Source of the DNA: Chamaesiphon minutus PCC 6605
GTDB taxonomy: Bacteria > Cyanobacteriota > Cyanobacteriia > Cyanobacteriales > Chamaesiphonaceae
DNA length: 64,000 nucleotides
Reading direction: 5' to 3'
Assembly: GCF_000317145.1 (NCBI RefSeq)
Contig: NC_019697.1
Coordinates: forward strand, 1,922,001-1,986,000
Shown here: positions 1 to 64,000 of the stretch, piece by piece
Position numbering within the stretch: the first letter of the stretch is position 1
Layout of the letters: each line of letters begins with the position of its first letter
Notes under the pieces: generated by a model
Database searches by the model: none
The model's input: the letters and a program-made list of their open reading frames with translations, nothing else
Told to the model about the DNA's origin: nothing
Program-made: the position numbers and the translations under genes

Positions 1-963
1 ATTGAGGATCGATCGGGTCAGAATATAGAGGCTATTAATGACTACGATTCCGAGCGCGTAATCGAGATCGATCCTCAAGATGCTAAAGCTTACTTCGATC
101 GGGGCACAGAAAAGTACCGCTTAGGACAGAATGCAGAAGCTATTGATGACTACAGTCGTGCCATTACAATCGATCCTCAGTATGTTGGTGTCTATGTTGG
201 GCGGGGTGCTGCTAAGTATAATTTAGGGCAGCATCGAGAGGCAATTGATGACTATAGTCGTGCCATTACTCTTAATCCTCAAGCTGCTGAGGCTTATTTT
301 GGGCGAGGTACAGCAAAGTATAACTTAGGGCAGCATCGAGAGGCAATTGAGGACTACAGTCATGCCATTACTCTTAATCCCCAAGATGCTTTTGCTTACT
401 ATAATCGGGGCTTTGCTAAACATAGCTTAGGACAATATCAAGCAGCTATTGATGATTATAATTGCGTCATCATGATAAATCCTCAAGATATTGATGCTTA
501 TTTTCGTCGGGGTGCTGCTAGACATAGTTTAGGACAGCATCAAGCAGCGATTGATGACTACAATTTCGTCATCATGATTAATCCTCAAGCTGCTGAAGCT
601 TATGTTGGTCGAGGTACGGCAAAGTATAACTTAGGTCAGCATCAAGCAGCGATTGATGACTGCAATTTTGCCATTACTCTTAATCCTCAAGCTACTGATG
701 CTTACAATAATCGCGGTCTTGCAAAATGTAGTTTAGGACGGGATCGAGAGGCGATCGATGACTACAATTTCGCCATTACTCTTAATCCTCAATATGCGGT
801 TGCTTACTATAATCGCGGTCTTAGTAAGTATAATTTAGGGCAAAGTCAAGCAGCTATTCCAGATTTTATTAAAGCTACGGAATTATTCGATCGGGAAAAT
901 CAGATGGTCGAATATAAAAGGGCTATAGATATTATTAATTTTTTGAATACTCGATTAAAATAA
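1..963 (+). CDS. TPR-repeat protein, 5' end outside the window
   Basis: The frame is open from base 1 to the stop at 961-963, so the N terminus lies upstream of the window. The visible 320 residues are almost entirely 34-residue tetratricopeptide repeats (102-bp DNA period), about nine copies. Each has the pattern Y..RG.AKY.LGQ..AAIDDY..AI.LNPQ, with the usual small and aromatic TPR positions. TPR arrays are protein-interaction scaffolds; no catalytic domain is visible. The DNA repeats are very similar to one another (for example 190-300 against 300-400), which points to recent repeat expansion. An internal ATG at 472 is unlikely to be the start because the repeat pattern continues unbroken upstream. 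The cellular role cannot be told from the sequence. Confidence 0.9.
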   Translation: MEDRSGQNIEAINDYDSERVIEIDPQDAKAYFDRGTEKYRLGQNAEAIDDYSRAITIDPQYVGVYVGRGAAKYNLGQHREAIDDYSRAITLNPQAAEAYFGRGTAKYNLGQHREAIEDYSHAITLNPQDAFAYYNRGFAKHSLGQYQAAIDDYNCVIMINPQDIDAYFRRGAARHSLGQHQAAIDDYNFVIMINPQAAEAYVGRGTAKYNLGQHQAAIDDCNFAITLNPQATDAYNNRGLAKCSLGRDREAIDDYNFAITLNPQYAVAYYNRGLSKYNLGQSQAAIPDFIKATELFDRENQMVEYKRAIDIINFLNTRLK

Positions 964-1155
964 TCGAAATGAATACTCTGGCTGGATCGTAAGATATTCG
1001 ATTAGAGTCTTAAAATAACTGTTATATAAATATTGTTCGATCGAGGAAACGATCTAGTTACATAGCCAAGTTTTGGTGGAAATTAAGGATATCATCATAT
1101 ATAACCTAGATATAGAATCAAAGCAGCCAGCCTATTTTAATGGAACTAGTCAAAA

Positions 1156-1171
1156 TTTCACTAAAATTTCA
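1156..1171 (+). promoter_or_regulatory. TTTCA direct repeat, 11-bp period (site 1)
   Basis: Two TTTCA units at 1156-1160 and 1167-1171, exactly 11 bp apart, lie about 137 bp upstream of the lipoprotein start. Direct repeats with 11-bp spacing are how OmpR/PhoB-family regulators usually bind. The same arrangement recurs at five other promoters in the first 26 kb. The stretch 964-1307 has no convincing gene; it holds this site and a small dispersed repeat. Confidence 0.55.
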
Positions 1172-1219
1172 CACATATTTGCCAGAATGAAAGGGCATGT
1201 CTGTAAATACTCGGTTCGA

Positions 1220-1247
1220 TTCTCCTTTGGAGAGGCTACGCCAACGA
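1220..1247. repeat. Small dispersed repeat (GGAGAGGCTACGCCAACG type)
   Basis: The sequence around 1220-1247 has a short palindromic part (TCTCC TTT GGAGA) followed by GGCTACGCCAACG. Near-identical units occur at 8954, 11287, 11379, 40561, 48151 and 55151. This resembles the 21-27-bp small dispersed repeats described in Nostoc and relatives. Here it is intergenic, between the TPR gene and the lipoprotein. Confidence 0.6.
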
Positions 1248-1307
1248 ATATGATGACACGATCGCGATCGTGTGAAATTACCATTTACCAAATATTGAGG
1301 ATTATCG

Positions 1308-1829
1308 ATGAAATTTTTCAACATCAGCTTAATTGCTTTGGGTAGTGTCAGCGTACTCTTCTTAGGTGCTTGTAGTAGTGGAGATAAAGCTACTACAACT
1401 GAAACTACTACTACTAGTTCAACTCCAGCAACGGCAGCTACAACTGAACCGCAGGTGGTAAAAGAGGGTGAAAAGCATGATGAAAGCTCTAACCATAAGC
1501 ATTCAGGGGATAAAGATGGTCATAGTGGACAAGTCGTACAATTGGGTAAATATCATATCGAGTTAAAGCCAGATCTCGACAAAGATTCTATTCATCTAGA
1601 TACAAAGTTACATGGCGAACAAGATAAAGAGATTACTGATGCCAAACTGCTCGCTCAAGTCCAGCTACCAGATGGTAGTAATAAAACCCTACCAGTTCTC
1701 TATAACGCCGAAGAAAAGCAATACACCGCCAAGCTACCTGCAAGTGCGACGAAGGGCGATTACAAAGTTGTCCTCCAAGTCGATGTCAAAGGGGAAAAAT
1801 TCAATAGTCGCTTTAGTTTTAAGCAATAA
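1308..1829 (+). CDS. His-rich lipoprotein, probable periplasmic metal-response protein
   Basis: The 173-residue product starts with MKFFNISLIALG and has a lipobox ending LGAC at residues about 19-22, so it should be a lipid-anchored periplasmic protein. A Thr/Ser-rich linker (about 27-46) leads to a His/Asp-rich stretch (HDESSNHKHSGDKDGHSG, about 57-75) that could bind metal. The last 100 residues look like a small beta-sandwich of the YtkA/FixH kind (inference). It lies 62 bp upstream of a response regulator and histidine kinase and downstream of a TTTCA repeat site. This fits a metal-sensing or metal-binding accessory to the efflux genes nearby. The metal is unknown; a copper role is only a guess. 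Confidence 0.75.
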   Translation: MKFFNISLIALGSVSVLFLGACSSGDKATTTETTTTSSTPATAATTEPQVVKEGEKHDESSNHKHSGDKDGHSGQVVQLGKYHIELKPDLDKDSIHLDTKLHGEQDKEITDAKLLAQVQLPDGSNKTLPVLYNAEEKQYTAKLPASATKGDYKVVLQVDVKGEKFNSRFSFKQ

Positions 1830-1891
1830 GATCGACTGTGGCTCGATTCGATCCAGGTCATCGGCTTGATAAATAATGTCATAAATCTAAG

Positions 1892-2593
1892 ATGGTACGC
1901 ATTTTATTAATCGAAGATGAACTAGATTTAGGAGCCGAGATCGAACGATTGCTGCAACGTGAAGGCTATGAAATCGATCGAGCAACAGATGGCGATCTCG
2001 GTTGGGCATTTCTATCTTCACCAGATCTGATTTACGATGTGGCGATTATCGATTGGATGTTGCCTGGTATTTCAGGGATCGATTTATGCCGTCGCTTGCG
2101 CCAACAACAGCAGCAATTACCCGTACTGATGCTAACCGCTCGAAACGATATTCACGATCGCGTCACAGGCTTAGATGCTGGGGCTGATGACTATTTAGCC
2201 AAACCATTTAGCACCATCGAATTACTCGCTCGCATCCGCGCCCTCAGTCGTCGTCCCGCCCAATTTCAATCCGCACAAATTAAGCTGGGAAACTTTAGCC
2301 TCGAAGTAGAAACACATACTTTAAAACATAGTAAATCTGCCAAAATTTCCGCAGTAACTCTGACTCGTAAAGAATATCAAATTCTTGAATGTTTGATGAC
2401 TAATCACGGACAAATAGTACCAGCCGATCGACTTCGCGATCGAGCGTGGGATTTAGCAACAGATCGAGCTAGTAATGTTTTACCCGCTCAAATTAGACTA
2501 TTGAGAAAAAAGTTATCCCAATTACCAATCTGCTTAGAAATCGAAAATATTCATGGCATTGGTTATCGCTTAAATTCGCCAACTTCTATGTGA
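1892..2593 (+). CDS. OmpR-family response regulator
   Basis: 233 residues: an N-terminal receiver domain with acidic pocket E8/D9, phospho-acceptor D54 (IIDWMLPG) and conserved Lys about 104 (DDYLAKPF), then a C-terminal winged-helix DNA-binding domain (about 125-228, ending NIHGIGYRLNS). Ten bases separate its stop from the GTG start of the kinase gene, so the two are co-transcribed. The closest described relatives are metal-responsive cyanobacterial regulators such as CopR, NrsR and RppA; which one it matches cannot be decided by eye. It is the natural candidate to bind the 11-bp-spaced TTTCA repeats in this region, including site 1 upstream of its own operon (inference). Confidence 0.9.
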   Translation: MVRILLIEDELDLGAEIERLLQREGYEIDRATDGDLGWAFLSSPDLIYDVAIIDWMLPGISGIDLCRRLRQQQQQLPVLMLTARNDIHDRVTGLDAGADDYLAKPFSTIELLARIRALSRRPAQFQSAQIKLGNFSLEVETHTLKHSKSAKISAVTLTRKEYQILECLMTNHGQIVPADRLRDRAWDLATDRASNVLPAQIRLLRKKLSQLPICLEIENIHGIGYRLNSPTSM

Positions 2594-2603
2594 GTATAAG
2601 ATT

Positions 2604-3968
2604 GTGGAAACTGGTAGAAATGTCGATCGATTATTCAAACGCAAACGCTGGCTGTTGACTTTAACATATGCTAGCGTGATGGGCTGTACTTTAGGATTAG
2701 TCGGCTATGCGTTCGATCGAATTGTCACTAATCTCAGTTATCGATCGGTAGAAAAAGAGATAGCATCACTCGCTAGTAATATCCACGATAACGTCGAATA
2801 TAAATTAGCCACACCTGGAAAAATACCAGCAGATCTATACGCTAGAATCCCCGAACTTTGTCCGATTTACTTAAACTGTCAAACTCAATGGCAACAACAG
2901 CATCGTCATACATTAGTTAATATCGACCGACATTATGCTAGCTTTATCGATACTTGGGGTAAAACTAGAGCGACATTAGGTATTCACCCAAATGTTCCAA
3001 AACCCTCATTGAGTTCTTTAGAAAACTCGCGCTGGGATCATTTTCACGATCGAATGGGGAAAGGTTATCAGCAACTTACTTTAGAAATTCATACCCCCGA
3101 TAACCAAGTTTGGGGCTATTTACAAGTAGGACGAGATTTGACAGATATCCATGAATATCTGAACAATATCCATTTATTTCTAACAATTGGCATTATCGCC
3201 AGCGAGTTTATTGTCGTTGTCGTTAGTTGGTATCTAGCTGGATTAGCAATGCGCCCACTGTCTCAATCTTACCAGCAAATGCAAAAATTTACTGCTGATG
3301 CCGCTCACGAGTTACGCACGCCCTTAGCTACATTACAAGTAATTATTGAAAATGGTCGTGCGGAATATCAACATCTGGCTCCAGAGTTAACTAGTTGGCT
3401 CGATCAGATCGAGCGACAAAATATTCGGATCTCTAGTTTAGTCAACGATCTATTATTTCTATCTAGTCTCGATCGCCCAGATAATAAGCCAAACTTAGAG
3501 CCATGTTGTCTGACAGAAATCGTCCTAGATTTAGTCGAAGAATTTGCTATTCCTGCCACCGCTAAGTCGATCGATATTTGTAGCGATCTCGATCTCGATG
3601 CTCAAATTTGGATCGACGGTAATTCCGAGCAACTCTACCGAATGGGCGCAAACTTAGTCGATAATGCGATTAAATATACCCCCGCAGGTGGGAAAGTAGC
3701 GATCTCGCTGACTCAGAATCTTAACGATATCTCATTGCAAGTTAAAGATAACGGTATCGGTATTTCCGATGCAAATAAAGTGCTAATATTTAACAGATTT
3801 CATCGCATTGAATCTAAATCCTCACCACCTCAGCATAGTACGGGATTGGGGCTAGCGATCGTTAAATCGATCGTCGATGTTCATGGCGGACAATTAACAG
3901 TTTGGAGTCAGGTAGATAAGGGGAGTATTTTTACGGTGAAGTTTATTAGCAGTTTGAAGATTAATTAA
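2604..3968 (+). CDS. Sensor histidine kinase, partner of the preceding regulator
   Basis: 454 residues from a GTG start. A first membrane segment (about 18-38), a periplasmic sensor region of about 150 residues and a second membrane segment (about 190-212) are followed by a HisKA domain with the phospho-acceptor in ADAAHELRTP (H235). A HATPase domain follows with an N box (NLVDNAIKYTP), DNGIG and GLGLAI motifs. The periplasmic region contains several His and Cys residues (RIPELCPIYLNCQ; HDRMGKG) that might sense metal, but no known motif is complete. Membrane-bound; it should phosphorylate the upstream regulator. The architecture matches NrsS/RppB/CopS-type kinases. Confidence 0.9.
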   Translation: METGRNVDRLFKRKRWLLTLTYASVMGCTLGLVGYAFDRIVTNLSYRSVEKEIASLASNIHDNVEYKLATPGKIPADLYARIPELCPIYLNCQTQWQQQHRHTLVNIDRHYASFIDTWGKTRATLGIHPNVPKPSLSSLENSRWDHFHDRMGKGYQQLTLEIHTPDNQVWGYLQVGRDLTDIHEYLNNIHLFLTIGIIASEFIVVVVSWYLAGLAMRPLSQSYQQMQKFTADAAHELRTPLATLQVIIENGRAEYQHLAPELTSWLDQIERQNIRISSLVNDLLFLSSLDRPDNKPNLEPCCLTEIVLDLVEEFAIPATAKSIDICSDLDLDAQIWIDGNSEQLYRMGANLVDNAIKYTPAGGKVAISLTQNLNDISLQVKDNGIGISDANKVLIFNRFHRIESKSSPPQHSTGLGLAIVKSIVDVHGGQLTVWSQVDKGSIFTVKFISSLKIN

Positions 3969-4091
3969 TACAATTAAAATCGCTAAAATAGATGCTACCC
4001 CTGTAGGTAAGTTTTCAATAAGCTTTGAGTATCAACATTCGATCGCGAGTCGAGATGACAACAACTTAACTCGATCGACATTAAATCAAAA

Positions 4092-4129
4092 TTTCACCTT
4101 AATTTCATCATATTTTCATTAAAATTTCA
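4092..4129 (+). promoter_or_regulatory. Four tandem TTTCA repeats, 11-bp period (site 2)
   Basis: TTTCA units start at 4092, 4103, 4114 and 4125, an exact 11-bp register over four copies, ending 62 bp before the ATG at 4191. This is the strongest of the six sites and is duplicated with its gene at site 3. It is a likely operator for an OmpR/PhoB-type regulator. Confidence 0.65.
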
Positions 4130-4190
4130 CTTCACATTGTTAATTTGTAAATAGAGAGGTTATTCGATCTAAAGTAAAAGGTATATTTTT

Positions 4191-4574
4191 ATGAAACGTT
4201 ATCTGTCGATCGGTTTGGCAGTTGTTGCCATTTCATTAGCTGCAAACACATCTGTACAAGCACGAGGTAAAACTGAAATGCTTACAAAACCAGAAGTAAT
4301 TACAAAACCAGAAGTACGTACTAAACCAATAGTGCTACCGAGCGACCGCTCTATTACCCCATGTGAATTGGTGAGTGGTGCTTATCAGGGTCAATATCGA
4401 GCTTATTCTATTCCTGGATTTGGAGCGTTTTCTGATGGGGTCAGAAGGGGGAAAATTACTGCTAAAGATCTAGTCAAAGCTGCAATTGATTCTAAAAGAT
4501 TACCACCACAAGCTATCGAAGATCGCAGTTATCTGGGCTATGTCGATCTTCAATTAAAACCGATCCGGTTTTAA
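4191..4574 (+). CDS. Small secreted protein, copy 1 of a tandem duplication
   Basis: 127 residues with a clear signal peptide (MKRYLSIGLAVVAISLAANTSVQA, cleavage after about residue 24). A low-complexity KPEV/KPIV segment follows, then a conserved C-terminal half (GAYQGQYRAYSIPGFG... ITAKDLVKAAIDSKRLPP... SYLGYVDLQLK). I do not recognise the family. The second copy at 4831-6702 has the same signal peptide and C-terminal half. It has its own TTTCA-repeat promoter and a downstream hairpin terminator, so it is probably a single-gene unit controlled with the metal-efflux genes. Confidence 0.8.
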   Translation: MKRYLSIGLAVVAISLAANTSVQARGKTEMLTKPEVITKPEVRTKPIVLPSDRSITPCELVSGAYQGQYRAYSIPGFGAFSDGVRRGKITAKDLVKAAIDSKRLPPQAIEDRSYLGYVDLQLKPIRF

Positions 4575-4662
4575 ACTAGCCGCGTATAGTTCGACCCCAA
4601 TGTCATATAGCTATCTAACGAATACTCGGAAAACCCAGATTCTGTAACAATTGAGTATTCTT

Positions 4663-4688
4663 ATCACCTCAAGGCTTGAGGTGATTTT
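4663..4688 (+). terminator. Intrinsic terminator after copy 1
   Basis: An 11-bp inverted repeat (ATCACCTCAAG / CTTGAGGTGAT, one-base centre) is followed by TTTT. The same hairpin sits at 6793 behind copy 2, so the duplicated unit includes promoter, gene and terminator. Confidence 0.7.
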
Positions 4689-4731
4689 TCATGGCTACCG
4701 TCAGCTTAAATTAATTGGAATCATATCGAAA

Positions 4732-4769
4732 TTTCATCTTAAATTCATAGTATTTTCACCGAAATTTCA
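4732..4769 (+). promoter_or_regulatory. Four tandem TTTCA-like repeats (site 3)
   Basis: Units start at 4732, 4743 (ATTCA), 4754 and 4765, again exactly 11 bp apart, 62 bp before the ATG of copy 2. The bases between the units differ from site 2 while the units are kept, which suggests the repeats themselves are under selection. Confidence 0.65.
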
Positions 4770-5054
4770 TCCCATATTGTTAATCTGTAAATAGAGAGGT
4801 TATTTAATTCATTGTCAAAGGTATATTTTTATGAAACGTTATCTGTCGATCGGTTTGGCAGTTGTTGCCATTTCATTAGCTGCAAACACATCTGTACAAG
4901 CACGAGGTAAAACTGAAGTACTTACAAAATCAGAAGTATCTATCAAACCATTAATACTAGCAGCCGATCGTCCTTCTTTAGGATATATTACTCCATTTGA
5001 ATTGGTTAGTGGGGCTTATCAAGGTCAATATCGAGCGCATTCTATTCCTGGATA

Positions 5055-6539
5055 CATTAGTGACAAGTTAAGAAGCGATCGCACTTGTCAAGCGGGCTTG
5101 AGGCGATGAGTCGAAGAAAAAATTGTCTGTTCGACTCATAGAATCAGGAAAAGGTGCAATAATTAACTTAACATTAGGTTTACGAACAGTTTTAACAATA
5201 CCTAAATCTTGATTCTCTGGGGCAGCAAAATAGGTGACTGGATTGGCAGCTAAACCTTTATGATGAGCTACATGAAAATGATAAAGACCTCGATAAATCA
5301 TCTCTAAAGAAATGCGGTCGAATGGGAGAGATAATTCATCAGCTACAGCATCACCTAAATCGACTAGAACTGCATAAAACAGCCAAGTCCCCCACATCTG
5401 TAATTTAATTCCATTAACTGAACCAGTCCATAAATAACTCAACCCGAGCAATCGTTTAACAGTATTAAAAGCCTCTTCAATTCGCCACCGTCTTCCGTAC
5501 AAATCGGCGACTACATAGGGAGGAAGATTCAATGGGTCGAGTACACTAGTTAGATAAGAATACCAGACTTTACCCACTTTAATTTCGACTAATCTTACAG
5601 TTATATATGGAGTCTTTTTGGTGCCAGACCCCATCCGCACTATTCGGTCACGGATACTATAACTATTGCTAAATACTCGCTCTATCTGTAGCGATGCACC
5701 TTTTTTTTAATCGAGTAATAAAATGAATATCTCTGTTAATTAATTCTTGCCAAAATTGGAAATGATAGAAGCCTCGATCCAAGAGCAATAAAGTGCCCGA
5801 TGTTACTAAATTCAGGATATCTTTCTCAAAATTAACATCTGAAGCTTTGGGATTTTCTCTAAACCAGATTTCAATCGGCAATCTCGTCACCAAATCTATG
5901 ACTACTCCCATTTTTCCCGCTAGTTGTCCGATTGGCACATCAGATAAGCTATCTAATTTCTTGAATATCGCTTCCAATGTGGAGCCATCACATGCCCAAA
6001 TCCGCTCAAATTTTGCTTGAGCAAATTCAATGCTTTGTGGCAACAATCGCTGTTTTCTCTGGTGCCACTTCACTCTAAATTCTGGCAGTAATTCCTTAAA
6101 CACTCTCTCAAATAACTCAGATGGAAAGGTCAGAAATCTTTGTGCAATCGCCTGTTGACTTACTTGTGTTGGCTCACACCACAAAAATCCTTCTCGCCCT
6201 AACATTCGGCTTAGTTCTCTGACTCCTGGCACATTCCGCCACAGTAGCGTCAGCACTGCTGCCATCATCAAGGGTAAATTTAACAGCCGATTTCTCAGCC
6301 CTAATTGTCGGTAGTAATGACTTTGATTGAAAATTGCTGGTGTCAATAAAGCCTCTACTTGAGCGGCGATGATCTCATCTTCCACACCTGGTTGGTGGTT
6401 CTTTTTGGCGTGGTCGCGGTTACTTCTTCGGCGGCTGGTCATCAGGCCTCTATTCCCTCAAACTCTTGACTAGAAACAGTTTGGCATCTTTTTATTACCT
6501 TTTTGACAAATCTCTGATTTTCTTAACTTGTCACGAATG
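5055..6539 (-). mobile_element. IS4-family insertion sequence
   Basis: A 1485-bp element. Terminal inverted repeats at 5055-5074 and 6520-6539 match over 20 bp with one mismatch (CATTNGTGACAAGTTAAGAA). A 9-bp target duplication, TCCTGGATA, flanks it at 5046-5054 and 6540-6548. The single transposase gene, on the minus strand, is frameshifted. Both termini and the target duplication are intact, so the insertion is recent. Confidence 0.9.
5068..6442 (-). pseudogene. IS4-family transposase, frameshifted at an A8 tract
   Basis: The N-terminal frame (6442 down to 5669) carries two DDE aspartates, in WACDGSTLEA and LLLDRGFYHF. The C-terminal frame (down to 5068) carries the IS4 signature YGRRWRIEEAFNTVKRLL (Y-2-R-3-E-6-K) with the catalytic Glu. 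The frames join if one A is removed from the A8 run (T8 at 5701-5708 on the plus strand), which reads RLKKGASLQIERVF and continues open. Either a one-base homopolymer expansion inactivated the gene, or slippage on A8 restores the product at low level. The summed length of about 450 residues fits the family. Confidence 0.85.
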
Positions 6540-6792
6540 TCCTGGATATGGCTCTTTATCGGCGGGTGTCAGAAGTGGGGAAATTACGGCTAAAGATCTA
6601 GTCAAAGCCGCAATTGATTCTAAACTATTACCACCACAAGCGATCGCCGATCGCAGTTATCTTGGTTATGTCGATCTCCAATTAAAATCGATGAAGTTTT
6701 AAACTAGACGGGTATAATTAGATCCCAATGTCAGAGAGCTATCTAACGAATACTTGGAAAACCCAGATCCTACGTAACAATTGAGTATTCTC

Positions 6793-6818
6793 ATCACCTC
6801 AAGCTTTGAGGTGATTTT
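6793..6818 (+). terminator. Intrinsic terminator after copy 2
   Basis: The stem ATCACCTCAA / TTGAGGTGAT is followed by TTTT. It is the duplicate of the hairpin at 4663. Confidence 0.65.
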
Positions 6819-6918
6819 TCATGGCGATCGTCGTAGCGAACGCTCATTAAAATTTTGGTCTGAAATAATTAGATGCTAAAGTTGTATTAACTAAATTAGA
6901 TGAATATTGAAGCTAAAA

Positions 6919-6934
6919 TTTCACTTAAATTTCA
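6919..6934 (+). promoter_or_regulatory. TTTCA direct repeat (site 4)
   Basis: TTTCA units at 6919-6923 and 6930-6934, 11 bp apart, lie about 175 bp upstream of the small basic secreted protein. The stretch 6703-7108 otherwise holds the terminator at 6793 and no gene. Confidence 0.5.
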
Positions 6935-7108
6935 TATTAAGCGCGTAAGCTATATATAGCTAGATACAGCATTCTGCATTGCAGTAAAATATGTCAATCG
7001 CAATTAAACGATCGCACGATATTCGATCTCCACAGATCGTGAAGATCGCGATTTTAATAAATGCTGTAAACGGCTTCACCTCTATAAATCGATCGAGAGT
7101 TACTCTAA

Positions 7109-7342
7109 ATGAAAAAACAAAACATTTTAATGGGTGCTATTGCTAGCATGATGGCTACTCTAGTCTTGAGTCAAGCTAGCTATGCCAATGAATCTAGCAA
7201 TAATGCTTCTAAATCCAGTCCACTATCGGTTCGCACCCAAACTCATGAAGTAGCGATGTTCAACAAACAAGGAAAACCTCACAAACATCCTGGCAAGAAA
7301 GTAAATAAACCAAAGAAAGTATCGAAAGCATCGAAAGCCTAA
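7109..7342 (+). CDS. Small basic secreted protein
   Basis: 77 residues: a signal peptide (MKKQNILMGAIASMMATLVLSQASYA, about 26 residues), a Ser/Asn-rich stretch, then a Lys-rich tail with repeated PKK/SKASKA and an HKHPGKK segment. No known family. The mature protein is strongly cationic and has a few His residues. It lies between a TTTCA-repeat site and a strong terminator, so it is probably a monocistronic member of the same regulon. A role in metal binding or envelope protection is only a guess. Confidence 0.7.
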   Translation: MKKQNILMGAIASMMATLVLSQASYANESSNNASKSSPLSVRTQTHEVAMFNKQGKPHKHPGKKVNKPKKVSKASKA

Positions 7343-7365
7343 GATCGAAAACTTAGTTGAATCTT

Positions 7366-7397
7366 AAGGGAAGTGCGGCAACTGCCGCACTTCCCTT
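7366..7397. terminator. Strong bidirectional terminator
   Basis: A perfect 15-bp inverted repeat (AAGGGAAGTGCGGCA / TGCCGCACTTCCCTT, centre AC) lies between the convergent small secreted gene (+) and the tolC-like gene (-), where it can serve both. Confidence 0.85.
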
Positions 7398-7434
7398 ATT
7401 GATTTATAAAACGCTAACGCTCTGCTCGATCGAT

Positions 7435-9117
7435 TTATCCACCTGTAAGTGTTGCGACACGCAGACTAGATAGAGCGCGATTGTAATCGATAATCGCCGT
7501 GATGCGATTGCCACGAGCGCGAGCCAGAGCGGTCTGGGCTTGAATGACATCAGTTTGCGTACCCACTCCCGCCTGAAAGCGCAGACGAGCTAGTTTGAGA
7601 CTTTCCTCAGCTTGTTGGAGAGCTTGAGCAGAAGTCGCGATATTTTTTTGATTGGAGCCGAGACTGTTGTAAGCTTGTTCGACTTCAAATCGGATTTGAT
7701 TGCGGGTGGTTGTGAACTGGTTTTCAAAAATCTCTTGATTGACTCGTTCTCTGTTTGAGCCAGCTCTGGCAAAACCACCATCAAGGAAGTTCCACCTCAA
7801 CTGTGCGCCGATACTATAGTTATCTTGGGCAGAAGTAGAAGCTGTTAGACTTTTGCCCAAAGTATAGTTAGCAAAAAGATCGACCTGAGCGGAGTCAGCC
7901 GCAGCAGCGACAATTTGTTGTTGTTGGCTGATAGTGCGGCGGGTTAGTTGTTGCTTGACTTCGGGGCGATTTTTGTATGCTAAAACCACACTCTCTTCCA
8001 AAGAATAGCCCCAAGCTCCTAACTCACGCACGGTATCGGCGGCTTTAAATTCAGTATTGTTATCGACACTCAGTCGCTGGGCGATCCTTTTACGGGCGGT
8101 TTGCTGTTGACCTTGAGCGTTGGTGAGATCTTGATTGGCAGTAGCCAGTTGGACTTGGGCACGGAGGATGTCAAATTTCGTACCTACACCAGCTTTTTCT
8201 TGGAGTTGAGCATCGCTCAAACTACGGGTTGCATCCGCGACGGCGGCTTGATTGATGATGACAGATGAATCGGCGGCTTGAAGGTCGTAGTATGCCGTGA
8301 TGACCTGACCGCGTACCAATTGTTCGATTCGCACCAGATCGAGCCTGTCGAAGTTAACTTGCTCTTCGGCGGCGCGAACGCTACTCTGATTTCGACCTGC
8401 GCTCAGGATATTATAAGTAGCTTGGAGGCTGCCTTGGATGTTCGTACTAGTGCTGTTGCCAAATTGAGATTGAGTACCGATAATTAATGGCGATCCTTGA
8501 TTTTGGACGGTACTTGTCAATCCTACTTGCACTGCTTGAGCGGCTTGTGCTTCTCTAATTCCGACTTGAGAGCGATTTACAGTCAGCCGAGCGGCTTGAA
8601 CTTCCCGATTGTTACCAAATGCGATGTCTATCGCCTGTTGCAGAGTAATGGATTTGTTGCCAGTAATCTGAACCTCATTACCTGTTTTGGGAAGATTGAG
8701 ATTATTTTGAAGCTTGGTATTATTGTTAGGTGTTGGGGTTGTCGGAGTCGTTTGGGCGAGGATCTGTGGCAATCTCTCGATTGCTGTTTGTCTTGTTGAG
8801 TTTGGCGCGATTTTATGACTAGCTACAGATAGTAAGCCCCGATCGATACCTGCTAAATTCAGAGATTTTGCCTGAGTGGGTTCGATCTTGCCTAATCCGC
8901 CCAATCCCAGCACAATAATTGCCCCAATTGTTTGCAATCCGATCGCTATTTGGCGTTGGCGTAGTCTCTCCTGCGGAGAATCGTTCGGTGAAGATGCTCC
9001 AGCTTTAATTGGCAGGCAACTAGTTTGTAAATCTGTCTGTTGGTGCAAAATATTTTGTGAAGGTTCGCTCTTTCTATTTAATATATGAATCAATTTGATT
9101 AGAGTTGGCATTTTCAA
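7435..9117 (-). CDS. TolC-family outer-membrane efflux protein
   Basis: 560 residues from the first ATG. A long N-terminal region holds a hydrophobic stretch (about 57-77) that probably serves as signal sequence, then a low-complexity TPTTPTPNNN linker. Two repeated OEP (TolC) domains follow, from LQQAIDIAFGNNREV (about 158) to LARARGNRITAIIDYNRALSSL near the end, with the typical long Gln/Ala-rich coiled-coil helices. It should form the outer-membrane channel for the CusBA-like pump encoded divergently; the intergenic region carries TTTCA repeats. A dispersed repeat lies inside the N-terminal coding part (8954-8982). The true start could be internal, since the first 50 residues are unlike TolC. 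Confidence 0.85.
   Translation of the reverse strand: MKMPTLIKLIHILNRKSEPSQNILHQQTDLQTSCLPIKAGASSPNDSPQERLRQRQIAIGLQTIGAIIVLGLGGLGKIEPTQAKSLNLAGIDRGLLSVASHKIAPNSTRQTAIERLPQILAQTTPTTPTPNNNTKLQNNLNLPKTGNEVQITGNKSITLQQAIDIAFGNNREVQAARLTVNRSQVGIREAQAAQAVQVGLTSTVQNQGSPLIIGTQSQFGNSTSTNIQGSLQATYNILSAGRNQSSVRAAEEQVNFDRLDLVRIEQLVRGQVITAYYDLQAADSSVIINQAAVADATRSLSDAQLQEKAGVGTKFDILRAQVQLATANQDLTNAQGQQQTARKRIAQRLSVDNNTEFKAADTVRELGAWGYSLEESVVLAYKNRPEVKQQLTRRTISQQQQIVAAAADSAQVDLFANYTLGKSLTASTSAQDNYSIGAQLRWNFLDGGFARAGSNRERVNQEIFENQFTTTRNQIRFEVEQAYNSLGSNQKNIATSAQALQQAEESLKLARLRFQAGVGTQTDVIQAQTALARARGNRITAIIDYNRALSSLRVATLTGG
8954..8982. repeat. Small dispersed repeat inside the tolC-like gene
   Basis: CGTTGGCGTAGTCTCTCC and the following GGAGAATC match the dispersed repeat family seen at 1220, 11379 and 48151. 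It lies in the N-terminal coding region (residues about 45-55) and keeps the frame, adding the segment around SPQERLRQRQ. Confidence 0.55.
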
Positions 9118-9266
9118 TTGTCTAAGAGATCGGGTATTTAGATCGCGAGCTGCTCTTGCTCCAACGGCTGTGTTAAAGAATTACTCCCAACATTAGACAC
9201 TATTAACAACTCGCAATTGGATCGGTCAAGCACTCAGTTTAAAACCCGTTAGTGAAATTTAGATGA

Positions 9267-9282
9267 ATTCACCTCAATTTCA
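9267..9282 (+). promoter_or_regulatory. TTTCA-like direct repeat between tolC and adaptor genes (site 5)
   Basis: ATTCA at 9267-9271 and TTTCA at 9278-9282, 11 bp apart, lie 47 bp before the adaptor start and 150 bp from the divergent tolC-like start. The site could regulate either gene or both. Confidence 0.5.
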
Positions 9283-9328
9283 TCTAGCACTGCAAAACTA
9301 GGAACTATCGGCGTTTAGTTGAGCAACT

Positions 9329-11326
9329 ATGGCTATAAATACCAACTCATACACAACTTCATCCTCAATCACTCCAGCCGTTCGCGCAGTGGGGCGGTTA
9401 AGCTGGCTATTACTACCCATCTGGATCTCGCTAGTATCCCCATCAGCATTCGCTCATGGTGGGCATGGCAACGAATTTGGCTCTCAAGAGGGAACGAAAA
9501 GTACCAAAGTGCAGGTGGTCGATGGAGCAACGGCTCAACAGATTGGAGTGCAAACAGTCGCTGCCAAAAAACAAAGCTTAAATGTCGAAATTGCTGCTAC
9601 TGGGCAAATCGAATTATTACCTAGCAAAAAAGTAGAAGTTACCGCACCGATTAAGGGCAAGCTCGTACAGCTACTCGTACAGCCTGGAGCAAGAGTCAAA
9701 GCAGGACAAATCCTCGCGACGCTCTCTAGCCCCGAACTCAACGATTTGCGAACGAGTTCCCTGGAAAAACGATCGACAGCCCTCGCCCTACTCCAACAAG
9801 CTCAAACCGATCGCAATCTCGCCCAACAGAGCTACCAAAAAATCGTCCAAATCGCTGCTGCTGAAACCGATCGAGCCAACAGTCAATTAGCGGCGGCGCA
9901 ATCTCGACTAGCGCGAGAGCAACAACTAGTCAAAAGTGGCTCGATCGTCCAGGCGGCAAAAACTAGCTATCAGCGGCAACAACAAATTGCCACTGCGGAA
10001 ATCAGCTCTGCTCAAACCGAACTAGAGTTAGCCCAAGAGCGTTATCAAAAGGATCTAGAACTAGTCAAGAGTGGGGCACTAGCACGCCGTCAGATGTTGG
10101 AATCTCAGGCTAAACTAGCCGCAGCCCGAACTGCATTAGTCAGAGCGCAAAGTCAGGCAGGAGTAGCCCAAGCTGCCACCGACTTGCGTAAGGCTGAAAC
10201 CGATCTGCCCCTGCGAGAATTGCGGGATGCCGAAAAGCAGGTAGCTGATGCCAGAGCAGAACTAGCTAGAGCGATGAACCAAAAATCGGTAGTCGAAGCC
10301 CAAGCGCAATTCCAAAGAGCCAACTCAGCCGTAACCGCCGCCCAAACTCAGCTCAGACTCAGCGATGCTAGTTACCAGGGGCGACTGGCACAATTGGGAA
10401 ATCGGGCTAATGCTCAGGGGATCGTCACCGTTACCGCCCCGATCGATGGCACAATTGCCGACAGAGAAATTACGATCGGGCAGTCTGTCGCCGATGCTGG
10501 TGCGAGATTAATGACGATTACCGACGATCGCCAAGTATTGGCAACGGCGAATATCTATGAGCGCGATTTAGGACGATTAAAAATCGGTCAGCAAGTTAGT
10601 GTTAAAGTGCCTGGAATGGCGGATAAAGTATTTTCTGGTCAAATCTCTCGAATTGGAACGGCAGTGGACTCCCAGAGCCGTGTAGTTCCCGTTCAGGCAA
10701 CCTTGGATAATAGCCAGGGGCTACTCAAAGCCGGAACGTTCGCCGAAATCAAGCTGGCGACAGGTCAAATTACTAGCCCAGTAGTCGTAATTCCGGCTGG
10801 TGCGGTAGTAGAAGCAGACCAAGAAAAATTAGTATATGTCAAAAGTGGCGACAGCTATCAGCCCACAACCGTTACTCTCGGACAAACCGTTGGCGATCTA
10901 GTTGAAGTCAAGACGGGACTGTTTGCTGGCGATCTGGTTGTCAATAAACGCGCGCCTCAACTCTATGCCCAATCTTTAAAAAAGAAGCCAGCTAGCGAAG
11001 ATAAAGCAACAACAGAAGCTAAACCTGACAATGCTGTCAGTCAAAACCAAATACCAACTTATCTCATCTGGGGATTAGTACCTGTTGCGGGTATTCTCGG
11101 CGGTAGTGCTTGGTGGCTGAAGAAAAGAAGCGAACGGAACGCCAACAGTTCAACCGATCTTATCGAGCCAGAGGACGAACTGAATTATCTGCCCGTTGAG
11201 GAAATACACACAATTGAGGAAGATTCTAAACAGCATAATTCCCCAAACTCCAGTCAATATCCACAGATTGGTGCTACCTCGCGGGACGTTGGCGGAGCCT
11301 CTCGGAACGAGAATCTCTATCGATAG
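9329..11326 (+). CDS. CusB-like periplasmic adaptor of an HME-RND efflux pump
   Basis: 665 residues. An N-terminal membrane/signal segment (about 22-42) is followed by a His motif (AHGGHGNE). A biotinyl-lipoyl half (EVTAPIKGKLVQLLVQPG), a very long alpha-hairpin (about 130-330, many Gln/Ala heptads), the second lipoyl half (VTVTAPIDGTIADREITIG) and beta-barrel and membrane-proximal domains follow. It links the inner-membrane pump (11830) to the TolC-like channel. Unusual for CusB, it has a C-terminal transmembrane helix (LIWGLVPVAGILGGSAWWL, about 575-593) and an acidic tail. The last 20 residues are encoded by a dispersed repeat, so the tail may have been altered by repeat insertion. Confidence 0.88.
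   Translation: MAINTNSYTTSSSITPAVRAVGRLSWLLLPIWISLVSPSAFAHGGHGNEFGSQEGTKSTKVQVVDGATAQQIGVQTVAAKKQSLNVEIAATGQIELLPSKKVEVTAPIKGKLVQLLVQPGARVKAGQILATLSSPELNDLRTSSLEKRSTALALLQQAQTDRNLAQQSYQKIVQIAAAETDRANSQLAAAQSRLAREQQLVKSGSIVQAAKTSYQRQQQIATAEISSAQTELELAQERYQKDLELVKSGALARRQMLESQAKLAAARTALVRAQSQAGVAQAATDLRKAETDLPLRELRDAEKQVADARAELARAMNQKSVVEAQAQFQRANSAVTAAQTQLRLSDASYQGRLAQLGNRANAQGIVTVTAPIDGTIADREITIGQSVADAGARLMTITDDRQVLATANIYERDLGRLKIGQQVSVKVPGMADKVFSGQISRIGTAVDSQSRVVPVQATLDNSQGLLKAGTFAEIKLATGQITSPVVVIPAGAVVEADQEKLVYVKSGDSYQPTTVTLGQTVGDLVEVKTGLFAGDLVVNKRAPQLYAQSLKKKPASEDKATTEAKPDNAVSQNQIPTYLIWGLVPVAGILGGSAWWLKKRSERNANSSTDLIEPEDELNYLPVEEIHTIEEDSKQHNSPNSSQYPQIGATSRDVGGASRNENLYR
11287..11313. repeat. 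Small dispersed repeat forming the end of the adaptor gene
   Basis: CGTTGGCGGAGCCTCTCGG followed by AACGAGAA is a copy of the dispersed family. It encodes the last residues of the adaptor (RDVGGASRNENLYR), so the present stop probably came with the repeat. Confidence 0.55.
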
Positions 11327-11378
11327 CATTGACATAACAACATCATTAACATCGGGCACAGTGCTATCTCGACAAGTT

Positions 11379-11407
11379 CGTTCGCGTAGCGTCTCCATTG
11401 GAGAATC
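11379..11407. repeat. Small dispersed repeat downstream of the adaptor gene
   Basis: CGTTCGCGTAGCGTCTCC followed by ATTGGAGAATC has the typical form of these repeats with an internal GTCTCC...GGAGA palindrome. It lies in the 157-bp gap before the small membrane protein gene, 66 bp after the copy at 11287. Confidence 0.6.
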
Positions 11408-11483
11408 GATATTGTCTGAAGTATAGATGATGGCTGTTCCCTCTACTAGCTAAAAGTAACCTAGTGCAACTACTCCTGTTGTT

Positions 11484-11753
11484 ATGAATCAAACATTTAC
11501 TGTCAATCTAATTTGGGGCATAATCCCATTTTTAGGCATGATTATTGGTGGTGCCTTTTGGTTGCATAACAGACGCGATCGAATCGCAAATGCTTCAATC
11601 CATTCGCTCGATCTGGCGAAAAAAGTGCAAACTATTTCCACTGACGAATTACCAATGTCAGAGTTAGATCCCAATCGATATCTGCCGATCGTTATCAAGG
11701 AGACAGAAGATGATGATGATGCCGAACCTCCCTATATCGGCTGGTTTTATTGA
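11484..11753 (+). CDS. Small membrane protein resembling the adaptor's C-terminal tail
   Basis: 89 residues. One transmembrane helix (LIWGIIPFLGMIIGGAFWL, about 9-27), a basic HNRRDRIANAS stretch, then an acidic C terminus (EDDDDAEPPYIGWFY). The helix and basic stretch align with the tail of the adaptor just upstream: LIWG..P..G...GG..WL..R..R.AN.S. It is a free-standing version of that tail, possibly split off or duplicated. It lies between the adaptor and pump genes, so it may be a small subunit of the pump assembly (inference). The C-terminal acidic-PPY ending recalls the PPYDDPLY endings of the small proteins at 25967 and 53547. Confidence 0.65.
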   Translation: MNQTFTVNLIWGIIPFLGMIIGGAFWLHNRRDRIANASIHSLDLAKKVQTISTDELPMSELDPNRYLPIVIKETEDDDDAEPPYIGWFY

Positions 11754-11829
11754 AATCGATGACTATTAATTATTATGCTCGGTTCGCTAATTAATCCGCT
11801 GATACTTATCCTCATATCTAACACTAAAA

Positions 11830-14800
11830 ATGCTCGGAAATATCGTTCAGTGGGTAATTAACCGTCGCTGGCTGGTCGTACTAGCCGCTGCGATCGTCTC
11901 ATTGTGGACAGTTTATGTCATTCCCCAGATGCCGCTGGATGTGTTGCCAGCTTTTGCGCCGCCACAGGTGGAAATCCAAACCGAAGCACCCGGACTCGCA
12001 CCAGAGGAAGTAGAATCCCTAGTAACATTACCGATCGAGAGTGCTATCAATGGTACGCCTGGAGTCACTGCGGTGCGTTCTTCCAGTGCGGCGGGAATTT
12101 CGGTGGTACGGACGGTTTTTAGTTGGTCAACTGACATCTACCAAGCGCGTCAATTGATTACCGAGCGACTGCAACAAGCCGTTAGTAAACTACCGCCAGG
12201 AGTCGAACCGCCCCAAATGTCTCCCACCACTTCGCCCGTCGGTTTGGTGGTGCAGTATGCTTTTACTGTCGCCGATGACGCGAAAGCTGCTACTCCAAAT
12301 TCCCTGATGGCAGCACGGCGGATTGTCGATTGGCAAGTGACAAATCGCCTTTTAGCCGTGCCAGGAGTCAGTCAAGTTTTGGTGTTTGGTGGCGATGAGC
12401 GACAGTTTCAAGTATTAGTCGATCCGGTCAAATTAGCAGCTTTTAATATTACCTTAGACCAAGTTACCCAAGCGACTAGAAAAGCAAATGTCAATGCCGC
12501 AGGTGGTTTTTATATTACCCCCGATACTGAGAGCTTAATTCGGGGCATCGGTAGGATCGAATCGATCGAAGATCTCCAGAAATCGACGATCGTATCTCGA
12601 AATGGCACCCCCGTCAGACTGCAAGATGTCGCCGATATTCAAATTGGTGCGGCACTAAAACGTGGCGATGGCAGTTTTAATGGTAAGCCAGCAATTATCG
12701 TGATGGTGAATAAGCAGCCCAGCTACGATACGCCAACTGTCAGCCGCGCGGTGGAAAAAGCGATCGCCGAAATCAAAGTTGGCTTGCCCAAGGATATTCA
12801 AGTTAAGACCACTTTTCGTCAAGATAGTTATATCGAATCTTCCGTCGATAATGTGCGTTCTTCGTTGATTCAAGGGAGTATTATTGCTGCAATTATCTTA
12901 ATTCCATTTCTGCTAAACTGGCGAATTTTGGCGGTATGTCTGTTAGATTTTTTCTTAACATTACTATTTGGGATGTTAGTACTCTCATGGTTGGGAGTTG
13001 GTTTGAATACCATGACATTAGGCGGTTTGGCTGTCGCAATTGGAACCGCGATCGATGATGCGATTGTCTATGGTGAAAATACCTATCGTCGCTTGCGCGA
13101 AAATGAAGCTGAGGGCAATCCCCTCACCCCGCTAGAAATCATCTTTGAAGGTTCTCAAGAGGTTCGCGATTCACTCATCGGCGCGACGATTATTGGGATT
13201 ATTGTCTTCTCACCAATTTTCACATTACCAGGAATTGAAGGGAAGATTTTCACCCCAATGGGAATTGCTTATTTAGCCGTAGTTGTCGTTTCTAGTTTAG
13301 AATCTTTACTCGTTTCTCCGGCGTTGTGTGCGATTTTATTACCCGCCACTAAGGTGTCACAGCGGGAACCGTGGCTGGCGAGATTTTGCAAGGCGATTTA
13401 TAACGCATGTTTGAATTTTTCGATGAAAAATCCGCTCTTAATTATGGGGACTGCCACAGTTTTGACCGTCGCATCAATGATAGTTATTCCTTCATTTGGT
13501 AGAGCATTTTTACCAGAGTTTCAAGAACAGACAATGGTAAACACGCTATTGTCCTACCCGACTGTTTCTCTCGAAGTTAGCACCAAAGCGGGTCATGTCG
13601 TCGAGGAGTCATTGAAAAATGATAAGCGGTTTACATTCATCCAAACCCGCGCCGGACGCGCTGCTGGTGACTCTGATGCCGCAGGTGTGAATCTGGCTCA
13701 CGTTGATGTCGAAATCAGTAAACTAGGGATGGAAAATCGGGAAGAATCACTCAAAGTCATGCGAACAGCCTTCGAGAAAATCCCAGGTGCAGCCGCAAAT
13801 ATTGGGGGGTTTTTGCAACATCGAATGGATGAAGTTTTATCAGGGGTAAGAAGTTCGATTGCCGTGAAAATTTTCGGTTCTGACTTAGCCGAGTTGCGGA
13901 AAATTGGGCAAGAAGTAGAGAAACAAATGGCAACAGTTAATGGTGTCGTCGATTTACAACTCGAACCGCAATTACCAGTACCGCAGATTCAAATTAAATT
14001 CGATCGGGATGCAGCGAGTCGTTACGGGCATACAGTAGGCGATCTATCTGAGACGATCGAAACTGCTCTTAATGGTAAAGTTGTTTCTAAAATTCTCGAA
14101 AACCAACAATCTTTCGATCTACTTGTCTGGTTGAAACCCGAAGCCCGACAAAATTTAGAAACCATTCGCAATCTTTTAATCGATACCCCCAATAATCAAA
14201 AAATCCCGTTAGCTAGTATCGCTAAGATCGAGCGAGGCAAAGGGCCAAATACCATCAATCGGGAAAATGTATCGCGCTTAATTGTCGTCTCAGCTAATGC
14301 CAAAGGTCGCGATATCCGATCGGTTGTTACGGAGATCGAAACTAAAGTTAAAAGCAACGTCCAATTACCAACGGGATATTTTATTCAATACGCAGGTCAA
14401 TTTGAAGCGGAAGAACGTGCCACTAAAAATATTTTAGTTTTTGGCGCGATCGCGTTTGTAGCAATTACTGTCCTGATGTATCTTTCCGTTAAATCTATCC
14501 CGTCAACACTAATGATTATGATTAACCTGCCAATTGCTTTGGTAGGTGGGGTAATTGCAGTAGCTCTCACAGGTGGTGTGATTTCGATCGCGTCTTTAGT
14601 CGGATTTGTATCCTTATTTGGCGTAGCAACTCGGAACGGGTTATTACTGGTAGATAATTACAATACTAAATATGTCGAAGGAATGCCGATGAAGGAAATT
14701 ATTGTCAAAGGTTCGATGGAGCGACTAAATGCGATTTTGATGACAGCTTTAACTTCTGGCTTGGGTTTAGCACCAATGGTATTCCAAGGTGGATCGGGAC

Positions 14801-14964
14801 AGGAATTATTACAGCCGTTATCGATCGTGGTCTTTGGTGGTTTGTTTACTTCTACGGCGATTACGTTATTGGTACTGCCCGCTCTCTATGCCAAGTTTGG
14901 TAAGCATTTATTCCCGAAAAAAGAGGAAGAACCCAAAGCCGAACAATTTTTTATGCACATGTAA
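11830..14964 (+). CDS. CusA-like HME-family RND efflux pump
   Basis: 1044 residues, the usual RND length. The first membrane helix is followed by the HME start MPLDVLPAFAPPQVEIQTEAPGL and by EEVESLVTLPIE. Two large periplasmic loops and twelve membrane segments can be traced. The TM4 signature AIGTAIDDAIVYGEN has paired Asp residues, as in NrsA/CopA-like cyanobacterial pumps rather than the single-Asp CusA form. It exports a heavy-metal cation from periplasm or cytoplasm through the adaptor and TolC partner encoded upstream. Substrate (Cu, Ag, Ni, Zn or Co) cannot be assigned by eye. A paralogue lies at 22761. Confidence 0.9.
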   Translation: MLGNIVQWVINRRWLVVLAAAIVSLWTVYVIPQMPLDVLPAFAPPQVEIQTEAPGLAPEEVESLVTLPIESAINGTPGVTAVRSSSAAGISVVRTVFSWSTDIYQARQLITERLQQAVSKLPPGVEPPQMSPTTSPVGLVVQYAFTVADDAKAATPNSLMAARRIVDWQVTNRLLAVPGVSQVLVFGGDERQFQVLVDPVKLAAFNITLDQVTQATRKANVNAAGGFYITPDTESLIRGIGRIESIEDLQKSTIVSRNGTPVRLQDVADIQIGAALKRGDGSFNGKPAIIVMVNKQPSYDTPTVSRAVEKAIAEIKVGLPKDIQVKTTFRQDSYIESSVDNVRSSLIQGSIIAAIILIPFLLNWRILAVCLLDFFLTLLFGMLVLSWLGVGLNTMTLGGLAVAIGTAIDDAIVYGENTYRRLRENEAEGNPLTPLEIIFEGSQEVRDSLIGATIIGIIVFSPIFTLPGIEGKIFTPMGIAYLAVVVVSSLESLLVSPALCAILLPATKVSQREPWLARFCKAIYNACLNFSMKNPLLIMGTATVLTVASMIVIPSFGRAFLPEFQEQTMVNTLLSYPTVSLEVSTKAGHVVEESLKNDKRFTFIQTRAGRAAGDSDAAGVNLAHVDVEISKLGMENREESLKVMRTAFEKIPGAAANIGGFLQHRMDEVLSGVRSSIAVKIFGSDLAELRKIGQEVEKQMATVNGVVDLQLEPQLPVPQIQIKFDRDAASRYGHTVGDLSETIETALNGKVVSKILENQQSFDLLVWLKPEARQNLETIRNLLIDTPNNQKIPLASIAKIERGKGPNTINRENVSRLIVVSANAKGRDIRSVVTEIETKVKSNVQLPTGYFIQYAGQFEAEERATKNILVFGAIAFVAITVLMYLSVKSIPSTLMIMINLPIALVGGVIAVALTGGVISIASLVGFVSLFGVATRNGLLLVDNYNTKYVEGMPMKEIIVKGSMERLNAILMTALTSGLGLAPMVFQGGSGQELLQPLSIVVFGGLFTSTAITLLVLPALYAKFGKHLFPKKEEEPKAEQFFMHM

Positions 14965-15284
14965 GCTATAGCAAGCTCAGTTGATTTTTATCAATTATGT
15001 TCTCGCTCGATTCATCACCAGTGATTTTCATATTCGATCGACTATTTACTTCTGTAGCTAAAAAAAATTGCATCAAGCTTACTCACTTCTCGCTAGAAGC
15101 TTATAGAATGAGGTTGTCGATATGTTGAGCAGATAGCCCAAAACCACGGTGTTCTCGTCGATCGATCCTATTCCAGCCGCAATGGCAAAGGCGATTGCTA
15201 GGTTACACTCTGCACCAATCGCCGCCCAGTCTTCTCGGTGCATTGGCACAGTTTCAATAAATGATAGAATTTCGTAGACAACTA
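14965..15284. other. Gap between the pump gene and the IS630 element
   Basis: No convincing gene. A minus-strand frame of 73 codons (15079-15300) runs into the IS end and its product (MHREDWAAIGAECNLAIAFAIAAGI...) is not recognised. It could be the remnant of a small gene cut by the IS. Confidence 0.4.
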
Positions 15285-16581
15285 GTACTGAGCGGCACAA
15301 ATAACCATATGATTAGAGGAGAGCTTTTTTAGAAAAAGTAATATAGCAGATGCCAAAACTGGAAGCCGCCCAGATCGAATTGAGTGAATCAGAACGTCAA
15401 GAGTTAGCAAAATTACTCAGAAGAACAAGTACACCGCAACAGGTAGCCCTGCGGGTCAAAATTATTCTGCGGGCAGCGTCGGGTTTAAGCAATGGAAAGA
15501 TTGCTCAAGAATTAGGGATTAGCGTCGAAATGAGTCGTCTGTGGCGGCGCAGGTGGAGGGAATTGTCTGCCAGAGAAGTAGCAGTAGGCGAAAGACTCAA
15601 AGATGCACTTCGACCTGGTAATCCAGGTACTTTTACGATGGAGCAGATTACGCAACTATATGCCATCGCCTGTTCGCCACCCGCGCAATATGACCGCCCG
15701 ATAAGTCACTGGAGTGCGCGAGAGCTAGCCCTGGTGATGGTCGAACAATGTATCGTCGAATCGATTAGCGAACGACACGTTGGGCGATTACTCAAAGAAG
15801 CAGATTTAAAACCGCACCAGAGTAACTACTGGTTGAATCCCCCCCCGACCATCAATTTAAACCGAAAGTTGAAGATATCTGCTCTGTCTATGAACTAGCT
15901 CTGGTCAGAGCGATGGCCGGAGAATTAACTTTCAGCCTGGATGAGATGACTGGAATTCAAGCCCTAGAACGGCTGATGCCAGATATCCCCATGAAGCCAG
16001 GAAGTTGTGTCAAACAAGAATTTGAATACATTCGGCATGGCACTCAAACGTTAATTGCTAGTTTTAATGTCGCCACAGGCGCAATCGCTCTTGCAACAGT
16101 AGGAGATACACGAACTGAGCAAGACTTGGAGGTTCATGTGCGTAGCTTGATTGAACAATCCCCTAATGCGATTAAATACCATCTCGTTATGGATTGTCTC
16201 AATACTCATCAATCCGAAGCCTTAGTTCGCCTTACCGCTCAACTCGAACCCATTCCGATTGAATTAGGTTGTAAGGGCAAATCTGGTATTCTCCATTCGA
16301 TGATTACCAGATCTGAGTTTTTGGCAGATCCTACTCATCGTTTAGTGGTACATTTCACTCCCAAGCATTGCTCCTGGATGAATCAAATTGAAATTTGGTT
16401 TAGTATTTTGGTGCGGAAGTTGTTACGAAGAGGAAATTTTAGCAGTACCGATATTCTGAAAACACGGATTTTAGAATTTGTAGAGTACTTCAATCGCACA
16501 ATGGCAAAGCCGTTTAAGTGGACTTACAAAGGCAAACCATTATGTGATTAAAATACTGGCTTTATTTACGCCGCCCAGTAC
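15285..16581 (+). mobile_element. IS630-family insertion sequence
   Basis: About 1.3 kb. Imperfect terminal inverted repeats begin GTACTGAGCGGC on the left and end GCCGCCCAGTAC on the right, and the similarity extends about 23 bp. TA dinucleotides flank both sides (15283-15284 and 16582-16583), as expected for IS630 insertion at TA. Because the ends themselves contain CTAGTAC, the exact boundary is uncertain by a few bases. It carries one transposase gene in two frames. Confidence 0.85.
15350..16551 (+). CDS. IS630-family transposase in two frames
   Basis: The first frame (15350-15898) encodes a helix-turn-helix region (NGKIAQELGISVEMSRLWRRRW). The second (annotatable from 15913, but open from the frame junction near 15840) encodes the DDE catalytic domain. 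That domain has FSLDEMTGIQALERL with the first Asp, LVMDCLNTHQS with the second and SWMNQIEIWFSIL with the Glu. The frames join with a -1 shift at the C8 run 15839-15846, giving NPPPDHQFKPKVEDICSVYELA. This is either a slippage-dependent fusion or an indel mutation. The joined product of about 400 residues fits the family. Confidence 0.85.
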
Positions 16582-16651
16582 TAGAGCCTTTAAGCGTTTT
16601 TCCGATCGAGTATTTTACTAAAGATCGGCATAATTTGGGAATAAGATTGGG

Positions 16652-17326
16652 ATGAGAATTTTACTAGTTGAAGATAACCAACAAATTGCCAGATCGCTAA
16701 CAGAGGTACTAGTAAAACACAACTATACCGTCGATCTGGCAATGGACGGGAAAATTGGGTGGCAATATATTGAAGGTCTGACCTACGATCTAATCTTGCT
16801 GGATCTCATGCTACCCAAGATTGATGGAATTACTCTGTGTCGGCAGTTGAGATCGATTGGCATTACAACGCCAGTATTAATGCTGACTGCAAAGGATACC
16901 AGCATGGACAGGGTATTGGGTTTAGATGTTGGAGCAGATGATTATGTTGTAAAACCATTCGATCTCCCAGAATTATTTGCCAGAATTCGAGCATTGTTGC
17001 GGCGCGGTAATATTGGTGCATCCCCTTTGCTCGCGTGGGAACACTTGGAACTCGATCCTAGTAATGAGATCGTCCGTTATCAAGGGAATATACTGAAGTT
17101 AACTTCTAAAGAATACGCTATTTTAGAACTACTGCTGCGGACTGGAAATCGAACACTAAGCCGCAGTGCCATAATCGATCGATTGTGGACAATGGACAAT
17201 CTGCCACAAGAAGATGCAATTAAGTTTCATGTCAAGGAATTACGTAAAAAGCTAAAACTTGCAGGCGCACCTGTCGATTTGATTGAAACCGTATATGGTT
17301 TAGGGTACCGACTGAAGCCAATTTAA
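16652..17326 (+). CDS. OmpR-family response regulator, second pair
   Basis: 224 residues. Receiver domain with E7/D8, phospho-acceptor D51 (LLDLMLPKIDG) and Lys in DDYVVKPFDLPE, then a winged-helix domain ending ETVYGLGYRLKPI. It most resembles the NrsR/RppA group of cyanobacterial metal- or redox-responsive regulators. Seven bases separate it from the kinase gene, so it is co-transcribed with it. It is not closely identical to the regulators at 1892 or 36598, and no TTTCA repeats lie upstream. Confidence 0.9.
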   Translation: MRILLVEDNQQIARSLTEVLVKHNYTVDLAMDGKIGWQYIEGLTYDLILLDLMLPKIDGITLCRQLRSIGITTPVLMLTAKDTSMDRVLGLDVGADDYVVKPFDLPELFARIRALLRRGNIGASPLLAWEHLELDPSNEIVRYQGNILKLTSKEYAILELLLRTGNRTLSRSAIIDRLWTMDNLPQEDAIKFHVKELRKKLKLAGAPVDLIETVYGLGYRLKPI

Positions 17327-17333
17327 AACACCG

Positions 17334-18704
17334 ATGAGCAGATATTCCCAGCCAGCCAAACAGTCGATTCGCATTCTGCAAGGCTACGCCAACGGCAATG
17401 GCGATCGGTATTCTAGACTGCGGTGGCGGTTATTACTATCTTATTTAGCGGTCATGCTAGCAACATTTGGCATTTCTGGGCTAGCAACTTATGGGTTGTT
17501 TTTAAAAAGTTTGCATCGTGGCATGGACGATCGATTGAGCGTACTAGCCGATGGAGCGGCGCATAGTCTGACAGATGTGCAGAAACAATGGTTGACACAG
17601 GTGATGCGGAAGAGAGTCGATCCGACTCAGCTAGCACCGACACTCCCAATCGATAACGATGGAGATCTAGATATTTCTTGGCAAAATATGCGATCCCCCA
17701 GACAGAGAATTGAATGGTTTGATAAGCGTTCTCAGTTATTAGCAACCAGTGGGCGAACCTTTGATTTCGTTCCCTTACAACCCGATCGACCTTCTGCTCA
17801 CAACAATCAACTCTACTCGCTCACCCGATCGATTTATAAAAATATTAACGGGCAAAAGATGCTTCAGGGCTATATCCGAGTTAGTGAATCGGTAGAAGTA
17901 TTAGAAGGCGAATTAAGCTACTTACGATGGGTATTGGGATTAGGGGGAATTGTGGGATTGGGGCTAACGGGGCTGGGGAGCATCTGGTTAACTCAGCAGT
18001 CGCTTCAGCCAATTCAACGGAATTTACAGCAACTGCAACAGTTTACTGTTGATGCCTCCCATGAATTACGCAGCCCACTAACCGCTGTAAAAATTGAGGT
18101 TGATGGGCTGCGGAGCGATCTAGCAGATTTGCTGCCCGTCAATCGACATCGAGTTGAAGTAATCTCCAAAGGTATCGAACAAATCCGCTATCTGGTTGAA
18201 GATTTGTTGCTATTAACTCGGCTGGATGTGAATCTCGGTTCCCAAGAGCGGCAACTAATCGCGATCGACGAAATCTTAGAAGATCTGTTGGAATTACTTG
18301 AATCTCAGGCACAAAATAGACAAATCACCCTCAATTCCAAGCTGTTATCTCATGCTCATGTCAATGGAGATCGCACTCAGCTACCACGCCTGTTTCGGAA
18401 TTTGCTAGATAATGCCTTGAAGTATACACCTAGTGGTGGAAACATAACGGTAACGATGGATCGGGTAAAAGGTGCTGTTAATGTCAAAATTATCGATACG
18501 GGAGTGGGGATCGCTGAGGAACACTTGCCACTGGTGTTCGATCGATTTTGGCAAGCAGATATTGATGGCGCAGACGATCGCGGCGGCTTAGGTTTGGGAT
18601 TAGCGATTGCTCAGTCGATTGCCCGATCGCACCAAGGTGAGATTCGAGTTGATAGTCAGTTAGATCGGGGTAGTTGTTTCCACGTAAAACTGCCATTAGC
18701 TTAG
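17334..18704 (+). CDS. Sensor histidine kinase, second pair
   Basis: 456 residues. A membrane segment (about 33-55), a periplasmic sensor of about 140 residues and a second membrane segment (about 197-218) are followed by HisKA with VDASHELRSPLTAV (phospho-acceptor His) and a HATPase domain (NLLDNALKYTPSGG, DTGVGI, GLGLGLAIAQS). NrsS/RppB-like architecture. It should phosphorylate the regulator encoded just upstream. The signal is unknown; the neighbourhood (CDF and RND exporters) suggests a metal. Confidence 0.9.
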   Translation: MSRYSQPAKQSIRILQGYANGNGDRYSRLRWRLLLSYLAVMLATFGISGLATYGLFLKSLHRGMDDRLSVLADGAAHSLTDVQKQWLTQVMRKRVDPTQLAPTLPIDNDGDLDISWQNMRSPRQRIEWFDKRSQLLATSGRTFDFVPLQPDRPSAHNNQLYSLTRSIYKNINGQKMLQGYIRVSESVEVLEGELSYLRWVLGLGGIVGLGLTGLGSIWLTQQSLQPIQRNLQQLQQFTVDASHELRSPLTAVKIEVDGLRSDLADLLPVNRHRVEVISKGIEQIRYLVEDLLLLTRLDVNLGSQERQLIAIDEILEDLLELLESQAQNRQITLNSKLLSHAHVNGDRTQLPRLFRNLLDNALKYTPSGGNITVTMDRVKGAVNVKIIDTGVGIAEEHLPLVFDRFWQADIDGADDRGGLGLGLAIAQSIARSHQGEIRVDSQLDRGSCFHVKLPLA

Positions 18705-18814
18705 AATTATTCTTCCTCCCGACTTCCTTCCTTTTTTTCTATATACTGTGGGTACTCGATCGTCAAAACAGGCTGGATCGATACTTACCCCGATATACAC
18801 CCCCAACAATAGTT

Positions 18815-19249
18815 ATGGTGCGAATTTGGCAATTGTTGCGCGATCGGTTATTGCTAATGATGACCAATATTTATCAGATGGTTGCTACTTCAGCATCAAA
18901 TTCCACTGACGCACCAGAAACTTTTGTTGCTTTAATAGATCGATACTCTACAGCTCAAAAATCTGATTTGATGGTTTTAAAATTAATTGTTGAATTGACT
19001 AAAATTGCGATCGAAGCAGATAACTTAGATGCAGCAAAAACTGAATTTGCTGAGTTTGAGGCATATTGGCGACAGACAGCAGATTTGGTAAAGGCTGGTA
19101 ATATGGATGCTTATCACGCCATTGAAGATGTAACACGGTCGATAGCGAACGGCATTGCTAACCAGCAAAGTAATGAAATTTTATTAGCCAAATTACTAAA
19201 ACTTAGAGAGAGTATCGATCTAGCAAGTGATGTATTATCTTCAAATTAG
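18815..19249 (+). CDS. Helical protein, paralogue of the next gene
   Basis: About 144 residues from the ATG at 18815. A longer frame from a TTG at 18674 overlaps the kinase gene and is unlikely. The core (EADNLDAAKTEFAEFEAYWRQTADLVKAGNMDAYHAIEDVTRSI.. IANQQSNEILLAKLLKLRESI) aligns along its length with the lipoprotein at 19341. The AAK.EF..FE..W..... .Y.AIE pattern resembles the periplasmic helical domain found before some FTR1-type iron permeases (family memory, moderate certainty). No clear signal peptide, only a hydrophobic N terminus. Function unknown. Confidence 0.6.
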   Translation: MVRIWQLLRDRLLLMMTNIYQMVATSASNSTDAPETFVALIDRYSTAQKSDLMVLKLIVELTKIAIEADNLDAAKTEFAEFEAYWRQTADLVKAGNMDAYHAIEDVTRSIANGIANQQSNEILLAKLLKLRESIDLASDVLSSN

Positions 19250-19340
19250 ATCGACCAAGGTTTCTAAAACTATACTTTGGAGGATCGCACATAGAACCAC
19301 TCCAACCCAACCCACTCTCGATTTACAATAACATTCATTA

Positions 19341-19790
19341 ATGGATATGAAAATTTTACAACTTTTCTGTGGTAGCCTAATGGCTTTTAGCATCACTAGC
19401 TGTACGAACAAACCAGCCTCAGTCGAAAATTCGATCGCGACAACAAAAGCAGTCACTTCAGCACCGCAAAATAAAGCATCTGGTTTTACTGCTTTGCTAG
19501 AAGTAATTGGATCGACTGAAAAAGCGATCGAAGCAGGTAAATTAGATGGAGCAAAAATTGAATTTGCTAAATTTGAAAACTCATGGAAAACGGTAGAAGA
19601 TGGAGTTAAGTCTAAATCTGCTGATACATATAAAGCGATTGAGAATGAAGTGGGATTAGTAAATAGTGGCATCGCCAGCAAACAAAGCAAGAATATATTA
19701 CTAGCTAACTTGCAAAAACTTAAGCAAAGCATCATCAAAGCTAGTCAACAGCAAAGTGCTAGCAATTTTAAAGTTAGTAATCTTATCTAG
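19341..19790 (+). CDS. Helical lipoprotein, paralogue of the preceding gene
   Basis: 149 residues. Signal sequence with lipobox ITSC (Cys at residue 21), so a lipid-anchored periplasmic protein. The C-terminal helical domain (EAGKLDGAKIEFAKFENSWKTVEDGVKSKSADTYKAIENEV.. IASKQSKNILLANLQKLKQSI) matches the product of 18815. Start could also be the ATG six bases downstream. A similarity to the N-terminal region of FTR1-like iron transporters is suspected. The tandem pair is likely a duplication, one copy keeping the lipid anchor. Confidence 0.7.
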   Translation: MDMKILQLFCGSLMAFSITSCTNKPASVENSIATTKAVTSAPQNKASGFTALLEVIGSTEKAIEAGKLDGAKIEFAKFENSWKTVEDGVKSKSADTYKAIENEVGLVNSGIASKQSKNILLANLQKLKQSIIKASQQQSASNFKVSNLI

Positions 19791-19950
19791 CTACTAATTT
19801 CAAATAAGCTGTTATATATCTATTTTTTTGACTCAATTGCTTACAACAATGGGTCTAGAGTGCCCATAGAGTGGTTTTAATATCAGAAGCTTATTAGAAT
19901 ATCAGTGCTAAAGCACTATATAATTTGACAATCGAGCAGGGTTACTAGCG

Positions 19951-20247
19951 ATGTTTTTTTCATCTAATTTAAAACGTTTATTTCGCAAATATCACCGTGG
20001 CTTGGCTTCGATTATTTTTATCCCCTTGATTTTGACTGTTGTTACAGGGACGATTGCAACTATTGTGACAGAATGGCAATTAAATTTAGGGGTTTCACGG
20101 AGTCTTTTAATGGAAATTCACACGGGTGAAATTTTTCATCTCAAAGCAATTTATCCTGTGCTTAATGGGGTCGGGACACTTGGACTGTTAATTACAGGGA
20201 TTACCATGACTGGTTTATTCAATCGCAAGAAAAATTATATAGACTAG
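19951..20247 (+). CDS. Small PepSY-associated-like membrane protein
   Basis: 98 residues with two hydrophobic helices (about 17-40 and 72-90). The start RKYHRGLASIIFIPLILTVVTG and the HTGEIFHL segment look like the membrane part of PepSY-associated proteins, but the PepSY domains are missing. It ends 7 bp before the CDF transporter and may be co-transcribed with it. Confidence 0.6.
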   Translation: MFFSSNLKRLFRKYHRGLASIIFIPLILTVVTGTIATIVTEWQLNLGVSRSLLMEIHTGEIFHLKAIYPVLNGVGTLGLLITGITMTGLFNRKKNYID

Positions 20248-20254
20248 TAAACTG

Positions 20255-21154
20255 ATGAGCTTTCAAACTGCGCGACCGTATACATTTTTGTCGATCGGGG
20301 CTGCGCTGATGACGATCGCGTTAAAAACTGGAGCCTATTTTTTGACTGGCTCGGTGGGACTATTATCTGATGCTTTGGAATCTGGGATCAATTTAGTGGC
20401 TGCACTAGCCGCATTTTGGGCACTGTCCTTCGCTGCAACTCCCGCCGACGAAGATCATCCCTTCGGGCATAATAAGGCGGAATATTTTTCGAGTGGCTTG
20501 GAAAGTATTCTGATTTTCATTGCCGCAATCGGGATTGCTGTAGTAGCGGTGGGACGATTGTCTTCGCCCCAACCGCTCGAACAGCTTGGTGTGGGGTTGT
20601 TCCTGACATTAGTTGCCACTGCGATTAATGGTGGGGTAGCGTGGATTCTATTGCGGGCGGGGCGGCGATTGCGATCGATTACGCTGCGTGCTGATGCCCA
20701 CCATTTATTTACCGATGTCTGGACTTCTGGCGGTGTCATTCTGGGGATTTTTCTCGTCAAACTGACGGGTTGGCTGATTCTCGATCCGATAATTGCCCTA
20801 TGTGTGGCGGTAAGTATCCTCGTGTCGGGAGTAAAAATGCTCCAAGAAACAGGCGCGGGGTTGTTGGATACATCGTTACCAGTAAAGGAACGCAGTCGAA
20901 TTACGCATATTTTTAGTAGGCACGAACCGCAAGGTATCCGCTTTCACGCTCTCCGCACGCGAGTATCTGGTTCGCGACGATTTGTGACGTTTCACGTATT
21001 GGTACCAGGAAATTGGACGGTACAACAAGGGCACGATCTCTGTGAAGATGTCGAAGCAGCGATCGTCGAGGCATTACCAGGTACTAATGTAGTTTCGCAC
21101 ATGGAGCCGCTCGAAGATCCCAAATCCTGGACGGATCTAGAACTCGATCGATAA
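20255..21154 (+). CDS. Cation diffusion facilitator (CDF) family transporter
   Basis: 299 residues. Six membrane helices with the family's metal-site residues: GSVGLLSDALESGINLVAA (TM2) and ADAHHLFTDVWTSGGVI (TM5). A DEDHPFGHNKAEYFSSGLE loop and a C-terminal cytoplasmic domain (about 205-299) follow. CDF proteins exchange protons for Zn, Fe, Co, Mn or Ni at the inner membrane. TM2 has SD..ES in place of the common HxxxD/DxxxD pattern, so specificity is not obvious. It fits the metal-efflux setting. Confidence 0.88.
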   Translation: MSFQTARPYTFLSIGAALMTIALKTGAYFLTGSVGLLSDALESGINLVAALAAFWALSFAATPADEDHPFGHNKAEYFSSGLESILIFIAAIGIAVVAVGRLSSPQPLEQLGVGLFLTLVATAINGGVAWILLRAGRRLRSITLRADAHHLFTDVWTSGGVILGIFLVKLTGWLILDPIIALCVAVSILVSGVKMLQETGAGLLDTSLPVKERSRITHIFSRHEPQGIRFHALRTRVSGSRRFVTFHVLVPGNWTVQQGHDLCEDVEAAIVEALPGTNVVSHMEPLEDPKSWTDLELDR

Positions 21155-21687
21155 TTTGGCTTTTTAAAATTGGCGATCGACAACCGCATTTGCCGTAAGA
21201 TCCGATGCAACTTGCCCTACTCTCAGGTTCGAGGTTCTTTTCAACTAAATATTCAGTTTTCAGTAGATGATTGGACTGGCTGCACTCAAAATCAAATATT
21301 TGTTTATTTTTAAAATATTTTAGATCTTTCCGAGTTCTTAACTTTTATTACCTAACATCAGTAGCATTGGACATACATTTAGGAACTTACCCGATGAAAC
21401 CCTTAGTAGAAAACAATCTCGTTCGCTATTTACCTGTGTTGCCCCGCACAGTCACCTTAAAGTGACTGAATTTGAAGATGGTCGAACCAATAATGATAGG
21501 GGAAAACACTCTTAGACATTGGAAGTTAAAGCCATCTAATTACAGTCGATCGATAGTTTTTATCTTCATAGGGTGGTGATAATTACGATCGATCGATTTA
21601 TTTATAAAGATTGAGAATAATCCCAACTAAATCATTCAAATTAAGTACCGACAGCAGATCGAAACTTAATCGAGAGGAAATATATTG
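21155..21687. other. Intergenic stretch with a possible 23-codon ORF
   Basis: No gene of normal size. An ATG at 21394 with AGGAA nine bases upstream opens a 23-residue frame (MKPLVENNLVRYLPVLPRTV...) that stops at 21465. The stop lies inside a 7-bp hairpin (CAGTCAC / GTGACTG, 21449-21468). This could be a microprotein or leader peptide, but a chance ORF is as likely. Confidence 0.3.
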
Positions 21688-22695
21688 ATGAATATTTTAC
21701 TAACAAGTGTTGGCAGAAGAGTCGAACTACTCAAAGCTTTTCGGAGATCGATGAGCCAATTTAACATCAATGGTAAGATAATTGCTGCCGATTCAAAGCA
21801 AAATGCTCCGGCTTGTTTTATTGCCGATGCAGCCGAACTCGTACCTAAAATTAACGATCCTACTTATATCGACAGTTTACTAGATATTTGCACTTTCTAT
21901 TCGATCGATCTACTGATTCCGTTAATTGACACCGAACTGCATCTCCTATCACTCCATCAACAGCAGTTTCGAGATCGGCGTGTAACTCTACTCGTTTCAT
22001 CGGTAGCAACAAATGAGATTTGCTATAGCAAAAATAAGACAAGTATCTTCTTTGAGAAAATTGGTGTTAAAACACCTAAGATTTATAAATTAGATGAAGT
22101 TACCGAGCTAGATTTACCACTGATAATCAAACCCGACACTGGTAGTTCTAGTGTTGGCGTATATGAGGTTCGGAATCAATTAGAGCTAGAATTCTTCTCA
22201 AATTATGTCGAAGATGCGATCGTTCAGGAGCTAATCGCTGGTGAAGAATATACAATCGATGTCTTAGTTGATTTTCAAGGTCGGGTAATATCGATCGTCC
22301 CCAGATTAAGAATAGAAACTAGAGCAGGTGAAATTAGTAAAGGAATTACTGTCAAAAATCCGGCTTTAATTGCCGCAGCAAAACAGGTAGTCGAGTCTTT
22401 ACCTGGAGCGATCGGTTGTATTACAGTACAGTGCTTTTTACAGCCCGATGGTGAAATTGTATTTATCGAAATTAACCCGCGTTTTGGTGGGGGCTATCCT
22501 CTATCTTATCGAGCTGGAGCGGATTTCCCTGGCTGGCTGATGCAGTTATGCACGGGTAAATATCCTCAAGTAGCGATCGATGAATGGGAAGATGGTTTGG
22601 CAATGTTGCGTTATGATGATGCCATTTTTGTCAAGGCTGATGGCTTTTTATTTAACTATAACCCAGCACAAATTTCTGTCGAAGTTACAAATTAA
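21688..22695 (+). CDS. ATP-grasp ligase, CarB-like
   Basis: 335 residues from the ATG at 21688 (a TTG three bases earlier is also possible), with GAGAGG about 15 bases upstream. N-terminal Rossmann-like pre-grasp domain (NILLTSVGRRVELLKAF), then an ATP-grasp fold: LIIKPDTGSSSVGV (ATP-binding Lys and Gly loop), EEYTIDVLVD, and the metal-binding VFIEINPRFGGGYP. Such proteins form amide or peptide bonds between a carboxylate and an amine using ATP. The substrate is unknown. It is 65 bp upstream of the second RND pump but no functional link is evident. Confidence 0.8.
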   Translation: MNILLTSVGRRVELLKAFRRSMSQFNINGKIIAADSKQNAPACFIADAAELVPKINDPTYIDSLLDICTFYSIDLLIPLIDTELHLLSLHQQQFRDRRVTLLVSSVATNEICYSKNKTSIFFEKIGVKTPKIYKLDEVTELDLPLIIKPDTGSSSVGVYEVRNQLELEFFSNYVEDAIVQELIAGEEYTIDVLVDFQGRVISIVPRLRIETRAGEISKGITVKNPALIAAAKQVVESLPGAIGCITVQCFLQPDGEIVFIEINPRFGGGYPLSYRAGADFPGWLMQLCTGKYPQVAIDEWEDGLAMLRYDDAIFVKADGFLFNYNPAQISVEVTN

Positions 22696-22760
22696 TATTA
22701 CAAGTATTGTAATCCATATCCACAGGTACGTTTTTTTATCAAATCGCTAAATACTATCTG

Positions 22761-25700
22761 ATGCTTAATACAATTGTTAAATGGTCGATCGCCCAACGTT
22801 GGTTAATAGTCATCGCATCCCTCCTAATTAGTCTCTGGGGTTGGCGGGTACTCGGACAAATGCCCTTAGATGTGTTCCCCAGCTTTGCGCCGCCGCAGGT
22901 AGAAATTCAAGCCGATGCGCCTGGATTAGCACCCGAAGAAGTAGAATCACTGGTAACACGCCCGATCGAGAGTGCTATCAATGGTACTCCTGGTTTAGAA
23001 TCCCTGCGCTCTTCCTCTGCCGTCGGGATTGCTTCAGTCAAGGCTGTATTTAGCTTACAAACAGATATTTATCGCGCTCGTCAACTAGTCACCGAACGGC
23101 TTCAACGGGTACAAAGTGTTTTACCCAAAGGTGTCGGACAACCAGAGATTTTGCCCGTTAGTTCGCCGTTGGGTTGGACGGTGAAATATGCTTTTTCGGG
23201 TAACGATATGATGGAAGTCTGGCGGGCTGTGAATTGGGATGTCCGCAACCGACTATTAGCCGTCCCAGGGGTAAGTAATGTCTTCCTTTACGGTGGCGAT
23301 GAGCGTCAATATCAGGTGCTCATCGATCCAGATAAGTTGAAGGCATTTAACGTCTCTGTTGCTGACGTTACCAAGGCTGTCCAGAATTCTAATGCTAACG
23401 TGCCTGGGGGATTTTTGATTAGTCCCGATCGAGAGATGTTAGTGCGGGGGATTGGTAGAATTCAATCGATCGAACAACTCCAAAAATCGGCAATTAAAGC
23501 CATTAATGGCGCACCAGTATTACTCGAACAAGTTGCCGATGTTAAAATTGCCCCAGCCCTGCGCCGTGGTGATGGATTATTTCGCGGTAAACGGGCGTTA
23601 ATTTTGACCGTAACTAAGCAGCCAGTAGCCGACACGCCGACGGTAGTTAAAGCTGTCGAAGCAGCAATGGCGGAGCTAAAAGCAGGATTACCTCAAGATG
23701 TCACATTTACAAAAACTTTCGACCAAGATCTATTTATTGAAGCCTCAATTAAAAACGTTGAAGAGGCTTTACGAGATGGGACGATTATTGTCTCTGCAAT
23801 TCTGATTATCTTCCTGATGAACTGGCGGACAGTGCTAATTAGTTTAAGTGCTTTACCACTATCCCTATTGCTAGGATTAATTATTCTAAATTGGACGGGA
23901 CAGGGTTTAAATACCATGACTCTGGGTGGTTTGGTAGTAGCAATTGGCTCGGTAGTTGATGATGCGATCGTCGATATGGAAAATGTCTATCGACGGTTGC
24001 GAGAAAATCAAGTTGCTACTAATCCAAAACCACCTTTGCAAGTCGTATTTGACGGCTCGGTGGAAGTTAGAGTCAGCGTGTTATTTTCGACAGTAATTAT
24101 TGCTGTCGTCTTCGCTCCGATATTTGTTTTATCAGGCGTAGAAGGACGGATCTTTACTCCAATGGGGATGGCTTATCTACTCTCAATTTTGGCATCTACA
24201 TTAGTTGCCTTGACGCTCACACCTGCCCTTTGTGCGCTACTTTTAGCCAATCGCAGACTACCTAGTTCCGAAACTTTTGTCGAGAAAATGGCACACCGTT
24301 TCTATCGACCACTGCTGCTCCTAGCGATGAAATTTCCTAAGATAGTCTTGGGGATATCCCTAGCCGGATTTGTGGCTGCAATGGTCATTCTACCTGGCTT
24401 AGGAAAGGTATTTTTACCAGAGTTCCAAGATCGATCGCTAGTCAATGCACTCACACTTTATCCTGGGCAATCCTTGGAATCTACCGACCAAGCGGCAATC
24501 GCGGTAATGTCTGCATTTAAAGATGATAAACGATTTGATACCATCCAGTTTCGAGCGGGTTTTGCTCAAGGTGATGCGGATGTGGCTGGTGTGAATTCTG
24601 GTGAATTAGATGTCCAAATTAGTGAAGAGGGCGACAAAGATCGCGAAAAAACGATCGCTAGTCTCAGAACGGAACTCAACAAATTACCTGGAGTGGCTAC
24701 CAATATTGGCGGCTTTATTTCGCACCGGATGGATGAGATTTTATCGGGTGTCAGAAGTGCGATCGCGGTGAAGATATATGGCCCAGAATTACCCGAACTT
24801 CGCAAGATTGGGCAACAAATCCAAGCTGCGATGGGCGGAGTTTCAGGAATAGTCGATCTTCAATTGGAACCGCAGATCCCTGTTAAACAAGTCGAAATTA
24901 AATTCGATCGAGCCGCCGCTGCACGGTATGGTTTGAGTATCGGCGACTTAGCCGAAACGATCGAAACTGGGCTAAATGGACGCACTGTATCGCAAGTATT
25001 GGAAAAGCAACAAACATTTAATCTAGTGGTGTGGCTGGATGAGAAATATCGCAATAATTTGGACGTATTAGGTAATTTACTCATCGATATTCCTGGCGGT
25101 CAAAAAATCCCACTCGCGCAAGTTGCCAAAGTAGAGTATGGTAATGGCCCCAGTACGATTAATCGGGAGAATGTATCGAGACTAATTATTGTTTCCGCCA
25201 ACGTGAGCGGTAGAGACTTAGGCTCGGTAATTGCCGACGTGCGATCGAAAGTCAAAGAAATTACCCTCCCCAGCGGCTATTACATCCAATTCGGCGGACA
25301 ATTTCAAGCCCAAGAGCAAGCAACTCAAACTCTAATTATCGCTGGATCGTTTTCTCTGGTCGCGATCGCAATTCTGATCTATTTTGCTGTCAATTCCATT
25401 CCTGCCACGCTGATGATTATGATTAATCTCCCACTCGCCCTCATCGGTGGCGTAATTGCTGTTGCTAGTAGTGGAGGGATTATCTCAGTTGCGTCAATGG
25501 TGGGCTTTATTACTTTGTTTGGAGTCGCCACCCGTAACGGATTGCTACTCGTCGATAACTATAATCATCGACTGGCTGAAGGACTTCCATTAAGAGAAGT
25601 AATTGTCGAAGGTTCGATGGAAAGGTTGGTAGCAATTCTGCTGACTGCGCTAGCTTCCGCCCTGGGGATGGTACCGCTAGTAATTGGTTCTGGTGCTGGT

Positions 25701-25868
25701 AAAGAGATTTTACAACCATTGGCGGTGGTGGTGTTGGGGGGATTATTTACTTCGACTGCGCTCACGCTGCTAGTCTTACCTGCGCTCTATTCACTATTTG
25801 GTCGATTTATTGTGAAGAAGAATAGCGAACAGAATCACAATCTAAGTGCGATCGCAGAACTGGACTGA
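22761..25868 (+). CDS. Second CusA-like HME-family RND efflux pump
   Basis: 1035 residues, clearly paralogous to the pump at 11830 (MPLDVFPSFAPPQVEIQADAPGLAPEEV start, FLPEFQ motif, IGGF..HRMDE.LSGVRS). TM4 signature AIGSVVDDAIVDMENVYRRL has the Asp pair. No adaptor gene adjoins it, so it may share the CusB-like and TolC-like partners encoded at 7.4-11.3 kb, or be orphaned. Full length and free of frame breaks. Metal specificity cannot be assigned. Confidence 0.88.
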   Translation: MLNTIVKWSIAQRWLIVIASLLISLWGWRVLGQMPLDVFPSFAPPQVEIQADAPGLAPEEVESLVTRPIESAINGTPGLESLRSSSAVGIASVKAVFSLQTDIYRARQLVTERLQRVQSVLPKGVGQPEILPVSSPLGWTVKYAFSGNDMMEVWRAVNWDVRNRLLAVPGVSNVFLYGGDERQYQVLIDPDKLKAFNVSVADVTKAVQNSNANVPGGFLISPDREMLVRGIGRIQSIEQLQKSAIKAINGAPVLLEQVADVKIAPALRRGDGLFRGKRALILTVTKQPVADTPTVVKAVEAAMAELKAGLPQDVTFTKTFDQDLFIEASIKNVEEALRDGTIIVSAILIIFLMNWRTVLISLSALPLSLLLGLIILNWTGQGLNTMTLGGLVVAIGSVVDDAIVDMENVYRRLRENQVATNPKPPLQVVFDGSVEVRVSVLFSTVIIAVVFAPIFVLSGVEGRIFTPMGMAYLLSILASTLVALTLTPALCALLLANRRLPSSETFVEKMAHRFYRPLLLLAMKFPKIVLGISLAGFVAAMVILPGLGKVFLPEFQDRSLVNALTLYPGQSLESTDQAAIAVMSAFKDDKRFDTIQFRAGFAQGDADVAGVNSGELDVQISEEGDKDREKTIASLRTELNKLPGVATNIGGFISHRMDEILSGVRSAIAVKIYGPELPELRKIGQQIQAAMGGVSGIVDLQLEPQIPVKQVEIKFDRAAAARYGLSIGDLAETIETGLNGRTVSQVLEKQQTFNLVVWLDEKYRNNLDVLGNLLIDIPGGQKIPLAQVAKVEYGNGPSTINRENVSRLIIVSANVSGRDLGSVIADVRSKVKEITLPSGYYIQFGGQFQAQEQATQTLIIAGSFSLVAIAILIYFAVNSIPATLMIMINLPLALIGGVIAVASSGGIISVASMVGFITLFGVATRNGLLLVDNYNHRLAEGLPLREVIVEGSMERLVAILLTALASALGMVPLVIGSGAGKEILQPLAVVVLGGLFTSTALTLLVLPALYSLFGRFIVKKNSEQNHNLSAIAELD

Positions 25869-25903
25869 TTATGTATTTTGTAATTATTATTTATCGATCG
25901 AAA

Positions 25904-25919
25904 TTTCATCTAAATTTCA
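25904..25919 (+). promoter_or_regulatory. TTTCA direct repeat (site 6)
   Basis: TTTCA at 25904-25908 and 25915-25919, 11 bp apart, lie 48 bp upstream of the small PPYDDPLY protein. The context AAATTTCATCTAAATTTCAT is the cleanest two-unit form of the motif. Confidence 0.55.
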
Positions 25920-25966
25920 TAATAAACAATTATAGTGATTAGTATCCGAGTTAGAAGATCGTAATA

Positions 25967-26137
25967 ATGATAAAAAATCTTACTAAAACAACGTTGATTA
26001 ATGCGTTTCCCATCGATCGAACCGCTAAAATTTTAGGATTGCGTTTGTGGAAGAAATTAGATGGTCAGCGATTGGTCATCGATCGCACAGTTGAAGAAAC
26101 CGATCCTATTCCTCCCTATGACGATCCTTTATATTGA
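25967..26137 (+). CDS. 56-residue protein with a PPYDDPLY C terminus
   Basis: ATG at 25967, stop TGA at 26135-26137. No signal peptide or membrane helix. A middle motif, IDRTAKILGLRLWKKLDG, and the C terminus VEETDPIPPYDDPLY are shared with the product of 53547 (TDRIAKIPGLRVWSKF... VEEIDDVPPYDDPLY). Conservation of both motifs between two loci 27 kb apart shows this is a real gene family even though it is very short. A TTTCA-repeat site lies 48 bp upstream, so this copy is likely co-regulated with the metal-efflux genes. Function unknown; the invariant acidic/aromatic tail could be a binding peptide. Confidence 0.75.
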   Translation: MIKNLTKTTLINAFPIDRTAKILGLRLWKKLDGQRLVIDRTVEETDPIPPYDDPLY

Positions 26138-26421
26138 TAGATTGAAGTTTTATCTATCAATTGGGTGCGCTCTTCTTGAAATAGATAGATTTATTCAATC
26201 CTCTCTACACCGATCGCATACCGAAAGTCTTCGCTCAAACTGAGCGTAAAATTTACATGCAAGATGGCTCGATTTGACTAAAGATGTTTAATTGAGTTTG
26301 ACGGCTTCGTCAATGAGGGGGGTGTCTTTATTTTATATACGGGCAGGGTGGTACCAGCACCCCCTCATCCAGGGAGCGAGTTAAATGAAGAAATAGTTTT
26401 AGATAAATCGACTTTATTGAA
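26138..26421. other. Intergenic stretch
   Basis: No gene or clear signal seen. It contains a run around 26320-26385 with GGGGGG and CCCCC tracts but no strong hairpin with a T-tract. Confidence 0.4.
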
Positions 26422-26673
26422 ATGGACGGTTCAACGGTGACAGGTTTAGAAATCTATCGCAAATTAGAGCAAGAAAGATATGACTATTTAACTCTAACTG
26501 AACAAAAAGTAATTCGTCTTGGTGCTGCGGCCATCGCTTGTCAGAATGGGATAAAAGAATACAAAAAGCTAGGACAGACAGATAATTTTGACACAATGAA
26601 AGTTATGCTGGAGGACTTTCGTTATCGACTAGAAATAGCGATCGCCCAGCTACCGGAAGATAATATTCAGTAA
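26422..26673 (+). CDS. Small hypothetical protein
   Basis: 83 residues, predicted mostly alpha-helical, soluble, with charged heptad-like segments (KLEQERYDYLTLTEQKVIRLG; MKVMLEDFRYRLEIAIAQL). No recognised family and no clear ribosome-binding site. The codon pattern is normal for the region, and it is not antisense to a known gene, so it is probably real. Confidence 0.5.
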   Translation: MDGSTVTGLEIYRKLEQERYDYLTLTEQKVIRLGAAAIACQNGIKEYKKLGQTDNFDTMKVMLEDFRYRLEIAIAQLPEDNIQ

Positions 26674-26721
26674 TTTTTAATCTGGCTCAGGTGGGTGAAC
26701 TTGAGGTGCGGCGATCGACCT

Positions 26722-26928
26722 CTACATGTTCTGAAGTTGTTCGGCTGCCTTGCGAAGACGTTCTTCCTGCGCTTGAAGTTCGGGGGTGAAAGCTGCTCCA
26801 AAATCCTCAGCGGCAAAGATCGATCGAATCTCTAGTTCCGATTCTTGCATGGGACAGCGTTTCACCCATTCAATTGCTTCTGAGTCAGCGTTGGCTTTGT
26901 TATATATGCCGTCTCCGATATCTTTGTT
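26722..26928 (-). pseudogene. DGPF/YciI-family remnant (C-terminal part)
   Basis: The minus-strand frame encodes AIEWVKRCPMQESELEIRSIFAAEDFGAAFTPELQ... The pattern EAIEWAKRCP..., EIR.VFEAEDFG, TPEL..QEERLR belongs to the second half of DGPF/YciI-type proteins. The N-terminal half is missing. It is in frame with, and one stop codon away from, the collapsed VOC gene at 26929. A decayed member of the ECF42-linked cluster. Confidence 0.7.
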
Positions 26929-27183
26929 CTACCTCATCCGCAAGGCAGCCGCCTCGATTGCAGCGATGTCGATCTTTTTCATCTGCATCATCGCATCGAA
27001 CGCGCGCTTGGCGGCAGCGCGGTCAGGATCGGTTATCGCTTTTGTCAAAGCCAGCGGAGTAATCTGCCAGGACAGTCCCCATTTATCCTTGCACCAGCCG
27101 CACGCACTCTCTTCGCCGCCGTTACCAACAATCTCATTCCAGTAACGATCCAGGCAAATCGTATTCTTTGCTTGCTTAGTCAT
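26929..27183 (-). pseudogene. VOC/PhnB-like gene with an internal deletion
   Basis: 84 residues: MTKQAKNTICL, the usual start of this PhnB-like group, is followed directly by DRYWNEIVGNGGEESACGWCKDKWGLSWQITP, its usual C-terminal part. About 75-80 residues, roughly half of the glyoxalase fold, are absent while the frame is kept. The product cannot fold as a normal VOC protein. An SD-like GGAG precedes the start, so it could still be translated. Confidence 0.75.
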
Positions 27184-27344
27184 TTTAATTCTCCATTATG
27201 ATGAGCCACCCAAAACTGGAGTCAACAATGCGATCTCAGTCAAGGGGCATTTGCTCGAACAATATTTCCGCGTCAATGTGCGGCCAGATGCGTACCTACC
27301 ATTACGGCATTGCTTAATTGTGCTTCGTGCAATTAGATCCGCCC

Positions 27345-27464
27345 TCATTCCATCGCTGTTGGGGGCATGTGAAGACCGATCGTATTTCCTTCGGTATCGA
27401 CTACCAAAGCCAGATCCATGTCTTGGACGTAAATTTCGCACCAAACAATGGGATTGGGTTTCAT
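27345..27464 (-). pseudogene. Second VOC gene with an internal deletion
   Basis: 39 residues: MKPNPIVWCEIYVQDMDLA, a typical VOC start, is fused to LVVDTEGNTIGLHMPP, the typical C-terminal strand and metal-site region. About 80 residues between them are lost in frame. It lies next to another gene collapsed in the same way. An SD-like AGGAG lies just upstream of the start. Confidence 0.7.
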
Positions 27465-27478
27465 AATGTAACTCCTGT

Positions 27479-27586
27479 TTAATTTTGCAGTGATGGTATT
27501 GGTTTGTGGTCAAATCCTTGCTTTACTACGCAAGCCAAAAATTGAAGTGCGGAATGTGGGTTAAAATATTTCTCAACGAGTAGCAT
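27479..27586 (-). pseudogene. VOC-family remnant
   Basis: The minus-strand frame starts MLLVEKYFNPHSAL. MLLVEKYF is identical to the middle of the intact VOC protein at 28074 (FVMLLVEKYFKTF), and the DNA around it matches as well. The rest does not align. It is a fragment of a former paralogue. Confidence 0.5.
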
Positions 27587-27622
27587 AGCGATTGATACAA
27601 CCCCTGGAAACAAAGTGAATCC

Positions 27623-28033
27623 CTATGCAGGTGGATTGCAATTAATCATCCACGGGGTACCAAATTTATCGACCAGCATTCCCCAACGAGTAGCCCAAAA
27701 GGTTTCCTGGAAAGGCATCTTGACTGTGCCATTTCCTGCCAATGCGTTAAATATCCGCTCTCCTTCTTCCACATTGTCAAATTGGAGGTTTACATTGAAA
27801 CCTTGGGGTTTTTCAAAGAACTCAGGTGGGAAGTCAGCACCCATCAATACCATGTCGCCCACAGTTAGGTGAACATGCATGATTCGATCGCGTTGTTCGG
27901 GAGGTGCTTGTTCTGCCATCGGTGATTCGCCGTAGCTCATCATTGCGATGATTTTGCCCCCTAGACATTGCTCGTAGAACTTAAACGCGGCTTGGCAGTC
28001 GCCATTGAAATTCAGATAAGTATTGGATTGCAT
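27623..28033 (-). CDS. PhnB-like VOC-family protein
   Basis: 136 residues from the ATG at 28033 (an upstream ATG in frame adds an unlikely leader; SD-like AGGAG precedes 28033). Motifs YLNFNGDCQAAFKFYEQCLGG, IMHVHLTVGDMVLMGADFP and WGMLVDKFGTPWMIN are typical of PhnB-like proteins of the glyoxalase/bleomycin-resistance superfamily. Substrate unknown. Part of the cluster with the ECF42 sigma factor; such clusters usually combine DGPF, VOC and DUF1428 genes. Confidence 0.85.
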   Translation of the reverse strand: MQSNTYLNFNGDCQAAFKFYEQCLGGKIIAMMSYGESPMAEQAPPEQRDRIMHVHLTVGDMVLMGADFPPEFFEKPQGFNVNLQFDNVEEGERIFNALAGNGTVKMPFQETFWATRWGMLVDKFGTPWMINCNPPA

Positions 28034-28073
28034 AATGAACTCCTGTTGGTTAATTGAATGAATCGATTTATTC

Positions 28074-28481
28074 CTAAGCTGGTTCGACCTCACTTTCTTC
28101 CATGAAAAAGATTTCCCAAATGTGGCCGTCTAAATCTTGAAATCCATGTTGGTACATAAAACCCATATCGATCGGTTCTTTATAAGTGCTGCCACCTGCC
28201 GCGATCGCCTTGCGAACCATTTCATCAACTGCCGCTCGACTCTCAAACGATAAAGCTACGAGTACTTCTGCGCTTTTGGATGTGTCGCAAATCTCTTTGG
28301 GAGTAAAGGTCTTGAAATATTTCTCAACGAGGAGCATCACAAAAATATTTTCACCCACAAGCATACAGGTAGCATTTTCGTCTGTAAATTGCGGATTAAA
28401 CTTGTAGCCGAGCTTAGTAAAGAAATCAACGGATTTATTTAGATCTTTGACGGGTAGATTCACGAAAATTTGAGTACTCAT
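28074..28481 (-). CDS. VOC-family (glyoxalase-like) protein
   Basis: 135 residues from the ATG at 28481, preceded by AGGAG. QIFVNLPVKDLNKSVDFFTKLGYKFNPQFTDENATCMLVGENIFVMLL and the C-terminal DMGFMYQHGFQDLDGHIWEIFFME are typical of lactoylglutathione-lyase-like VOC proteins. Two beta-alpha-beta-beta-beta modules are complete. Function unknown; likely in the ECF42-controlled group. Confidence 0.85.
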   Translation of the reverse strand: MSTQIFVNLPVKDLNKSVDFFTKLGYKFNPQFTDENATCMLVGENIFVMLLVEKYFKTFTPKEICDTSKSAEVLVALSFESRAAVDEMVRKAIAAGGSTYKEPIDMGFMYQHGFQDLDGHIWEIFFMEESEVEPA

Positions 28482-28535
28482 TGTTTTCTCCTTTAAAATT
28501 GAATACACCTAGAACACACGGATAGCCGTATTGCT

Positions 28536-28886
28536 TTAGCTTTCAACGATCGTCTCAAAACCACCGTAGATCATGCGCTTGCTATCAAAGGGCATCGTCT
28601 CTGGTTGTTGCATTCGCGGATCGGCCATTACCTTCTGATTCCCCACATCGCGCACTTCACGGGAAGGCCAAACGATCCAGGCAAAAACCACTGTCTCGTT
28701 TTCCTCACATTTAACCGCCATTGGGAAAGAGGTTAGCTTCCCATCAGGAATATCATCTCCCCAGCATTCAACCACTTTGAGCGCACCGTATTCTTTGAAC
28801 ACAATAGCTGCATCCTCAGCTATTTTTTGATAAGCGGCACGATTAGCTGTGGGTACTGCTATCACAAATCCATCTACATAAGTCAT
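28536..28886 (-). CDS. DUF1428 family protein
   Basis: 116 residues. MTYVDGFVIAVPTANRAAYQKIAEDAA, EYGALKVVECWGDDIPDGK and MPFDSKRMIYGGFETIVES are the characteristic blocks of DUF1428, a ferredoxin-like alpha/beta fold family of unknown function. Full length. Preceded by GGAG. Member of the ECF42 cluster. Confidence 0.9.
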   Translation of the reverse strand: MTYVDGFVIAVPTANRAAYQKIAEDAAIVFKEYGALKVVECWGDDIPDGKLTSFPMAVKCEENETVVFAWIVWPSREVRDVGNQKVMADPRMQQPETMPFDSKRMIYGGFETIVES

Positions 28887-28985
28887 GAAAGTTTAACTCC
28901 TTTAATATCTAGTCGAACTGGGATTCATGCGATCGACACATCTAACAAATTTTTTGAGAAATTCTGTAAACGATTTAGATCGCCA

Positions 28986-29345
28986 CTACTTCTCAGGCGG
29001 CAAGCCAGAAAGTTCTACGATCGGACGAATTTCGACGGTACCTTTACGGGCAGCAGGAATCCGTTCGGCGATCGCGATCGCTTCATCCAGATCCTGTGCT
29101 TCAATCAAATAGTAGCCGCCGAGTTGTTCGTGGGTTTCTGCAAATGACCCATCGGTCACTAGCTTTTTCCCTTCGCGCACTTTTACGCTAGTTGCTGTTG
29201 TCACAGAATGGAGCGGCGCAGAACTCACACATTGCCCGCTGGCTCTGAGCTGTTGGACTAGCTGCGAAGATTCCTCATAACAGCTCTCTCGCTCGTTCAC
29301 CGTCCAGGCATTTTCATTGCCGTAAATGAGCAGCATATATTTCAT
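28986..29345 (-). CDS. DGPF/YciI-family protein
   Basis: 119 residues from the ATG at 29345 (MKYMLLIYGNENAW); a longer upstream frame is unlikely. YciI-like ferredoxin fold with VTDGSFAETHEQLGGYYLIEAQDLDEAIAIAERIP and EIRPIVEL. The family's DGPF motif reads DGSF here. It lies 80 bp downstream of the sigma-factor gene on the same strand; DGPF genes next to ECF42 sigma factors are a conserved arrangement in bacteria and their known targets. Confidence 0.88.
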   Translation of the reverse strand: MKYMLLIYGNENAWTVNERESCYEESSQLVQQLRASGQCVSSAPLHSVTTATSVKVREGKKLVTDGSFAETHEQLGGYYLIEAQDLDEAIAIAERIPAARKGTVEIRPIVELSGLPPEK

Positions 29346-29425
29346 GTTTTCCTGCCTCTTCTGTGTTGCTTTCATTAAATAATCGTTTGGCAATCCTCTC
29401 GATCGACAGCTCCTCAAAAATTCTT

Positions 29426-30658
29426 TTAGCCCAACTCTCGCAACCGTTTCTGAAGAAATCGCCGTTCTGGTTCTTGCTTCGCCAGAGCTAGAGCTTGTTG
29501 ATAAGCTGCTCTAGCCTCATCAACCCTGCCCAATTTTCTACAGAAATCGGCTCTGGCTGCATGCGCCAGATGATAGTTAGCCAAATCGCCCCGCACTAAA
29601 ATGTTGTCGATTTGCTCTAACCCTACTACAAAGCCATCTCGCATCGCCACAGCCACTGCTCGATTCAATTCCACGATCGGCGATGGCTCGGCTTGAATTA
29701 GTAGATCGTATAGAGCTACAATCTGCGCCCAGTCAGTTTCAGCAGCAATTGCAACCTCTGAATGCACTGCGGCGATCGCGGCTTGAAGTGTATACGACCC
29801 AACCTGTGAAGCTGATAGCGACCGCTGTACGAGCATCCTACCTTCAGCGATCTGGGATCGATTCCAGCACGATCGCTCTTGGTCTTCCAGCAGAATAATA
29901 TCGCCTGTGGATGAAGTTCGGGCAGTGCGTCGCGATGCTTGCAATAGCATCAGGGCAAGCAGTCCAATTGCTTCGTCATCTGGTAATAGTTCTACTACCA
30001 ACCGTCCCAATCGAATCGCTTCATCAGCGAGATCCGATCGGGTTAGCGATGCACCAGAGGAAGCCGCGTAACCCTCATTAAATACTAAATAGATAGTTTG
30101 AAGTACTGTATCTAAACGATCGGGTAAATCGGGCAGCGACGGCACTTGATAGGGAATATTTGCGGTGTGGATCTTTGTCTTTGCCCGCACGATCCGCTGT
30201 GCCAATGTAGCAGGAGCAATCAAAAAGGCACTAGCAATTTCTTCAGTCGTGAGTCCGCAGACTTCCCGCAATGTCAAGGCTACTTGGGCTTCTGGCGATA
30301 GTGCGGGATGACAGCATGTGAAAATTAGGCGCAATCGGTCGTCTTCAACATCCTCTTCATCTAGCAAGTTAGGATCGTTCGTGTCGATTTCTGGCAAAAA
30401 TGAGTCAAAGCGGGCACGACGGCGGATGGTATCGATAGCTTTGAAGCGTCCCGCCGAAACCAACCACGATCTTGGATTTGCAGGTACCCCATCGCGATGC
30501 CATTGCGTCACCGCAGCAGCAAAGGCTTCATGTAGTGCCTCTTCCGCAAGGTCGAAGTCGCCGATTAATCGAATCAAGGTAGCGAAAACGCGACGCGATT
30601 CAGTCCGGTAGATCGTGTCCACTTGCGAACGAATTGGTTCGGCTGTTTGTTGATTCAT
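29426..30658 (-). CDS. ECF42-type RNA polymerase sigma factor with C-terminal TPR region
   Basis: 410 residues. Sigma-2 region (about 15-85, FDLAEEALHEAFAAAVTQWHRDGVPANPRSWL) and sigma-4 region (about 110-165, ALTLREVCGLTTEEIASAFLI) are followed by a long C-terminal domain. That domain has IYLVFNEGYAASSG, LNRAVAVAM and TPR-like helices (GRVDEARAAYQQALALAKQEPERRFL). This is the layout of ECF42 factors (COG4941), which lack a classical anti-sigma factor and use the C-terminal domain for control. It probably directs RNA polymerase to the DGPF/VOC genes downstream. Confidence 0.9.
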   Translation of the reverse strand: MNQQTAEPIRSQVDTIYRTESRRVFATLIRLIGDFDLAEEALHEAFAAAVTQWHRDGVPANPRSWLVSAGRFKAIDTIRRRARFDSFLPEIDTNDPNLLDEEDVEDDRLRLIFTCCHPALSPEAQVALTLREVCGLTTEEIASAFLIAPATLAQRIVRAKTKIHTANIPYQVPSLPDLPDRLDTVLQTIYLVFNEGYAASSGASLTRSDLADEAIRLGRLVVELLPDDEAIGLLALMLLQASRRTARTSSTGDIILLEDQERSCWNRSQIAEGRMLVQRSLSASQVGSYTLQAAIAAVHSEVAIAAETDWAQIVALYDLLIQAEPSPIVELNRAVAVAMRDGFVVGLEQIDNILVRGDLANYHLAHAARADFCRKLGRVDEARAAYQQALALAKQEPERRFLQKRLRELG

Positions 30659-30793
30659 CAGTCGAAATTACCGCATGTAATAGGGCGACGAGTCAAAGTT
30701 AATAGTACTATAGTATTATAAAAAGCTCTGAATGTCAAATCCTACAGCCACAAGCGGAATTTGGTAGTGAAGCTGGCAAAAAGATGAAATTCT

Positions 30794-31276
30794 TTATTTA
30801 GTTAAAGAGAAAATGAACGTTGCCGATGCAGCTAAAGCGGCTAATGTCCGAACGTGATTCCAGAATGTCCAATCTGTCAGGTATTTTGCCCACAAGACCG
30901 TACCTTCAGTGCTGTTGGGATCGACATTCGCCAACGCATTGTTGAGCGGTACATTCCCCAACATCGTTACCAAAATCGCGCCCACTAGATAGAGCAGGCT
31001 ACCGATCGCTAAGTAGATCGTACCAGATTGATGCCAATGTATCAGGGTAGAAATAAATATAAATAAACAAGCTACAGCCGTTCCCAACAACGCCAACATG
31101 AACAATGGATTAATCGCCGTAATATTCATCGATTGCATGGCGGCAATTCCCCGATCTGGCTTGAGTCGCGCCAGGGCAGGCATCACAAAAGTCGAGAAGG
31201 CGAAGAAGACTCCAGCATTGAGTCCACAGCCGATCGCTGCTGCGAACGTCACCCAGAACAGATAACGATCTAACAT
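30794..31276 (-). CDS. DUF1772 membrane protein
   Basis: 160 residues with four hydrophobic helices (about 7-32, 55-80, 87-108, 140-158). GCGLNAGVFFAFSTFVMPALARL and GNVPLNNALA are the hallmarks of DUF1772, related to anthrone-oxygenase-like membrane proteins. It starts 2 bp after the stop of the NmrA-like gene, so the two form an operon. Function unknown. Confidence 0.85.
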   Translation of the reverse strand: MLDRYLFWVTFAAAIGCGLNAGVFFAFSTFVMPALARLKPDRGIAAMQSMNITAINPLFMLALLGTAVACLFIFISTLIHWHQSGTIYLAIGSLLYLVGAILVTMLGNVPLNNALANVDPNSTEGTVLWAKYLTDWTFWNHVRTLAALAASATFIFSLTK

Positions 31277-31278
31277 AG

Positions 31279-32124
31279 TTATTTCCCTCCCCAGATGCCA
31301 CTTGCCGCCGTTTGGCGTACATAGTCGGCGAAGTTGCGGGGCGGTCGTCCGAGGGCACGTTGCACGCCGTCAGCTAGTGGTGTATTCCGTCCGTCGAGCA
31401 CGGTGGAGAACAGATATAAAACTAGTTCGATATAATCATCCGGCACACCTTGCCGGACAAGCTCTGCGCGGTAATCATCTGCTGGAATAGGAACGAACGT
31501 AATCTTCTGTCCCGTCGCGCGGGCGATCTCGTCGATCGCTTCTGGGAAAGTTAAGGCTTTTGAGCCAGTAATCTCGTAAAGCTGGCGCGAGTGTTGCACA
31601 TCGGTGAGTGCGGCGTAAGCAATATCCGCAATATCATCGACATCGACAAATGGCTCTGCGACTGACCCCATCACTGGCAAAGCGACCTGCCCAGCCAGAA
31701 TCGGATCGAGGAAAAAACTCTCGCTGAAATTCTGAAAAAACCAGCTCGATCGCAAGATCGTCCAATCCGCGCTAGTTTTCTGAAGTGCCCGTTCCGCCTC
31801 TTCTGCCTCCACTTCTCCCCGACCCGAAAGTAGTACCAGCTTCTCAACACCGCTGGCGATCGCTCGATCGAATAATGCCTCAACGGTTTCAAGGGCACCA
31901 GGCACTGCTAGATCGGGTTGATAAGCAACGTAGACAGCCTTCACATTTTGTAGTGCCCGATCCCAAGTATCCTGTTGCTCCCAATCGAAGGGTATTTCTG
32001 CCGATCTCGATCCGATTCGCACTTGGCGACCCGCCTTGAGCAGTCGATCGGCTACTCTGCGACCTGTCTTCCCAGTACCGCCGATAACGAGAGTGATACC
32101 CTTAATCCAATGTTCATTTGTCAT
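31279..32124 (-). CDS. NmrA-like NAD(P)-binding protein (atypical SDR)
   Basis: 281 residues from the ATG at 32124. An ATG 15 bases upstream is possible, but GGAG sits 8 bases before 32124. Rossmann start LVIGGTGKTGRRVADRLLKAG (GxxGxxG) and the NmrA/HSCARG-type features AVYVAYQPDL and LLSGRGEVEAEEAERALQKTSADWTILRSSWFFQNFSE. No YxxxK catalytic pair is evident, so it may be a redox-sensing or quinone-reductase-like protein. Divergent from the AraC regulator at 32353, which probably controls it. Confidence 0.88.
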   Translation of the reverse strand: MTNEHWIKGITLVIGGTGKTGRRVADRLLKAGRQVRIGSRSAEIPFDWEQQDTWDRALQNVKAVYVAYQPDLAVPGALETVEALFDRAIASGVEKLVLLSGRGEVEAEEAERALQKTSADWTILRSSWFFQNFSESFFLDPILAGQVALPVMGSVAEPFVDVDDIADIAYAALTDVQHSRQLYEITGSKALTFPEAIDEIARATGQKITFVPIPADDYRAELVRQGVPDDYIELVLYLFSTVLDGRNTPLADGVQRALGRPPRNFADYVRQTAASGIWGGK

Positions 32125-32352
32125 CTTTTTTGGCTCCATTTACAGATCGAGAATGCGTAATCGGCGATTCAATTTCTGTCGATCGCGCAGCGTCAGCTTT
32201 GCTGAATCGATTACCATTCCAGCCTAGGGAAACGACTACTATCGAGCTATCTGATTCTTGTGAAACTAACAAAATCTTGCGGGCAATTCTCAGAATATTT
32301 GGTGAAATGCGAAAATGAAGATAATCAGATCTAGACGTATGGAGTCGATCCC

Positions 32353-33225
32353 ATGAAACCGATTGCCAGCCATCAGCTTGTCTGTACCAGCCAGCCCCTG
32401 TTTTCGAGTCAAAGTCAGGGCTGGGAGCAGATCCTCGTCGAAGAATTCCATCATCCTGCTGGGGAGGGAAAAATACTCTACCCCAACGAACATGTCATTT
32501 GTTTGTCGCTCGCTCCCCGTCCGGTACGGTTACTGCAAATTCAGGGAGATAAGTCTTATACCGGACTTTATGGAAAAGGGGACTTGGCGATCGCGCCTGC
32601 TGCTGCACCCTTTTTTGCTCGGTGGGATAGTGACGATCGCCTATTACAGATCCGGATTACTGCTCGATTCATGGCACAGGTTGCTACCGAAGCCCTGGGG
32701 ATGAATTCAGATCGGCTGGAAGTAATCCCCACGTTTCGGACTCGCGATCCGCAAGTTGAGGCGATCGCAATGTTACTACTTACCGAACTCAAACAAGAAA
32801 ATCTAAGTAGTCGGTTGTATATTGACTCCCTAGTAAATGTGTTGGCGGTGCAATTGCTCAGACAATATTCAGCGTCGAAACCGCAGCTTTCGGTCTATGA
32901 AGGCGGATTGCCACACCGTCAACTGCAACAAATATTGGACTATATCCACGCACATTTAGAGCGAGATATCAAACTGGCAGATTTGGCTAGATCGATTGGG
33001 ATGAGTCAATTTCACTTCAGCCATTTGTTCAAGCAATCGATCGGCACATCTCCTTACCAATATCTTCTCCAGCAGCGGATCGAACGGGCGAAGGAGTTGT
33101 TAAAACAAACAGATCGATCGATTGTTGATATTGCTTTTGAGTGTGGATTCAATAGTCACAGCCATTTGAGTAAACAGTTTCGACAGCTTACAGGCATGAC
33201 ACCCAAAAGCTACCGGAGCGATTGA
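32353..33225 (+). CDS. AraC-family transcriptional regulator
   Basis: 290 residues. An N-terminal cupin-like region (about 20-150) is followed by two helix-turn-helix motifs at the C terminus (DIKLADLARSIGMSQFHFSHLFKQSIGTSPYQYLLQQRIERAKELL and SIVDIAFECGFNSHSHLSKQFRQLTGMTPKSYR). Divergently transcribed from the NmrA-like/DUF1772 operon, 228 bp apart. It is likely the activator of that operon. Ligand unknown. Confidence 0.9.
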   Translation: MKPIASHQLVCTSQPLFSSQSQGWEQILVEEFHHPAGEGKILYPNEHVICLSLAPRPVRLLQIQGDKSYTGLYGKGDLAIAPAAAPFFARWDSDDRLLQIRITARFMAQVATEALGMNSDRLEVIPTFRTRDPQVEAIAMLLLTELKQENLSSRLYIDSLVNVLAVQLLRQYSASKPQLSVYEGGLPHRQLQQILDYIHAHLERDIKLADLARSIGMSQFHFSHLFKQSIGTSPYQYLLQQRIERAKELLKQTDRSIVDIAFECGFNSHSHLSKQFRQLTGMTPKSYRSD

Positions 33226-33372
33226 AAAACTAGCTCCACTCGCAATCGGCTTTCCCGTACTTGTGGTAATAATCTAATCTTATCGAAAGGGGGAAGGGGT
33301 AAAGGGTAAGAGTAAACATTCGATCCTTGTTATTTTTCCCAAAATAGCAAGAGATTCCCAACAGAATTGACT

Positions 33373-34485
33373 TTAAACTATGTTGAGATAACAGTGACAA
33401 TCTGGTTTCTCTAATAGAGATGCAATCAAAGCATTTGCCGCCACTGCTGCTAATAATCCACCGCCCATCGTGCCTTGAATGGTGATATGGGGTATGCCAG
33501 CAGCAATCAGTCGCCGTTTAGCAGCCGGAGCGTGACTGAACCCGATCGGCATTCCAATTACTAGAGCAGGTTGAATCTGGTTTTGTTCGATCGCGTTACA
33601 CACAGCCATTAGCACAGAAGGCGCATAGCCGATAATCAGGATGGAATGAGCAGGAATTCGGTCGAGACGATTTAGCCACTCTTTATCTTGCCAGAATGCT
33701 TGTTCCGCTTCTACTACACCCGTGATGTGAGGATCGTCGATCAGCGTCTCAACTTGACAGCCTAAATGAGCCAAACGGGTACGATCGAGTGTAGCAGTCA
33801 CAGCGGGTATATCCCCCACAATCTGACAGCCACTGCTGAGAGCCTCCCTTGCTGCGGCGATCGCATCTCCACTCAGTCGAACAAAATTAACCAAGCTCAC
33901 ATCTCCACAAGCCAGCACCAATTGAGAGAGCAAGTCTATTTCAATCTCCGATCGGCTAGAAAGATCTGGTAACAAGTGTTGTAGGGATTCCTTGAAGGCT
34001 TCTGGGTGAGAATCAATTGCGCCATCTAAGTGATGCCAAAGTCCTTCGAGTTCCCCCAGTCGATCTTGACTTTCTACTTCGAGGAGTTTCAACTGCGCGA
34101 TTGCTTCGGCTTGGACGATCTGACAATCCCCATCCCGCCCTAATATTCCCTCTAACGCTGATGCTGTATGTCGCAACCTCGCCAATTGTTGAATGACGGA
34201 CTGATATTGCTGCTGCAACTGAGCCATCAAGCTGGGACTGAGATCGATACCTGAATCGCTGGTGAGTAGCTGTTGGATGTGGGATAGCTGAAACCCTTGC
34301 TGTTTGAGAGCGACAATCCGCTGTAGCTGTTGAATATTTTGAGAAGTATAAAGTCGGTAATTGCCATGCGATCGCTGGGCTGGTGGCAATAAACCTAGAG
34401 TGTGATAATGCCTTACCATACGCGGCGTGATATTCCCGCCCACTGCGGCGGTGAGTTCTTTGATTGTTAAATATTCAGCTTCCAT
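33373..34485 (-). CDS. coaR: CoaR-like cobalt-responsive MerR regulator with a precorrin-isomerase-like domain
   Basis: 370 residues. MerR helix-turn-helix at 1-75 (ITPRMVRHYHTLGLLPPAQRSHGNYRLYTS), a helical dimerisation region, and a CbiC/CobH-like domain from about 175 (LACGDVSLVNFVRLSGDAI, VGDIPAVTATLDRT, ALVIGMPIGFSHAPAAKRRL). The protein ends CHCYLNIV. The Cys-His-Cys (363-365) matches the C-terminal motif needed for cobalt sensing in Synechocystis CoaR. It is divergent from the P-type ATPase gene coaT, with a MerR-type operator between them. Known role of the family: activate coaT when cobalt is high. Confidence 0.9.
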   Translation of the reverse strand: MEAEYLTIKELTAAVGGNITPRMVRHYHTLGLLPPAQRSHGNYRLYTSQNIQQLQRIVALKQQGFQLSHIQQLLTSDSGIDLSPSLMAQLQQQYQSVIQQLARLRHTASALEGILGRDGDCQIVQAEAIAQLKLLEVESQDRLGELEGLWHHLDGAIDSHPEAFKESLQHLLPDLSSRSEIEIDLLSQLVLACGDVSLVNFVRLSGDAIAAAREALSSGCQIVGDIPAVTATLDRTRLAHLGCQVETLIDDPHITGVVEAEQAFWQDKEWLNRLDRIPAHSILIIGYAPSVLMAVCNAIEQNQIQPALVIGMPIGFSHAPAAKRRLIAAGIPHITIQGTMGGGLLAAVAANALIASLLEKPDCHCYLNIV

Positions 34486-34506
34486 ATTTTCTGAATCTCA
34501 ATTTGT

Positions 34507-34541
34507 ACCTTGACATTAACATTAATGTCAAGGTGTAGGGT
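34507..34541 (+). promoter_or_regulatory. coaT promoter with MerR-type operator and 20-bp spacer
   Basis: Perfect 13-bp inverted arms (ACCTTGACATTAA, two-base centre) span 34507-34534. The -35 TTGACA (34510-34515) lies in the left arm, and the -10-like TAGGGT (34536-34541) is 20 bp away. A 19-20-bp spacer with an inverted repeat inside it is the signature of MerR-activated promoters. Confidence 0.8.
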
Positions 34542-34560
34542 ATGAAGGCAATCTATTTAT

Positions 34561-36492
34561 GTGGTCATGTCTTTCCCTGCTGTGTCTAGCTCCCGTTGGC
34601 AAACACTATTAAAAGAACACCCAGATGCGATCGCGGCGGGAGTTTGTGCCTTGCTGGTGTTACTTGGTTGGTTCACTCTCGATCGTGGGTGGCTGGGAGT
34701 GAGTTTGCTGATTCTGACCGCTGCTTATGTCATTGGTGGCTACGAAAGCACCCGTGAAGGGCTGACTACCCTATGGCGGGAGCAAGAACTTGATGTAGAC
34801 CTATTGATGATTGTGGCAGCATTAGGAGCCGCCATTTTAGGGCTGTGGCGCAAAGAGTACTACTTTATTGTCGATGGGGCGATGTTAATTCTGATTTTTG
34901 CCATCAGCGGCGTATTGGAGGGCTACGCGATGAGTCGTACCGAGCGGAGTATCCAGGGGTTGATGAGTCTGACTTCCGATACCGCCCGCAAGCTTGTCGA
35001 TGGGCAAGAGCAAATGGTAGCTGTGGCTGAGTTACAGATCGGCGATCGCGTTCTGGTGAAGCCAGGAGAGTTGGTACCGACGGATGGGATTGTCACGGAG
35101 GGGTTTAGCGCGATCGATCAAGCTCCGATTACGGGCGAATCGATGCCTGTTGAAAAAACCGTCGGCGATGAGGTATTTGCAGGGACGATTAATGGTACTG
35201 GCGCGTTGAAACTCCAGATTCACCAACCGCCAGAGAGTAGTCTGATTCAGCGGGTAATTCGCTTGGTAGAGCAGGCACAGACTGAAACGCCACCTTCTCA
35301 ACAATTCATCGAACGGTTCGAGCGCGGCTATGCCAAAGCGATCGTCCTAATTGGCATTCTGCTAGGTACTTTACCACCATTTCTGCTCGGTTGGACTTGG
35401 GAAAATACGGTCTATCGCGCCCTAATTTTTTTGGTAGTGGCTTCGCCCTGTGCTTTGATGGCAGCGACGATGCCAGCACTGTTATCGGGTATTGCTAACG
35501 GGGCGCGACATGGGATTTTATTTAAGAATGCCGCACAGTTAGAAGCGATCGGACAAATTAAAGCGATCGCTTTTGATAAGACGGGAACCCTGACGACGGG
35601 CAAACCTCAAGTCGTTCGAGTGATGGCGGTCGATCGATCGACAGACAAATTACTCCAAGTAGCGGCGGCTTTAGAAAGTTTGTCCGAGCATCCCATTGGT
35701 GCTGCGATCGTCCATGCGGCTCAAAAACAGGGTTGGGAATGGACTGAAGCGATTAATGTTCAGTCTGAGCCTGGGCGGGGCATTATTGGCGAAGTTGAGG
35801 GGCAAATAGCTATAGTCGGTAAAGCCGCATTTGCTCAAGTGCAAGCAGCACCTTGTCCAGATGCTTTGACTGAACAGAGCCAAAAGTGGGAACAGGAGGG
35901 AAAAACTGTGGTTTGGGTTGTTTATGCCGATCGGATTCTGGGAATTATCGCAGTTGCCGATACCGTCAGACCCGCAGCAGCTCGATCGATCGTTCATTTA
36001 AAAAAGTTGGGGATCGAGCAAATTGTGATGTTAACGGGAGATAACCAGCGGACAGCCGACAGTATTGCCTGGGAAATTGGGATCGATAAAGTCTATGCCC
36101 AACTACTACCTGAAGATAAACTTGGGGTAATTCGTCAGCTCCAGCAACAATACCCCTCGGTGGCGATGGTTGGCGATGGTATCAATGATGCTCCCGCTTT
36201 AGCTCAAGCATCTGTAGGAATTGCGATGGGAACGGCGGGGAGTGATGTGGCACTAGAAACAGCAGATGTGGTATTAATGGCCGATCGTTTGGAAAAATTA
36301 GAGTATGCCATCCGCCTCGGTCGTCGCTCTGGGCGGATTGTCAAACAAAACATTGTTTTTGCCCTTAGCTTCATTGCGATCTTGCTGATTGCCAATTTTA
36401 CTGGGAATATGACCCTACCCTTGGGCGTTCTCGGTCATGAAGGATCTACCGTACTGGTGATTTTAAGTGGTCTACGGTTGCTCAAAGATTAA
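34561..36492 (+). CDS. coaT: CoaT-like P1B-type cobalt efflux ATPase
   Basis: 643 residues from a GTG with GAAGG 11 bases upstream; an ATG two codons later is also possible. No N-terminal CxxC metal-binding domain. Six or more membrane helices. ATPase motifs: ITGES, VVASPCALMAATMP (SPC, typical of the Co/P1B-4 group rather than CPC), FDKTGTLTTGK, SEHPIGAAIV (HP locus) and VGDGINDAPAL. It exports cobalt (perhaps also Zn) across the inner membrane. Divergent from coaR with a MerR-type promoter between them, as in Synechocystis. Confidence 0.9.
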   Translation: MVMSFPAVSSSRWQTLLKEHPDAIAAGVCALLVLLGWFTLDRGWLGVSLLILTAAYVIGGYESTREGLTTLWREQELDVDLLMIVAALGAAILGLWRKEYYFIVDGAMLILIFAISGVLEGYAMSRTERSIQGLMSLTSDTARKLVDGQEQMVAVAELQIGDRVLVKPGELVPTDGIVTEGFSAIDQAPITGESMPVEKTVGDEVFAGTINGTGALKLQIHQPPESSLIQRVIRLVEQAQTETPPSQQFIERFERGYAKAIVLIGILLGTLPPFLLGWTWENTVYRALIFLVVASPCALMAATMPALLSGIANGARHGILFKNAAQLEAIGQIKAIAFDKTGTLTTGKPQVVRVMAVDRSTDKLLQVAAALESLSEHPIGAAIVHAAQKQGWEWTEAINVQSEPGRGIIGEVEGQIAIVGKAAFAQVQAAPCPDALTEQSQKWEQEGKTVVWVVYADRILGIIAVADTVRPAAARSIVHLKKLGIEQIVMLTGDNQRTADSIAWEIGIDKVYAQLLPEDKLGVIRQLQQQYPSVAMVGDGINDAPALAQASVGIAMGTAGSDVALETADVVLMADRLEKLEYAIRLGRRSGRIVKQNIVFALSFIAILLIANFTGNMTLPLGVLGHEGSTVLVILSGLRLLKD

Positions 36493-36597
36493 TTGAGAGG
36501 TTGAAATTCTTTTGTTCCAATGGACTTGACGACTTCTTGATATTTAGAATTTATGCTAACTTTTAGAAACTATTCTCAATAGTATCCTACTCTAATT

Positions 36598-37284
36598 ATG
36601 AGAATTTTATTAGTCGAAGATGACGATCGAATTGCCGACCCGTTAGCTGAGGATTTACGCCATCAAAGTCATGCGGTCGATATTGCTTATGATGGTGTAG
36701 CTGGTTGGGAATTTTCGCAAGCAGCCAGTTATGATGTAATTTTACTCGATTGGATGCTACCCAAGCTCGATGGTATCCAACTTTGTCAACGACTGCGCCA
36801 AAGTGGTTGTCAAGCTTATATCTTATTATTAACTGCTAAAGATGCAACGGGCGATAAAGTTTTAGGATTGGATGCTGGCGCGGATGATTATTTAGTCAAA
36901 CCATTTGAAGTTGACGAATTAACCGCAAGACTGAGAGCTTTATCTCGTCGTCAGCCGATCTATCAATCGGTAGTATTAACCCACGGCGAGATCGAGCTAA
37001 ATCCGACTACTCATAGTAGTACTTATGCGGGGATACCATTAGAATTGACTGCCAAAGAGTATATGCTGCTGGAATACTTTCTCCAACATCCCACACAAGT
37101 TATTTCGCGGACATCATTACTCGATAAGCTCTGGGAATTCGATCGCATCTCTGGAGAACAAACGATTAAAACTCACCTCACCAATCTCCGACGCAAGTTC
37201 AAACAAGCAGGTTGTCAATACGACCTAATTGAGACAGTTTATGGGGTCGGATATCGGCTGAGGGATGTTTCACAATCGAGATAA
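36598..37284 (+). CDS. OmpR-family response regulator, third pair
   Basis: 228 residues. Receiver with E7/D8/D9, phospho-acceptor D51 (LLDWMLPKLDG) and Lys in DDYLVKPFEVDE; winged-helix output domain ending ETVYGVGYRLRD. NrsR/RppA/ManR-like. The kinase gene follows after 95 bp. Located just downstream of coaT but with its own probable promoter in the 105-bp gap. The signal is unknown. Confidence 0.9.
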   Translation: MRILLVEDDDRIADPLAEDLRHQSHAVDIAYDGVAGWEFSQAASYDVILLDWMLPKLDGIQLCQRLRQSGCQAYILLLTAKDATGDKVLGLDAGADDYLVKPFEVDELTARLRALSRRQPIYQSVVLTHGEIELNPTTHSSTYAGIPLELTAKEYMLLEYFLQHPTQVISRTSLLDKLWEFDRISGEQTIKTHLTNLRRKFKQAGCQYDLIETVYGVGYRLRDVSQSR

Positions 37285-37379
37285 ATTATTTGCATTTTTA
37301 GAACTTCTCAATTTTAACTGCTACGCTCTCCATTGATGTCAATTTGGCTTCTAATTTTTAGATTTTAACTAATATAGCT

Positions 37380-38681
37380 ATGTTCGATCGCTTACGTTGG
37401 CAATTACTACTTTCGTATCTAGCTGTATTTACCGCAATCTTGGGAGTATTTGCGATTGCAGTTAGACTGGTGTTTGGCTATAGTTTACGTCAGAGCTTGA
37501 GTCAAGAATTAGTGATCTTAGCTGAAGTTGCTGCTACTCATGCCGAAATTCAGAATAATCGACTGACTGTTGGTGATGAGTTTACAGATCGCAGTTTAGC
37601 TCTCCCAGATCGAAAATTTGAGTGGTTCGATCTCCAACAACGATTAGTAGATAAAGTTGGCGATCTCAATGTCAACCTGCCACTAAATACTAAAGATTCA
37701 GTTCAATTTAATAAATATCCAGGTCAAAAGCCAGATGAAACAATATCGGCAGTCGTGCCAATTATCGAGCGAGATAATCGACAACAAATCGGTTATGTGC
37801 GGATTACCCAATCTCTAGATGCACTCGATCGAACCTTCCACCAACTAGATATCGGCTTAATTAGTGGGATGATAATTTCGCTGGCAATTAGTAGTGGTGC
37901 GGGAATTTGGCTGACGCGCAGGGCGATGAAGCCCGCTATTAGCAGTTATCAACAATTGCAACAATTCACCGCTGATGCCGCTCACGAGCTACGCAGCCCC
38001 CTAATGGCAGTCAAAACTAATGCTAGTACCGCTCTTAAATATCCCGATGGCATCCGCTCTGGAGATCTAAAAAAGTTTACAGCGATCGCCAGTGCAACGG
38101 AGCAAATCATTACTCTAACTGAAGATTTATTACTATTGGCTAGAGCCGAAAAAGATTGTCGTTCCGACAAGCTGCACCAGATCGATCGCACGATAGAACA
38201 GATCGATCTGACGTTACTCCTACAGCAAATAGCCGCAACATATCGATCTCAACTCGACGCGAAATCTCTAGAATTCGATCTCAATATTCAATCGAATTTG
38301 TCAGTTCGGGGATATATTAGTAGCCCCGATCGTCAAGCAATGCCTTTAATCGGTCGAGTGTTTATCAATCTCATTGAAAATGCCATTCACTATACGCCAT
38401 CGGGCGGCAAAATTAGTATTTTAGCTCATCAGATCGATCGACAGGTTGAGATTAGGATTAGCGATACTGGGGTGGGAATTGCTGCTGATGAGCTAGAGCG
38501 AATCTTCGATCGATTTTGGCGAGGAGATCGATCGCGCACCCGTTGGGCAGGTGGTTCGGGCTTAGGATTGGCAATTGCTAAATCGATCGTCGAGCAGCAT
38601 CATGGCTCGATTAGCGTTCAAAGTAAATTAGGTCAAGGTAGTCAGTTTATAGTACGATTACCTGCAATTTTTCCTAGCTGA
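37380..38681 (+). CDS. Sensor histidine kinase, third pair
   Basis: 433 residues. Membrane segments at about 8-30 and 160-180 enclose a periplasmic sensor; no complete metal-binding motif is visible. HisKA motif ADAAHELRSPLMAVK, N box NLIENAIHYTPSGG, DTGVGI and GGSGLGLAIAKS in the ATPase domain. Paralogous to the kinases at 2604 and 17334; all three belong to the same cyanobacterial group (NrsS/RppB-like). Partner is the regulator at 36598. Confidence 0.9.
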   Translation: MFDRLRWQLLLSYLAVFTAILGVFAIAVRLVFGYSLRQSLSQELVILAEVAATHAEIQNNRLTVGDEFTDRSLALPDRKFEWFDLQQRLVDKVGDLNVNLPLNTKDSVQFNKYPGQKPDETISAVVPIIERDNRQQIGYVRITQSLDALDRTFHQLDIGLISGMIISLAISSGAGIWLTRRAMKPAISSYQQLQQFTADAAHELRSPLMAVKTNASTALKYPDGIRSGDLKKFTAIASATEQIITLTEDLLLLARAEKDCRSDKLHQIDRTIEQIDLTLLLQQIAATYRSQLDAKSLEFDLNIQSNLSVRGYISSPDRQAMPLIGRVFINLIENAIHYTPSGGKISILAHQIDRQVEIRISDTGVGIAADELERIFDRFWRGDRSRTRWAGGSGLGLAIAKSIVEQHHGSISVQSKLGQGSQFIVRLPAIFPS

Positions 38682-38744
38682 ATTAGGGACGTAGGCTGCT
38701 CGTGCTAGATGGCGATCGCCCAAATTCAACGGGAACAGCAGGAG

Positions 38745-40328
38745 TCCCCACCCTCAGCGAAGCGGGGTGGGGAGGAATGCGAGTGAGTGAACGATTGCAC
38801 CCGCCCACAAGACGCAAAGGCGTAGCCAGTGGGAGATGGGCGGGTGTATGAGCGAACGAACAAAATCCCTCGCCTAAACCCTTGAGTATTATTATCTTCA
38901 ACAGTTATAATAATTACAAAATCTGTTGAAGCTATGAATCAAGTCATCACCGCAAAACTAAAGCTTAATCTCACCATCGAACAGAAATCGGCGGTGCGTG
39001 ATACTGCTTTGGCTTACCGCGACGCTTTGAACCACGCCTCTAAAGTTGCTTTTGATAATGGCAAGGCTAGTAATGGGGCTAAGTGTCACTTGCAGCATAA
39101 AATGGCGGAAAAAGCCAGGTTATGCTTCACAGAGCGAAGTACCTTGGGGAGTAAAGATAGAAGTGGAAGTAGTTCACAGAAAGAATTTTAGCCAAATGGA
39201 TTGTGTTCTTCATCTTCCTGATTGAGACTTTCAGGCGATCGATCGCTTAAATAAACCAGCCCTGCTAAAAGCAAAAGTTGGGATGAGCACAACAAATAGA
39301 TGTAATCAGTTCAATAACTGTTTATCTTTAAAAAATCTTGCACAGCAAGGGTTTGAGTTATTTTGCATCAGAACGATTTAATTTTATCTTGATAAAATGA
39401 ATCATATATTGTCTGAGAGTTCTCAGAAATAGCTGCTTTTTAGTGAGATTTTGTACCCAATTCGCTAAAAGAACTCATCGCCTTGTTATGCTTCATTTTT
39501 AGAACTCAACGCCAATTTATGATACAAAACTCGATCGAATCGATCGCCTAGAATGACCTGTTTTCGTTTCTAGACCGCCAAGTTATGATTCACAAATCCG
39601 CCATTTTATGCTGCAAGTGACAGAATGCGATATCTAGCAGTAGAGACAGATCTGAACAATCGGACTGCATTCTATTCTGGCAAAGAAGCTAGGCACAAGG
39701 CTAACCGATACTATAAAGCTAGACAAACCTTACAGCGCAAAGACACTCGATCGGCAAAGCGGAGACTAATTGCTTTGGCTGGGAGAGAGAGACGGTTTAT
39801 CGCTGATGTAAATCACCAAATGAGTAAAGACATTGCGAAACCTAATAGTCTAATTGGTTTGGAGAACTTGACCGGAATCCGCGATAGAACTAAAACCAAG
39901 TCAGGCAAAAGGGCAAGCAAGAAACAGCGCAGAGCTAATCGGAATAAAGCTAAATGGTCATTTGCTGAATTGCACAGCTATATCGACTATAAAGCTAATT
40001 TGATTGGCAGTTTAGCAACCAAAATTCCGGCTCATTACACTTCGCAAAGCTGTCCTAAATGTGGGCATACATCGAAGGGTAATCGACCAGACAAAGGATT
40101 GTTATTCCGCTGTGAGTGCTGCGCTCATGAGATCCATGCGGATCTTGCAGGTGCTAGAAATATTGCAATGAGAACGTTGCTCGTCCGACAAGATTGGATG
40201 AGTACGGGTGCCTTGTCAGTGCGCCCTGATGTGTCGCGTGATGAAACTAAAGCTGAGATCCTTTCGAGGTTTTCAGAATTGAGGTGGAGCGCAGATACAA
40301 GCTACCCGCTCAGCGAAGCGGCGGGTAG
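38745..40328 (+). mobile_element. IS200/IS605-type tnpB-only element
   Basis: A hairpin at 38745-38773 (stem TCCCCACCC / GGGTGGGGA) lies left of the tnpB start. A hairpin at 40302-40328 (stem CTACCCGC / GCGGGTAG) lies at its 3' end. Both have the loop TCAGCGAAGC, as expected for matching left- and right-end recognition hairpins of a single-strand-transposed element. No tnpA gene is present. The element is broken by the 39084-39622 insertion and an accompanying deletion. Exact cleavage sites cannot be placed. Confidence 0.65.
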
Positions 40329-40335
40329 TAATTGA
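38934..40335 (+). pseudogene. tnpB (IS605 OrfB), interrupted and internally deleted
   Basis: The 5' piece (38934-39083) encodes MNQVITAKLKLNLTIEQKSAV... FDNGKASNGAK. The 3' piece (39625-40335) resumes at RYLAVETDLNNRTAFYSGKEARHKANRYYKAR and contains SLIGLENLTGIRD with the RuvC Glu. The zinc ribbon CPKCGHTSKG... CECC and the third Asp (HADLAGARNIA) follow. About 140 residues between the pieces, including the first RuvC Asp segment before RYLAV, are gone, replaced by a 539-bp Tn7-like derivative. The nuclease cannot be active. Confidence 0.85.
39084..39622. mobile_element. 539-bp non-autonomous Tn7-like element (MITE-like)
   Basis: Perfect 25-bp terminal inverted repeats at 39084-39108 and 39598-39622, starting TGTCACTTGCAGCATAAAA. 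The right half carries repeated sites of the form CGCCAANTTATG (39479, 39510, 39576, 39599) and the left half another near 39114. These match the ends of the 42484-46985 transposon in sequence and in distance from the terminus. For example, a 24-bp block with two mismatches lies 132 bp from the end in both. No 5-bp target duplication is seen, consistent with an adjacent deletion that removed part of tnpB. No gene inside. Confidence 0.8.
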
Positions 40336-40449
40336 CCAGATTGCCTGTAATGTTACCTGTCTTGCTCAGAAATCCATCTAAAGGGATATAGACGCATTTA
40401 TATTACCAACTGACAATATGAGGGTGTAGATTTTCAGGCAGCCTTAACT

Positions 40450-40924
40450 ATGGAAAATACGAAGCCAATCGATGATGAGCTAAGTGTGGCGATGGGTCAG
40501 CCGACTATCGAGCAACTACAACAGGCAGCCACAGAAGGATTTAAGTCCGTACTAAACTTGCGTTGGCATAGCCTACCGGAGGTAATCGCCCCAAGAAGAG
40601 GGTTTTGTCAGTGACGAGCAACAACAGGCAGAAGCCGCAGGACTCAAATATGTCAATATCCCAGTTAAGCCGGACGGGATGAGCGACGAACTCACGGATC
40701 GGGTACTTCAAGAAATCGAGCGACTGCCCAAACCCGCTCTGATTCACTGCAAAAGTGGAATGCGTTCGGGTTTGATGACATTGATGTATGTCGCTACCGA
40801 ACAGGGACTTAATGCTGAGAAAGCAACAGCAATGGGCAAACAAAATGGGTTCGATTATGATTCCAACCCCCAAATGAAGCAGTTCCTCGAACATTACGTT
40901 TCCGAACACGATCGAGTAGGTTGA
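40450..40924 (+). pseudogene. BLH-phosphatase-like (DUF442) protein, frameshifted by a small repeat
   Basis: Starts MENTKPIDDELSVAMGQPTIEQLQQAATEGFKSVLNLR, then the frame is lost in a dispersed repeat (about 40561-40586). It resumes one frame over as PQEEGFVSDEQQQAEAAGLKYVNIPVKP, then LIHCKSGMRSGLMTLMY to the end. HCxxGxR (HCKSGMR) is the tyrosine-phosphatase-type P loop. Intact relatives have LNLRSP.EEGF at the junction, so the repeat was inserted into the codon string there. A shorter product from the ATG at 40679 would keep the P loop but lack the first half. Confidence 0.8.
40561..40586. repeat. Small dispersed repeat inserted in a gene
   Basis: CGTTGGCATAGCCTACCGG followed by AGGTAAT differs at only three positions from the copy at 48151-48176. 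It sits exactly where the phosphatase-like protein loses its frame. Confidence 0.75.
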
Positions 40925-41021
40925 GATTTTAGTTGAGTCACGACAAGTTTAGTATTTAATGGGAAGTAAAGATAAGATTGAGATGCTTCTTTCGTACTCG
41001 ATTTAGACAAAGAGGCACATC

Positions 41022-41453
41022 ATGTCGCGACCACCGATCGATCGCCAGCGGGAACATCAAGCAAACGAACGTACTTTCCTCGCTTGGCTCCGCACCTCGA
41101 TTGCCCTAATTAGCTTTGGATTTGCGATCGCCCGCTTTGGCTTATTTTTGCGTCAGCTTGGATTAGTAATCACCCGTCAAGCAAGTCCTACAAACCCGAT
41201 CTTTAACTCCCAAAACCTCGGTCTTGGTATGGTTGTTTTTGGGATCGCACTCATCGCTCTGGCTGCTTGGCGATACAGCCAAGTATTCTGGCAAATCGAA
41301 CGCGGAGATTATCAACCGAGCCGCATTACCGTATTTGTCATGACTGGAATCGTCATCATTTTAGGAATCCTGAGCCTTCCCTTACTAATAGTTCGCGATC
41401 GAGAAATAATTCCTCCTGCTTTACCTTCTAAAAGTCTCAAGTCTAATCGGTAA
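41022..41453 (+). CDS. DUF202 (YidH-like) membrane protein
   Basis: 143 residues. RQREHQANERTFLAWLRTSIALISFGFAIARFG is the family signature, followed by two more hydrophobic helices (about 66-84 and 103-124). Small inner-membrane proteins of unknown function. Its stop is 4 bp from the convergent lepB stop. Confidence 0.88.
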   Translation: MSRPPIDRQREHQANERTFLAWLRTSIALISFGFAIARFGLFLRQLGLVITRQASPTNPIFNSQNLGLGMVVFGIALIALAAWRYSQVFWQIERGDYQPSRITVFVMTGIVIILGILSLPLLIVRDREIIPPALPSKSLKSNR

Positions 41454-41456
41454 ATA

Positions 41457-42074
41457 TTATTTGATTCTGGAGAGTGTTTCTCGATTTTGGCTTTGTCCTG
41501 GAGCAGATCCCAGATAAACAATCCGATCGAAGTCTGCAAGCCGATTCAGCGGCCAAAACCGCAAGACGGCTCGACCGATAATGTCATGTCGTGGGACAAA
41601 GCCCCAATAGTGGCTGTCGTAGCTATTGTTACGATTGTCCCCCAGGACGAGGTAGGAATTGGCAGGCACCACCACTGGCCCAAATCGATAATCGGGTTTG
41701 GCGGCAATATAAGTTTCCGTTAAAGCAGAGTCATTGACATAGACTCTGCCATTACGAACCGCAACGGTTTCTCCTGGCAATCCAATTACCCGCTTGATAA
41801 AGGCATCGTGAAATTTTTCTTGTCTCAATGTGCGAGTCGGGTTGAAAACCACCATATCGCCGCGTCTGGGGGATGAGAAATCGTAGCTGATTTTATCGAT
41901 AATCAGCCGATCGTTAATCTGGAGCGTTGGCTCCATCGAACCAGAGGGAATATAACGGGCTTCGGCAACAAATGTCCGAATGCCCAAGGCAAAGATTGCA
42001 CTCAGTCCCAAGACTTTCAAGTTCTCCCGCCACATGTTTCCACGAGCGGGATTGTGGATGATTGGATTAGACAT
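41457..42074 (-). CDS. lepB: Signal peptidase I
   Basis: 205 residues with one N-terminal membrane helix (about 20-36). Catalytic Ser46 in YIPSGSMEPTL and catalytic Lys94 in FIKRVIGLPGETV. Conserved DRLIIDKISY, RRGDMVVFNP and LGDNRNNSYDSHYWGFVP boxes. It removes signal peptides of exported proteins on the outer face of the inner (or thylakoid) membrane. Complete and apparently functional. Confidence 0.93.
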   Translation of the reverse strand: MSNPIIHNPARGNMWRENLKVLGLSAIFALGIRTFVAEARYIPSGSMEPTLQINDRLIIDKISYDFSSPRRGDMVVFNPTRTLRQEKFHDAFIKRVIGLPGETVAVRNGRVYVNDSALTETYIAAKPDYRFGPVVVPANSYLVLGDNRNNSYDSHYWGFVPRHDIIGRAVLRFWPLNRLADFDRIVYLGSAPGQSQNRETLSRIK

Positions 42075-42212
42075 CGATTGAAGGTTTAGTGAAGATTGGT
42101 GGATGAGAAATTAATCTATAGGTGTTAACACTGGCGGCTTTCCAGCTTCGATCGAATCGATGGGCAATGTGCGGCACATCAAGCAAAGAGCCGATCGAAT
42201 TGTGTCGAGCTG

Positions 42213-42483
42213 TTAGGGGGTCGATTGAGATTGACTGAGTTGTTGCTTAGGTGCGGGCATTGCAACCGTTGTAACACTCAACGATCTGGGTCGATCTCCA
42301 CGATAAAGACCGATTTGCAAGTTGCTACCAACTCGCTTCTGTTCCACAATTTGCTGCACCGAGTTGGCATCTTTAATCTGTTGTCCATCAATTTGCTCGA
42401 TTGCATCTCCAGACCGCAATCCGGCTTTGGCGGCTGGGGAATCGAGGGTTACTTTGGTCACTAACACACCCTGACTGTGGTAG
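42213..42483 (-). pseudogene. htrA-type protease, 3' part, cut off by a Tn7-like transposon
   Basis: Encodes the PDZ domain (SQGVLVTKVTLDSPAAKAGLRSGDAIEQIDGQ... NLQIGLYRGDR) and the end of an HtrA/Deg-type serine protease; the 5' part is at 46986-48036. Joining the two parts and counting the 5-bp target duplication once gives 1317 bases, 438 residues, in one frame. The transposon's end supplies a chance start codon at 42548 for a chimeric frame. Confidence 0.9.
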
Positions 42484-42724
42484 TGTGACTTATGGGATAA
42501 CTTGGCACAGTCGTCAACCATAAATTGGCTTTTTAATAACGAAAACACGTCGTTTCAGGCGATCGCTCGCGATAAGTTGTAAACCATAACTTGGCAGTAA
42601 GTACCTAAATTCAATCATAATAAGGCAATGAGTTCTTTTTGAGAATTGTGTGCTAACATCGCTAAAAATGGCAATTTTCAAGAACTCTCAGCCAAGATAT
42701 GGTTGACTCCAAGGAGTATTCAAC

Positions 42725-45430
42725 TTGAACCCAAGAGAATTTGAACGATGGTGTCAGACACTGAACTTGCCACCAGCAGCCATCGAAGCGATCGCTAAGA
42801 TCCGGTCGGCTCCCCCAAGCCGTCGCGTCCAAGGACGAGCCTCTAATGTCAGCGGTACCTACCCTTCCCAAAAAATGGGGTTGACCATCCAATTTGAAAG
42901 CCACAAGGTAGAATTGTGGGCGATCTACTTGATGGAACACGACCCAACTGTTCTAGAGTTTTACGACCAACCATCCTGCTTTAAAATTCAATACACCAAC
43001 AAATCTGGACGCAAGATCGGTCACTATCACACGCCAGACTTCTTTGTCCTGGGCACCAAATCAGCCGCCTGGGTGGAATGGAAAACCGAAGCCGAACTGG
43101 AGAAACTGAGTGAAAAATATCCCACTCGTTATCTCCAAGCCGCAGATGGCTCGTGGCGATGCCCGCCTGGAGAGGCTTATGCTTCTCCATTGGGTCTTGA
43201 ATATCACGTTCGCACTGATGCCTCATTAGACCCCATCTATATCCAGAACTTAATCTTCCTAGAGGATTACCTCGGATTTAAGACAGACAGTAATCCGTCG
43301 ATTCAAGCACTGGTCAAAGAGAGAGTTAAAACAGCACCAGGCATCACTTTAGCCGCTCTGTTGGCATCCTCACCCCAAATCAGTGCCAATGATGTCTATG
43401 TGATGATAGTCCTCGACCAACTCTACATCGCACTCTTAGATGTGCCGCTCGTACAGCACGAACGAGTACGGCTATATCCAGACCGCCAGACTTATGACAC
43501 TTATCGAGAAAGTTCTCAACACCAAAAAGATCTAACTATTGCTGACACTGCACCACCGACATTAGTTGCCAACACTCGTCTGCGCTGGGATGGCAGACTC
43601 TGGACATTAGTTAATCTGGGAGAGACAACCACTACCCTACTACCAGAAATCGGACAGCCACTGCAAATATCTTCCGCATTCTTTTACCAACTTCTCGACG
43701 GCGGAGCAATTAACTTTCCTGAAACAGAAGGAGCGACGAATCCAGCAGTAATAGCATTGATGGAGGGAGCATCCCCAAGCGATCTGAGAACAGCTAACCA
43801 ACGGTTTGGGGCAGTCATGGCAGAGCGAGAGCAAGGAGCCGCAGGGCAGAGCGATGTCTCCAAACGGACTCTGTACCGATGGTTGAAGCAGTTGAAAGAG
43901 GCAGAACTTAAATACGGTTGCGGCTATGTCGGATTGCTACCCAAAACGCAAGCACGGGGGAACCGGACAACCAAAGCCCCAAACGTATCGAGTGAATTAC
44001 TCAACACCTTTATTACCGGGCAGTTTGAAACCCCCACCCAAGCACCCGCCGCTTCAGTCTATCGAGCATACCAACGAGCTTGCGAACAGCAGGGCATTCC
44101 CTCACTGTCGCGGTGTACTTTTTACGCTCGTCTCCAACAACGACCGATTCACGAGCAGACTGAAAAGCGCAAAGGCTCTAAAGCTGCCTATCGCCACCAA
44201 CCTTGGTATTGGGAACTAACTTACAGTACCCCTCGCCACGGCGACCGCCCCCTGGGTATCGTTCATATCGACCACACTCAACTCGATCTAGAATTGCGTT
44301 CTGCGACAACAGGAAGATTGCTGGGAAGACCTTGGCTGACCTTAATGGTAGATGCCTATTCACGCCGCATCCTCACCATTTATCTGACCTTCGACCCACC
44401 CAGTTACCGTTCCTGCATGATGGCGATTCGCATCTGCGTTCAACGCTTCGGTCGCTTCCCGCAAGCCATCGTGGTCGATGGTGGGAAAGAGTTTCACAGC
44501 GTCTATTTTGACACCTTACTCGCGCGTTATCACTGTACCAAAAAGACTCGTCCTGGAGCCAAACCCCGCTTTGGTAGTGTAATCGAGCGACTGTTTGGGA
44601 CTACCAATACCCAGTTAATCTTCAACTTGTCAGGCAACACCCAAGCGACCAAACAAGTGCGAGAAATTACCAAGGCAGTTAACCCCAAACAACATGCCCT
44701 GTGGACATTGGGCGATTTGTACGCCTATTTGGTTGAGTATGCCTATGTTGTTTACGACCAAAACGAACACCCAGCCTTATCGATGTCACCCCAGAGTGCT
44801 TACGAGCAGGGAGAAATGAACGCAGGGGAACGACTGCATCGGCGGATTGCTTATGATGAAGATTTTATCCTCGCCACTCACCCCAGTCCGCGTTCGGGAC
44901 AGGCTTTAGTTCAACCTGGAAAGGGGATTAAATTGAATTACCTCTACTATTGGAGCGATGCGTTCCGCCATCCTGAAGTCGAACGCACGAAAGTCTCAGT
45001 GCGTTACGACCCCTTCGATTTAGGCGTGGCTTATGCTTACGTTCAAGGGCGATGGGTTAAGTGCATTTCTCAGTATTACAGCATTTTCTCAGGACGCAGC
45101 GAACGAGAACTGCTGTTAGCTTCGCTCGAAATCAAGCAACAAGCCAAACTCACTCAGACGAACACTACTATTTCGGCTAAACGTCTAGCTGATTTCCTTA
45201 GTAATGTCACCGCTCATGAGGCTTTGATGCTGCAACGCTTGCGGGATTTGGAGGGGCAAAATGTCCTCAATACACTCGGACAAAGAGCGTCGTCTGCTCC
45301 ACAGAGCCAGCCCCAGCCACAAACAGAACCACTCGCTCCTAATAGTCTTCAAACCCTTGCTCCCACTCAACCTAGTCCAGCCTTAGTCTTAGATCTGTCC
45401 CAAATCCCGTTGTTTGAGGAGTACCGTTAA
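42725..45430 (+). CDS. TnsA-TnsB fusion transposase
   Basis: 901 residues. Residues about 30-180 look like the TnsA nuclease: E63 (KVELWAIYLMEHDP), D105 (HTPDFFV) and E118/K120 (AWVEWK) form a PD-(D/E)XK site. The rest is TnsB: helix-turn-helix regions about 360-480, then an RNase-H-like core with D516 (VHIDHTQLDLE), D585 (VVDGGKEFHS) and E621 (GSVIERLFGT), the D-x35-E spacing of the family. With both nucleases intact the element should be cut out on both strands. Its stop overlaps the tnsC start (TAATG). Confidence 0.85.
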   Translation: MNPREFERWCQTLNLPPAAIEAIAKIRSAPPSRRVQGRASNVSGTYPSQKMGLTIQFESHKVELWAIYLMEHDPTVLEFYDQPSCFKIQYTNKSGRKIGHYHTPDFFVLGTKSAAWVEWKTEAELEKLSEKYPTRYLQAADGSWRCPPGEAYASPLGLEYHVRTDASLDPIYIQNLIFLEDYLGFKTDSNPSIQALVKERVKTAPGITLAALLASSPQISANDVYVMIVLDQLYIALLDVPLVQHERVRLYPDRQTYDTYRESSQHQKDLTIADTAPPTLVANTRLRWDGRLWTLVNLGETTTTLLPEIGQPLQISSAFFYQLLDGGAINFPETEGATNPAVIALMEGASPSDLRTANQRFGAVMAEREQGAAGQSDVSKRTLYRWLKQLKEAELKYGCGYVGLLPKTQARGNRTTKAPNVSSELLNTFITGQFETPTQAPAASVYRAYQRACEQQGIPSLSRCTFYARLQQRPIHEQTEKRKGSKAAYRHQPWYWELTYSTPRHGDRPLGIVHIDHTQLDLELRSATTGRLLGRPWLTLMVDAYSRRILTIYLTFDPPSYRSCMMAIRICVQRFGRFPQAIVVDGGKEFHSVYFDTLLARYHCTKKTRPGAKPRFGSVIERLFGTTNTQLIFNLSGNTQATKQVREITKAVNPKQHALWTLGDLYAYLVEYAYVVYDQNEHPALSMSPQSAYEQGEMNAGERLHRRIAYDEDFILATHPSPRSGQALVQPGKGIKLNYLYYWSDAFRHPEVERTKVSVRYDPFDLGVAYAYVQGRWVKCISQYYSIFSGRSERELLLASLEIKQQAKLTQTNTTISAKRLADFLSNVTAHEALMLQRLRDLEGQNVLNTLGQRASSAPQSQPQPQTEPLAPNSLQTLAPTQPSPALVLDLSQIPLFEEYR

Positions 45431-46881
45431 TGAAGGATGTTGTGACTGTCGATCTGACGCTGGAATTAACATCCAAGCTGAATCACTTTAAAGAGTATGC
45501 TGTGTCACATCCTCAACTACTCCAGGTAGATAAGGTATTGATGCAAGCCATTCAAGAACCCGCTGGATTTGCTCATGTGCTGATTTATGGGCCTTCTGGG
45601 GTGGGTAAAACGACGATGATTCGTCAAATTTCCCGACGGTTAAATGAGATCTCAAATGAGATCCCACCAGCGGTTGTTACAGACCGCTCCAGCTATAGTA
45701 ATGGTGGGGTTGCGCCAGTACCCTTATTGCTGCTGGAAACACGTCCACCGGATGGTGGAGCCTTCAACCGAGCAGATTACTACCGCACTGCTCTAAAACT
45801 GTTGGGTGAACCCTTCTACGAACGCCGTCTGTTGGTCGATATCGATACCGAACAAACGATTGAGAAGAAAGGCCGTGGACGGAGTAAAGCTACCCAGTTT
45901 AATGATTCTCCCGAACTGCGTCATGCGCTCGAAGCAGCGATGGCGAAACGGGGCGTAAGAGCTGTGATTCTCGATGAAGCCCAACATCTGATGAAGGTTG
46001 GCAGTGGCGCGAGTGGTGGTAAGTTACTCGACCAATTGGACTGGATTAAGTCGATGACGAATGTGACTGGGGTGCTGCACATTCTGATTGGCACTTACGA
46101 GCTGTTGAACTTTCGCAATTTAAGCGGGCAGGCATCGCGGCGGGGGCTGGATCTGCATTTTCCGCGTTATCTGTTTCAACACGAGCAAGACCGTCAGGAT
46201 TTTCAAGGGGTGTTATTGGCACTGCTCAAGCAAGTTCCACTCACGACTGATATCCCTGCTTTGATGCAGCATTGGTTCTATTTTTACGAACGGTCGATTG
46301 GTTGTATTGGTGTACTCAAGGACTGGCTGATTCGGGCGGTGGCGGCAGCTATCCGCGAGGGGAGTGACACTTTGACTCAAGGGCGATTAGAGGAACATGC
46401 GTTGTCTTTGTCTCAATGCGAACGGATGGCTCTGGATGCGATTGAGGGCGAACAAAAGCTGGGCTATGCGGAAAGTCGGCGCGACCATTTATGGCGGTTG
46501 TTGCAATCTGGGATGACCTCAACGACTGTGCCTACCACTGTTGTCTCCACAACAGTGGCTGTCGAGGATGCTCCGCCACCTGCCAAAAAGCCAAGGAAAA
46601 AGCGTTCCACTTCGTCAACTACTGAGTCAGTGACTGCATCTGTCGAGACTTTCGAGACTATCGTTGAACCTGTCCCGCCTAAGAAAAGAAGGAGTAAAAA
46701 GGCTGTCACTACGCCAGCGCCAGTCCCAGATCCAGTCCCAGAAACTTTGAATGTCACAACCAACGATCTGGCAGTAGATCTGCTTGGGGCTGAAATTCCG
46801 CTTCCTGTAGCCGAACCAGCTAAGAAAAAAAACTCAAGGCGTGTCGGACAGCGCAATCCACAGCGAGATCCAGTTGGCTGA
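45430..46881 (+). CDS. TnsC-like AAA+ transposition ATPase
   Basis: 483 residues. Walker A GPSGVGKTT (54-62) and Walker B RAVILDEAQHL (about 178-188); sensor region GVLHILIGTYELL; C-terminal AAA+ lid helices to about 340. A low-complexity tail of some 120 residues (Thr/Val/Pro runs, KKPRKKRS and PPKKRRSKK clusters) follows. TnsC forms filaments on target DNA and links the target selector with TnsB. The basic tail is longer than usual and could bind DNA directly. Translationally coupled to tnsAB. Confidence 0.88.
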   Translation: MKDVVTVDLTLELTSKLNHFKEYAVSHPQLLQVDKVLMQAIQEPAGFAHVLIYGPSGVGKTTMIRQISRRLNEISNEIPPAVVTDRSSYSNGGVAPVPLLLLETRPPDGGAFNRADYYRTALKLLGEPFYERRLLVDIDTEQTIEKKGRGRSKATQFNDSPELRHALEAAMAKRGVRAVILDEAQHLMKVGSGASGGKLLDQLDWIKSMTNVTGVLHILIGTYELLNFRNLSGQASRRGLDLHFPRYLFQHEQDRQDFQGVLLALLKQVPLTTDIPALMQHWFYFYERSIGCIGVLKDWLIRAVAAAIREGSDTLTQGRLEEHALSLSQCERMALDAIEGEQKLGYAESRRDHLWRLLQSGMTSTTVPTTVVSTTVAVEDAPPPAKKPRKKRSTSSTTESVTASVETFETIVEPVPPKKRRSKKAVTTPAPVPDPVPETLNVTTNDLAVDLLGAEIPLPVAEPAKKKNSRRVGQRNPQRDPVG

Positions 46882-46985
46882 GATGATTGGGGGGTGGACT
46901 ACTGCTACTAAGATTTTCAAAGGCAGGTACTTGTGCTTGTCAAGCATAAGTTGTCATTTTCCGCCAAGTTATGCCAGAAGTCACA

Positions 46986-48036
46986 GGTAGATCGTCAGGT
47001 TGCTGTTGGGATCGTCATTAATTTGCTTTTGGAGATCGGGAGTTAACGTCACCATTTCAATCCCCAAATAGGGATGCTTGACGATGCCTGTAGCAATCAA
47101 CTGGTTGGCGATCGTTTTGGCAGTATTAATGGGAATTGCAAAGCCCAGTCCGCGAGCATCCTGAATAATCGCTGTATTCATGCCAATCACTTGTCCCCGT
47201 GCATTGAGGAGGGGGCCACCTGAGTTACCAGGATTGATTGACGCATCCGTCTGAATAAAGTTAACTCGCTCGTTTGGGGCACCGATATCACTGCTGGAGC
47301 GACCTGTAGCACTAATAATCCCGGATGTGACCGTATTATCTAAACCGAGAGGATTCCCAATTGCAATCGCCCATTCTCCTGGCTTCAAGCGAGCGGAATC
47401 GCCCAGTTCGACCACGGGTAAATTGTTCGAGGGGATTTTAACAACCGCTACATCAGTAACCGGATCGGTGCCCATCACTTTGCCTTGAAATGTGCGTCCA
47501 TCTTTGAGCGTCACCTTCACGGTATTAACTCCATTCACCACATGAGCATTTGTGAGAATTTCGCCATTGGAGCTGATGATAAAGCCCGAACCAATTCCTC
47601 TGACAATTTCCTTTGATGGTGAGCTTGGCACTTGGGAGCCGAAGAACTTTTGGAAAAAAGGGTCGTTAAATTCAGCCGGAGGTTGCTTGGTAACTGTCTG
47701 CTTCGAGTCGATGCGAACGACTGCGGCTCCTGCTTTATCGACAACTTGAGTGATGAAGTTTGAGGGTGTTGGCACCGATGCCAATCGATCGGCAGGCACT
47801 GAAGCGATGGGAGTAGAAATCGAGGCTGGATGCTGTGGCGTGAAAAACATCATGCTTTTTGTAAATCCATAATTTATAGCGATGGCACCTCCAGCTCCCA
47901 ATAAAATTAGACCGAGCGGAGTCAATAATTTTGCTCGAACAAAATCTCTGTTGCTACGATGCTGTCGGATATTTGGATCGAGATCGAGCGGACTGACTTC
48001 AAATCTATTGTGAGATTCACGATTTTCGGTTTGCAT
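46986..48036 (-). pseudogene. htrA-type serine protease, 5' part, split by a Tn7-like transposon
   Basis: Encodes an N-terminal membrane anchor (about 38-55) and the trypsin-like domain with H165 (ILTNAHVV), D195 (VTDVAVVKI) and S272 (NPGNSGGPL), then [18 protein letters not shown]. It is cut at about residue 349 by the transposon. The PDZ part is at 42213-42483. The truncated product keeps a complete catalytic domain but no PDZ domain, so a soluble or membrane-bound protease without substrate recognition might still be made. HhoA/HhoB/HtrA-like cyanobacterial protein. Confidence 0.9.
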
Positions 48037-48150
48037 AGGATTTTGCTCTAGAGATCGAGCCTAAACCAGTAAAAATACTTGAAGAGATTGCTAGAATTAG
48101 CCTTTAATTCAATAGTAAATAACAAATGTCAAGAACTCGAAAAGATTTGT

Positions 48151-48176
48151 CGTTGGCGTAGCCTATCGGAGATAAT
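48151..48176. repeat. Small dispersed repeat
   Basis: CGTTGGCGTAGCCTATCGG followed by AGATAAT; three differences from the copy at 40561. Intergenic, upstream of the htrA start. Confidence 0.65.
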
Positions 48177-48308
48177 TGTGAGTACAATTTTGCTTACTTT
48201 CGATTGGTTTGGCACACTTTGATTTATTCGACTATGATGATGCTAGTCCAAGCCTGAAGTTATAAAAGTTCGGGCTAGCATCGAAATTAAGACGTAAAGG
48301 TGAGACTT

Positions 48309-49079
48309 ATGACTTCACTGCCTTGGTCGATCGAAGTGGTGGTTGGATCGGGGATGGGCTTTTGTTCGGGGCTGTTTGGTTTGGGCGGTAGTTCCATCGG
48401 TACGCCGATTCTGCGGTTACTGGGGCTACCTGCGTTGATTGCGCTAGCGAGTCCGCTGCCACTAACCTTACCCAGTGCGATTGGCGGTGCGATCGCGTAT
48501 CGAAATACTCACCTGATTCACTGGCGAATTGCTGTATCAACCAGCTTGTGGGGTAGTCCTGGAGTAATTGCGGGATCTTTGCTGACAAAATTTCTGCATG
48601 GAACTGTGCTGATGCTATTCACGGCATTGTTTATTCTCGGCGTGGGGATGTATGGGTTAAGTGGACTCCGAAATCGAGCTACGCCCGAACCGAGGGCGAA
48701 ATTAAACGAGCGGATCGTGCCCTACTGGTCGCCGCTAGTGGGGTTAATTAATGGATTGCTGGCTAATGGTGGCGGATTGCTGCTCGTCCCGTTCTATCAA
48801 CTCGGAATCGGGCTAGAGCTGAGAGCTGCCTTGGCAACTTCTCTGGCAACTGTAGCTCTGATGGCACTGCCTTCGACGATCGTTCATACTGCTTTAGGAC
48901 ACATCGATTGGGTCTTGACGGGATGGTTGGCGATCGGAGTTTTTCCGTTTACTTATTTAGGAAGTCAACTGGCTCTACATTTACCCACTCCAATTTTGAC
49001 TCGTCTTTATAGCCTATTTTTAATTGCCCTAGCACTATATTTTGGCTACATAGAGATTACTAGCTTGCTACCAAAATGA
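48309..49079 (+). CDS. TauE/SafE-family sulfite/anion exporter-like membrane protein
   Basis: 256 residues from the ATG at 48309 (AAGGTGAG six bases upstream; a GTG nine bases earlier is weaker). Eight hydrophobic helices. FCSGLFGLGGSSIGTPIL and the internal repeat INGLLANGGGLLLVPFYQLGIG are the twin signature of the TauE/SafE family. These proteins move sulfonates, sulfite or other organic anions across the inner membrane. Substrate unknown. Confidence 0.88.
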   Translation: MTSLPWSIEVVVGSGMGFCSGLFGLGGSSIGTPILRLLGLPALIALASPLPLTLPSAIGGAIAYRNTHLIHWRIAVSTSLWGSPGVIAGSLLTKFLHGTVLMLFTALFILGVGMYGLSGLRNRATPEPRAKLNERIVPYWSPLVGLINGLLANGGGLLLVPFYQLGIGLELRAALATSLATVALMALPSTIVHTALGHIDWVLTGWLAIGVFPFTYLGSQLALHLPTPILTRLYSLFLIALALYFGYIEITSLLPK

Positions 49080-49145
49080 AGCAACCGTACAGTCAAATTG
49101 CGCCAAGAAAAGTTGTGCAAACGCTAAGATCGATCGATTGGATGG

Positions 49146-49859
49146 CTATGATGCAGGGAACGAAAGAATTGCTGGAGAATACAGGCGATCGATCGCTGAG
49201 AGTAAGTCAGCAGGCTCGGCAATTAGCAGATCTGGTTTCTGCTGGAGTAGGGCGGTGGGATCGTTGAAACCCCAGCTTACAGCAACGATCTTTATCCCAA
49301 CCGACCGAGCGGCGCGGATATCGCGAATTTCGTCGCCTACATAAACTGCATTAGCTCGCTCGATGTTGCTTTGTTTTATCACTTTGGAGATCGCTCTACC
49401 TTTGCCGAAAGTACTAGCACTCGTGACAAAATCGAATCGATGCTCGATGCCATACTGACGTAGTACGGCGTGAATATTAGCTTCGGAATTGGAACTGACG
49501 ATCCCCAACCGATAGTGTTCGGCTTTGAGTCGTTCGACTAACTCGACAATGCCTGAAAACAGTTCTACCCGTTTGGCTTCAGTGTAAAATTCTTGTCTGA
49601 CGCGCTGCACGATCCACGGGATTTTCCACAACGCCACATCGATGGCGCGGACTATTTCCCAAGGACTGAGATATTTGAGAGTAGCAATGAAATCGTCGCT
49701 CAACTGTTTGTAACCAAACTCCGACGCAAGCCGATTGGTAATGTCTATCATGATGACGAGACTATCTGCCAAGGTACCATCAAAGTCAAAAATAATCAGT
49801 CGGGGTTTGAGATCGGTATTTAGTGGTTGAGTTTGTTTGAATGAGGTTATTTGCAACAT
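49146..49859 (-). CDS. HAD-superfamily hydrolase (phosphoglycolate-phosphatase-like)
   Basis: 237 residues from the ATG at 49859; a longer upstream frame lacks similarity. Motif I LIIFDFDGTLADS (catalytic Asp pair), motif II LGIVSSNS, motif III Lys in TFGKGRAISKVI and motif IV VYVGDEIRDIRAARSVG. Helical cap domain between motifs I and II, so a subfamily-I HAD phosphatase. Complete. Substrate not deducible. Confidence 0.88.
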   Translation of the reverse strand: MLQITSFKQTQPLNTDLKPRLIIFDFDGTLADSLVIMIDITNRLASEFGYKQLSDDFIATLKYLSPWEIVRAIDVALWKIPWIVQRVRQEFYTEAKRVELFSGIVELVERLKAEHYRLGIVSSNSEANIHAVLRQYGIEHRFDFVTSASTFGKGRAISKVIKQSNIERANAVYVGDEIRDIRAARSVGIKIVAVSWGFNDPTALLQQKPDLLIAEPADLLSAIDRLYSPAILSFPAS

Positions 49860-50132
49860 AATCGCAACAGCATCTTGGGTTGTTTCACCCAGTCGATTGA
49901 AAAGCCAGAAATATAAAACCGATCGATGATGTCGTAACGGAGGACTAAACCCCAATAGCGATCGAATGTTTAATTTCTTAATTTCAGTGTATGAATAGAA
50001 AGTAAAGAAGTCGAAAAGATTTTGAAATAGTTCGCTCAAATTTGGCTACTTATCAAGTTAGCTGAATTTATTTATATCGATCTTGCAAATGTAAGAGTAG
50101 AATTAATAAGTCGATCGTCTACTTCCTACTCT

Positions 50133-51962
50133 ATGTCTTTTTATTCGCGTCTCAAACGGTATGCGATCGGGCCATCTCTCCCTACTAGTGCTGCTAGTCA
50201 AGAGCGGCTGAGTATCCCGACTGCCTTAGCTGTGTTGTCTTCCGATGCACTTTCCTCAGTTGCCTATGCTACCGAAGAGATTTTACACGTCCTCGTCTTA
50301 GCAGGTAGCGGCGTATTGGGGCTGTCACTACCCATTGCTCTAGGAATTATCGGGCTGTTGGTAGTTGTAACCCTTTCCTACCGTCAGACGATTCGTGCCT
50401 ATCCATCAGGGGGTGGTGCTTACACCGTCGCACGGGAAAATTTAGGACTTTATCCAGGTTTATTGGCAGCAGCAGCTTTAACGATCGATTACATCTTGAC
50501 TGTTACCGTCAGCATCGCCGCAGGTATTGCCGCGCTCACCTCGGCGGTTCCCAGCCTGTATCCTTTCACTGTCGAGCTTTGTCTGCTGGCGATCGTTTTT
50601 ATCGCCCTGGCTAATCTGCGGGGTTTGCGCGAATCTGGTCGATTGTTCGTCGTGCCAACTTATGTTTTTATCGTCAGCATCTTTGTCTTGATTTTAGTGG
50701 GTTTAGTGCAAGGGAACAGCCCGACAACGATCGCACCTAACATGCCAGTAAAAGAATCTCTGAGTGTCTTTTTGATTTTACGGGCATTTGCCGCAGGTTG
50801 TACTGCGATGACTGGGGTAGAGGCAATTTCTAATGGAGTATTAGCATTCCATCCGCCGGAGTGGAAAAATGCCCGTTCGACATTGCTAATTATGAGTGGG
50901 TTGCTAGGTAGTATGTTCTTGGGCATTACCTATCTCGCCAACGTTCGTCAGATCGTGCCTGTAGATGGACAAACCGTGGTTTCCCAGCTAGGGCGACAGA
51001 TTTTCGGGAACGGTTTTTTTTACTACTTCCTGCAAATTGCTACATTACTGATTCTGGTTTTAGCTGCCAACACCAGCTATGCGGATTTTCCGCGCTTGGC
51101 TTCGCTGTTAGCTCGCGATCGGTTTTTACCGCGACAGTTGATGCTGCAAGGCGATCGATTGGTTTTTTCTAATGGAATTTTGCTACTGAGTTTACTAGCT
51201 GCTGTGTTGATTGTTGTATTTCGCGGTAATGTAAATGCGATTATTCCCCTATATGCCGTTGGGGTATTTACGTCGTTTACCCTCTCGCAAGCGGGAATGG
51301 TAAGACACTGGTTTAGAACTAAGGAACGGGGCTGGCGCACCAGTGCGGTAATTAATGGTTTGGGCGCAATAGTGACGACGATCGTGTTTACTATTATTGT
51401 TAGTACCAAGTTTGTCGAAGGAGCTTGGCTAGTAACGATTTTAATTCCCTTAGTGGTTTGGATATTTCTGATAATTAGGCGACATTACCACAGGATGAGC
51501 GAACGGTTGCAAATTACCGAACTAAACCACGATCGCTATCCCCTCCGCCCGCAGATCGATACAATCTCCCATCCTGCCGTTTTATTAGTAGGAGGAGTGC
51601 ATCGCGGTACGATCGAAGCCTTAGACTATACCCGCAGTATTGCCGATGAAATTGTTGCCGTTCATATCGATGTTAATAATACCGATCGATCCTCAATTCA
51701 GCAGCAGTGGGAAAGTGTAGAACCAGACATTCCGTTAATCATTCTCGATTCGCCTTATCGCTCGATCGTCCAACCATTGAGTGAATTCGTACACAATTTT
51801 GAGATCGCCCATCCCCATACTTTTTGTACGATCGTCATTCCAGTCTTTGTTACTCGTCATTGGTGGGAAAACCTGCTTCACAATCAAACCATCTGGTTTC
51901 TCAAATCTGCCTTGCGAGAAAACCGCAGCCGAATTATTACCACTGTTGAATACTATCTTTAG
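50133..51962 (+). CDS. APC-family amino-acid permease-like transporter
   Basis: 609 residues. About twelve membrane helices to residue 455, with AVLSSDALSSVAYATEEILHVL (helix 1), SYRQTIRAYPSGGGAYTVARENLG and TAMTGVEAISNGVLAFHPPEWKNA. A soluble C-terminal domain of about 140 residues (LVGGVHRGTIEALDYTRSIADEIVAVHIDV...) resembles a universal-stress-like fold. Substrate unknown; amino acids or K+ have been proposed for relatives. The next gene starts 8 bp downstream. Confidence 0.88.
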   Translation: MSFYSRLKRYAIGPSLPTSAASQERLSIPTALAVLSSDALSSVAYATEEILHVLVLAGSGVLGLSLPIALGIIGLLVVVTLSYRQTIRAYPSGGGAYTVARENLGLYPGLLAAAALTIDYILTVTVSIAAGIAALTSAVPSLYPFTVELCLLAIVFIALANLRGLRESGRLFVVPTYVFIVSIFVLILVGLVQGNSPTTIAPNMPVKESLSVFLILRAFAAGCTAMTGVEAISNGVLAFHPPEWKNARSTLLIMSGLLGSMFLGITYLANVRQIVPVDGQTVVSQLGRQIFGNGFFYYFLQIATLLILVLAANTSYADFPRLASLLARDRFLPRQLMLQGDRLVFSNGILLLSLLAAVLIVVFRGNVNAIIPLYAVGVFTSFTLSQAGMVRHWFRTKERGWRTSAVINGLGAIVTTIVFTIIVSTKFVEGAWLVTILIPLVVWIFLIIRRHYHRMSERLQITELNHDRYPLRPQIDTISHPAVLLVGGVHRGTIEALDYTRSIADEIVAVHIDVNNTDRSSIQQQWESVEPDIPLIILDSPYRSIVQPLSEFVHNFEIAHPHTFCTIVIPVFVTRHWWENLLHNQTIWFLKSALRENRSRIITTVEYYL

Positions 51963-51970
51963 GTAGATCT

Positions 51971-52435
51971 ATGATCCAGCACCATCCTCTGACAATCGCC
52001 CAGCTCAAAGCCAAGCTATTGAGTATTCGCCAACCCCATCGAGAACACAGCCAAGGCTTAAATGCCTCAGAAAAGTTAGCATTAGTTATCACTCAAAGAG
52101 TTGGGACGATCGGATTTTTCTTTATTATCCTAATTTGGACGGTTGTGTGGATCGGCTGGAATACGATCGCACCAGTTTCACTCAGATTCGATCCTTTTCC
52201 GGCTTTTGTTCTCTGGTTATTCCTATCCAATCTCATTCAAATCATGCTAATGCCACTAATTATGGTCGGTCAAAATGTCCAGAGTAAATTTGATGGCATC
52301 AAATCTCAAGCAGACTACGAAGTTAATATCAAAGCCGAGCAGGAAATCGAGACAATATTACAACACTTAGAAAATCATCAGCTTGCTTTAGATGAAATTA
52401 AGGAGCTACTGAAATCTAGAAAAACACCTGAATAA
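51971..52435 (+). CDS. DUF1003 membrane protein
   Basis: 154 residues. Two membrane helices (about 43-63 and 77-100) with the family blocks LALVITQRVGTIGFFFIILIWTVVWIGWN and DPFPAFVLWLFLSNLIQIMLMPLIMVGQNVQ. A C-terminal coiled-coil-like helix follows. Co-transcribed with the permease upstream. Function unknown. Confidence 0.9.
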   Translation: MIQHHPLTIAQLKAKLLSIRQPHREHSQGLNASEKLALVITQRVGTIGFFFIILIWTVVWIGWNTIAPVSLRFDPFPAFVLWLFLSNLIQIMLMPLIMVGQNVQSKFDGIKSQADYEVNIKAEQEIETILQHLENHQLALDEIKELLKSRKTPE

Positions 52436-52447
52436 TTGATTAATAAT

Positions 52448-52463
52448 GGGGCATTATTGCCCC
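52448..52463. terminator. Bidirectional terminator-like hairpin
   Basis: The stem GGGGCA / TGCCCC with loop TTAT lies in the 34-bp gap between convergent genes, flanked by A/T-rich sequence. Confidence 0.6.
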
Positions 52464-52469
52464 CTTAAA

Positions 52470-53258
52470 TTAACTAGACTTAGCCTCATCAATACGTTTG
52501 TTGAGTAACCCTAAGCTAATACCAGCAATCAGTAAACTTAGTAACTCTATTTTAAGTGCGCCAATAAATGTATTCCCTCGAAAACTATTGAAGATATCCC
52601 ACAGAGCATGAAGTGATACTGCGGTCGAAAAAGCTACCATCACTTGCCAATTTAATCCCGTGTGTCCACTTCTTAACCTTTGCTTCCACAACACGGCACA
52701 GACAAGCCCCGTCCAAGCTGCATGTCCGGCGGGAGAGAACACACCACGAGCGAATAGGACGCTATCGAGTACCAATAAATTTCCCCGCGATTGTAACAGC
52801 GTCACGAAGGCATATCCCATCGTCTCCATTGCCGCAAAACCCATTGCCGAAGATGTACCTAGTAAAATTCCTGTGGCTTCAGAACGCAATCGACCTCTAA
52901 AATAGAATCCTAGTGGCAAAATTAATTTAGCACCTTCCTCAATTAACCCCACCGCCAGCATCGGCAAAAACCCTAGTGTTTCTAAAACATTAAATTCTAA
53001 AAAACCTGCAACTACAACACCGACGGCTCCGCCCCAAAGAAAACAAATAAACATTTCGGGAATAGCTGCTTCCCAATTTGGCAGAGTTTCGTAGAGATAA
53101 GTGATAAAAGTAATCGGTATTAAAAAAGATCCCAGTAAGATAATAGTAGGGATAAGATTGAGATTATTAGTAATTGATAGTACCCGCTGCATTGCATAAA
53201 GCAGTAATAGCCCAATTATGAATATTTGTAGCCACTTGTATCTAATGAATCTCATCAC
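52470..53258 (-). CDS. PrsW-like intramembrane metalloprotease
   Basis: 262 residues, about eight hydrophobic helices. LIEEGAKLILPLGF supplies the EExxK-type motif, ARGVFSPAGHAAWTGL a conserved His and VSLHALWDIFNS another; together these match the three motifs of the PrsW family. In other bacteria PrsW cleaves anti-sigma factors in the membrane. No anti-sigma factor adjoins it. Complete gene. Confidence 0.85.
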   Translation of the reverse strand: MMRFIRYKWLQIFIIGLLLLYAMQRVLSITNNLNLIPTIILLGSFLIPITFITYLYETLPNWEAAIPEMFICFLWGGAVGVVVAGFLEFNVLETLGFLPMLAVGLIEEGAKLILPLGFYFRGRLRSEATGILLGTSSAMGFAAMETMGYAFVTLLQSRGNLLVLDSVLFARGVFSPAGHAAWTGLVCAVLWKQRLRSGHTGLNWQVMVAFSTAVSLHALWDIFNSFRGNTFIGALKIELLSLLIAGISLGLLNKRIDEAKSS

Positions 53259-53546
53259 AGTGCTTGTCGTTAAATTACTTGTATAATACTAGCTAAATCT
53301 CAACATTGAGATCTTCAATTTGTTAAGAAAATATAAACTTGCCAAACTTGACTAGTTCTTGACATTTACAATCTATGCTTGGTAGTGAATAACTCTGTTG
53401 ATGTCATGGCGATCGACTAATTACCTAATTTGCGGAACTTTTTTATTAGTTTCACATCAGTATTAGTAGTAATAACAGGATCGCTAATCCTCATCGTTAC
53501 CCATAGCTGTGGGAAAGTCAATCGAGTTTCGATCCCTAACAACACT

Positions 53547-53741
53547 ATGATAATTGTCAATAATATGTTTGCAACAAAACTTACACTTTTAACCGATCGA
53601 ATTGCTAAAATTCCAGGATTGCGGGTATGGTCTAAATTCAAATCTAGTATGTCAGCTCACGATCGTCACCAACTAGCGAACCACTACTCGACTGTTGAAG
53701 AAATTGATGATGTTCCTCCTTATGATGACCCTTTATATTAA
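53547..53741 (+). CDS. 64-residue protein with a PPYDDPLY C terminus
   Basis: An in-frame ORF extends further upstream. The ATG at 53547 makes the N terminus (MIIVNN...) collinear with the 25967 product (Asp17 of TDR/IDR at the same position in both). TDRIAKIPGLRVWSKF and STVEEIDDVPPYDDPLY are shared motifs; an extra eight residues (around HDRHQLANHY) lie in the middle. No signal peptide. No TTTCA repeat was found upstream, so regulation differs from the 25967 copy. Function unknown. Confidence 0.7.
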   Translation: MIIVNNMFATKLTLLTDRIAKIPGLRVWSKFKSSMSAHDRHQLANHYSTVEEIDDVPPYDDPLY

Positions 53742-53751
53742 TTTAATTAGG

Positions 53752-54207
53752 TCAATTTCTAGATTTTGTGGCAATAACATGGCGAAGTAAATATAGAAAC
53801 ATCGCCATGTTAATCGAGAAAACTAGCAACTTGAGGACTGTAATACCTCTAATTAACTCAAATATTTCTGGAGGGATGCTAATCCCGACTAATCCTAATA
53901 CTAGTAACATTGCCCACTCTTTTTCGTACCACAATCCGATCGCCTCGATTGCTGTTACTAAAGCATATACTCCAGCCACAATTCCGCTCAATTTTAAGCT
54001 GTTTGGCGCGATGGTTAAAAGTTTATTTACCAACCATTTAACGATGAATAATTTAGTGCTGAGTAGGTAGGAGCTAGAAAACTCTGCCAGCTCCTCATGA
54101 TTCTTCATGACAAATATCGCCGCGATCGCAGTGATGAAAAGCAAAGTAGCTACAAAGCATTTATAAAGTACGATTAGTCGTAAAGCAGTCGGACGTTGTT
54201 TCTTCAT
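53752..54207 (-). CDS. DUF2127 membrane protein
   Basis: 151 residues with four hydrophobic helices. ALRLIVLYKCFVATLLF at the start, GIVAGVYALVTAIEAIGLWYEKEWA in the middle and PPEIFELIRGIT are typical DUF2127 blocks. Its end is only 10 bp from the convergent small gene at 53547. Function unknown. Confidence 0.85.
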   Translation of the reverse strand: MKKQRPTALRLIVLYKCFVATLLFITAIAAIFVMKNHEELAEFSSSYLLSTKLFIVKWLVNKLLTIAPNSLKLSGIVAGVYALVTAIEAIGLWYEKEWAMLLVLGLVGISIPPEIFELIRGITVLKLLVFSINMAMFLYLLRHVIATKSRN

Positions 54208-54263
54208 AAAGTTAACTTTGTTGGTGAGATATTTTTCATTACCCTATAGATTAGGAGCAGCTT

Positions 54264-54890
54264 ATGTCTGAAAGATTAGGGCCGGAACCCCATGAATTTC
54301 AAGAGCAAGTTTTAGAGGCGATCGCAGAAGTTAAGACCGAACTTGATACTGAAGTAGCTAATGAAAATTTAGAACATAAATGGCTCAAATGGCTTGGTGT
54401 ATCTACAGCTATTTTATCGAGTACGGCAGCCGTTGCCGCAATGTTGGGCGGATACTATGCTAACGCGTCATCAGTATCCCAGTCGCAAGCAAGCGACAGA
54501 TTGACTCAATTTCAGGCTAACTCGATGAAACGCCATGTAGATGAGTCTGTGATTATTATGCTTACAGCTCAACAAAAACCTGTTCCCAATACCATCAAGC
54601 AAGATCTAAATAAATTAGCACGCGATCGGGTGAAAATTAAAGCCGATGCAACTACATTACAGGCAATATCTCAATACGACTTACGCCAGCACAATTATTT
54701 TTCTTACGCGATAACAGCCCTGCAAGTGGGAGTTTCGTTAAGTGCGATCGCGGTAATTGCCCGCAACCGTCGGATTTGGTACTTGGGCATGGGGTTAGGT
54801 ACAGTTGGTATTGCTTTTATGATCTTTGCCGCAGCCTCAACGAGTATAGCTGCTCCGATTCTTGCTATTCCTCAGTCAGTCAAAAAATAG
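54264..54890 (+). CDS. DUF4337 membrane protein
   Basis: 208 residues. N-terminal helical part with many Glu (HEFQEQVLEAIAEVKTELDTEVANENLEHKWLKWLGVSTAIL), a first membrane helix (about 48-70), a soluble helical part, and two membrane helices near the end (about 148-166 and 172-194). Matches the DUF4337 layout. Divergent from the DUF2127 gene. Function unknown. Confidence 0.8.
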   Translation: MSERLGPEPHEFQEQVLEAIAEVKTELDTEVANENLEHKWLKWLGVSTAILSSTAAVAAMLGGYYANASSVSQSQASDRLTQFQANSMKRHVDESVIIMLTAQQKPVPNTIKQDLNKLARDRVKIKADATTLQAISQYDLRQHNYFSYAITALQVGVSLSAIAVIARNRRIWYLGMGLGTVGIAFMIFAAASTSIAAPILAIPQSVKK

Positions 54891-55294
54891 TCGAAAAATA
54901 TTTTGAAGCACTTACAATTAATAATCTATAGATCGGTAACAACTAAACCAAAATAATTATTAATTTAAGAGTAGTCACTAAAAGTTAAGAACTCATCAAG
55001 TCTAAAATATTTTGAAACCAAAGAATGTTCTATCTTTTCTAGTTCTTGACAATCGATCTATATACTGCTTGCAAGCAGAGGATAAGCCAGTCGAGCGACC
55101 GATTCGATCGAGACAATCCGATCGTGTCGGCTCTTTGCTCTGACCCCGATCGTTCGATTCTCCAGAGGAGAGGCTTCGCCAACGACAGCCTCTGGCAGTA
55201 ACTGATAAACTCGATCGGCTACTTAGTTAAGTAGTTAGAATTGACTCGATAAGTTTTGCCCCTGCAATAAACTGCAAAAAGATAACAATAACGC
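54891..55294. other. Intergenic region with a dispersed repeat, upstream of the NRPS gene
   Basis: No gene. A small dispersed repeat lies at 55151-55184 (CGTTCGATTCTCC, AGA, then GGAGAGGCTTCGCCAACG), the same type as at 1220. The region probably holds the promoter of the NRPS gene, but no clear -35/-10 pair was seen. Confidence 0.5.
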
Positions 55295-55630
55295 ATGACT
55301 TTGAGCAAACGAGTAGGAGATCTGAAAATTAAAGACCAGATCTCACAGAACGATATTGTCCGCTACTTGCACCAGTTATTTGAAGCTCAAGCGGATAGAT
55401 GTCCCTTTGCCCCAGCTATTGACAATTCGCTAGGGGCGATGCAGCTTGAATGTGGTGGCATCTTCACCTATGGAGAAGTGGAAGCGAAATCGAATCAACT
55501 CGCCCATTATTTGCGCCGTCGCGGTGTGGAGTGCGGCGCGCGGGTAGGATTATTAATACCTCGATCGCCAGAATTATACATCGCCATTTTAGCGATTCTC
55601 AAGGCTGGCGGAGCATACGTGCCCCTAGAT
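55295..55630 (+). pseudogene. Pls/PosA-like NRPS, 5' part, split by an IS982-family element
   Basis: Encodes the first 112 residues of the adenylation domain: LHQLFEAQADRCPFAPAI, FTYGEVEAKSNQLAHYLRRRGVECGARVGLLIPRSPELYIAILAILKAGGAYVPLD. It is interrupted after VPLD by the IS at 55631; the next residues, PEYPADRI, are at 56976. Joined, the two parts give 1344 residues in one frame with TAGAT counted once. See the 3' part for the whole architecture. Confidence 0.9.
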
Positions 55631-56970
55631 ACCTGAGTTCGATGAGGCATAGCCTCATCGAACTCAGATGTGACAACATGTTCAGCTTAATAGCAAATTT
55701 TATGTAAATTTTGGCACGATAAAACCCATCATTAAGATGATTAATGATTGAAAATATTGAGTTAAGTTAATAAATAAATAATCGGCTAAATAGGAACAAT
55801 ACTAAAGAAGTTTTGAGCAGGCTCATCTAGCTTCAAACTCGGCTTTTTAGGTTGATGAGTATAAGCAATTAATGCTGTAATCAGATTTAGCATGAAATTA
55901 TGCAAGCTCCGATGGCGAGAATGGACTAAATAACAAATATTTTTTAACTGGTCATTTACCGTTTCAATCAGCGAGCGTTTCCGAAGTGATATTTTGTCAT
56001 CCATCAAGATGAGCTTGTTTTTCATATTAGATTTTAGTGGCGTAATTAGCTGCAATCCTTTATTTAATAATTCTTCAAATAGTTCTTTCTTAATATATCC
56101 TTTGTCTCCAAATATTTTTCCTGATATTCCCTGTGTCATTGATGGCAAATGTGTGCGGTCATCGACATTGCCAGGTGTGATTTTGCAGCTTAATATCTCT
56201 CCGCAATCATTAATAATTAAATGAAGCTTGAATCCAAAGTACCATCCCATAGAACTCTTACTCAGCTTGGCAGTTTCTTTGAAAACCTTATTTCTTTTAA
56301 TTCTTTTTGGGTGACAAACTGGAATAGCCGTGCTATCCACGAAACTAATTCCAGTCACCTTACCTTGACGAGAGTTGAGATAATAAAGGCAAGCTATTAA
56401 AACATTTGGCATCAACTCCACCATTCTATTGTAACTAACCAACTTTGGAAAATAATCAGTTAAGTTTTGACAAACATTTTTGAGGTAATAATCCTTAAAT
56501 GTTCGATAGCTTGACTGATGGAAATGAATAGAAATAGTCATGACCTCGCTCAGTGATAGGCCGCAGCGTTTTGGTAAGCTATTACCGTTGGCAGGGAAAG
56601 ATATTGATGAAAAAGTTGCTAGCCAATCTTGGCAGAAATCATCTATTTCACAAAATAGTTCGGTTAAGTCCATCATCTAAGTGTGGTTTTCTAATATATA
56701 TATTAATTTAACCAGAATCAGAGATTATACATAAGGGTTGCAATGCTATTTGTACTTTTATTTGCCGACCGCTCCTCAGAACTTTTAATAACTTATTAAT
56801 TGTTAATTATTTGTAATTATCGATCGACGTTTTACTTCCAAGTCATTATCAATAATCAAAGCTTATTGATAATGACTTGGAAATATCTCATTTTAATAAT
56901 TGATGTTTATGACTCAAGCACAGTCAGAGACTTGATTTGATGATGAGGCACAGCCTCATCGAACTCAGGT
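55631..56970 (-). mobile_element. IS982-family insertion sequence
   Basis: 1340 bp, ends ACCTGAGTTCGATGAGGC and its inverse; the inverted repeats extend about 29 bp with small differences. Target duplication TAGAT at 55626-55630 and 56971-56975. Each end contains a palindrome: 16-bp perfect arms at 55633-55667 on the left and 8-bp arms at 56942-56960 on the right. One transposase gene; about 290 bp of A/T-rich non-coding DNA lies on its upstream side, making the element longer than the usual 1 kb. Confidence 0.85.
55786..56676 (-). CDS. IS982-family transposase
   Basis: 296 residues, complete. LSLSEVMTISIHFHQSSYRTFKDYYL near the start, GISFVDSTAIPVCHPKRI (first Asp), KIFGDKGYIKKELFEELL (second Asp) and KRSLIETVNDQLK (Glu) form the DDE triad. 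C-terminal HSRHRSLHNFMLNLITALIAYT is the family's usual ending. An intact frame suggests the element may still be active. Confidence 0.9.
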   Translation of the reverse strand: MMDLTELFCEIDDFCQDWLATFSSISFPANGNSLPKRCGLSLSEVMTISIHFHQSSYRTFKDYYLKNVCQNLTDYFPKLVSYNRMVELMPNVLIACLYYLNSRQGKVTGISFVDSTAIPVCHPKRIKRNKVFKETAKLSKSSMGWYFGFKLHLIINDCGEILSCKITPGNVDDRTHLPSMTQGISGKIFGDKGYIKKELFEELLNKGLQLITPLKSNMKNKLILMDDKISLRKRSLIETVNDQLKNICYLVHSRHRSLHNFMLNLITALIAYTHQPKKPSLKLDEPAQNFFSIVPI

Positions 56971-56975
56971 TAGAT

Positions 56976-59900
56976 CCTGAATATCCAGCCGATCGAATCG
57001 ATTATATTTTGAGTGATGGTGGAATTGAAACAATCCTCACGATCGAGGATTTAGCTCAAGAAAAAGCAATTGGGGTAGTCAATGTTATTTGTGTCGATCT
57101 TCAGGCGGGGGAAATAGCCCTAGAATCTACCCAGAGACTAGATCGCCACCTTGTATGTACGACCGAGCGCGATTTGAGCTATGTCATTTATACATCAGGT
57201 TCGACGGGCAGACCCAAGGGTGTCGAGATCGAACATCGTAGCAGTACCAATTATATTCAGGTGGTAAATGAGTCTGTTTATCAGATTCAGCCTCACGATC
57301 GCGTCTATCAGGGATTCTCGATCGCCTTTGATGCGTCGGTAGAAGAGGTCTGGTGTACCTTTGCCGCTGGTGCGACCTTAGTTGTCGGCTCGGTAGAACA
57401 AACCCGTTCGGGGGTCGATTTAGCCCAGTTTTTGACACAGCAGCAGGTCACGGTGCTATCTTGCGTTCCTACCTTACTAGCGATGATGGAGGTAGAAGTA
57501 CCCACGATTCGGTTACTAATTTTGGGCGGCGAACAATGTCCCCAGGAATTGATATCTCGCTGGTGCAATCCCCAGCGACGAGTATTAAACACTTACGGGC
57601 CGACGGAAGCAACGGTAGTCAGTACTTATCAAGAATGTCATCCCGATCGAGTCATCACCATTGGCAAAGCTTTACCAACTTACTATGTGTATATTTTAGA
57701 TGAAGATTTCCAATTATGTCCGCCTGGAGTCGAGGGGGAAATTTATATTGGTGGGATCTGTTTAGCGCGAGGTTATGTCGGTCGTCCCGATTTAACCGCC
57801 GAGAAATTTATCAATTTAGATGAATCTAAATCGATGAGAATTATCCCAAATCGCTTATATAAAACCGGAGATTTAGGGAGTTGGAATGATGATGGTGAGA
57901 TCCAATTTTTAGGTCGGATTGACGGACAGGTCAAATTGCGCGGCTTTCGGATCGAACTCTCAGAAATCGAATCGGTCATCATGCAATGTGCGGGAGTGAG
58001 TGCGGCGGTAGTTGCCGTGAAAAAGGTCGCAAACATCGACAGGTTGATTGCCTATCTAGTCCCCAAGCAGAGTTTAGCAGAATTAGACTTAGGCGGAATT
58101 TATGAGACAATGCGCTCGCGGCTGCCTGCCTATATGGTACCGACAAGTCTGGAGATATTAGCATCTCTGCCTACTTTGCCGAGTGGGAAAGTAGATCGCA
58201 AATCTCTACCCGACCCCCAAAATATCGGCGTTAATTTCCAGAGCAGTAACGGTCGCCAAGCAACGAATGAAACTGAAAGTAAGATCGCTTTTATCTGGTC
58301 GGAAATATTAGGTATTAGTGACATATCGATCGATGCTGATTTCTTTCAGGAATTGGGCGGACATTCATTACTAGCGGCGATCGTTATTTCCAAGCTGCGA
58401 GAAAATCCTCAATTTCAAGATTTAGCCGTACTAGATATCTATCAACATCCAACTGTTGCTAAACTTGCCACAGCATTGGCAGATCGCCAGCAACATCCAA
58501 CCTCAACCCAGCATGGAGAAACGCGCGAACGCCCGACCGCCAAAGCACATCCTAGCGGACATGTTTGGACGATTTTAGGAATTTATGTGCTTTACTTTAT
58601 CTATAGCACTCCGATCGTCTTACCTTTTTCTGTCTTTGATATTTTGTATGATGATGGCTGGAACAAATATGCTGCATTAGCTCTATCCGGGATCGTACTT
58701 TTATCGATCCAGCCAAGTTTACTCCTGATTAGTATTGGCTTGAAATGGTTGACGATCGGTAAATACAAGGCTGGTAGTTATCCGCTGTGGGGCAACTATT
58801 ATTGGCGATTTTGGTTTATGCAGCAAGTACATAAACTGGTATCTACCGAATATCTAGCTGGCTCTCCGTTATTAAATACTTATTACTGCTTACTGGGTGT
58901 GAAACTCGGTCAAAATGTTTATCTGGGGGGAATCGAACTAGTAGCAGCCGATCTAATTACCATTGGTGAAAATACGAGTATCAATGATGGTGCTAGTTTG
59001 GTCGGATATGAAATAGTCGATGGCAGGCTGAATATTGGTAATATTACGATCGGGCGCGATTGTTTTGTCGGCTCGAATACGATGTTAGGACTGCATACCC
59101 AACTAGTAGATCGATCGCGAATTGACGATTTATCTTATCTAGGTAATGGTCTGAATATTCCGGCTGGAGAGGCATGGATTGGTTCGCCAGCCAAGTTAGA
59201 TCCCAATACTAGCAGTCAGATTGACGAGCTGTTAACTCCTGTACCTAAGTGCGGAAATTTATTAAAACTGGGTTATTTAATCGGCTCAATCGCTGTCTGG
59301 TTAGTTCCCTTTATTTCAGCAATTCCAGGCTTTTTATTGTGGCAAGAATTACTCAAGGAACTCGAAATTGATGAATTATTACTTCCAGCAGCAATTTTAG
59401 GTAGCTTCTCCTTTGTAGGCATATTTTGCCTTCAAATTTTACTTTACAAATGGATTCTGCTGGGTCGAATTAAACCTGGTAATTATCCAGTTTATAGTAG
59501 TTTTGGATTGCGAAAATGGTGGATCGATCGATTGATGAGTATGAGTTTAGATATGATGCCAACGCTCTATTCTACGCTCTACCTGCTGCCCTGGCTGCGA
59601 ATGTTAGGGGCGAAAATTGGCGCGCGGACAGAAATATCTACGGCGACTAATATTACACCCGATTTACTATCGATCGGATCGGAGAGTTTTATCGCCGATA
59701 CGGTATCTTTAGGTGCGGCTAAAGTCGATCGAGGATGGATGGAATTAGCCCCAACGAGAATCGGCTCTCAAACCTTCGTGGGTAATGGTGCGCTCATTCC
59801 CGCACACAGTACGATCGCCGATAATTCTCTGATTGGTTGCCTTTCGATTCCGCCTGTGGGCGATACACCCATGCAACCAGATACCGCGTGGCTGGGTTCT

Positions 59901-60674
59901 CCAGCGATCTATATTCCCCACCGTGAAGTTATCGATAGCTATGAAGAGGCACAAACTTATAAGCCACCCCGCTATTTATATGCCATCCGACTGGCGATCG
60001 AGTTTTTGCGCGTTACACTCCCAGGGAGCATCCATTTTATCGTTCTCTTTACCTTAGAAGTCGGATTGACGGTAATCGCCGATGCCAATTCAAGTTGGGA
60101 GTGGGATTTAGCGATCTGGGCGGCAGTTTTTCTCTGGTTTCCGTTCTGTTATTTCCTATTTACCGCACTTTCTACCTTCTTCGTCATCGGCTTAAAATGG
60201 TCGATCGTCGGTCGCTATCGTTCCGGTACTATTCCCTTATGGAACAGCTTTATCTGGCGTACAGAGTTGATTACGGGGCTGTACGAAGCGATTATTGTGC
60301 CTGGATTCTTGTTCTTTCTGCTCGGTACGCCCTTCGCACCGATGCTGTTGCGGTTGCTGGGGATGAAAATTGGGCGCAATGTTTATATCGAAACCACCGA
60401 TTTTACCGAATTCGATCTGATTACGATCGACGATAACGTGATTCTCGATCGGGATTCTACGCTGCAAACTCATCTATTTGAAGATCGGGTGATGAAATTG
60501 GGCAAACTCCATCTCTATCCCCGCGCTCAAGTGGGTAGTTGGGGGATGATTCTCTATGATACCGTTTTAGAACAGGACGTACTCATTCAACCGATGTCAT
60601 TAGTGATGAAAGGTGAAAAATTGCCTCCTGCCACTACTTGGCAAGGTATCCCAGTGACTCGTAGTTACGATTAG
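56976..60674 (+). pseudogene. Pls/PosA-like NRPS (epsilon-poly-lysine-synthetase type), 3' part
   Basis: In the restored 1344-residue protein the adenylation domain reaches about 500 (YVIYTSGSTGRPKG at about 180-193, NTYGPTEATV, YKTGDLG). A carrier domain follows with phosphopantetheine Ser about 576 (ELGGHSLLAA). The C-terminal 750 residues alternate membrane helix pairs with three modules containing left-handed beta-helix-like repeats (for example ITIGENTSINDGASLVGY). This A-T-(TM-C)x3 layout is that of Pls, which polymerises lysine without condensation or thioesterase domains. The amino acid used here is unknown. Without its first 112 residues the adenylation domain is incomplete. Confidence 0.85.
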
Positions 60675-60845
60675 ATCTTAGGCAAACTATACATGCAAAA
60701 TCAAAATTTACTAAGCTGTAAAACATCTAAACCACATTAACTGAGTTGCCTTTATCCTTTGAATTTTGCTCCCATTTTACGAGCGATTTTCTTTCGTTTA
60801 GTAAATTATTGATTCGATAGATTTTGAGTAAAAACCTAGATTGAT

Positions 60846-61472
60846 ATGCAACTAAACTTCACACATTTGCCTAGTTTACCGACCCTAATTCAGACCTTTG
60901 GTTATCCATTAGTTTGGTCGATTGTTTTTGCTGAATCAGGTTTATTAGTCGGTGTGTTATTACCTGGTGATAGCCTACTGTTTGTGGCGGGATTTTTATG
61001 TTCTGTACCCAATACGCCGCTAAATATTTGGGTGATGACATTTGGGTGCTTTGTTGCAGCATTTTTAGGTGATAGTTTCGGCTACTATTTTGGCAAAAAA
61101 TGGGGTCGTAAATTATTCGACAAGCCTGATTCTAAGATATTCAAGAAGAAGCATCTACTCGCGGCTGAAGAGTTTTTCGATCGTCAGGGTAAAGTCGCCC
61201 TTATTCTGGCTAGATTTATGCCCTTCGTTCGTACATTTGCGCCGATTGTTGCTGGAATTGCTGCGATGCGTTATGTAACATTCATTCAATACAATGTATT
61301 GGGCGGATTTGTGTGGGCGGTAGGGTTAAGTTTCCTTGGCTACTTTATCGGCGGAGCTATCCCGCCCGAACAACTCGATCGTTATTTGATTCCGATTACT
61401 TTGTCGATTATGTTTATTTCTCTGTCTCCATCTATGTTCCATCTCTGGAAAGCGAGACAGGATCGGCAATAG
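60846..61472 (+). CDS. DedA-family membrane protein
   Basis: 208 residues. FAESGLLVGVLLPGDSLLFVAGFL and the FLGDSFGYYFGKKWGRKLF block, then GKVALILARFMPFVRTFAPIVAGIAAMRY are DedA signatures (F..R..P..R......AG). Five or six membrane helices. Recent work links the family to undecaprenyl-phosphate or lipid flipping. The stand-alone gene follows the NRPS by 171 bp. Confidence 0.92.
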   Translation: MQLNFTHLPSLPTLIQTFGYPLVWSIVFAESGLLVGVLLPGDSLLFVAGFLCSVPNTPLNIWVMTFGCFVAAFLGDSFGYYFGKKWGRKLFDKPDSKIFKKKHLLAAEEFFDRQGKVALILARFMPFVRTFAPIVAGIAAMRYVTFIQYNVLGGFVWAVGLSFLGYFIGGAIPPEQLDRYLIPITLSIMFISLSPSMFHLWKARQDRQ

Positions 61473-61539
61473 ATCGTTAACCCGAACTTCAGCTCTCAAC
61501 TCAATAATCACTAAAACCCTCAGTTATAACTCGATCTAA

Positions 61540-62898
61540 ATGTCAAACAGCTTACCGCCCCTCTCTCGTGCAGAAGGCACTGCTTGGGGCAAAACACTTC
61601 GAGGTCAAGTATCGAGATCGAGTCATGGAGAGTGGCAACCTGCCCCCCATCGCCCCGATCCGATCGCCATGCTAGAGAAATCCAACCAGGGCAGATTACC
61701 AGAATTAGTGCCGATTCGGTATGGGCGGATGCTGGTGTCTCCGTTTACGTTTCTGAGAGGGGCAGCCAGTCTCATGGCATTCGATCTGAGTGAAACTCCT
61801 CAGACTGGTATCAAAGTTCAGACTTGTGGCGACTGCCATTTGTCTAATTTTGGCGGCTATGGCACTCCAGAACGAAATCTCGTTTTTGATGTCAATGACT
61901 TTGACGAAACTCTGCCAGCACCCTGGGAATGGGATGTAAAGCGTTTAGCCGCCAGTATTGTGGTCGCGGGTAGATCGCTCAAATTTTCAGATAAAATCAG
62001 TCGGACAGCGGTACTCGCAGCGGTACGATCCTATCGCGATCGCCTGAATGAGTATGCCCAAATGACTGCGCTAGATGTCTGGTATGCCCATATTGGGGTT
62101 GAATCTCTGCTGACATTTACCGATCGTGCCAAAGAGCTGAAGAAACTCAAAACAGCAGTGGAGAAAGCACGAGCATTAAAGCCAATGCTGGAACTGGACA
62201 AATTGACGGAAACGATCGCCGGAAAACGCCGTTTTATCGACAATCCGCCCTTAGTTTTCCATCCATCGCCTGAAGATCCCTTGACCGCAGAAATGTTATC
62301 GGTTTTTCATAAATATCGCCAAACTCTCCGCGATGATTCGCGCACTTTACTAGACCACTATCACATTGTTGATGTGGCGATGAAAGTAGTGGGGGTGGGC
62401 AGTATCGGTACCCGCTGTGGTGTTGCCCTATTGGTGACGGCAGATAACGACCCCTTATTTTTGCAAATTAAGGAAGCTCGTGCCTCGGTACTGGAGCCTT
62501 ATGTCGGGAAAAGTACTTACCAGAACCAAGCACAACGGGTAGTAGCAGGGCAACACTTGATGCAAGCAGCCAGCGATCTCTTCCTTGGTTGGACGAAGGG
62601 CGATAGTGGGCATGACTTCTATCTGCGACAACTCCGAGACATGAAATTTTCGATCGAGATTGAAGGCATGTCCGAGGCGGATTTGAGTGGCTATGCCCAT
62701 CTATGTGGTTGGGCACTGGCGCGGAGTCATGCTCGATCCGGAGATCGATTCGCCATCAGTGGTTATCTCGGTCGAAACGATACATTCGAGCGGGCGATCG
62801 CCGATTTTGCCGTTATTTATGCCGACCAAAACGACCGAGATTATCAACAATTAGTTGATGCAGTCAAATCGGGGCAGATTCAGGCGATCGACGAATAA
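61540..62898 (+). CDS. DUF2252 protein (kinase-like fold)
   Basis: 452 residues. LVPIRYGRMLVSPFTFLRGAASLMAFDL, CGDCHLSNFGGYGTPERNLVFDVNDFDETLPAPWEWDVKRLAAS and GVGSIGTRCGVALL are the conserved blocks of DUF2252. GDCHLSNFG with the later DVNDFD resembles the catalytic and metal loops of kinase-like phosphotransferases. Substrate unknown. Complete; 30 bp upstream of the SulP gene and probably co-transcribed with it. Confidence 0.9.
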   Translation: MSNSLPPLSRAEGTAWGKTLRGQVSRSSHGEWQPAPHRPDPIAMLEKSNQGRLPELVPIRYGRMLVSPFTFLRGAASLMAFDLSETPQTGIKVQTCGDCHLSNFGGYGTPERNLVFDVNDFDETLPAPWEWDVKRLAASIVVAGRSLKFSDKISRTAVLAAVRSYRDRLNEYAQMTALDVWYAHIGVESLLTFTDRAKELKKLKTAVEKARALKPMLELDKLTETIAGKRRFIDNPPLVFHPSPEDPLTAEMLSVFHKYRQTLRDDSRTLLDHYHIVDVAMKVVGVGSIGTRCGVALLVTADNDPLFLQIKEARASVLEPYVGKSTYQNQAQRVVAGQHLMQAASDLFLGWTKGDSGHDFYLRQLRDMKFSIEIEGMSEADLSGYAHLCGWALARSHARSGDRFAISGYLGRNDTFERAIADFAVIYADQNDRDYQQLVDAVKSGQIQAIDE

Positions 62899-62927
62899 AT
62901 ATAGCAACGGATCTAAATAAACTAACC

Positions 62928-64000
62928 ATGAATATTCCCCCGCCGCCAGCCAGACATCGCCCTCGGCTGTTTCAAGGAATTTTACCTTTAAACCGAGCGA
63001 ACATCGGCAATGACATCATTGGCGGCATCGTTCTCGCTGCCATCGGTATCCCTGAAGTGATGGGATATACCAAAATTTCCGGCACCCCGATCGCCACCGG
63101 ACTGTATACGCTCCTACTTCCAGCGATTATTTTTGCGATCTTGGGTTCTTCTCGCCATCTCGTCGTCGCTGCCGACTCTGCAACAGCGGCAATTCTGGCT
63201 GCTGGGCTGTCTGGATTGGCACCTGTTGGAAACCCTCATTATTTAGCTTTAGCCGAAGCAGTCGCCATCCTGGTGGCAGGAATATTGTTCCTCGCACGGG
63301 TATTTCGGCTGGGGTTCCTGGCAGACTTTCTCTCGCGCACCGTTTTAATCGGTTTCTTGACTGGGGTAGGAATTCAAGTTGCGATCGGTCAATTAACTGG
63401 GTTACTAGATCTCAAGGGGGGCGGAAATCAGCCACTCCAACAAATTCTCACCGCGATCGAGGGTTTACCCCATGCTAACCATCTCGCGATCGGTATTTCT
63501 CTGGCCGTCCTCATCACAATTCAGTTATTCGAGCGATTTATCCCCAAATTTCCTGGCGCATTGCTGGCTGTAGTAGTCGCGATCTTTGCCAGTTGGCAAT
63601 TTAACTTTGCCAGTCATGGTGTCAACGTGGTGGGTGCCGTACCGAGTGGTTTACCTGCCATTGGTTTACCCGCGATCTCTGCGAGCGAACTACCCCAAAT
63701 CTTGGGGATTGCCCTATCCTGCTGTATCGTGATTGTCGCCCAAAGTGCTGCTACCTCTCGCGCTTACGCTTTTAGATATAGCGAGGGTTTTAATGAAAAT
63801 GTCGATCTCGAAGGTTTAGCCGCAGCAAATCTCGCGGCGGGATTGACTGGCACCTTTGTCGTCAATGGTAGCCCGACGAAAACTGAAATTGTGGATACCG
63901 CAGGCGGACGCAGCCAAGTGGCGCAACTAGCTACAGTCGCCGTCGTGCTAGTTGTCATCTTATTTTTGACTCAGCCGATTAGCTACTTACCCAATCCAGT
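62928..64000 (+). CDS. SulP-family anion transporter, 3' end outside the window
   Basis: The frame opens at the ATG at 62928 (MNIPPPPARHRPRLFQGILPLNRANIGNDIIGG) and is open to the window edge, 357 residues. PEVMGYTKISGTPIATGLYTLLLPAIIFAILGSSRHLVVAADSATAAILAAG is the SulP start. About ten membrane helices and FVVNGSPTKTEIVDTAGGRSQ are visible. The C-terminal STAS domain expected in the family lies beyond the window. It probably carries sulfate, bicarbonate or a related anion. Confidence 0.9.
   Translation, partial: MNIPPPPARHRPRLFQGILPLNRANIGNDIIGGIVLAAIGIPEVMGYTKISGTPIATGLYTLLLPAIIFAILGSSRHLVVAADSATAAILAAGLSGLAPVGNPHYLALAEAVAILVAGILFLARVFRLGFLADFLSRTVLIGFLTGVGIQVAIGQLTGLLDLKGGGNQPLQQILTAIEGLPHANHLAIGISLAVLITIQLFERFIPKFPGALLAVVVAIFASWQFNFASHGVNVVGAVPSGLPAIGLPAISASELPQILGIALSCCIVIVAQSAATSRAYAFRYSEGFNENVDLEGLAAANLAAGLTGTFVVNGSPTKTEIVDTAGGRSQVAQLATVAVVLVVILFLTQPISYLPNP

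Follow-up and report, generated by a model that had tools for sequence, protein, structure and literature searches.

A complete 4502-bp transposon in the genome of Chamaesiphon minutus PCC 6605 is an autonomous, cargo-free Tn7-like element of a cyanobacterial lineage that, judging from its sequences, appears to have lost TniQ/TnsD, and its TnsC is probably loaded onto target DNA without a sequence-specific selector. In a TnsAB tree, the 21 rows without TniQ form one group (support 100/100) apart from 17 TniQ-associated rows, which include Tn5469-like ones. The row of the element studied here is split from L091, L092 and L099 by a 100/100 branch. According to PMC11406308, the activity of the Tn7 transposase stays latent until a protein that selects targets has captured one, and TniQ/TnsD is called ubiquitous in the Tn7 branch (PMC10293859). 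The lineage conserves TnsA, TnsB and TnsC, has recent copies and shows no detectable TniQ, some of its hosts having no TniQ match at all; this makes the contribution of TniQ directly testable and lets one ask how TnsC can get freed from it. It is also a TnsABC system of two proteins that occurs in nature and apparently has no selector, which makes it a useful contrast to CRISPR-associated transposons (CASTs), and it may show how Tn7-type machinery can work unguided.

Structure of the element and its genes

The element occupies positions 42484-46985 (+) of the window, which is the whole stretch of 64,000 nucleotides that was analysed. Its terminal sequences, TGTGACTTATGGGATAACTTGGC and GCCAAGTTATGCCAGAAGTCACA, are identical at 21/23 positions, and a GGTAG target-site duplication flanks it at 42479-42483 and 46986-46990. 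The upstream end (42484-42724, +, terminal TGTGACTT) has inverted repeats and five 12-mers that match CATAACTTGGCA at at least 9/12 positions, located at 42496, 42519, 42585, 42616 and, inverted, at 42690. The downstream end (46882-46985, +, terminal AAGTCACA) has two, at 46945 and, inverted, at 46962. These seven motif matches are candidate TnsB sites; 300 single-base shuffles gave 0.4 on average and never more than 3. The TGT..ACA ends, several candidate TnsB sites and the 5-bp duplication point to a Tn7-like element.

Two genes fill the element, and the other listed open reading frames there overlap them. Removing the element and one copy of the duplication reconstructs an empty site with an open frame for a 438-aa HtrA. 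The 5' part of the interrupted htrA is at 46986-48036 (-), where the listed open frame extends 5 bases into the element, and the 3' part is at 42213-42483 (-). No tRNA attachment site was seen at this insertion. The earlier note had described the matching ends, the GGTAG duplication, repeated sub-terminal sites, exactly two genes and an insertion in the body of htrA, and all of these hold.

The first gene, tnsAB (42725-45430, +, TTG start), encodes a 901-aa fusion of a TnsA PD-(D/E)XK nuclease and a DDE transposase. Residues 4-864 are homologous to 9bw1_M (E 7.7e-257), the closest structure match. The TnsA endonuclease profile PF08722 scores 37.1 bits with a cut-off of 26.5. The model of the TnsA-like domain (residues 1-260, 42725-43504, +, pLDDT 90.3) has a predicted fold that Foldseek matches to 9bw1_M (E 1.1e-29) and to the TnsA structures 1t0f/1f1z (E 7.6e-7 to 3.3e-6). 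The transposase is of the TnsB type, with Mu-transpos_C above its cut-off and matches to TnsB in the PDB; the rve profile scores 32.3 bits with a cut-off of 32.6. The residues that had been picked out from the letters for the nuclease (E63, D105, E118 and K120) and for TnsB (D516, D585 and E621) are at those places and are invariant in 38/38 aligned TnsAB rows, and the proposed nuclease is borne out by the TnsA fold of the N-terminal model.

The second gene, tnsC (45430-46881, +), overlaps the end of the tnsAB stop codon by one base at its start and encodes a 483-aa AAA+ ATPase. The AAA_22 and TniB profiles are above cut-off, in line with the proposed TnsC. Residues 9-370 are homologous to 8fcu_Q (E 3.2e-76), the closest structure match. 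Both structure entries, 9bw1 and 8fcu, are presumably PmcCAST I-B2.

The C. minutus genome has three identical full copies, including the one in the window, a fourth copy with a TnsAB 90% identical, and two identical 556-bp derivatives without genes. All 6/6 insertions (four full, two 556-bp) have perfect 5-bp duplications, each different from the others. The element is evidently recently active. A single damaged element is excluded because there are three identical copies and a lineage of 21 rows.

Insertion sites and the basic segment of TnsC

The element lands at scattered sites. A perfect 5-bp duplication is found at 20 distinct insertion sites, while 9/29 distinct sites with both ends located have none; the latter are L119, with a right flank unlike that of L113, and eight others, four of them from MAGs. 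The ends of L110 could not be located, and L118 is truncated at the end of its record. The motif set is made up of copies with perfect duplications and so excludes the nine that have none; L120 shares its site with L107 and was removed for that reason, and L121, identified later, is not part of the set. The 19 sites analysed have no common target motif, and a specific motif was rejected (best column KL 0.69, a value that 1.2% of the sets of random windows also reach). There is a weak symmetric preference for R at -8 (17/19) and Y at +8 (16/19) from the duplication centre, and the shared target motif considered in the earlier note comes down to this. A+T-rich targets were also rejected. The surroundings of the sites have 54-63% A+T (without the interval from -60 to -30), while the loci of the relatives have 55-61% and the own regions 54%; the values overlap the background range, therefore there is no clear A+T preference.

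The initial reading of TnsC included a Lys-rich tail of about 120 residues. The basic stretch is present, but as an insertion at approximately residues 371-457 (46540-46800, +) and not as the terminus. The last 12 residues, VGQRNPQRDPVG (46843-46878, +), are distal to the insertion and are a motif that TniQ-bearing relatives have too. The Lys/Arg-rich segment is found in 17/17 full-length rows of the TniQ-less lineage and in 0/14 TniQ-associated rows. In the 16 of the 17 lineage rows that were measured, 121-211 aa separate the core helix from the end motif, versus 30-52 aa in the 14 TniQ-associated rows. Each of the 17 rows keeps at least two K/R clusters (e.g. KKRQTRKKK). Purifying selection acts on the segment, though less strongly than on the core (omega 0.14-0.45 versus 0.04-0.16, ten pairs). 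It is predicted without structure and is probably disordered, which the TnsC model (mean pLDDT 52.4, featureless tail) supports weakly because it is a poor model. The loss of TniQ and the gain of the segment coincide on one branch; therefore, the link between them rests on one event.

In the proposed mechanism, the TnsB part of the fusion would bind the sub-terminal sites and pair and join the ends, and the fused TnsA would cut the other strand. The conserved active sites and 5-bp duplications suggest that this results in cut-and-paste movement. TnsC would load on target DNA non-specifically, in the manner of MuB and without a sequence-specific selector, perhaps aided by the basic segment, and would hand the target to TnsAB. 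Such loading would scatter the insertions, as with Mu/MuB. Target choice by TnsC alone via the Lys-rich segment is a plausible reading of the sequences. A more specific scenario is put forward tentatively, as possible but short of probable: after the loss of TniQ, a repeat-built, basic, disordered TnsC segment took over DNA capture and made a tightly regulated Tn7 system into an IS-like element that also mobilises gene-less derivatives.

The segment may instead be a tether and not a DNA binder. It would merely lengthen the stretch that connects the C-terminal peptide to the AAA+ ring, and a change in the core would make TnsC constitutively active. The C-terminal peptide is retained in both lineages, with a variant form in L100 and L105, and possibly binds TnsA by analogy with 1t0f, which by its entry title is a TnsA/TnsC(504-555) complex. 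In addition, the two lineages have different fixed residues at 12 core positions, including 115 (K to A) and 120 (R to T). However, a mere spacer would not need the K/R clusters kept in all 17 rows, and this explanation is somewhat unlikely.

The basic, variable segment would suit binding to proteins no less than to DNA. It could be the docking site through which TnsC is recruited by some factor of the host or feature of the DNA (replication, conjugation, nucleoid proteins). Plasmids carry many copies (TnsAB matches at E <= 1e-50 fall at 61 places in 45 records, both lineages together), and both 556-bp derivatives are on small contigs (C2 and C3). The four full copies in the same genome are all on the large contig C1, however, and the sites share no feature beyond the weak R and Y preference, so recruitment by the host is unlikely. 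Loading by TnsC itself is still the preferred explanation.

TniQ in the lineage and in host genomes

The earlier note reported no target selector, and the close relatives are in line with this. TniQ was found on the same contig in 0/34 close-lineage copies counted (within 500 kb in the C. minutus genome), no tniQ was found inside close relatives with both ends located, and a TniQ was annotated within ~4 kb at 0/14 fetched plasmid places, for which the gene tables are incomplete. These searches used PF06527, which a more divergent TniQ could escape, and several contigs are short. A TniQ hidden in the larger relatives L042, L046, L047, L049 and L062 (4.8-6.8 kb between ends) was rejected. They have small extra open reading frames, three of which were scanned without a Pfam match, and no TniQ on their contigs. 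Phage carriage was rejected as well, with no TnsAB match in phage records at E <= 1e-30 and no TnsC matches in viral contigs.

TniQ is within ~4 kb of 11/11 full-length copies at 42-48% identity in the first comparison genome set, and of 10/11 at 39-47% in the second, where one of the ten TniQ is below the Pfam cut-off and the eleventh copy (G400:C170) ends at the contig end. The TniQ-associated L099 has a 275-aa TniQ inside the element. Outside the close lineage, G070 (split, partial copy) and G305 (33% partial match) are also without a TniQ match.

A TniQ match at E <= 0.001 is absent in 10/28 host genomes. Two of these, G199 and G306, are 99% complete and have intact TnsAB and TnsC; the G199 contig consists of exactly one element. 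Four of the ten (G402, G403, G404 and G408) carry a partial or broken copy, and G386 and G388 are MAGs. The earlier note's alternative of a TniQ acting in trans, here taken as a TniQ-deleted derivative that uses the TniQ of another Tn7-like element in the cell, is made unlikely by these ten hosts, by the low identity of the other C. minutus transposases to this TnsAB (27-28% over 116-313 residues) and by a single diverse lineage under purifying selection, which is unlike repeated recent loss of TniQ, even though TniQ is above cut-off in 15/25 genomes of one searched host set. The genome-wide search in C. minutus found two TniQ loci, one of them intact (L033, 319 aa, of a distantly related system); therefore, help in trans is conceivable in this genome.

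Relation to known systems

Phage Mu (MuA/MuB), IS21 and Tn552 have a DDE transposase and an AAA+ ATPase without TniQ, as does the window element, and Mu targets are scattered. They differ in that they have no TnsA nuclease. Mu-like target capture by TnsC only would fit the scattered targets and the hosts without TniQ. PMC11406308 treats the MuA/MuB branch as separate from Tn7-like elements.

The I-B2 and I-D CASTs (PmcCAST, CyCAST) and Tn7-like relatives have TnsAB and TnsC homologous over most of their length. The window element is without TniQ, TnsD, cas genes and cargo; two genes lie between its ends, with no TniQ and Cascade genes, and its TnsC exceeds the solved chain of 383 aa by ~100 aa. 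These CASTs derive from Tn7-like elements with fused TnsA-TnsB, according to PMC11406308. As a precedent, the related I-D CAST without its TniQ/TnsD keeps slight RNA-guided activity, and its authors suggest that TnsC is able to recognise Cascade (PMC10293859). The premise that known Tn7-like elements need TniQ/TnsD is supported as to near-universal presence, but not as strictly defining, since a survey puts the share of transposons with tnsD/tniQ at no more than 73-97%, depending on the clade (PMC8649781).

Elements of this kind have a precedent in Tn5469, a known cargo-free relative that has one TniQ and is described as apparently untargeted (PMC11406308). Tn5469 (Fremyella diplosiphon / Tolypothrix) is also of similar size, with a TnsAB fusion, TnsC and TGT..ACA ends. 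It differs by having TniQ and a short TnsC (375 aa in L123), whereas the window element has a 483-aa TnsC and no TniQ gene after tnsC. L123 (NZ_CP063788.1) is a candidate Tn5469 copy that encodes a TnsAB of 909 aa, a TnsC of 375 aa and a TniQ of 272 aa; its best ends span 4904 bp and match at 21/24 positions, with no duplication. The 4904 bp and the 909-aa TnsAB presumably equal the published Tn5469 values. No description of the TniQ-less TnsAB lineage was found in the literature searched, outside of which are Hsieh and Peters 2022 and Kahn and Schaefer 1995; the former, on Tn7-like elements in cyanobacteria, may describe it. L123, which is outside the tree, shares 74.6% DNA identity with L099, which belongs to the TniQ-associated rows. 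The TniQ-less lineage also occurs in Tolypothrix PCC 7601 and PCC 7712.

Anatomy of the element and its proteins

The complete element (42484-46985, 4502 bp) has GGTAG on either flank. The earlier note had described TGT...ACA ends, a GGTAG duplication and repeated sub-terminal sites, and all three hold. The terminal 23 bases match between the ends at 21 of 23 positions. Close to the ends there are seven 12-base sites resembling CATAACTTGGCA: five precede the genes, one of them in inverted orientation, and two follow. Among 300 single-base shuffles the average was 0.4 such sites and the highest count was 3. With the element and a single GGTAG removed, the minus strand reads as an uninterrupted HtrA frame of 438 aa, which confirms the proposed insertion within the body of htrA. 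As also claimed, only two genes are present between the ends, tnsAB (901 aa) and tnsC (483 aa), with a 1-base overlap.

TnsAB exceeds the Pfam cut-offs for TnsA-like N (37.1 bits against 26.5) and Mu-transpos_C (28.5 against 21.7), and rve scores 32.3, slightly under the cut-off of 32.6. The closest solved structure is 9bw1_M, a chain within a TnsABCD-DNA transpososome which we take to be PmcCAST I-B2; the homology covers residues 4-864 (E 7.7e-257). The predicted model of residues 1-260 (mean pLDDT 90.3) matches 9bw1_M (E 1.1e-29) and Tn7 TnsA (1t0f and 1f1z, E 7.6e-7 to 3.3e-6), in agreement with the suggested N-terminal TnsA nuclease. The residues named as catalytic (E63, D105, E118, K120, D516, D585 and E621) are invariant in 38/38 aligned TnsAB sequences. 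TnsC matches 8fcu_Q, a chain of 383 residues (E 3.2e-76), and the match is confined to residues 9-370.

A lineage without TniQ

A pattern-based scan found 29 related loci in genome contigs. Of 386 genomes from the phylum, 21 (own genome counted) have a match at E ≤ 1e-60. A TnsAB match of at least 58% identity over at least 600 residues was taken as a close-lineage copy. There are 34 of these: 27 from another search, those of G306, G199 and G048 from the E ≤ 1e-60 search, and four in the own genome; the coordinates of G328 and G127 coincide with those of G392 and G403, so each pair is counted once. None of the 34 has TniQ on the same contig (within 500 kb in the own genome), several contigs being short and some copies partial. 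No TniQ is annotated within about 4 kb at any of the 14 places retrieved from plasmid records, where gene tables are incomplete and one place (L118) is cut by the record end. TniQ does lie within about 4 kb in both retrieved relatives of 45% identity (annotated), in 11/11 full-length copies of 42-48% identity from the genomes of the E ≤ 1e-60 search, and in 10/11 full-length copies (at least 757 residues) of 39-47% identity from the search that gave the 27, one of the ten scoring below the Pfam cut-off and the eleventh copy being cut by a contig end.

In the IQ-TREE phylogeny of 38 TnsAB sequences (LG+C20+F+G4 by PMSF, midpoint root only), one branch sets apart the 21 TniQ-less sequences with support of 100/100, and it is present in 200/200 bootstrap trees. 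The other 17 are labelled TniQ-associated from TniQ searches, L097 on a below-cut-off match. Since the TniQ-associated side includes a Bacillota sequence (L061), the simplest reading of the tree is that TniQ would have been lost on the branch of the TniQ-less sequences.

Three loci on the TniQ-associated side (L091, L092 and L099) encode a 275-aa TniQ directly after tnsC, and the L099 element is 4900 bp. L123, from Tolypothrix PCC 7712, which also hosts the TniQ-less lineage, is 74.6% identical to L099 and spans 4904 bp. It is probably Tn5469 itself, given the size we take Tn5469 to have. Its TnsAB is 909 aa, and it has a TniQ of 272 aa and a TnsC of 375 aa, whereas the element studied here has no TniQ and a TnsC of 483 aa. 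Tn5469 has one TniQ according to PMC11406308. L099 adjoins further end-like sequences, and L123 adjoins a gene whose annotation is Mu transposase C-terminal, as if Tn5469-like elements insert into or beside one another. In the TniQ-bearing relative L109 (3652-9920), two right-end-like sequences lie 322 bp from each other and match the inverted left end at 20/20 and 18/20 bases. Five relatives of the element studied here (L042, L046, L047, L049 and L062) have small ORFs between tnsC and the element end. These ORFs are possible regulators or passengers, and Pfam gave no match for the three that were scanned.

The own genome (6.76 Mb, 3 contigs) has two TniQ loci, each within another Tn7-like system. 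L033 (C1:3592000-3611000, locus 7162-13662) has intact TnsA, TnsB, TnsC and TniQ with Cas6 (PF09559, E 3.8e-59), and is possibly a remnant or variant of an I-B1-like CAST; it adjoins an ORF that is glmS-like by sequence. L032 (C1:1184500-1204000, locus 7478-12192) is decayed, with a TnsA-like ORF, a split TnsB, a broken TnsC (the ORF and TnsC named from their sequences) and a short TniQ. Of 28 close-lineage host genomes, ten lack any match to TniQ at E ≤ 0.001. Two of these, G199 and G306, are 99% complete with intact TnsAB and TnsC. One 5126-bp contig of G199 coincides precisely with a single element, TGT to ACA, which is how a collapsed repeat would look. Four of the ten (G402, G403, G404 and G408) yielded a partial or broken copy, two (G386 and G388) are MAGs, and the copy read in G397 has a truncated TnsC. 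Two genomes with matches outside the close lineage (G070 and G305) likewise have no TniQ match, which counts against the host-based argument.

PMC10293859 describes tniQ/tnsD as ubiquitous in the Tn7 branch. PMC8649781 gives 73-97% per clade, so a missing tniQ by itself is not without precedent. No coherent lineage of TniQ-less TnsAB+TnsC elements with an altered TnsC is described in the portions of the literature searched, outside which the most relevant paper, PMC9881144, falls.

The TnsC segment and activation

Both lineages share the TnsC end motif V/L-G-x-R-x-P-x-R-D-x-V/I-G with small variations (L100 and L105 have a variant form). With truncated copies excluded from spacing and cluster counts, the distance from the last core helix to this motif was measured in 16 of the 17 full-length TniQ-less sequences (L057 left out), where it is 121-211 aa, and in 14 TniQ-associated sequences, where it is 30-52 aa. 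In 17/17 TniQ-less sequences the long stretch has two or more K/R clusters (for example KKPRKKR, PKKRRSKK or KKRQTRKKK). The lineage-inserted positions are mostly residues 371-457 of the protein in the window, with smaller insertions at 83-90, 146-148, 195-197 and 273. The segment is structure-less in a low-confidence predicted model and is under purifying selection, weaker than that on the core (omega 0.14-0.45 vs 0.04-0.16, ten pairs). That it may have replaced TniQ is a good lead and not proof, because it is a single event on the tree.

From Tn7 biochemistry, the most likely course is that TnsB domains would bind the arrays of 12-base sites, TnsA and TnsB would cleave the two strands, TnsAB would be activated by TnsC in its ATP-bound and target-bound state, and insertion would leave 5-bp duplications. 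Tn7-like TnsC is normally held until a selector acts (PMC11406308); the TnsC of this element would have to load on the target in its absence. The best candidate for enabling such loading is the basic segment. Alternatively, changed core residues may enable it, there being 12 fixed differences in the TnsC core between the lineages, or a host factor may do so. According to PMC10293859, a related I-D CAST retains slight RNA-guided activity when TniQ and TnsD are both missing, so TnsC proteins of this branch do not depend entirely on TniQ.

Target sites, copies and derivatives

Perfect duplications are present at 20 distinct sites (six in the own genome, five in genome contigs, eight in plasmid records, and L121). 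Alignment of 19 of these for a shared target motif found none beyond a weak preference for R at -8 (17/19) and Y at +8 (16/19) relative to the duplication centre, and the best column is equalled by 1.2% of random window sets. There is no clear A+T preference at the 19 sites (54-63%, vs 54% in the own genome and 55-61% in relatives). Nine sites (L038, L040, L042, L045, L052, L058, L059, L093 and L119) have both ends and no duplication. L113 and L119 are plasmid copies in Microchaete diplosiphon NIES-3275 and Tolypothrix PCC 7712. They have the same left flank and different right flanks; therefore, a rearrangement between copies is likely, which suggests that such events can erase the duplication, and we assume the same for the eight other sites.

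The 4502-bp element has three identical copies in the own genome, and a fourth copy is 4513 bp with a TnsAB 90% identical. Since identical copies sit at different sites, they point to recent movement. Two identical gene-less 556-bp derivatives, which lie on separate contigs (C2 and C3) between different flanking sequences, suggest mobilisation in trans. All six copies have perfect 5-bp duplications (GGTAG, CATTG, TCAAA, GGAAT, GAAAT and ACAAC). The window also contains a gene-less 539-bp element (39084-39622) whose inverted repeat, TGTCACTTGCAGCATAAAATGGCGG, is perfect over 25 bp and which has no target duplication. It lies within a damaged tnpB-like gene (read from ORFs), a portion of it is 72% like the upstream end of the Tn7-like element, and its ends are similar to those of L038 and L040.
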